The translations under genes were made by a program, and so were the position numbers. From NCBI GenBank assembly GCA_947653505.1, contig CANTHI010000069.1, positions 1-11,103 of the forward strand: a stretch of DNA of 11,103 nt, in the 5' to 3' direction. This document shows, in pieces, positions 1-11,103 of this stretch. The notes under the pieces were generated by a model that did no database searches, was not told the DNA's origin, and saw only the letters and a program-made list of their open reading frames with translations. Position 1 is the stretch's first letter. Each line of letters opens with the position of its first letter. This DNA is from an uncultured Eubacterium sp. (lineage in GTDB: Bacteria > Bacillota_A > Clostridia > Lachnospirales > Lachnospiraceae).

Positions 1-7
1 TTCATTC

Positions 8-263
8 TTAAAAATTGATTACATCATCCATTCTCTGGATTTCTTTTTCGGTTCGCTCAAAACTGCTATGATTATGATCTGACACCTTTTTATTATGAGC
101 TTTTTCAATATATCGTAAAAAGTTGTTTACTGCATTGACTGCAAATAACTGACCCGTTTTACTGACAAATGCAAAAATCATCGTCAACTGCTAATTCCAA
201 AGATGAAAAGATCAGATAGGAAGCAATTTCATAGTATTTCCTTTTAAACCTTTTTTTACACAT
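8..263 (-). pseudogene. possible small frameshifted gene, unrecognised
   Basis: Two short overlapping minus-strand frames lie here. The first runs from ATG at 263 to TAA at 159 (34 aa, beginning MCKKRFKRKYYEIASYLIFS). The second runs from ATG at 181 to TAA at 8 (57 aa, containing GQLFAVNAVNNFLRYIEKAH and ending MDDVINF). Read together with one frame change near 181, they would give a single basic, helical protein of about 85 residues. No strong ribosome site precedes either start: GGGAAA lies about 14 nt before the first, and only a weak GGAAT precedes the second. I do not recognise the family. It could be a broken small gene, two unrelated small ORFs, or chance in AT-rich DNA. It follows the operon in the same direction but is separated from it by about 240 bases. 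Confidence 0.25.
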
Positions 264-504
264 TCGTTATAAAAATTTCCCTGTTTGCTTCTGAATATCA
301 ATACTGCCCATTTATCCCAAATAGCCAGAGTCTGAACGACTCATTAATTACTGAACATCATCAATTCCTGCAAAAAAATAATCAAAAATTCCTAATATAC
401 CTCGTCACTCATAAAAAAGAACAATGGTCCATATTACAGGCTGCTATTTCATTTCCCTTCTGTCAGTTTATTGCTTTCCTGTTTTGCACCGGCACCCGTT
501 TTCG
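264..504. other. AT-rich spacer downstream of the operon
   Basis: I see no supported gene between the last operon gene and the small frames at the left edge. The stretch is AT-rich compared with the operon. It contains a short dyad, GAGTCTGAACGACTC at 328-342 (5-bp arms, 5-nt loop), without a following T-run. I found no convincing intrinsic terminator for the minus-strand operon: the only T-run on that strand (413-421) is not preceded by a good stem. Confidence 0.5.
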
Positions 505-1902
505 CTATCTGCGTCTCATATACGCATCCAGCTTATCCGTATTCTGTATTATCCGTCTCTCAGACACTCCCTGCTGTCTCGCAAATCCGACGCTGGCCCG
601 CATTCTTGTCTCCGGTGTGCCTCTTGCCGGATTCAGGCTGCGGTCGGCAACGTCTGCAAACTGCCGGTATTCCCTGTCCGCCTCTAGTACAAACTCCCGG
701 AACATCCGGCCGGATCTCAGGTCATACTGCCGCATCCTGGCATTATACTGCTGCAGCGCATACTTATCATTCAGTCCCACCACGCTTAAATATCTGTCAA
801 AAGCCTGAATGGCAGCGCTGCCGCAGCGGATCCGCAGCTCCTGAAATACCAGAACCAGCAGTCTGGCCCAGGCAGCCAGATTCAGGTGCAGTACAAATGT
901 CAGCAGACTTCCGCCCTGCAGCGCGGCGCGGATGGCCGCATCCATACCATCGGTCAGGCATAATGCGGCATCGGAAATGAGCAGCATCATGCGCAAATCC
1001 GCATGGCTGGCAGACGGCACGCAGTCTCTCCATTCTTTTCTGCTGTGGAAACGTCTTTTTAAAATCCAGATCAGCTTTACGGACAGCTCCGCGATCATCA
1101 CCGGTACTGCCATCGCCGCTCCGTGTCTGAGATCGTATCCTTCTTCAAATACACGCACCGCCAGCTCCGCAAAGGCTGTGCCGTCAGAGCTTTGAAAGTT
1201 CATAAATAAAAACAGCTCATAAAACGGCACCGGCAGACCGGCGCCTCTTCCGGTTTTTCCTGCCCTTCTTGTAGAACCTGAGCCGCAAAGATCCGATGCC
1301 AGATGGCCCAGCCAGTTGCAGATGCCGCAAAATATCTTTGCGTGCAGATTCGTGCCCTGCATATACATTACCTTATTGTCTCTGGCGTCTCTGACCGGGT
1401 ACAGCCGGATTACCCTGCCCTGCGCCGCAAAGCTGGCCTGTCCGGTGAACTGGTCCAGAATGGAAAATAGCAGTCCGATGATGTCCGGAGAATGTGCCAG
1501 GGAAAGCAGATGGTGATTTTTAGGCGTCATGTTTGCCAGTGCCCCGTTCGTCTGCTGTAAATCCGGCGCATATCTGGCGTCGTAATTTACCGGAAAAGAT
1601 TGTTCCAGATAGGAAATGGACCTTTCCAGCGTGTCCGGGGCTTTCTTTGGCTTTCCGTCCATCGTCGTGCGCCCGTCGCCTTTCCAGAGCATCACTGCTA
1701 CTTTTTGCACAAATGCGTCCGCACCCCTGTCTGTGAGTCTTCCAAGCCGCCCTGCGCCTGGCGCCCTGACAAACAGCGCGTCCACAATGCCTGCGGCAAA
1801 GCCGCAAAAAGCGGCTATCATATAATCGTTTTTATCGCATTGGCCTGCCTGCCACAGATTTCCCTGCGCCTGCCTGTCTAATGCCAGTTCTTTTGCATTC
1901 AT
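505..1902 (-). CDS. conserved multi-hydrophobic-segment protein of unknown function
   Basis: A 465-aa protein. The open frame extends upstream to 2085, but the ATG at 1902 is chosen for two reasons: it overlaps the stop of the preceding gene as ATGA, and GGGAG lies 6 nt before it. Hydrophobic stretches occur near residues 28-46 (DYMIAAFCGFAAGIVDALFV), 138-150, 225-236, 262-281 and 330-355, so membrane association is likely; there is no signal peptide. The most distinctive motif is TPKNHHLLSLAHSPDIIGLL at 126-145, followed by ILDQFTGQASF. From memory, this motif marks a widespread family of bacterial hypothetical proteins; I cannot name a Pfam entry. The C-terminal 90 residues are charged and probably helical. 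The ATGA overlap implies translational coupling to the Gly/Ala-rich protein before it, so the two may form a complex. No enzymatic residues are evident. It is the last gene of the operon. Confidence 0.85.
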   Translation of the reverse strand: MNAKELALDRQAQGNLWQAGQCDKNDYMIAAFCGFAAGIVDALFVRAPGAGRLGRLTDRGADAFVQKVAVMLWKGDGRTTMDGKPKKAPDTLERSISYLEQSFPVNYDARYAPDLQQTNGALANMTPKNHHLLSLAHSPDIIGLLFSILDQFTGQASFAAQGRVIRLYPVRDARDNKVMYMQGTNLHAKIFCGICNWLGHLASDLCGSGSTRRAGKTGRGAGLPVPFYELFLFMNFQSSDGTAFAELAVRVFEEGYDLRHGAAMAVPVMIAELSVKLIWILKRRFHSRKEWRDCVPSASHADLRMMLLISDAALCLTDGMDAAIRAALQGGSLLTFVLHLNLAAWARLLVLVFQELRIRCGSAAIQAFDRYLSVVGLNDKYALQQYNARMRQYDLRSGRMFREFVLEADREYRQFADVADRSLNPARGTPETRMRASVGFARQQGVSERRIIQNTDKLDAYMRRR

Positions 1903-2780
1903 CCTGATCTCCCTGATAGTACTGCTCCCAGTTTTTTCGAAAGTACTTCTGTCGTGTTGATTAATGCTCCCAGTTCCTGTTTTTCGTCCTGTGTAAAATC
2001 CGCATAGTCTTTTTTCCGGTTTCTGCTTATGCGCAGCAGCTGCTGTGAGATTTTGTTTGACAGCATTTTCGTTTCTTTGTTCCATTTATTTACAGTCACA
2101 TCCGCTCTGGAAATACGCTGCATTTCTTTTTTTATGGCGATGATACTCTTTTCCGTGCGGCGTGCAAGCTCTATATTTGACAGGTTCAAGGCTGCCAGAC
2201 TTCCCGCCAGCGACACCCCGCCGATGATCCAGCCAACCGGCCCCATAAGGTTCAGCATAACCTGGCCGCCCAGCATACCTGCTCCCCCTGCCGCCATACT
2301 GCCTCCGCCCAGCCATGCCAGCGCCGCATTCGTCGCAGCTGCTCCGGATAAGGACGCGATGGCTGTCCCTGCTGACGTCGTCCCAAACGTCATGGCGGCT
2401 GACACGGCAGCAGCCGGCCCGAATGCCGCCAGCCCCGCGCCTCCGATCACGCCGGCCACTCCGGATATGCCGGCTGCACTGCCCGGCTGCGTATATCCGC
2501 CGGTCTGCATGTTTCGGATTTGCCTTTCCAGCTCCAGAAACTTCTGATACCGGAGCCTGACCTCCCCGGTCTTTTTGTCATAATCGTGCGGCCTGCCTGA
2601 CAGACCGCTGATATAATTCTCCATACGCTGAATCACACCGACCGCAATTTTTCTCGTGCTGTGCAGACGCTCCATATCGGACAGCGTTTTTTTCAGGACC
2701 GCGGTATACTGCTGGTCTGCTTTTTTCAGATCACGCACAGCCTTATTTTTATATTCCTCATTCAGCATGATTTCTGTCAT
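1899..2780 (-). CDS. Gly/Ala-rich (glycine-zipper-like) membrane-interacting protein
   Basis: A 293-aa protein in three parts. Residues 1-92 are charged and helical, probably coiled coil. Residues 101-200 are an almost uncharged Gly/Ala/Ser-rich core, including ASLSGAAATNAALAWLGGGS at 142-161 and the segment MGPVGWIIGGVSLAG at 179-193. Residues 201-293 are again charged and helical. The core resembles glycine-zipper or helical-hairpin membrane-insertion segments. Comparable SGAAATNAxLAxLGGGS cores recur, from memory, in bacterial proteins of unknown function. It follows the B12 radical SAM gene by 12 nt and overlaps the next gene by ATGA. The ATG at 2780 has GGAAGGGG immediately before it; the alternative ATG at 2768 has that run 12 nt upstream, so the exact start is uncertain by four residues. 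A pore-forming or membrane-anchoring partner of the GTPases is an inference. Confidence 0.85.
   Translation of the reverse strand: MTEIMLNEEYKNKAVRDLKKADQQYTAVLKKTLSDMERLHSTRKIAVGVIQRMENYISGLSGRPHDYDKKTGEVRLRYQKFLELERQIRNMQTGGYTQPGSAAGISGVAGVIGGAGLAAFGPAAAVSAAMTFGTTSAGTAIASLSGAAATNAALAWLGGGSMAAGGAGMLGGQVMLNLMGPVGWIIGGVSLAGSLAALNLSNIELARRTEKSIIAIKKEMQRISRADVTVNKWNKETKMLSNKISQQLLRISRNRKKDYADFTQDEKQELGALINTTEVLSKKLGAVLSGRSG
1909..1913 (-). promoter_or_regulatory. ribosome binding site deciding the start at 1902
   Basis: GGGAG on the minus strand lies 6 nt before the ATG at 1902, inside the last codons of the preceding gene. This supports the ATGA-overlap start over the longer frame that opens at 2085. 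Confidence 0.7.
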
Positions 2781-2792
2781 CCCCTTCCGCTG

Positions 2793-4493
2793 CTAAAACT
2801 CACTCATATATACCAGACACCGTTTGTTTAAGCGCTCATATGTTTCCTGAATCTTTTGCAGCGGTACGGAAAATGCCTCTGCCATTTCCGAAGCGGTATA
2901 AATGCCTGCCGCGTCTGCCAGAATCTGCATTTCCAGCCCGTAAAACTCTCCGGCCTCCGAACGCATACGCCCGCCATCCAGTACAAAATCTTCAAACGTA
3001 CGGATGATATAACGGGAAGGCGAAAAGCTCTGTTCTTCCTGTGAAAGATGCTCCAGAAACGTCACCAGATAAGCATGGGACAGATAATGCCGCTCCCAGT
3101 CCGGATTAAAGTGCACCCGCTTTCCACCCTCAAACAGTCCCTGCAGCACATCCGCTTTGTCCGGTGTGTCTGCGCAGGTCCGGTATAACTGTTCCAGATA
3201 ATCCTCAAATTCCCTTTTCTGTTCATAGATAGCAGCAGCGGAAAGTTCCTTTGTCCTGACTACCGGACAACGCATCGTATTCAGACACTGCCGCTCCAGC
3301 TCCGGCTGCAGACGGATGTCAAACAGCTCCGGTTCGTTTACAATCCTTGTATTCGGATATGGTGCAAAATATACGACATACAGCTCTATGATGCCTTTTG
3401 CCGCTTCCACCAGTCTTTGGGCCAGCTTTTTGCTCTCCTGCACTGTCTCTTTTGTCTCCAGCGCCCCGCCGATAATAAAGTTGCCTGTAATCCCATGCAG
3501 TCCCGCCTGTTTGCATATCTGCACTGCTTTTACGATACTGTCAGCGTCTGTATGCTTCTGATACGCCTTTAACACCGCATCACTCCCGCTTTCAATCCCA
3601 AACTGGATACACGTTAAGCCCGAATCCACCATTGTTTTCACCAGCTCTGAATGCTTTAGCACAAAGGAAATATGCCCTTCGCAAAACCACCGGAGCTTCC
3701 GTTTCCGGATTTCTTTGCAAAATGCAAGCACCCTTGCCGGATCCAGCGTAAACGTATCGTCATAAATATTCAGATACGTAAGACGCGGATTGTTTGCGCA
3801 CATATAGTCAATCTCATCCATCACACGATCGATACTGCGAAACCGCACATTTTTTGCATTCGCGCCTTCGTAGCAAAAAGAGCAGTGGTACGGGCATCCC
3901 CTCCCTGTCAGAATCCCTGCTACTGTTCCCTGTCTGAGATTCTTTTTCAGACTGTCAGTCATGGAAGGATGCGGGATCGTATCCAGATCGGTTATAACCG
4001 CGTTTTCACAATAATTTACAACAAGCGTCTTTTCCTGCGCATCCCGCATGACAAGCGACGGCACCTGCGGTAAGGCAACCGTGCCGTCAATGCAGGACCG
4101 TAAGAGCATATAAACCGGAATCTCTCCCTCTCCGATAATCGCAAAATCGTTGCCGGTCGTCTCAAAAAATTCATAATCCAGTCCGATCGCCTGCGGTCCG
4201 CCGACCACCGTTTTCACATCCGGAAACTGCTTCTTTATCCAGGAAATGGCATGCGCGACAATCCGGATATTATCCGCAGCCGCATAAAAACCAATCACCG
4301 GCACCTGATGCCCAGTGATCTCCTGGCGGATAACTTCCTTACACTGTGGCACATCTCCGGTAAATACATAGGCCTGAAAGTGATGCATCCGCAACCACGC
4401 CGCGATCAGATACTGCCCGATACTGTCTTTAAACCCCTGCGCATAACTTCCCGAATCCCTTGTAATATTCATCAGCAGCATCTCATAATCCAC
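2793..4493 (-). CDS. B12-binding-domain-type radical SAM protein
   Basis: About 566 aa from the GTG at 4493; in-frame alternatives are ATG 4502 and GTG 4544 (583 aa). Numbering from 4544, residues 20-150 form a Rossmann-like domain like the cobalamin-binding domain of this class, with TVVGGP at 112-117 and IIGEGE at 136-141. The radical SAM core follows, with GRGCPYHCSFCYEG giving the CxxxCxxC triad Cys217, Cys221 and Cys224, which would ligate the [4Fe-4S] cluster, then IYDDTF and IQFGIESGS downstream. A tail of about 100 residues (roughly 480-583) ends in a winged-helix-like segment. The usual DxHxxG cobalamin-ligand motif is not evident, so B12 use is uncertain. The family includes methyltransferases and ring-forming enzymes; the substrate here is unknown. 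GTG 4493 is preferred because AGGAG lies 9 nt before it, repeating the spacing of every unit in the adjoining array. Confidence 0.88.
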   Translation of the reverse strand: MDYEMLLMNITRDSGSYAQGFKDSIGQYLIAAWLRMHHFQAYVFTGDVPQCKEVIRQEITGHQVPVIGFYAAADNIRIVAHAISWIKKQFPDVKTVVGGPQAIGLDYEFFETTGNDFAIIGEGEIPVYMLLRSCIDGTVALPQVPSLVMRDAQEKTLVVNYCENAVITDLDTIPHPSMTDSLKKNLRQGTVAGILTGRGCPYHCSFCYEGANAKNVRFRSIDRVMDEIDYMCANNPRLTYLNIYDDTFTLDPARVLAFCKEIRKRKLRWFCEGHISFVLKHSELVKTMVDSGLTCIQFGIESGSDAVLKAYQKHTDADSIVKAVQICKQAGLHGITGNFIIGGALETKETVQESKKLAQRLVEAAKGIIELYVVYFAPYPNTRIVNEPELFDIRLQPELERQCLNTMRCPVVRTKELSAAAIYEQKREFEDYLEQLYRTCADTPDKADVLQGLFEGGKRVHFNPDWERHYLSHAYLVTFLEHLSQEEQSFSPSRYIIRTFEDFVLDGGRMRSEAGEFYGLEMQILADAAGIYTASEMAEAFSVPLQKIQETYERLNKRCLVYMSEF

Positions 4494-4652
4494 AGTTATC
4501 ATCTCCTGTTCTTCACAACTATCGTCTCCTATTGTGTCCTTCACAGCTGCCGTCTCCCACTCTGTCCTTCACAGCTGCCGTCTCCCGTTCTGTCCTTCAT
4601 AGCTGTTGTTCCCATTGTGTCCCTCACAGCTGTCATCTCCCACTCTGTCCCT
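4491..4652 (-). repeat. 28-bp tandem array of ribosome-site/GTG start units
   Basis: Six imperfect tandem units occupy 4491-4513 (23 bp, truncated), 4514-4541, 4542-4569, 4570-4597, 4598-4624 (27 bp) and 4625-4652. On the coding strand most units read GGGAGA, about eight bases, then GTG AAGGACA; one unit has ATG instead of GTG. The array begins inside the last codons of the SPASM gene, whose TGA lies in the first transcribed unit, and ends at the start of the B12 radical SAM gene. The first transcribed unit (AGATGACAGCTGTG) and the last (AGATGATAACTGTG) both have a TGA five bases before the GTG. This fits a simple ancestral stop/start junction that was then multiplied in between. Because 28 is not a multiple of three, the copies lie in different frames, and gain or loss of a unit would change frame relations. 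Confidence 0.85.
4541..4627 (-). other. possible 28-codon micro-ORF inside the repeat array
   Basis: GTG at 4627 lies 5 nt after the TGA of the SPASM gene (4635-4633) and has GGGAGA upstream. It opens a frame of 28 codons, beginning VRDTMGTTAMKDRT, that ends with TGA at 4543-4541. That TGA overlaps the GTG at 4544 as GTGA, and this GTG is in frame with the B12 radical SAM gene. A ribosome could therefore be handed on by termination-reinitiation. The peptide itself is repeat-derived and probably has no function of its own. Confidence 0.3.
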
Positions 4653-5766
4653 GCCGCTGCAGCAGCTGCTCCTTCTGCCGGAGCAGCTGCTGTTTTAAAA
4701 GCCGCAGTCCTTCTCCGTGGAAAAAGGAAAACAGCTCATAATAATCACCGCACAATTCCGGTACATTCCGGTCCGTTTTGCTGATGCATGCTTCCGCACT
4801 GCATCCTGCATGGCAGATCTTCTGATATCTGCATGTCACACAGGCTTGCGGCAGACACGTCGTCCTGCGTTCCGCCAGCTCCCGCATCACGCCGGATGAG
4901 AGAATATCATACTCCGTATCTTTGATTGATCCGATTTTGTACTGATGCATATCCGCATATTTTCCGCACGGATACAGATCTCCTTTGTAATCAATGCATA
5001 AAAACTTCTGGTGGCAGTGCACGTCAAATGTACAGGCGCGGATATTCCCGCCGTCCAGCACTCCTCTCAGAATCTGGTCCAGCGGGGATACTTCCACATC
5101 CAGCTCCTGTTTTACAATATACCGGTACATCCCAATCAGATACGATGCATACTGGCCGGATTCCAGCGAAAGCTCCGGATGCTCACTGGCCTCTCCATAA
5201 TTTAAGAGCGGATTTATTTTCAGATGGATTCCGTTTTCTGCAAAATACTTCAAATACCCGTATCCTTTGTCCAGCGCATTGCTCGTAAGCACCATCAGAC
5301 ACGATACATGGACCCCGCGTTCCGACAGTCTGCGGATATTTTCTGTTACAGCGGCAAAGGTCGGCTCACCGGACGCGCTCCTGCGCTGCACATCCTGAAC
5401 CTCTTCACATCCATCCAGAGAGATTCCGACACCGACGTCATAATCCTGAATAAATGCCAGCATCTCAGGATCCAGATGAAATCCGTTTGACTGCATCAGA
5501 AGTCTGATCTGAATATCCGGATATTCCTGTCTGACCGTATCCACCGCATAGCGGTAGTCTTTTGCCGCCAGCAGCGTCGGCTCTCCTCCGTGCAGAATGA
5601 ACGTCAGCCGTTTTTCTTTCCGGTACCTGCACAGCCCGCAGGCATAGCGGAACATATCCAGCAGCTCCTGCGCCCCTGCGATATGAACCTTTACTTTTTT
5701 TCCTACAGAACAGTAGCTGCAGTTTAAGTTGCAGCCATTTGTTCCTTTGATAATAACGCTCAGCAT
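4633..5766 (-). CDS. radical SAM/SPASM-domain peptide- or protein-modifying enzyme
   Basis: A 377-aa protein. The radical SAM triad is at the very N-terminus: GCNLNCSYCS gives Cys12, Cys16 and Cys19, which would bind the SAM-cleaving [4Fe-4S] cluster. HGGEP at 59-63 is the usual SAM-binding motif, and SLDG lies at 116-119. The C-terminal SPASM region is complete. Cys251, then G-x4-Cys (GDLYPC, Cys267), are followed by Cys309-x2-Cys312-x5-Cys318-x3-Cys322 and Cys339, the expected ligands of two auxiliary clusters. Known SPASM enzymes are anaerobic sulfatase maturases and RiPP-modifying enzymes; no sulfatase is visible here. The ATG directly abuts the TAA of the GTPase gene, with GAGG 6 nt before it. 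The last about 20 residues are Q/L-rich and encoded by a hairpin and the first repeat unit, so this tail is probably a late addition. The substrate is unknown. Confidence 0.92.
   Translation of the reverse strand: MLSVIIKGTNGCNLNCSYCSVGKKVKVHIAGAQELLDMFRYACGLCRYRKEKRLTFILHGGEPTLLAAKDYRYAVDTVRQEYPDIQIRLLMQSNGFHLDPEMLAFIQDYDVGVGISLDGCEEVQDVQRRSASGEPTFAAVTENIRRLSERGVHVSCLMVLTSNALDKGYGYLKYFAENGIHLKINPLLNYGEASEHPELSLESGQYASYLIGMYRYIVKQELDVEVSPLDQILRGVLDGGNIRACTFDVHCHQKFLCIDYKGDLYPCGKYADMHQYKIGSIKDTEYDILSSGVMRELAERRTTCLPQACVTCRYQKICHAGCSAEACISKTDRNVPELCGDYYELFSFFHGEGLRLLKQQLLRQKEQLLQRQGQSGR
4660..4692. repeat. perfect 13-bp inverted repeat (hairpin)
   Basis: CAGCAGCTGCTCC at 4660-4672 and GGAGCAGCTGCTG at 4680-4692 are perfect inverted copies separated by 7 nt. 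The hairpin lies inside the 3' end of the SPASM gene, encoding a Q/L-rich tail (QLLRQKEQLLQRQ), and is immediately followed in the transcript by the start-site repeat array. On the minus-strand mRNA no U-run follows, so it is not an intrinsic terminator for the operon. On the plus strand it is followed by TTTT. Every repeat unit also carries a CAGCTG-like core that could compete for pairing with the stem. Confidence 0.75.
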
Positions 5767-7524
5767 TTACATCCTCATTTCCGCAAGCTTTTGTACAGTA
5801 CGTGCTATTTCTGCCGTCGTCTCCTTCTCGAGAATCTCAACCGGCTCATAGTACCCTCTGGTCAGATTGTCTACATACGCGTCCACGCTGGAAGAAAAAA
5901 CAGACTCCAGCTGCAGGACGATATTGCGTGCGATCTCATTGTCATTGACGCCGATATCAAACGTAGAATAACGGGTAACGGTACGCGACTTGGAAGTATA
6001 ATACGTCTTACCAAATAAATCACCGATATGCTCAATAATTCCTTCCGGCGGCCTTGTTACCCTCTCAACCTCCTTACACTTATAAGCGATCCGATCCTGC
6101 TTCATCTTCATATCACCGATACCGGTCAGCTGGATATGTAAGTCCGGAATCTGCTCCGTACTGAGCACCGCCTCGTCCGTACATACCTTCTGCACGACTG
6201 CCGAAACCGCCCGGCTGACCTCTTCGGAAATCTGCTCTCCGGAAATAACCGAAGCGTTCTTTTCTACCTCCGCTTTAGCCTTTGCCACGATCTCAATGGC
6301 TTTTACATTGACCGCGGCCCGGATCTGCTCTACCATCCAGCCTTTGCGGTCCATCAGCTCTTTCCTGCTCTGCTCAATCCCCTGGCATACCTTCGTAATC
6401 TGGCTGCTTACTTCATTCAGATTCCGGATCAGGTTGTCAAGCATCTCATTCATCCGGCCGCGCGGCGTATTTTTCTTGATCTGTGCAGCTTCATTTTTGG
6501 TAATATCCGTCAGCTTTTCCAGCAGCAGACCCATATTGCTCTGTTCAAACATCTGCTCATTGCCGCTTTTTAGCGCTTCTGTGGCTAACAGCGCGGAAAC
6601 CGTCAGAATATCCGCGTATTTCAGTACGTCCTCCATCCCCTGTTCCCGCAGGGTGTCCAGCATATACTGCTCCTGGTCTGCCCTGTCTCTGTCCGATTTT
6701 GGAATCAGGATATTGATCTCATTGCCATCCTCGTCCACATCATAGTCATAGGTATCCGACTGGGTCAGCAGCAGCAGGATCGGCTTTTCCATCGCATGGA
6801 GCTGGCGGATTTCATCAAATTCCTGCCTTGTCCCGGCAGCATCCGAATTACACGCAAAGATGACAAGATCCGAGTTTTTGACATAATCTTTTGCCAGATC
6901 TTCATTTTCCTGCGTCACACTGCCGATGCCCGGCGTATCAAACCAGCACATGCCGCCGATATCCACCCACTGGATTGTGCTTGTCGCTTCGCTCTTATTG
7001 ACATAAAACTCTTCCCCGTTGCACTCCTTTTCTTCATCCAGAGTGCTGAGTTTCTCCTGTTCATACATCTTCCCGCGGTCATACACATGAACCGACAGAT
7101 CCTCCAGCTGGTCGTAGGAGCTTGCAATCCCCGCTTTGCGCAGCGGCTGTCCCATAATAAAATTCCCGATATAGCTCTTGCCCGCCTTCACCTTGCCAAA
7201 CACGGATACGGTAAAGTGGCGTTCAAAATCCTCGATAAATTTCATGCCGTTCACCGCCTGCATAAGTTTGTCATTGGACTCCTGGATGGAATCTGACAGG
7301 CTCTGCGACGTCTGGTTAAAAATGGCCTGCATGCTTTCATCCCCGCTTTTTGCGATCCGCGCTTTCAGATTCTGTATAACATCCGTCTCCTTTTTTCCAA
7401 ACTGGTCAAGCACCCGGGAGACTTCCTGTTCGCGCCCGGACAATTCATTCTGCATCGTCTCGAACTGGTTCTTTTCCGCTATCATTGTATCCACAAAGCT
7501 ATTCATACTGTCCATCATTCCCAT
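5767..7524 (-). CDS. dynamin-like GTPase (585 aa)
   Basis: Residues 1-95 are helical and charged (probably coiled coil). The GTPase domain follows, with the P-loop GKVKAGKS at 110-117, switch-I threonines near 181-183, DTPG at 196-199, TQSD at 254-257 in the G4 position and VSALL near 309-313 as G5. Residues 340-450 are a long helical stalk-like region. Residues 495-525 (with HIGDLFGKTYYTSK) interrupt the helices and could be a membrane- or paddle-like insertion, followed by a helical C-terminus. The layout fits bacterial dynamin-like proteins, which bind and remodel membranes on GTP hydrolysis. A frame opens with TTG at 7554, but the ATG at 7524 is chosen: it lies 1 nt after the stop of the small gene and has GGAGG 9 nt upstream. 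The stop codon abuts the SPASM start, so its translation is probably coupled to both neighbours. Confidence 0.9.
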   Translation of the reverse strand: MGMMDSMNSFVDTMIAEKNQFETMQNELSGREQEVSRVLDQFGKKETDVIQNLKARIAKSGDESMQAIFNQTSQSLSDSIQESNDKLMQAVNGMKFIEDFERHFTVSVFGKVKAGKSYIGNFIMGQPLRKAGIASSYDQLEDLSVHVYDRGKMYEQEKLSTLDEEKECNGEEFYVNKSEATSTIQWVDIGGMCWFDTPGIGSVTQENEDLAKDYVKNSDLVIFACNSDAAGTRQEFDEIRQLHAMEKPILLLLTQSDTYDYDVDEDGNEINILIPKSDRDRADQEQYMLDTLREQGMEDVLKYADILTVSALLATEALKSGNEQMFEQSNMGLLLEKLTDITKNEAAQIKKNTPRGRMNEMLDNLIRNLNEVSSQITKVCQGIEQSRKELMDRKGWMVEQIRAAVNVKAIEIVAKAKAEVEKNASVISGEQISEEVSRAVSAVVQKVCTDEAVLSTEQIPDLHIQLTGIGDMKMKQDRIAYKCKEVERVTRPPEGIIEHIGDLFGKTYYTSKSRTVTRYSTFDIGVNDNEIARNIVLQLESVFSSSVDAYVDNLTRGYYEPVEILEKETTAEIARTVQKLAEMRM

Positions 7525-7525
7525 A

Positions 7526-7936
7526 TCAGTCGTCCTCCGCAAGTATACTGTCAATCTTACTTATCACACGGTCGATCTCCTGGATCTCCGATTCCACTGG
7601 TTTATTTTTCATGGCAATCTCCCTGTCTTCCTCACTTTGTATTTTCGCATCGCCGTCTTTTTCTACCTCCGGAACGGATACTACGGTTCCTTCCTGCTGT
7701 ATTAATGCATCTGACTTTAGATGTTCGTTGACTTTCTGCGTTTTATATGTATTGATTTCGTATTTTTTGTCTTCAATTTCCTTGTTTTTTGCTTCGATTC
7801 TGCGTCTTCTTTTTTCGGCTGCATTCGAATAATTAGAATAATCATCCCAATCATAGTAGGCATGGTCACTATATGGATCAGACGTTGCTATGCCCACCAC
7901 AGCACCGCCACCAACTACTGCAAATATTACTGCCAT
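7526..7936 (-). CDS. small protein with hydrophobic N-terminus and aromatic/Asp/Asn stretch
   Basis: A 136-aa protein of no family I recognise. The ATG at 7936 is chosen over the upstream GTG at 7978 because GGGAGG lies 7 nt before it. Residues 1-17 (MAVIFAVVGGGAVVGIA) are hydrophobic and glycine-rich, either a short membrane helix or a leader-like segment. Residues 20-38 are dense in Tyr, Trp, Asp, Asn and Ser, with five aromatic-x-Asp/Asn triads: Y22-S-D24, Y27-Y-D29, W30-D-D32, Y33-S-N35 and Y36-S-N38. RRRR at 43-46 and a charged, probably coiled-coil tail follow. It sits between two GTPase genes and is separated from the next by 1 nt. A 116-nt gap precedes it, in which I saw only a weak dyad (TTCAG/CTGAA at 7988-7999) and no clear promoter. 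Possible roles are a GTPase partner or membrane anchor, or a substrate of the radical SAM enzymes; both are inferences. Confidence 0.75.
   Translation of the reverse strand: MAVIFAVVGGGAVVGIATSDPYSDHAYYDWDDYSNYSNAAEKRRRRIEAKNKEIEDKKYEINTYKTQKVNEHLKSDALIQQEGTVVSVPEVEKDGDAKIQSEEDREIAMKNKPVESEIQEIDRVISKIDSILAEDD
7534..7538 (-). promoter_or_regulatory. ribosome binding site deciding the start at 7524
   Basis: GGAGG on the minus strand lies 9 nt before the ATG at 7524 and overlaps the last codons of the preceding small gene. It favours the ATG over the upstream TTG at 7554. Confidence 0.75.
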
Positions 7937-8052
7937 TACATTTCCTCCCTCGTAAATATATAAACTCTTTTCCTGCACTCCTGTATCTTCAGGTCTGAAA
8001 GAAAATAAACATCTGTTCAGTCCCCCTCTATCCTTCCTGCCACTTCTGGTCC

Positions 8053-8955
8053 TTACAAATCTCTTAACTCCTGCTGCAGCCCTTCCAGCAGGCCTCTTTC
8101 AGATGAAAAATACTCAAACACCGACCTCCATACACTCTTCCTCGTACGGAAACGGTCCTGCACACGGCCGGCGGTCTTCTTTTTCTCGTCCTGCTTTATT
8201 CCTAATGTCTGCGAAAGGATCCCTTTTATCTCACCCGCCAGCTGCTGCAGCTCTTCCCTGTCCATCCTCTGTTTGCGCCGTTCGTAATCCGCGGCATAGT
8301 CTTCCAGATAGTCTCGCAGCTGTATCATACCGCTGCTTTCCTTTAGTACCTCTGCCCCTTTGACAGCGCCGCTTAAATATTTTTTTGTGGATACGTCAAA
8401 AAACGGAATTTCCGTTCCGACAATCCCAAACACCATATTTTTGACGTCCGCGATGATGTCCTCATAATCCGCGTCTTTCTCCCTCGTATCTTTCCAGGTA
8501 CAGACAAAAATCAGCCTTTGTCTGCGCATATCCGTGTCTTTCATACCTGCGCAGATTTTCTCCAGCCACTCTGCCTCGCTCCGGTTTAACGGGCCTGTCT
8601 TAATATTGTGAACCATCATAATAATGTCTGCTTCCATCATCGTACGGAACGCCAGCTCGTCATCCTCACTCCTTACATCGATCCCCGGCGTGTCGATAAA
8701 CGAGATATTTTTGTAATGAAACAAGTCCGCACTCGTCGTCGTACGTGCCGCTCCGGTCGGAAAATGCTCCTTCGTTATGCTGTCTGTGAATATATTAAAC
8801 AGGCTGCTCTTTCCGGAACTGACCATCCCCGTATTTACGACCCGTACCGTCTGTTCTCCTGTATTTCTTTTTCTGATCGCCTGATACCTTTGCACATACT
8901 GATTGCCGCAGTGTTTTTGGATTACCGCTAATTCATCCTTTGTGAATCCAGCCAT
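8053..8955 (-). CDS. dynamin/Era-like small GTPase (300 aa)
   Basis: The P-loop is GMVSSGKS at 43-50, followed by SLFN. Switch-I threonines lie in ARTTTSA (70-76). DTPG is at 88-91, followed by IDVRSEDDE. TWKD at 153-156 occupies the G4 position and STKK at 189-192 the G5 position. The C-terminal 100 residues are strongly charged and helical, too short for a full dynamin stalk, so it may act with the larger GTPases of the operon. The frame begins at 8982, but the ATG at 8955 is preferred because AGGAGG lies 9 nt before it; the upstream ATG has no such site. It starts 35 nt after the stop of the first GTPase. A role as a regulatory or partner GTPase is inferred from pairing with other GTPase genes, as in bacterial systems such as IniA/IniC or LeoABC; homology to those is not shown here. 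Confidence 0.88.
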   Translation of the reverse strand: MAGFTKDELAVIQKHCGNQYVQRYQAIRKRNTGEQTVRVVNTGMVSSGKSSLFNIFTDSITKEHFPTGAARTTTSADLFHYKNISFIDTPGIDVRSEDDELAFRTMMEADIIMMVHNIKTGPLNRSEAEWLEKICAGMKDTDMRRQRLIFVCTWKDTREKDADYEDIIADVKNMVFGIVGTEIPFFDVSTKKYLSGAVKGAEVLKESSGMIQLRDYLEDYAADYERRKQRMDREELQQLAGEIKGILSQTLGIKQDEKKKTAGRVQDRFRTRKSVWRSVFEYFSSERGLLEGLQQELRDL

Positions 8956-8964
8956 ATGGCAGAT

Positions 8965-8970
8965 CCTCCT
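8965..8970 (-). promoter_or_regulatory. ribosome binding site deciding the start at 8955
   Basis: AGGAGG on the minus strand lies 9 nt before the ATG at 8955 and downstream of the alternative ATG at 8982. It makes the shorter 300-aa product much more likely. Confidence 0.8.
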
Positions 8971-8990
8971 TTCTTTTTTCATACCTGATT

Positions 8991-10583
8991 TTACAATTCA
9001 TTTTCTATTTTCATCAGACGTTTGCGCAGCATATGCAGCTCTTCCCTCTGACGCTGTCCTTCTTCCTGCTTCTGCTTATTTTCCGCATCCAGTTCCTGGA
9101 TCTGCGCAAGCAGCTGATGGTACATCTCATTCAGCCCTCCGGTCACAGCCGTATTCAGCGTCCGGTACAGCTCGTCCAGATCACTGGACGCATACTGCCT
9201 TGCCTCCTGTTTCTTGCGGATCCGCTCCTGAACCTGATACCGGATTCTTTCATTTTCCAGCTCCGCCTCCTGCTGCAGACGGGCATACTTTTCCTCTTCC
9301 CGTCTCTTGCGGGATTTAAACATCTCAAAAATAAAAAAGCTTTTTTGTTCAGGCTCCGTGTCAAACGAACTGTCCGGTATTTCATAATCCTCCATGTCAT
9401 CGTCCCCACCTCCCGGCATCCCTCTGGTCCGCATACTGGAAGCGTCAAAGTCCAGATACGGAACCAGTTCCACATCCAGCCACTCCGACGGGAAATTACG
9501 TCTGGCAAACGCTTTCAGCTCACTGGCCTTTGATTCAAAAAGATCCTGCACTTCCATAAAAGCCATATCTGCCACGGATTCAAATACTTCCGGATCCCCG
9601 CCCGCATACGAATTGGACAGTTCCTCCAGATGGCTGTATACCGCCTGCCGGGTCATAATCCGCAGCTCCTGCATGATATTATTACGCCTGCTGGCCAGCG
9701 TCTGCATACGCATGCTAAAATCCTCCGTCATGTTCCCGTTCATATTTTGCATAATCAGCTGCTCTGCCTCATTCATACACTGATGCAGGTTTGATGCCGG
9801 CTGTTTAAACAATGCCGTTACCGATTCTTCATTCTGTAAAATCTGCGTAATCCGCTTATCCAGAAATGCCACATTGCTAAACTCATAAAGTTTTAGATTG
9901 TTTTTCTGTATCCCGTTCAGTGCTTTTTTGGCATTGAGTATGACTACCTCATACCGGTCCGCGATATTGCGGTCTCCGCTTACTTTGATCAGATTCTGGA
10001 TGACCTTATACTGGATCACTTTCAGCTCCTGCCCGTGTTCCTCTTTCGCCTTCTTTTTCTGCTCCTGTGTCCATTCCGGGCTGACCGTACCGCCTCTGTC
10101 ATTTAACACAATGATAAACGGAATCCCTTTACGGATCAGCTCCGCCAGACGTCTGTAATTATCCCTGTCTTCAAAAATACCTTTTGTACTGATGACAAAC
10201 AGGATCATATGACACTTGTTCAGAAACTGTTCCGTCACACGCTCATGCTCAATCGGCGCATCCACGCCAGGCGAATCTACGAGCGTATAGTCTCCCCTGT
10301 CATACTCTGAAATCCGGTCTGTCATCGGCCTGTCCGCCACCGGCGCTACTTCTTCCCCGCAAAGCGTATTGATCAATGTACTTTTTCCACTGTTATAGAT
10401 TCCATACACCATAACCTTTGGCTTTTCCACATCTAAAAGCCCCAGTACATTTTCCTGGATCTCTTCCTCAAAGCCGCAGTCACAATCCGGAAACTCACAG
10501 GCTGTAAACTGCAAAAAATCTTCCGCGACTTCCCTGAACTGTTCTGCAAAATCCTTCTTTTTGTTGTTGCAATTACTTTTCAT
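8991..10583 (-). CDS. dynamin-like GTPase with C-terminal coiled coil (530 aa)
   Basis: First gene of the operon. Residues 1-50 are an acidic helical leader with a Cys cluster (Cys29, Cys34, Cys36). The P-loop is GIYNSGKS at 61-68, the likely switch-I threonine is Thr88, DSPG is at 103-106, and ILNAKK at 215-220 is in the G5 position. The G4 position reads LNDRGG at 160-165, which lacks the usual Lys and Asp of NKxD, so nucleotide specificity may be altered. Residues 260-380 are a helical middle region. A flexible acidic linker (391-411, with GGGDDDMEDYE) and an aromatic-basic patch (FFIFEMFKSRKRR, 416-428) come next and could touch membrane. The remaining about 100 residues are Gln/Glu/Arg-rich coiled coil. 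The ATG at 10583 has an AAAGGA run about 11 nt upstream. Expression probably starts from the palindrome-bearing promoter region near 10640-10672. Confidence 0.9.
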   Translation of the reverse strand: MKSNCNNKKKDFAEQFREVAEDFLQFTACEFPDCDCGFEEEIQENVLGLLDVEKPKVMVYGIYNSGKSTLINTLCGEEVAPVADRPMTDRISEYDRGDYTLVDSPGVDAPIEHERVTEQFLNKCHMILFVISTKGIFEDRDNYRRLAELIRKGIPFIIVLNDRGGTVSPEWTQEQKKKAKEEHGQELKVIQYKVIQNLIKVSGDRNIADRYEVVILNAKKALNGIQKNNLKLYEFSNVAFLDKRITQILQNEESVTALFKQPASNLHQCMNEAEQLIMQNMNGNMTEDFSMRMQTLASRRNNIMQELRIMTRQAVYSHLEELSNSYAGGDPEVFESVADMAFMEVQDLFESKASELKAFARRNFPSEWLDVELVPYLDFDASSMRTRGMPGGGDDDMEDYEIPDSSFDTEPEQKSFFIFEMFKSRKRREEEKYARLQQEAELENERIRYQVQERIRKKQEARQYASSDLDELYRTLNTAVTGGLNEMYHQLLAQIQELDAENKQKQEEGQRQREELHMLRKRLMKIENEL

Positions 10584-10639
10584 TCTGACTTCTTTCCTTT
10601 ATCTGATTTTTCCGGCATCAACAAATCATGCACGCTTTT

Positions 10640-10672
10640 AGTATACTACTTTGCATGGACAAATAATGTCCA
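10640..10672 (-). promoter_or_regulatory. probable operon promoter region with a palindromic operator
   Basis: On the minus strand TATACT at 10645-10640 is a good -10-like box, about 57 nt before the first ATG. Directly upstream lies the perfect inverted repeat TGGACAAATAATGTCCA (10656-10672; 6-bp arms, 5-nt spacer), covering roughly the -20 to -37 region. No good -35 box stands at 16-18 nt (TGGACA itself is 21 nt away). This suggests either an activator-dependent promoter or a repressor site overlapping the polymerase contact. No regulator gene is visible in the window. Confidence 0.45.
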
Positions 10673-10695
10673 GCTGAAAAAAATATGACATTTTT

Positions 10696-10797
10696 TTACA
10701 ATCTGGTTCCGCGTATTATCCTGGTCCTGATCCCAATCGCATCTGCGATACTCACCTGCCTAAGCGTTGCTTTCGCTGTCATCTTTCCTTCTGTCAT
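10696..10797 (-). CDS. possible 33-aa small ORF upstream of the operon
   Basis: ATG at 10797 to TAA at 10696 encodes a basic peptide beginning MTEGKMTAKATLRQVSIADA. Its ATG overlaps the stop of the open frame to its right as ATGA. No good ribosome site precedes the first ATG; AAGGAAAG lies immediately before an internal ATG. It matches nothing I recognise. It may be a small gene, the tail of a degenerate gene, or chance. Confidence 0.15.
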   Translation of the reverse strand: MTEGKMTAKATLRQVSIADAIGIRTRIIRGTRL

Positions 10798-11102
10798 TTG
10801 TTCTGACTTTTCATACCAGTGCTGTATGATGTTTGTACTCTGCCGGTATCTATTATATCAGTCAGATCACGGGATTTCCATAAAAATATTATAAAAGGAT
10901 CACTCTGGAATGCGGGACATTCTAAGTATTTTGGACGGTCGCGACATAATTTAAGCAGAGTCACATTCTGGCTATCCGGACGCCGGGAGAGGGCAGTGGC
11001 CCAGCTGGTTTTCTCAAGCGTTACTTCTGATAACCGGATTGCCTTCGTAATAATATTGCATGATGTTTCGTTACAACGTATGTAAAGCTTATGAAAACCA
11101 GC
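10794..11102 (-). CDS. open frame running off the right edge, unrecognised
   Basis: The minus-strand frame is open from the window edge to TGA at 10796-10794, about 102 codons, containing VTLEKTSWATALSRRPDSQN. I do not recognise it. The opposite strand is also open over much of the same stretch, and a long inverted repeat lies inside it, so real coding is doubtful. It may be a remnant of a mobile element or a chance frame. Confidence 0.18.
   Translation of the reverse strand, partial: AGFHKLYIRCNETSCNIITKAIRLSEVTLEKTSWATALSRRPDSQNVTLLKLCRDRPKYLECPAFQSDPFIIFLWKSRDLTDIIDTGRVQTSYSTGMKSQNK
11004..11102. repeat. 21-bp imperfect inverted repeat around a 57-bp core
   Basis: The arms at 11004-11024 and 11082-11102 match in 18 of 21 positions when one is reverse-complemented; the outer ten bases (GCTGGTTTTC/GAAAACCAGC) are perfect. 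The core is 57 bp and has no recognised gene. The structure could be a miniature inverted-repeat element, an end of an insertion sequence cut by the window edge, or a recombination site. No flanking target duplication can be checked because the right arm reaches the last base but one. Confidence 0.5.
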
Positions 11103-11103
11103 C

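Follow-up and report, generated by a model that had tools for sequence, protein, structure and literature searches.

The window analysed here, i.e. the whole stretch of 11,103 nucleotides, contains a real operon, the core of which consists of six genes (A–F) encoding three dynamin-like GTPases, a small repeat protein, and two radical SAM enzymes. The two radical enzymes probably rewrite a Tyr-rich, every-third-residue repeat of the small, putatively membrane-anchored protein C, and gene C is probably the key to the set.

Gene organization and distribution of the A–F core

The ORF listing of the window contains eight co-directional ORFs (genes A–H) on the minus strand at positions 505–10583; all genes described below lie on this strand. 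Homologs suggest starts at 7936, 7524, 4502, and 1902 for genes C, D, F, and H, respectively, which make these genes shorter than the longest ORFs. With the revised starts, the intergenic spacings from A to H are 8, 116, 1, 0, 130, 12, and −4 bases, the start of H at 1902 overlapping the stop of G. The preliminary description had correctly recognized the eight co-directional genes; the close spacing that it reported applies to most gaps, which are tiny or overlapping, but not to two larger ones (116 and 130 bases). Of 40 core gaps in eight relatives, 39 do not exceed 40 bases. Several product features named in the same description were also recovered, including the P-loops GIYNSGKS (A), GMVSSGKS (B), and GKVKAGKS (D), the Pfam domains of a SPASM radical SAM enzyme (E) and a B12-type radical SAM enzyme (F), a Gly/Ala-rich protein with one hydrophobic stretch (G), and a protein with three hydrophobic stretches (H). 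Rfam and tRNA scans of the window provided no lead.

The A–B–C order is kept in all 12 relatives with sequence before D, A being the first core gene and B the second in each of them (in L004, B is placed across a scaffold gap). E and F lie downstream of D in 13 of the 14 relatives with sequence past D, and in all 13 core loci that have E, the next gene encodes a B12 radical SAM enzyme. The exception, L030 in genome G631, consists of the tail of D (its last 212 residues on the contig) followed by neither E nor F, and no F match was found in the G631 genome at 1e-50. The C gene of G631 lies off the contig. Pairwise distances of the A–F products correlate with one another at r = 0.88–0.97 (9 loci, 36 pairs, the pairs not being independent). 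Because the A–F order recurs, with one exception past D, and the A–F distances correlate, the core is not a chance assembly; A–F share a common history. The adjacency of radical SAM and GTPase genes is likewise no peculiarity of this strain and recurs across distant taxa, so the refuting condition set in the preliminary description does not apply.

The gene set is rare, patchily distributed, and tightly conserved. D was identified in 1 of 391 genomes of one class, namely the search centre itself, and in 3 of 397 genomes of one family, i.e. the search centre, one already-known locus, and one fragment (L030); full-length F was restricted to the two of these 397 genomes with full-length D. L015 was excluded, its D match being limited to residues 31–129, and L016, L028, L029, L031, and L032 are repeats of other loci and were not counted separately. 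As a hint of wider co-occurrence from a proxy measure, 39 contig sizes are common to the 120 D matches and 120 E matches listed, versus 0.47 under jitter, and 23 of the 66 C contig sizes are shared with listed D or E matches. Neither D nor F was found in the viral contigs scanned, and D was not found in the phage records scanned. The E gene of L001 contains an in-frame stop.

Gene C, its tether repeat, and the two radical SAM enzymes

Gene C (7526–7936) encodes a protein of 136 aa with a hydrophobic N-terminus (residues 1–20), a strict [Tyr/His/Trp]-x-[Asp/Asn] repeat, and a helical hairpin. In the AF2 model of the C homolog P0145, residues 1–36 have pLDDT values below 50, and helices span residues 37–75 and 91–138. 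The repeat of the window C (7823–7873) reads YSD-HA-YYD-WDD-YSN-YSN; of its five Omega-x-[D/N] triplets, four form an unbroken run (7823–7858). The preliminary description had assigned no role to C, which proved to be the most informative gene.

In total, 66 database homologs of C were identified, each of which contains 4–9 matches to [YHWF][SGNDAT][DNE] within its first 85 residues (mean, 6.45, versus 0.99 in shuffles). Of 80 C proteins, 77 keep the repeat register. Among these 77 anchored proteins, aromatic residues occupy positions −3, −6, −9, −12, −15, and −18 in 97, 97, 96, 95, 92, and 83%, and Asp or Asn occupies positions −1, −4, −7, −10, −13, and −16 in 97, 95, 96, 91, 87, and 71%, respectively; the five hairpin-proximal triplets are thus conserved at 92–97% for the aromatic residue and 87–97% for Asp/Asn. 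Of 2,553 open stretches from the window and the compared loci, only those of C have runs of four or more triplets. A DNA microsatellite was rejected as the cause of the repeat, since codons are mixed inside it in the loci inspected and a tandem-repeat finder run on the window did not report it. Deviating repeats also occur: L005 has E and F yet broken repeats (longest run, 1), and the repeats of L007 and L013 are interrupted or contain Glu. C is unlike a usual RiPP precursor in that its repeat lies behind a hydrophobic N-terminus, and none of the eight window products scored above the Pfam cut-off as a peptidase or transporter.

Gene E (4633–5766; 377 aa) encodes a SPASM radical SAM enzyme according to Pfam (Radical_SAM, 68.7 bits; SPASM, 23.5 bits against a cut-off of 21.5). 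In 59 E sequences, C16 and C19 are invariant, C12 is conserved in at least 90%, and eight more cysteines between residues 245 and 339 are invariant; E thus has the CxxxCxxC motif and the further conserved cysteines expected of a triceptide enzyme. The product of gene F (2793–4502; 569 aa) fits the B12-dependent radical SAM enzymes, with Radical_SAM (69.1 bits) and B12-binding (36.0 bits) domains in Pfam and a CxxxCxxC motif that is invariant in 12 aligned sequences. The NCBIfam models nearest to E comprise sulfatase maturases as well as peptide maturases, of which several are cross-linkers, and the window E falls below every cut-off among the 25 best of 67 models. Its scores for cyclophane models are 117.8 (YhhB, cut-off 445), 94.5 (GrrM/OscB, 310), and 86.4 bits (FxsB, 370).

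The need for radical modification of one component, as proposed in the preliminary description, is best matched by C, which looks like a substrate from the register and specificity of its repeat. As to the reaction, motifs of this kind are cross-linked by cyclophane-forming enzymes: YxdB forms a C3(Tyr)-Cbeta(Asp) link, and HaaB and YhhB work on His or Tyr motifs (PMC11002830). E might instead modify the C repeat in another way, by converting a middle Ser to an aldehyde in the style of a sulfatase maturase, by epimerization, or by forming a dynobactin-like Tyr-His link. The highest-scoring model for the window E is indeed a sulfatase maturase (185.8 bits, cut-off 349.45), followed by DynA (172.9 bits), and each of the 11 E members scanned matches both models, the best E-value being that of DynA. 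However, the middle residue of the triplets varies (at −8, Asp in 47, Gly in 17, and Ser in 9 of 77), and none of the 80 C proteins has the sulfatase-type motif [CS]x[PA]xR within its first 60 residues; a sulfatase-type target was therefore rejected. Thioethers are disfavoured because 77 of the 80 proteins have no Cys in this region. We regard these other reactions as quite improbable.

Another reading is that E and F have a target other than C, be it a GTPase, some lipid, a small cofactor, or a peptide not seen here, much as HydE and HydG work with the GTPase HydF, and that the C repeat is only a sticky aromatic tether. A does match the HydF model weakly (45.2 bits, cut-off 325.55), and for F the best-scoring named NCBIfam model is HpnJ, a hopanoid enzyme (103.3 bits, cut-off 577.6). 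Nevertheless, EngA (38.1 bits) and Era (37.9 bits) match A comparably, as for any related GTPase, and neither HydE nor HydG is among the 25 best NCBIfam models for E or F. A HydEFG-like cofactor factory was rejected on these grounds. The reading also leaves unexplained why the repeat keeps a three-residue register and why two radical-SAM-less relatives (see below) lack this register, and we consider the reading unlikely.

GTPases, proposed mechanism, and exchangeable tail

Genes A (8991–10583; 530 aa), B (8053–8982; 309 aa, a short GTPase), and D (5767–7524; 585 aa) encode predicted bacterial dynamin-like proteins, as judged from their GTPase domains, and membrane remodelling is the predicted function. 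All three exceed the Pfam Dynamin_N cut-off of 27 bits (A, 56.7; B, 35.2; and D, barely, 27.9), which bears out the earlier assignment, and A also matches MMR_HSR1 (58.3 bits). In PADLOC, A and B match LeoA (7.7e-26 and 1.8e-17, respectively), residues 3–349 of A aligning to LeoA residues 4–358 of 559, and D partially matches LeoBC (residues 37–455 to LeoBC residues 10–395 of 601). The fold predicted for D, the one GTPase that was modelled, is dynamin-like, with a helical neck/trunk outside the G domain and matches in PDB; the sequence profile of D gave no match to solved structures. A PHROGs search with A, D, G, and H yielded a single weak match, to A.

The GTPase module also exists apart from radical SAM genes, in the proteobacterial stretches examined and, for D at least, in one MAG of the family searched. 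Relatives of A, B, and D are encoded on plasmids of Klebsiella (1.7e-58, 3.7e-42, and 9.1e-73, respectively) and Photobacterium (1.9e-49, 3e-28, and 2.5e-51), the two lineages in which the radical-SAM-less A/B/D module was found, and the stretches examined contain no E or F match. The proteins at the C position have a Ser-rich linker, with longest triplet runs of 1 and 0, respectively. Their kinship to C rests on position and layout because the C profile misses both of them. One of the radical-SAM-less relatives is embedded among csm6, cas1, cas2, and RAMP genes. A search for the Klebsiella module in E. coli genomes provided no lead.

From the observed gene order, co-occurrence, and repeat register, together with the predicted fold of D, we propose, with close to even confidence, that E cross-links and F methylates the tether of C and that this tunes a LeoABC-like dynamin machine. 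A–F would constitute such a machine with C as an adaptor that is rewritten post-translationally. The N-terminal hydrophobic segment would anchor C in the membrane, and the aromatic-x-Asp/Asn tether would link this anchor to the helical hairpin, which may bind the GTPases. In one triplet after another, E would link the ring of the aromatic residue (i) to the Asp/Asn beta carbon two positions on (i+2), so that a flexible tether becomes a series of small rings, and F would put methyl groups on the tether. The three GTPases would be positioned at the inner membrane by the stiffened anchor, and their GTP-driven assembly there might seal or remodel the membrane upon damage, e.g. during phage infection. 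Radical SAM enzymes fail in oxygen, so the state of the tether could report redox conditions or a phage-caused metabolic collapse. To our knowledge, radical peptide chemistry is known mainly from natural-product peptides, and we are aware of little on how bacterial dynamins are targeted to membranes. If the proposal is correct, cross-linking by radical SAM enzymes also serves to harden or switch a functional component of membrane machinery, in addition to making antibiotic-like peptides; bacterial dynamins gain a chemically modified adaptor; and the set would provide a system in which rings form repeatedly along four to nine triplets in tandem.

The preliminary description treated all eight genes as one unit. 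This could not be maintained, because among 14 related loci G and H follow F, G directly, in only four (L001–L004) besides the window; they are an exchangeable tail to the A–F core. Two other loci have a patatin gene, and five loci have neither G–H nor patatin directly after F. G (1899–2780; 293 aa) matches PADLOC PDC-M09A over nearly its full length (3.1e-83). H (505–1902; 465 aa), scanned as a 526-aa ORF, matches BnzB (1.1e-111) and, at residues 437–523 of that ORF only, PDC-M09B (3.2e-8). Homologs of PDC-M09A and PDC-M09B thus adjoin in the window, as in a PDC-M09 candidate. None of the eight window products matches BnzA at E 0.1 or better in PADLOC, and Bunzi proper was rejected, H matching BnzB with no BnzA match. 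BnzA is found beside H relatives in one Vibrio and one Lactococcus plasmid, and those two plasmid stretches contain none of the A–F genes. Neighbours in some loci encode WYL, HEPN, patatin, RT-NERD-helicase-like, and kinase-like proteins; 7 of 10 neighbours scanned had no PADLOC match.

In the proposed mechanism, the exchangeable downstream gene (G–H or a patatin-like lipase) would act as a membrane-acting effector in some lineages. A defensive role, raised as a possibility in the preliminary description, is plausible from the matches of G and H to defence-candidate models, the defence-type neighbours, and the CRISPR-embedded relative, but it is unproven: five loci have neither tail directly after F, and most of the neighbours scanned had no PADLOC match. 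The set may instead serve general membrane repair or envelope-stress tolerance, comparable to Bacillus DynA or the Campylobacter DLP pair, and have no specific anti-phage role. This reading concerns the role and is compatible with the proposed action of E and F on C. Repair is discussed for dynamin-like pairs in PMC6104087 and PMC8844932, and it would suit the five loci without G–H or patatin after F; the same sources state that DynA also delays phage lysis. The rare and patchy distribution, the G–H and patatin tails, the WYL regulators, and the CRISPR-embedded relative, however, fit an accessory, defence-like module, and we view a purely general repair role as possible but doubtful.

Comparison with known systems

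LeoABC has a three-gene layout, and the present set resembles LeoABC/LeoBC in that three dynamin-like GTPase genes occur together, A, B, and D matching the LeoA/LeoBC models. It differs in that the matches are partial, B is short, and the set additionally includes an anchor with repeats and two radical SAM genes. A triceptide precursor is a short peptide encoded with export or protease genes, whereas C has 136 aa, begins with a hydrophobic segment, and contains a helical hairpin. In the triceptide systems (three-residue cyclophane-forming enzymes YxdB, HaaB, YhhB, OscB, XncB, and MscB), a SPASM enzyme is similarly encoded beside a small aromatic-x-Asp/Asn protein. Here, in contrast, the substrate would stay anchored within a GTPase machine instead of being released as a peptide, the eight products include no peptidase or transporter above cut-off, and E is followed by a B12 radical SAM gene; the window E is far below the curated cyclophane-maturase cut-offs and was therefore not filed as a member.

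In the His-Xaa-Ser (Hxs) system, as in the present set, a protein with a three-residue repeat is accompanied by two radical SAM enzymes, and E matches HxsB at 90.4 bits (cut-off 370). The repeat is another one, however, and here F has a B12-binding domain and GTPases are present. Bunzi and PDC-M09 are similar through the H match to BnzB and the G match to PDC-M09A; unlike Bunzi, in which BnzA and BnzB occur together, the window has a G without a BnzA match. The predicted fold of D resembles the solved BDLP, Cj-DLP pair, IniA, and LeoA, whereas three GTPases are combined here with C, E, and F.

LeoA, LeoB, and LeoC are named together in PMC6104087, and no system uniting dynamin-like proteins with radical SAM genes was found in the accessible portions of the open literature, including PMC10952713, PMC9062424, PMC7159879, PMC6104087, PMC11002830, and PMC8844932. 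We tentatively suggest, at somewhat less than even confidence, that the set represents an undescribed kind of machine, namely a dynamin complex with a membrane tether that would be covalently stitched and methylated by a dedicated radical SAM pair, radical peptide chemistry thereby serving to make a resident structural component, and with exchangeable defence effectors.

Gene organization and recurrence of the core

The eight ORFs called in the window lie on the minus strand and occupy positions 505–10583. In transcription order, they are genes A (8991–10583), B (8053–8982), C (7526–7936), D (5767–7524), E (4633–5766), F (2793–4502), G (1899–2780) and H (505–1902); for four of them (C, D, F and H), homologs were used to place the start, giving shorter genes than the longest ORFs. 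Pfam searches confirmed the GTPases (A, B and D), the SPASM radical SAM enzyme (E) and the B12 radical SAM enzyme (F), and yielded no match above the cut-off for C (a small repeat protein), G or H. The preliminary description of an operon combining GTPases with these two types of radical SAM enzyme was correct. The B–C (116 bases) and E–F (130 bases) gaps exceed those of relatives, and the latter carries a repeat in the window; it is at most 20 bases in eight relatives. A tandem-repeat search located this array, a 28-bp unit in 5.2 copies, at 4506–4650, at the end of E and in the E–F gap; it looks like a local tandem repeat.

A D profile searched against one genome per species gave 15 loci, of which L015, a short partial match, was set aside, leaving 14. 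The D hosts in this search belong to Clostridia (MAGs or isolates), apart from a Candidatus Riflebacteria MAG and a record labelled simply as a goat-rumen bacterium; D identity is 36–68% across the loci other than L015. A, B and C are present in all 12 loci with sequence before D (in L006 and L010 the sequence begins at D), and E and F adjoin D in all 13 with sequence past it (L001–L013), among which L011 and L012, near-identical in layout, are hardly independent. A 100-base scaffold gap interrupts B in L004, and an in-frame stop splits E in the MAG locus L001 (5413–6540), reflecting either sequencing error or decay; the remaining core genes of L001 are open. The proportion with E–F after D becomes 13/14 when the D gene of genome G631 (L030/L036), found by a later, separate genome search, is counted. 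The G631 contig begins inside D, of which 212 residues remain (2.1e-48); past D, it carries, instead of E or F, a gene on the reverse strand and one that is kinase-like, and the genome gave no F match at 1e-50.

Core gaps are at most 40 bases in 39 of 40 cases (eight loci), the exception being the A–B gap of L002 (235 bases), a value that depends on the chosen B start. Pairwise distances of A–F correlate at 0.88–0.97 (nine loci), which fits joint inheritance of the genes. The A–F set is rare: of the 391 genomes in the class of the L002 genome, that genome alone has D; in the family of the L011 genome, 3 of 397 have it (the L011 genome at the centre of the search, that of L007 and, as a fragment, G631). 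In an F survey of what appear to be the same 397 genomes, full-length F (>870 bits) was found only in both genomes with full-length D, and the remaining matches reached at most 205 bits.

The repeat of gene C and the proposed target of the radical SAM enzymes

C consists of a hydrophobic start, a series of aromatic-x-[D/N] triplets that closes with YSDAAER or a similar sequence, and a helical hairpin, the last seen in a predicted model of the homolog P0145 (mean pLDDT 76.5; residues 1–36 <50). The hydrophobic N-terminal stretch occurs in 66/66 homologs, as does the triplet pattern, with 4–9 matches each within residues 1–85 (on average 6.45 vs 0.99 in shuffles), in a sample biased towards the repeat by retrieval with a repeat-bearing query. 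Together with 14 proteins from the window and loci, 80 C proteins were compared (71 distinct starts among 78), and 77 align at the repeat end. Counted from that end, every third position is aromatic in 97, 97, 96, 95, 92 and 83%, then 60%, of these 77, and Asp/Asn occurs in 97, 95, 96, 91 and 87%, then 71%. Ser predominates at the middle position, with Asp or Gly at one site. The three unanchored proteins are that of L005, with broken repeats, and both from loci lacking radical SAM genes.

Among 2,553 open stretches in the window and collected loci, unbroken runs of at least four triplets are confined to C. L005, L007 and L013 contain E and F, yet no such run. There is close to an even chance, in our estimation, that E and F rewrite the tether of C, by cross-linking and methylation, respectively, within a LeoABC-like dynamin machine. 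That the radical chemistry builds a resident structural tether is possible but somewhat doubtful. The alternative, that E and F act on something other than C, appears unlikely; the D gene without E or F in G631 slightly raises its odds and slightly lowers those of tether rewriting and of the structural tether.

Variable tail and neighbouring genes

L001–L004 resemble the window in having G and H directly after F. A patatin-like lipase with GTSVG and DGG motifs takes their place directly after F in L005 (14587–15468) and L010 (4595–5446), and neither is found directly after F in L007, L008, L009, L011 and L012; L006 and L013 stop soon past F, and L014 stops within D. A PDC-M09A-like gene lies ~3.5 kb past F in L007. 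In PADLOC, the models matched by G and H are PDC-M09 and BnzB, and BnzB-like matches to H occur in 487 plasmid records (269 from Enterobacter; 433 typed conjugative).

WYL-domain genes adjoin L001, L002 and L011, and L012 has a similar gene by sequence. A HEPN protein gene follows H in L003, and PADLOC identified, at 2.1e-48, an RT-NERD-helicase-like gene after the patatin gene of L005 and, at 3.1e-21, a PD-T4-6-like kinase near L010; 7 of 10 chosen neighbours had no PADLOC match. The defence association, drawn from chosen neighbours, is suggestive only. A neighbour pair similar by eye, comprising a reverse-strand gene of ~410 aa and a large gene whose start resembles a kinase (the PD-T4-6 match in L010), is present beside D at L036 1–4841 and L010 5443–11018; L036, unlike L010, lacks E, F and patatin. 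Bacillus DynA delays phage lysis (PMC8844932). For the A–F set, a defence role is plausible, if a little short of an even chance, and general membrane repair is a weaker but real possibility.

GTPase modules on plasmids and comparison with known systems

A tblastn search of plasmids with D returned 37 records, eight of which were examined; 29 are from Klebsiella, Raoultella and Citrobacter, including three of those examined. A four-gene module is kept in two lineages among the examined plasmids, Klebsiella and Photobacterium toruni. Its order in Klebsiella L021 and L022 is B, a 152-aa protein, D and A, near TrlF ATPase and S-4TM pore effector genes; in Klebsiella L017, IS26 copies interrupt and rearrange the module, and A is on the opposite strand. 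The Pho. toruni B-C-D-A module (L024, 6387–11082) is flanked by csm6/cas1/cas2 and RAMP genes, surroundings read as a putative type III CRISPR region. Profiles of A, B and D confirmed the GTPases in L017, L021 and L024, and those of E, F and C gave no match in the ten plasmid stretches searched. Because the C profile misses them, the C-position plasmid proteins are linked to C by place and layout only: a hydrophobic start (by sequence; below the hydropathy threshold in Photobacterium), a Ser-rich linker and a charged tail. B–D pairs occur on plasmids of Acinetobacter, Diaphorobacter and Caballeronia, and a D–A pair on one of Acetobacter. The pairs of Acinetobacter (L026) and Diaphorobacter (L023) adjoin catechol or benzoate degradation genes.

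Our literature search found no paper joining LeoABC-like dynamins, a triceptide-like enzyme–motif pair and a PDC-M09 tail. The tail G–H is PDC-M09. The checked BnzB relatives of H in Vibrio and Lactococcus (L018 and L020) both have BnzA partners, with a WYL gene also near the Lactococcus one, and carry a long N-terminal extension that the window H lacks. E and the C motif resemble the enzyme–motif pair of triceptide systems; they fall short on two features, the curated score and a released precursor, and are therefore not filed with them. The A, B and D GTPases are grouped with the LeoABC-like bacterial dynamins.
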